A stretch of 7,901 bases of DNA, from assembly GCA_016839845.1 (NCBI GenBank), contig JAEOTL010000400.1, positions 1 through 7,901 of the forward strand, given 5' to 3'. The stretch comes from Promethearchaeota archaeon. Its GTDB lineage: Archaea > Asgardarchaeota > Lokiarchaeia > Sigynarchaeales > SOKP01. The position numbers and the translations under genes were made by a program. Shown piece after piece: positions 1 to 7,901 of this stretch. The notes beneath the pieces are model-generated. The model was not told the DNA's origin. It did not search any database and saw only the letters and a list, made by a program, of their open reading frames with translations. Numbering within the stretch: position 1 is the first letter of the stretch; the number at the start of each line of letters is the position of its first letter.

Positions 1-3000
1 ATGTATTATGGAAATTCTACAATGGGCCCACAAGAAAATCCCACGGGAGTGTGGGATGCTAATTATGTTGGGGTTTGGCATTTATCTGAAGACCCTACTG
101 ACCAAATATACGATTCAACAGAAAATGACAATGATGGGACATCTTATGGTACGATGAATACCGGAGATCAGGTTTCTGGAAAGGTTGACGGAAGTTTAGA
201 ATTTGATGGTATAGATGATTATATAGATTGTGGGAATAATTTATCTCTGGATATAACGGGGGACTTAACAATCCAATATTGGGTTATGGCATATGATGTA
301 AGTAATGATCCTGATACAATTACGAAGGGTGTTTATACTGATGCATATTCTTCTTTTATTAATAATGATCGTACTATTTATTTTAGACTAAATGGGCTTA
401 CTTCAACAAACCTACAAAGTCAAACCCTAATTTCTCTTGATAAATGGGTTAGTATAACCTGTACTCGAATTGGTAATACAATGAGAATTTTTATTAATGG
501 AACTCAAGATCCAACTACAGCTACGTTTTCAGAAGCGATCGAAATAATAACAGATGCATTAACTATAGCTAGAAGTCCTGATAATTTAGATGGGGTAATG
601 GATGAAGCTCGTTTATCTAATATTGCTCGTACGGAAGACTGGATTGCTACTGAGTATAACAACCAATATGATCCTAGCAGTTTTTATACCGTAGGAAACG
701 ATACGGAAGCTCCTGATATTACTATCAACTCTCCTAATCCGAACGAATTTTTTGGGAGTAATGCTCCTTCTTATAATCTTACAGTTACAGACCTAAACCT
801 AGATTCTATTTGGTATTCATTAGATGGTGGAGCCAATTCCACCCCTGTTAGTGAGACAGGAATAATTAACCAAGCAATGTGGAGTGGACGACCAAATGGA
901 ACAGTTACAATTCGATTCTACGCAAATGATACTTTCGGAAATCTGAATTATACGGAAGTAGTAGTTAGAAAAGATATTGTAAATCCTTCAATAGACAGTA
1001 TCGATTCACCATCAGTAGGAACATGGTTTAATAGTGTCCCTCCAAGTTATAGTCTTTCCATTACTGAAGCGAATTTAGATGAGATCTGGTACACGCTCGA
1101 TGGAGGTATAAATAACCATACGGGTGCATTAAGTGGAACAATAGATTCTACAGCTTGGAGCAATGCGGGTCAAGGAAGTGTTACGATAACATTTTATGTA
1201 AACGATACTGCTGATAACTGGGACTCTTTGAGCATAGATATTAACAGAGACACGATTGATCCTATAATTACTAGTATTAATTCACCTTCATCTGGGGCGT
1301 GGTTTAACAGCGTCCCTCCGGGTTACAGCCTTTCCATTACTGAAGCGAATTTGGATGAGATTTGGTACACGCTCGATGGAGGTGTCAACAACTATACAGG
1401 TGCATTAAGTGGAACAATAGATTCTACAGCTTGGAGTAATGCGGGTCAAGGAAGTGTTACGATTACATTCTATGTAAACGATACTGCCGGGAACTGGAAC
1501 TCTATGAGTGTGGATATCAACAGAGATACGATTGATCCTATAATTACTAGTATTGATTCACCTTCTCCTAATTCTAATCATTCAACACCACCAAGCTATA
1601 GTCTTTCCATTACTGAAACAAATTTGGATGAGATCTGGTACACACTCGATGGGGGTATAAACAATTACACTGGAGCATTGAGTGGAACAATCGACTCGAT
1701 AGCATGGGGTAATGCTGGTTTAGGCTCCGTTACGATTACTTTCTACATAAATGATTCCGTAAGTCATTGGGATTCTGATAGTGTGGGAATAATAAAAACT
1801 TCAGATTTATCAATTTCTATTAATACCCCTACTGCTGATAAATGGTTCAACTCCATTCCTGATTACGATGTTTATGTGAGTGGTAATGATCGTGATTCTA
1901 TATGGTATACAATTGATAATGGTCTTAACAACTTCACAATTACCAGCAATGCTGATCTTTCAAATAGCTGGTTTGGAGTAATAGATTCTACAGCATGGAG
2001 CAGCGCTGGCCAGGGTCCTATTACTATTACATTTTATTTAAATGATACGTTTGGCATTACAATCTTCGATACCGTACAAATTAATAAGGATACGATTGAC
2101 CCGATAATTACTAGTATTGATTCACCTTCGTCGGGATTATGGTTTAATAGTATCCCTCCAAGTTATAGCCTTTCAATTACTGAAGCGAATTTAGATGAGA
2201 TCTGGTATACACTTGATGGGGGGATAAACAACTACACAGGAGCTTTGGGTGGAACAATAGATTCTACAGCGTGGAGTAATGCGGGTGAAGGAAGTGTTAC
2301 AATAATATTCTATGTAAATGATACTGCGGGTAATTGGGACTCTATGAGTGTGGATATCAACAGAGATACGATCGATCCTTCGATAGATAGTATTGACTCA
2401 CCATCGTTGGGAGCATGGTTTAATAGCACTCCTCCAAGTTATAGTCTTTCAATTACTGAAGCGAATTTAGATGAGATCTGGTATACACTCGATGGGGGCG
2501 TAAACAACTACACAGGAGCTTTGGGTGGAACAATAGATTCTACAGCGTGGAGCAATGCGGGTCAGGGAAGTGTTACGATCACATTCTATGTAAACGATAC
2601 TGCGGGTAATTGGGACTCTATGAGTGTTGATATCAACAGAGACACAATTGATCCCACTATTGCTATAATAGAACCAAATAACTACGATCTTTTTGGGATT
2701 ACACCTCCTGATATTACTATAAATATTAATGACCTTAATTTGGATGCAAGTTGGTACCAATTGGATAACGGCACGGTTATTACAAGTAATTACTTTTGGA
2801 CAGGGCTTATCGCACAGGGTGTTTGGGATCAAGTCGGGAATGGAACAGTAATAATTCGATTTTTTGCGAATGACACGGCAAGTAACATAGGAGTTGCAGA
2901 AGTTACAGTTTACAAAGATATCTTCTTCCCTATAATAACGATCAATACTCCTAATTCAGACGAAGTATGCAATAGTACAGCACCTAATTTTATGGTTAGT

Positions 3001-4965
3001 GTAAGTGGAAGCAATCTAGATTCACGATGGTATACCTTAGATAATGGATTAGTAAATTATACCTTTATAGGGTTAACTGGAACTATCGATCAATTGGCAT
3101 GGGATGCTCCAGGAGACGGTACAGTAACAATTAAATTCTATATAAATAATACCTTAGGAGTTATCGGTTTTGATGAGATAACAGTCATAAAAGATACTTT
3201 AGTGCCATTAATTACAATTAATCTTCCATTGAATAATACATATTACGGAACTGCTCCATTAATTAATATTTTAGCTTCTGATGCTAATCTTGAATATATA
3301 TGGTATGAAGTAAACACTATACCAATATCATTAGGAAACAATGTAGATCAACAACTCGATACTTCAATTTGGGATAGTCTGCCAGAAGGACCTTTTAATA
3401 TCTACCTTTTTGCGAATGATAGTGTTAGTCATTTGAGTGATCCTATAATGATAACTCTTTATAAAGATACAGTCGCACCTGTAGCTCCGCTTTTACTAAA
3501 TTTTCCTCAAGGAGAAGTAAGCGGTGATTTAATCTTCGAATGGCAAGAAGGTTCTGATCTTTCTGGGATTGCAGAATATCGATTGATTATTGATAATGAA
3601 GCTGATCCTTTTGCTACGCCAGGAACTGTATTCGAAATATATGTAACTGGGAATAATTATACATATATAGGATCTCTTCAACCGGGCACATATTATTACT
3701 TTTTATATCAGATTGATGGAGCAGGTCATCAAAGTCCTGCTTCAACTGGTAGTTTTTCCATAAGATCAAGTTCCCAACCTTCTCCACCCTCAGAATTTCC
3801 TTTATGGATTATTTTTGTTATAATAGGAGCAGCTGTAGGGGGACTAGTTGGAGTTATGGTTTTAAAGAAATCTAAAAACAAGAAGGTTGGCTCTTTTAAG
3901 GAGGAGGCACCACCAAAAGAATTGGAACCTGAAATACAGGTGGAAATAGAAAAAGAATTAACATTATTGGACAATGAAGTTCTAAAAGCAATGAATCGAG
4001 AAGAGTTAATTGCTAGAGAAAAAATACTGGTCAGTACCATTAAGGCTTTAGAGGAAACACAAAAATATGTTAAAGCAACAGAACTTTTAAGCGAAGTAAT
4101 CATTATTGAGGAGCTTCTCGACAACCCTTCTGCAGTTCAATCATACCGTCAGATGCAGATTGATTTTGCGGTTAATGGGCTGGATTACTTAAAAGATCAG
4201 TATGAAATTGAATCAAGAAATGCGGCGGGATCTGGAGATTATTCAAAATCACTAGAATTATACAAGGAGAGTAAAGTAATAGCGGAGAATCTTAAATTAT
4301 ACCTTGAACAACAAAAATCGGCATTACCCAAAAAAGAAACGATTCTGGAATCCATGGAAAAATTAGAACCAATAAAAGATACAGAAATCGTTTATTCTTG
4401 TATTAACGACCTATTAACGAAATATTTTGATGATATTGGGATTAAATACTATTATAATCCTCAAATATATGATGATATAAACAAACAGATTCACGGATTA
4501 ATTCTTACTGATGATAAATTTTTAATTCAGGATGTGGATCCCTCGATTAGGGATAAAATAAAAGCGATTCAAATTCTTTTTGTTGAGGATATATCTAATA
4601 TTGACATTCGAAAATTAGCCAAAATGTTTCAGAGTCCCTCAATGATTTTTATAATCATCGGTATTAAATGGTCTAAAGATGTTGAGAGTCAAATATCTGA
4701 GCTTAACCAAGATAAAAAAATAAGATACCCCGAAAATATTAAACTTGTTAACTATCACTTATTTGCTGACTTAATTGGATTAAAGGGGACCTATAAAGTT
4801 GCTCTAGAAGAGATTGTTCATCTATACGAACATTCAGATATTGATATTCTGCAAAAATCACATGAATCTAGTGCTGTAAGAATGCATGATACCAAGGAAT
4901 TAATCCAAGATCTCAAAGATAAGGGATTGATTAAGAAGAAATTAAAAGAATATTTCCATACTTAA
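1..4965 (+). CDS. Giant LamG/Ig-repeat single-pass surface protein with large cytoplasmic domain (5'-truncated)
   Basis: Probable cell-surface receptor or adhesin; ligand unknown. The first residues (YYGN, then VWDANYVGVWHL and a DST motif) resemble the end of a DUF2341 domain and no signal peptide is present, so the ATG at position 1 is internal and the gene starts upstream. Order in the visible 1654 residues: DUF2341-like tail (1-45); LamG/concanavalin-like jelly roll (about 62-230, with FDGIDDYI and MDEARLSNIAR); ten Ig-like repeats (234-1155); Fn3-like domain (1156-1255); a Ser/Pro linker; one transmembrane helix (1268-1288) followed by a Lys-rich stop-transfer stretch; then about 366 cytoplasmic residues. 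These hold charged helices that could be coiled coil or TPR/MIT-like hairpins (about 1301-1445, with GDYSKSLELYKES) and an alpha/beta region (about 1463-1610) that I do not recognise. The repeats are rich in N-x-S/T sequons. The stop TAA lies 35 bp from the convergent GTPase gene. Architecture is secure; function is inferred. Confidence 0.93.
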   Translation: MYYGNSTMGPQENPTGVWDANYVGVWHLSEDPTDQIYDSTENDNDGTSYGTMNTGDQVSGKVDGSLEFDGIDDYIDCGNNLSLDITGDLTIQYWVMAYDVSNDPDTITKGVYTDAYSSFINNDRTIYFRLNGLTSTNLQSQTLISLDKWVSITCTRIGNTMRIFINGTQDPTTATFSEAIEIITDALTIARSPDNLDGVMDEARLSNIARTEDWIATEYNNQYDPSSFYTVGNDTEAPDITINSPNPNEFFGSNAPSYNLTVTDLNLDSIWYSLDGGANSTPVSETGIINQAMWSGRPNGTVTIRFYANDTFGNLNYTEVVVRKDIVNPSIDSIDSPSVGTWFNSVPPSYSLSITEANLDEIWYTLDGGINNHTGALSGTIDSTAWSNAGQGSVTITFYVNDTADNWDSLSIDINRDTIDPIITSINSPSSGAWFNSVPPGYSLSITEANLDEIWYTLDGGVNNYTGALSGTIDSTAWSNAGQGSVTITFYVNDTAGNWNSMSVDINRDTIDPIITSIDSPSPNSNHSTPPSYSLSITETNLDEIWYTLDGGINNYTGALSGTIDSIAWGNAGLGSVTITFYINDSVSHWDSDSVGIIKTSDLSISINTPTADKWFNSIPDYDVYVSGNDRDSIWYTIDNGLNNFTITSNADLSNSWFGVIDSTAWSSAGQGPITITFYLNDTFGITIFDTVQINKDTIDPIITSIDSPSSGLWFNSIPPSYSLSITEANLDEIWYTLDGGINNYTGALGGTIDSTAWSNAGEGSVTIIFYVNDTAGNWDSMSVDINRDTIDPSIDSIDSPSLGAWFNSTPPSYSLSITEANLDEIWYTLDGGVNNYTGALGGTIDSTAWSNAGQGSVTITFYVNDTAGNWDSMSVDINRDTIDPTIAIIEPNNYDLFGITPPDITININDLNLDASWYQLDNGTVITSNYFWTGLIAQGVWDQVGNGTVIIRFFANDTASNIGVAEVTVYKDIFFPIITINTPNSDEVCNSTAPNFMVSVSGSNLDSRWYTLDNGLVNYTFIGLTGTIDQLAWDAPGDGTVTIKFYINNTLGVIGFDEITVIKDTLVPLITINLPLNNTYYGTAPLINILASDANLEYIWYEVNTIPISLGNNVDQQLDTSIWDSLPEGPFNIYLFANDSVSHLSDPIMITLYKDTVAPVAPLLLNFPQGEVSGDLIFEWQEGSDLSGIAEYRLIIDNEADPFATPGTVFEIYVTGNNYTYIGSLQPGTYYYFLYQIDGAGHQSPASTGSFSIRSSSQPSPPSEFPLWIIFVIIGAAVGGLVGVMVLKKSKNKKVGSFKEEAPPKELEPEIQVEIEKELTLLDNEVLKAMNREELIAREKILVSTIKALEETQKYVKATELLSEVIIIEELLDNPSAVQSYRQMQIDFAVNGLDYLKDQYEIESRNAAGSGDYSKSLELYKESKVIAENLKLYLEQQKSALPKKETILESMEKLEPIKDTEIVYSCINDLLTKYFDDIGIKYYYNPQIYDDINKQIHGLILTDDKFLIQDVDPSIRDKIKAIQILFVEDISNIDIRKLAKMFQSPSMIFIIIGIKWSKDVESQISELNQDKKIRYPENIKLVNYHLFADLIGLKGTYKVALEEIVHLYEHSDIDILQKSHESSAVRMHDTKELIQDLKDKGLIKKKLKEYFHT
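700..3465 (+). repeat. Ten tandem Ig-like repeat units inside the surface-protein gene
   Basis: Units begin at a conserved Asp after a basic residue (D-x-x-x-P) at positions 700, 973, 1249, 1525, about 1798, 2089, 2365, 2641, 2917 and 3193. Most are exactly 276 bp (92 codons). The pattern is a DTIDP-like start, a PPSYSLSI-like strand, NLDEIWYTLDGG, a DSTAW core, then FYVNDTAGNW. Units 2, 3, 4, 6 and 7 are very alike; units 1, 8, 9 and 10 are diverged but alignable; unit 5 is longer (about 97 codons) and mosaic. Such modules are typical of extended archaeal surface stalks. Unit starts group in two kinds: PIITSI (units 3, 4, 6) and PSIDSIDSPS (units 2, 7), which suggests duplication of multi-unit blocks. 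Confidence 0.95.
2089..2640 (+). repeat. Near-identical pair of 276-bp repeat units (units 6 and 7)
   Basis: Two adjacent units at an exact 276-bp offset differ at about 29 positions by hand count, roughly 90% nucleotide identity. One uninterrupted 52-bp match joins 2225-2276 to 2501-2552. Differences concentrate in the first 45 bp of each unit. This is the closest pair in the array and probably the most recently duplicated or gene-converted. Confidence 0.85.
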
Positions 4966-4973
4966 GTTTTCAC

Positions 4974-4982
4974 TTTTTTTTT
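4974..4982 (+). terminator. T9 tract, candidate terminator of the surface-protein gene
   Basis: Nine consecutive T residues lie 9 bp after the stop codon of the large gene, in the 35-bp gap between two convergent genes. Archaeal RNA polymerase commonly terminates at oligo-T without a hairpin, which fits. On the opposite strand the same gap gives only a four-T run for the incoming GTPase gene, so that gene may terminate further on, inside the large gene. Confidence 0.45.
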
Positions 4983-5000
4983 CAAAACATTTCATTATTT

Positions 5001-6548
5001 CTAAATATTTTTAATAGTATTGAATAATGTATTTAATTGTTCATATAGTTCTAGTCGAAATTCAGAACTTATCTTAAATATGAAATAAGAAATTTGTTTT
5101 TCTTCTAATTTTGTGTAAAAATCAAATTCACCCATCATTTTTGACCAGTTAACCGTTTCCTTAGTTATTATACCAATTAATATTACTGCATTATCCTTAA
5201 GAGCTTCAATTAGTTTTAAAACAATATTATTCCATTTGGGATTAATCGAATCCATTTTTTTTGCATCAAAGATGATACAAACTCCATCGGAATCAGAAAT
5301 CTTCATAGAATCAAAATTAAAGCTTTCTAGGATTAAACCATTTGAAAATTTATAAATTTCTTTATCTTTCTTTCCTTTTTTTGAGGGTGATCCTAGCTCC
5401 TCTATTTCTTTTAAAAGTGTTACAACGGGATTGCTTAAAAAATCCATTGAAATGAATGCAATTGATAAAGAATCTCTAGTTTCGAGGATTGAATTAATTT
5501 CGTTAAAAATCTTAGTTTTTAACCTGCTTTCTTCAAACATTTTACTTAGCATAATATAATGATAAGCCACGATCCCAAATGCTTCTTCAATATTCTCTCC
5601 AGTTAGAGCACTTGTTTCAATATATGAAATCTTTCTGGCGTGTTTTTCAGATAGCATTTCTGCCAGGTTAACTCCCTCCTCATAATCGACTTCCCTTTGT
5701 TGTTCTAAATCCCTTTTATTTCCAACAATTACTACTGATAATTTCTTTTCACTAAATTCGTTTAATTCATCAAACCAATTTACTACGTTATAAAATGAAT
5801 CCCTATTTGTTATATCAAATACGATAAAAGCTGCTTGTGCCCCTTTATAATAAACCTTACGATATCTCTTAAAATACTGTTGAGCACCAATATCCCAGAG
5901 AAACAGACTAATTTCATTCCCAAAAAATTCAAAATCATGAGTTAAAACATTCAAGCCTATAGTCGTTCGATAATCTGCTAAAAACCTGCCTTCTGCAAAC
6001 CGACGCATTATTGAAGTTTTACCGACTTCATGTTCACCTATAATTATAAATTTAAATCTATATAACCCACCAGATTCTAATCCAATTTGATAGTATTGGT
6101 TGTCACTGCCATAATATCCTTCGGTTTTATATTCAAAATTAGGGATTGATAATTCAATTAAATCACCCTCTGAGGCAACCAATATCTGAGCCACTTTTTC
6201 AGCTAGAAAATACGCATATGGCGCTATCTTATCTATGGATCCAAGAATTTCAATAACTAAACTTAATGTTATATTCTCAGTTATAGATATAAATAGAATA
6301 CGATCTCGTTCGGTATCAAAATTAGCCGTTCCAAATTTTTTGTATGAGAATTCATCTCGAAATCTCTCGATAACAGGATTAACTATAGCGGTCATAATCG
6401 AAACTAGCTCTAAGTCTACATCTTTTCTTCGTTCACCAGCTATAACTAGTCCATCTTGATCGGAAACAATGATGGCTTCAACTTGTGTATTTATCTTTAA
6501 GAAGTTGTTAAACAATTCGCTTAATAATATATTTTTGTTAATCGCCAA
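5001..6548 (-). CDS. Roadblock/LC7 - Rab/Ras-like small GTPase - degenerate G-domain fusion
   Basis: A cytoplasmic GTP-binding switch protein of 515 residues. Residues 5-125 form a Roadblock/LC7 (MglB-like) domain; this fold dimerises and regulates or scaffolds small GTPases in MglA/MglB and Ragulator-Rag. Residues 163-335 form the G domain: P-loop GEHEVGKT (171-178), switch I DYRTTIG (192-198), switch II WDIGAQ (218-223), NKRD (277-280) and ETSAL (311-315). All G motifs are present, but switch II reads D-I-G-A-Q, with Ala where DxxG has its Gly; the Gln equivalent to Ras Q61 is kept. Residues about 360-513 resemble a second G domain with no working motif. The C-terminus (TIKNI) has no Cys, so no prenylation signal is visible. 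The start is TTG, chosen because a GAGGT ribosome site sits 7 nt upstream, an in-frame TAG lies ten codons further up, and the Roadblock domain begins at once. Family assignment is firm; the partner and pathway are unknown. Confidence 0.93.
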   Translation of the reverse strand: MAINKNILLSELFNNFLKINTQVEAIIVSDQDGLVIAGERRKDVDLELVSIMTAIVNPVIERFRDEFSYKKFGTANFDTERDRILFISITENITLSLVIEILGSIDKIAPYAYFLAEKVAQILVASEGDLIELSIPNFEYKTEGYYGSDNQYYQIGLESGGLYRFKFIIIGEHEVGKTSIMRRFAEGRFLADYRTTIGLNVLTHDFEFFGNEISLFLWDIGAQQYFKRYRKVYYKGAQAAFIVFDITNRDSFYNVVNWFDELNEFSEKKLSVVIVGNKRDLEQQREVDYEEGVNLAEMLSEKHARKISYIETSALTGENIEEAFGIVAYHYIMLSKMFEESRLKTKIFNEINSILETRDSLSIAFISMDFLSNPVVTLLKEIEELGSPSKKGKKDKEIYKFSNGLILESFNFDSMKISDSDGVCIIFDAKKMDSINPKWNNIVLKLIEALKDNAVILIGIITKETVNWSKMMGEFDFYTKLEEKQISYFIFKISSEFRLELYEQLNTLFNTIKNI

Positions 6549-6555
6549 CAGAGAT

Positions 6556-6560
6556 ACCTC
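6556..6560 (-). promoter_or_regulatory. Shine-Dalgarno site GAGGT before the TTG start of the GTPase gene
   Basis: On the minus strand GAGGT lies 7 nt before TTG. This is a good match to the archaeal anti-Shine-Dalgarno sequence at a good spacing. It decides the start: TTG rather than the first in-frame ATG, at codon 52, which would cut the Roadblock domain in half. Confidence 0.7.
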
Positions 6561-6638
6561 AATAGAGAAGGATTTCTAATATCAGAGAGTTGAAATAATT
6601 CTTTAATTTGTTATTTGATAATATTGTAACTAAAAAAT

Positions 6639-6646
6639 TATTTAAA
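6639..6646 (-). promoter_or_regulatory. TATA-like box TTTAAATA, proximal candidate promoter of the GTPase gene
   Basis: TTTAAATA on the minus strand would place a transcription start about 25 bp downstream, near 6616, giving a leader of about 68 nt that includes the GAGGT site. The surroundings are very AT-rich, so chance matches are likely and the call is weak. Confidence 0.3.
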
Positions 6647-6674
6647 TGTGATTAAATCGTTTAAAAACATTATC

Positions 6675-6691
6675 TAATAGAAGTTCTATTA
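6675..6691. promoter_or_regulatory. Perfect 17-bp palindrome, candidate operator upstream of the GTPase gene
   Basis: TAATAGAA-G-TTCTATTA is a perfect inverted repeat with 8-bp arms and a 1-bp centre. It lies about 127 bp before the GTPase start, just where transcription from the distal TATA-like box (6701-6708) would begin. That size and symmetry suit a dimeric regulator. The arms are too close together for an RNA hairpin. Confidence 0.4.
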
Positions 6692-6700
6692 TGAAAGAAT

Positions 6701-6708
6701 TATTTATA
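6701..6708 (-). promoter_or_regulatory. TATA-like box TATAAATA, distal candidate promoter of the GTPase gene
   Basis: TATAAATA on the minus strand is close to the archaeal TATA consensus and is preceded by an A-rich stretch where a BRE would lie. The predicted start, near 6679, falls inside the 17-bp palindrome. Read-through from the upstream methyltransferase gene on the same strand is an alternative source of the transcript. Confidence 0.35.
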
Positions 6709-6778
6709 TTGATTCCGTTGTTACAAAAGTTAGGATTATCAGCATCTTGAGGGGTAAGCACATACAAATTTGAATTCT

Positions 6779-7444
6779 TCAATAAATAAAAGGGATAAGT
6801 CTTTTAGTCCGTTTTTTATAATCTTCAAATTGTTTCCCAAACTTCTTTAATAATAGTCTTTCTTCCTCAATTATACGCATTCTAAATATTAAAAAGTAAT
6901 AAATAAACATTATAATAAGAATAATGACACTTCTGAAAACAAGACAAAATCCTATAGTTGCAATTAAACCACCAGAATACATGGGATTTCTAATATAATT
7001 ATACACACCGTTAGTAATGAGTTGGTGATTCTTTTCAATAATCAATTCACCTGTCCCAAATCGTCCTAATTGAGTTCTTGCGATAATTGTGAAAAGTCCA
7101 CCGGAAAGATAAATAGTAAATCCTAGATAACTCACAATAATATTATTCCAGAGAGGAATAAACAAAGTTATTAATATCTTATTTTCATAAAAGGCTCCAA
7201 TCAAGAAGAAAGGAGAGGCTAAGATCATTACTAGAATTAAAATGCTGTATTTTTTTGATGGTGCTCTTTCCTCTGGTAAAGAACGAATCAATGTATCAGC
7301 AAGTGTAATTACGTAAGCAGTGATTAAATAAAGCACATAAATAGGAATAAAATAAATCTCGGGTGCGAGTAATATATAGAATAGATTCTGGTAAATAAGA
7401 TAAATAACTATGAAAAGAAGTAGCTTTTTCCCTATATCTTTCAT
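6779..7444 (-). CDS. Isoprenylcysteine carboxyl methyltransferase / phospholipid methyltransferase family membrane protein
   Basis: An integral membrane SAM-dependent methyltransferase of 221 residues, the usual size for prokaryotic ICMT/PEMT-like proteins. Hydrophobic segments lie at about 7-27, 30-50, 67-87, 100-122 and a hairpin-like stretch at 158-187. The family signature is clear: HQLITNGVYNYIRNPMYSGG (residues 140-159), with the R-N-P-M-Y core, then E194/E195, the FG pair at 202-203, Y209 and a closing RLIP. In this fold these C-terminal residues bind SAM. The substrate cannot be read from the sequence: prenylcysteine, a phospholipid or another lipid are all possible. The ATG at 7444 has no ribosome site, but a TATA-like element about 30 bp upstream fits a nearly leaderless mRNA. 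The GTPase gene follows on the same strand after 230 bp, and its product lacks a C-terminal Cys. Confidence 0.85.
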   Translation of the reverse strand: MKDIGKKLLLFIVIYLIYQNLFYILLAPEIYFIPIYVLYLITAYVITLADTLIRSLPEERAPSKKYSILILVMILASPFFLIGAFYENKILITLFIPLWNNIIVSYLGFTIYLSGGLFTIIARTQLGRFGTGELIIEKNHQLITNGVYNYIRNPMYSGGLIATIGFCLVFRSVIILIIMFIYYFLIFRMRIIEEERLLLKKFGKQFEDYKKRTKRLIPFIY

Positions 7445-7470
7445 ATTAAAGGCATTTTTACTTTGGTTTT

Positions 7471-7480
7471 GATATAATAA
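7471..7480 (-). promoter_or_regulatory. TATA-like element, candidate promoter of the methyltransferase gene
   Basis: TTATTATATC on the minus strand is centred about 32 bp before the ATG at 7444. The expected start lies near 7450, leaving a leader of about 6 nt, which agrees with the lack of a Shine-Dalgarno site. The upstream flank is not a good BRE match. Confidence 0.4.
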
Positions 7481-7551
7481 GGGTAAGATTTTTCATTTAA
7501 AATTTATGGAAAATTAGCGCCATTTATTTTTTTAAGAATCTTTTTTACCCT

Positions 7552-7564
7552 CGAACTATAATTA
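7552..7564 (+). promoter_or_regulatory. BRE-like CGAA plus TATAATTA, candidate promoter of the flavoprotein gene
   Basis: CGAA (7552-7555) followed by TATAATTA (7557-7564) lies about 34 bp before the ATG at 7595. The expected start is near 7586, a leader of about 9 nt. No strong ribosome site is present before the ATG, only an A-rich stretch. The 150-bp divergent region (7445-7594) shows no other convincing structure. Confidence 0.4.
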
Positions 7565-7594
7565 ATGTATATTAAATCAAGAAGCTAAAAAAAA

Positions 7595-7901
7595 ATGAAC
7601 GTTATCGGCATATCTGGGACTCCAAGGAAAGAAGGTAATAGTGAAATACTCTTAAGATACGCGTTAAAACCTTTTGAAGATCATGGCTGGGATGTTAAGT
7701 TATTTCTTCTTAGTGAATTAAGAGTTGAGCCTTGTAATGCGTGTGAATCATGTAAAGAAAGTGGGACCTGTATCATTGATGATGATATGCAAGGAATTTA
7801 TGAAGCATTTGGTTGGTGTGATGCAATTATCGTATCAAGTCCGGTATATTCTCGAAATGTTAGTTCCCAATTACTTTCAGTACTCGATAGACATTACGCG
7901 G
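7595..7901 (+). CDS. Iron-sulfur flavoprotein / NADPH-dependent FMN reductase-like protein (3'-truncated)
   Basis: The first 102 codons of a flavodoxin-fold protein that runs off the window. The N-terminus reads MNVIGISGTPRKEGNSE, the FMN-phosphate loop of this family (SGTPRKEGNS, residues 7-16). Residues 47-59 hold a compact cysteine motif, C-x2-C-x2-C-x5-C (C47, C50, C53, C59), as in archaeal iron-sulfur flavoproteins that bind a 4Fe-4S cluster close to FMN. DDDM (62-65) and SSPVYSRNVSSQ (81-92), where SPVY is the second FMN-contact loop, follow in the family order. Such proteins are cytoplasmic electron-transfer or oxidant-reducing enzymes; the donor and acceptor here are unknown. Full family members are about 180-220 residues, so roughly half is missing. 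It is transcribed divergently from the methyltransferase. Confidence 0.88.
   Translation, partial: MNVIGISGTPRKEGNSEILLRYALKPFEDHGWDVKLFLLSELRVEPCNACESCKESGTCIIDDDMQGIYEAFGWCDAIIVSSPVYSRNVSSQLLSVLDRHYA

What the first reader, a model, noticed from the sequence alone, without database searches (positions are those of the whole stretch)
5010..5471. C-terminal domain of the GTPase looks like a second, dead G domain
Residues 360-513 can be laid by eye on the active G domain of the same protein with matching spacing. SIAFISMDFLSNPVV matches the P-loop strand but reads S-x4-S-N-P in place of G-x4-G-K-T. YKFSNGLILESFNFDSM matches FEFFGNEISLFLWDIGAQ. DGVCIIFDAKK matches AAFIVFDITN. VILIGIITKE matches VVIVGNKRD. 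ISYFIFKIS matches ISYIETSAL. All four nucleotide-binding motifs are lost while the hydrophobic strands remain. One polypeptide would then hold a Roadblock domain, an active GTPase and a pseudoGTPase, an arrangement reminiscent of a Rag heterodimer on a Roadblock scaffold, in cis.
Basis: partly seen in the sequence, partly recalled or inferred. Interest (0 to 1): 0.75.

Follow-up and report, generated by a model that had tools for sequence, protein, structure and literature searches.

The report
Archaeal GTPase with built-in dead twin
A protein family of Lokiarchaea, relatives of our own archaeal ancestor, carries a GTP-binding switch domain followed by a second copy of the same fold that has lost its GTP-binding motifs, behind a Roadblock domain like those that hold eukaryotic growth-control GTPases in pairs.

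Summary

The domain was found in at least 62 of 227 genomes of the phylum, deep relatives with the same domain order included. (1) The 'active' domain is altered: 241 of 268 have Ala/Ser where Ras has Gly60; Ras G60A hydrolyses GTP poorly. (2) In 31 of 66 loci two family genes sit side by side on one strand. A Rag-like partnership is more likely between two chains, through Roadblock domains, with the dead domain a nucleotide-free module on each; this mechanism is inferred. I found no description in the held library. New variant of a known kind (pseudoGTPases).

The parts
5001..6548 (-). CDS, 515 aa: Roadblock - G domain - pseudoG domain
   Evidence: 161 of 193 retrieved proteins carry the C domain
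6165..6548 (-). Roadblock domain (residues 1-128), alpha-bb-alpha-bbb-alpha
   Evidence: AF2 secondary structure; Robl_LC7 in 24 of 46 members at E <= 1, best 1.9e-4; profile finds Roadblock/LC7 protein 7yh1, E 6.2e-4, the only hit under 1e-3
5559..6062 (-). Ras/Rab-like G domain (residues 163-330)
6015..6038 (-). intact P-loop GEHEVGKT (171-178)
   Evidence: GxxxxGK[ST] in 268 of 268
5880..5897 (-). altered G3 motif WDIGAQ (218-223), Ala at the Ras Gly60 position
   Evidence: Ala 238, Ser 3, Gly 27 of 268
5709..5720 (-). intact NKRD (277-280)
   Evidence: [NT]KxD in 268 of 268
5484..5591 (-). one continuous helix, residues 320-355, from alpha-5 of the G domain to the pseudoG domain
   Evidence: AF2 model
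5010..5471 (-). pseudoGTPase domain, residues 360-513
5427..5450 (-). P-loop position SMDFLSNP (367-374); most of the commonest family forms end in W[SN]P
   Evidence: 0 of 268 with P-loop; Pro374 in 266 of 268; commonest strings
5256..5288 (-). strand beta-4, DGVCIIFDAKK (421-431), equals AAFIVFDITN of the G domain
   Evidence: hhalign register; PDB profile alignment to Rho6
5169..5186 (-). strand beta-5, VILIGI (455-460), followed by ITKE instead of NKxD
   Evidence: hhalign

Best explanation
Shown by computation: the protein is a three-domain member of a conserved Lokiarchaeal family, N-terminal Roadblock domain, GTP-binding Ras/Rab-like G domain with a G60A-like G3 motif, and C-terminal pseudoGTPase domain joined to the G domain by one continuous helix. 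Inferred: Roadblock domains pair two chains (with themselves, or in many species with the paralog encoded next door), which brings two G domains together as in Rag/Gtr dimers. The G domain binds GTP and changes slowly. The pseudoG domain does not bind nucleotide; it is a fixed G-shaped partner that packs on the G domain or recruits other proteins, so that the nucleotide state of one domain is read out beside a fixed one. The signal and the effectors are not known. Confidence that the domain is a pseudoGTPase: 0.92. Confidence in the paired-switch mechanism: about 0.4. The figure below is for the whole statement.
Against: No experiment. Both structures are predictions, and I saw neither coordinates nor inter-domain error, so packing of the two G-like domains is not shown. 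hhalign probabilities are low (7-36% against own, other and mixed G domains, 0.5% against the small Arf-like set, whose score, 18.1, is below the Roadblock control, 19.1). Nine close relatives have TK[KR]D after beta-5, perhaps a chance or remnant G4. dS in several close pairs is small (from 0.07), so single ratios are noisy. Dimerisation is inferred from Roadblock biology and gene pairs. Of the locus records, 37 show one copy, 13 of these with about 8 kb on both sides; the window and its closest loci (L001, L002) show one copy, so a neighbour is not required; a homodimer or a distant partner would be. L001's genome does have a tandem pair elsewhere. No title among the 50 rows names a Rag, which excludes nothing.
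Confidence: 0.55

Rival explanations
1. The pseudoG domain is a protein-binding scaffold or autoinhibitory module with no Rag-like role, as other pseudoGTPase domains are thought to be (CENP-M, p190RhoGAP); the Roadblock domain acts only on the G domain, as MglB does on MglA.
For: CENP-M drives kinetochore assembly although it cannot bind GTP (title and abstract start, passages); deleting the p190RhoGAP pseudoGTPase domains reduces RhoGAP activity (abstract). The C domain evolves faster than G (43% against 62% mean identity over 1500 sampled pairs). 37 locus records show one copy. The Roadblock profile matches MglB weakly (E 0.47-0.78), at the level of histone rows (0.73-0.99).
Against: Apart from fragments and contig-end pieces the domain was found in frames long enough for, and where examined holding, Roadblock + G, which suggests that it works with them; tandem pairs are frequent.
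Confidence: 0.3
2. The C-terminal domain still binds a nucleotide or another small ligand in a non-classical way through its own conserved residues (W[SN]P at the P-loop position).
For: Pro374 in 266 of 268 and Trp/Phe at 372 in 219 of 268: the P-loop position has its own constraint.
Against: No P-loop and no Lys at its position in any of 268, no [NT]KxD at the aligned position, alpha-2 absent; the window itself reads TKET.
Confidence: 0.12
3. The C-terminal domain is an unrelated alpha/beta Rossmann-like domain that resembles G domains by convergence.
For: No Pfam family fits: the window domain has 0 hits at E <= 1, and the 96 members hit scattered unrelated families, none of the 25 listed (of 40) being a GTPase family; G-domain sequence similarity is confined to about 40-60 residues.
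Against: GTPases head both fold search and profile search; 0 of 200 shuffles; the Gly before the NKxD position is kept in 251 of 268.
Confidence: 0.05

Closest known systems
Rag/Gtr GTPases on Ragulator/EGO (eukaryotes)
   Same: G domain with a Roadblock domain in one chain; two G-type domains in partnership; here often two adjacent family genes
   Different: Roadblock is N-terminal, not C-terminal; a further, dead G domain in each chain; the intact G domain is Rab-like by fold while Rag nucleotide-binding domains are assigned to the Arf family; both Rag subunits are active GTPases (PMC8254048 abstract and start of introduction)
CENP-M, pseudo small GTPase of the kinetochore
   Same: small-G-protein fold that lost P-loop glycines and other motifs (PMC4080450 passages)
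   Different: to my recall a single domain without Roadblock or active G domain; human protein
p190RhoGAP pseudoGTPase domains
   Same: G folds with defective nucleotide binding inside a multidomain regulator (PMC5593906 abstract)
   Different: part of a RhoGAP protein, not of a Roadblock-GTPase
Miro/RHOT (recalled)
   Same: two G domains in one chain
   Different: EF hands between them and a membrane anchor; recalled, not compared here
Asgard Roadblock-GTPase fusions of MK-D1 (Tran et al. 2024, PMC10933270)
   Same: Asgard GTPases fused to Roadblock or longin; a figure legend lists '?' domains of unknown function; one operonic Rag-like pair
   Different: the passages and sections 6, 7, 13 that I read describe no pseudoGTPase domain; supplements not read
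MglA-MglB of bacteria (recalled)
   Same: Ras-like GTPase regulated by a Roadblock protein
   Different: separate chains, no pseudoG domain

Membership tests
pseudoGTPase (Ras superfamily) | Ras-like G-domain fold | tested here: met
   (predicted structure)
pseudoGTPase (Ras superfamily) | loss of P-loop and NKxD motifs | tested here: met
   P-loop in 0 of 268; [NT]KxD at the aligned position in 0 of 268, but TK[KR]D two residues on in 9 of 268, not in the window
pseudoGTPase (Ras superfamily) | no nucleotide binding in vitro | not testable with these tools
   needs protein
Roadblock/LC7 | fold order and profile match | tested here: met
   the window sequence alone is below the Pfam cut-off (13.6 against 23 bits)
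Ras superfamily small GTPase (residues 163-330) | G1, G4, G5 motifs and fold | tested here: met
Ras superfamily small GTPase (residues 163-330) | canonical DxxG in G3 | tested here: not met
   Ala or Ser for Gly in 241 of 268; window DIGAQ
Rag/Gtr GTPase | Roadblock domain C-terminal to the G domain | tested here: not met
   Roadblock at residues 1-128
Rag/Gtr GTPase | match to Gtr1_RagA family | tested here: inconclusive
   weak matches in 26 of 46, best 8.6e-6, not in the window sequence; Ras matches far better
Rag/Gtr GTPase | heterodimer through Roadblock domains | not testable with these tools
   gene pairs only
Arf family (for the pseudoG domain) | sequence membership | tested here: inconclusive
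   shape Arf-like but profile score to 7 Arf-like domains 18.1, against 27.6 (own G, 268) and 27.3 (12 other Asgard G domains)

The most novel reading that the evidence does not exclude
Lokiarchaea evolved a self-contained Rag/Ragulator-like machine: Roadblock-paired chains in which a slow, G60A-like GTP-binding domain is coupled by a rigid helix to a dead G domain that acts as its permanently fixed partner, often as an obligate heterodimer of two tandem paralogs. It would be an archaeal pseudoGTPase system, showing that such pseudoenzymes and cis-paired G domains are not a eukaryotic invention.
Probability: 0.3. Interest if true: 0.8.

Novelty: new variant of a known kind. Interest (0 to 1): 0.62.

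Why it matters
The pseudoGTPases in the papers seen here are eukaryotic. A family kept across Lokiarchaeal lineages, with purifying selection on the dead domain, would place the pseudoGTPase principle in the archaeal relatives of eukaryotes and give a natural model of how Roadblock domains, paired G domains and Rag-type signalling could have been assembled. The common Ala/Ser at the Gly60 position makes a prediction that can be tested in one assay: GTP binding with little hydrolysis or switching.

Tried and rejected
Pfam and NCBIfam gave nothing for the C domain. Internal duplication of the protein's own G domain: hhalign scores the own G domain (27.6) and 12 other Asgard G domains (27.3) alike, seven Arf-like ones lower (18.1, below the Roadblock control 19.1), so origin is left open; the sets are small and unequal. 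The match of Trp439 with a Trp in alpha-3 of the G domain was considered as a Rab/Rho marker and dropped: four deep relatives (L075-L078) lack it. Membrane anchoring by prenylation, suggested by isoprenoid and CAAX-protease neighbours, was not supported: 0 of 268 proteins have Cys in the last five residues. The window's large convergent protein does not contain the domain (-2.6 bits). Limits: the genome search scored at most 15 candidates per genome, so 62 of 227 is a lower bound; one search gives 63, the extra one (G004) being a different Ras-like protein. One search listed 120 of 911 proteins; one search kept the best 80 matches, 73 loci. The alignment holds 271 sequences (267 distinct), of which 268 are long enough for each domain's count. 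L080 repeats L064 and was dropped from the pair count; L006, L026, L058 and L064 have copies more than 1 kb apart and were not counted; L012's second gene is cut by the contig end and was not counted. The C-domain model used the window and 95 of the 98 complete domains listed, leaving out one copy each of L003, L023 and L051. The structure model of the whole protein used 120 of the first 126 retrieved proteins with the window.

Papers, what I saw: PMC10933270 passages and sections 6, 7, 13; PMC4867591, PMC7067412 and PMC4080450 passages; PMC5593906 abstract and outline; PMC8254048 abstract, outline and start of introduction; the rest only in search listings. 'No description found' rests on searches of the held library; no supplementary file was read.

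Full report
What is there. The ORF at 5001-6548 on the minus strand encodes 515 aa. Pfam finds one Ras-type G domain at 166-327 (E 9.9e-44) and only sub-threshold Roadblock matches at the N-terminus. The homolog search lists 120 of 911 proteins; their identity is 51-98%, and 119 of the 120 are aligned over at least 97% of the query. The AF2 model (121 sequences, mean pLDDT 85.5, pTM 0.82) shows three folded parts: residues 5-123 in Roadblock order, 162-336 as a G domain, and 361-514 as a second alpha/beta domain; a single helix 320-355 leads from the G domain to the last one.

It has lost its motifs. The P-loop pattern is present in 268 of 268 G domains and 0 of 268 C domains; the position of the P-loop Lys is Ser, Asn, Asp, Thr, Ala, Cys or His. 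Most of the commonest strings at the P-loop position end in W[SN]P. Helix alpha-2 is missing from both models. [NT]KxD is absent from the aligned position in all 268, but nine proteins of the window's own neighbourhood (P0012, P0024-P0027, P0029, P0031, P0032, P0035) read TK[KR]D two residues further on; the window reads TKET, and the commonest family form is GIRVS. With no P-loop this is more likely chance than a working G4, but it is a point against 'all motifs lost' for those nine. The domain is kept by selection: dN/dS 0.08-0.31 in 13 of 13 close pairs, higher than the G domain in 12 of 13, with small dS in several.

The intact domain is not quite ordinary. Lys177, Thr196 and [NT]KxD are kept in 268 of 268, Gln223 in 266, but the Gly60 position is Ala in 238 and Ser in three; 27 have Gly, 21 of them deep relatives. 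Relatives without the C domain have Gly (six of six proteins checked, P0146-P0151, and both Helarchaeal copies in L067). In Ras, G60A sits mainly in state 1 with drastically impaired GTPase activity (passages of PMC4867591) and mimics the non-signalling conformation (passages of PMC7067412). Whether this transfers to a Rab-like Asgard domain is inference.

Distribution. In the GTDB contig collection the family loci L001-L066 all lie in records titled Lokiarchaeota or Lokiarchaeia (capped list). The C-domain profile matches 62 of 227 genomes of the phylum; the matches lie in frames of 491-575 aa, except two longer frames in G112 (837 and 897 aa, extension not studied), shorter ones that I could place at contig ends, and one internal fragment in G152. 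Five divergent genomes (G088, G159, G160, G162, G163) have the same order, G162 with its 5' part off the contig. The window's own organism is not known; its neighbours in sequence are Lokiarchaeal, though some database names of close proteins say otherwise.

Genome context. 31 of 66 family loci carry two copies on one strand with gaps between frames from -22 to 835 bp. In 29 of these (all but L003 and L005) the second genes lie in one clade (34 tips, 0.947, two of them single-copy loci) and the first genes in two well supported clades, 14 and 20 tips, joined only at 0.361: an old duplication kept side by side, as expected of interacting subunits. A gene of one sequence cluster, whose representative in L015 is a RING-finger protein (zf-RING_2, E 1.9e-7), stands head-to-head with the family gene in 47 of 67 loci with upstream sequence, 42-256 bp from the family frame. 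In L075-L077 the gene lies among genes that read as mevalonate-pathway enzymes, and Glu-tRNA synthetase is near by in L074-L078. These contexts differ between lineages, so none defines the function.

Interpretation. The fold (predicted), the loss of motifs and the conservation are shown by computation. That Roadblock domains pair the chains, that the dead domain serves as a fixed partner, and that this resembles Rag signalling are inferences. The family fails one Rag feature tested here (Roadblock position) and is inconclusive on another (Gtr1_RagA match), so it is not filed as Rag; it may still work like one. Rag nucleotide-binding domains are assigned to the Arf family (PMC8254048, start of introduction), so the Arf-like shape of the dead domain does not speak against a Rag-like role. 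Tran et al. reported Asgard Roadblock-GTPase fusions, '?' domains and one operonic Rag-like pair in MK-D1; whether any of these is this family was not tested.

Noticed in passing
window 5880-5897 (-): G3 motif of the 'active' GTPase is WDIGAQ, with Ala at the Ras Gly60 position; Ala or Ser in 241 of 268 family members.
   Followed up: yes
window 5154-5165 (-) for the place; P0012, P0024-P0027, P0029, P0031, P0032, P0035: Nine close relatives have TK[KR]D just after strand beta-5 of the dead domain, a possible chance or remnant G4 motif; the window has TKET there.
   Followed up: partly
L015:122-694 (-) and 46 further loci: A gene of a RING-finger cluster (one representative tested) stands head-to-head with the family gene, 42-256 bp away, in 47 of 67 loci.
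   Followed up: partly
L075:298-8943, L076:25-10318, L077:50-10001: The deep relatives lie next to HMG-CoA reductase, GHMP kinase, amino-acid-kinase-type and FMN-dependent genes (read by eye as mevalonate pathway); Glu-tRNA synthetase in L074-L078 and an Rce1-like CAAX protease cluster in L074, L075, L076 and L078.
   Followed up: partly
window 1-4965 (+): Large surface-type protein (Laminin_G_3, Big_13 repeats), convergent with the GTPase; relatives lie in L001, L002, L006 and L052. A transmembrane segment and cytosolic tail are read by eye.
   Followed up: partly
window 6779-7444 (-): PEMT/ICMT-like methyltransferase gene upstream of the GTPase on the same strand.
   Followed up: no
L111:469-1689 (-): A Helarchaeal Ras-family frame (Pfam Ras 6.2e-12) whose G3 reads WDISME and G4 region LIGLNSD, with no P-loop; perhaps another degenerate GTPase.
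   Followed up: partly
L081 and L099 (G160:C116:1136-2461): One 641-aa frame holds two Arf-like G domains in tandem, both with P-loop, DxxG and [NT]KxD patterns.
   Followed up: no
L046:3476-4311 (G152:C282:3987-4181): Between the two tandem copies lies a fragment of a further C domain with a stop inside, perhaps a decayed third copy.
   Followed up: no
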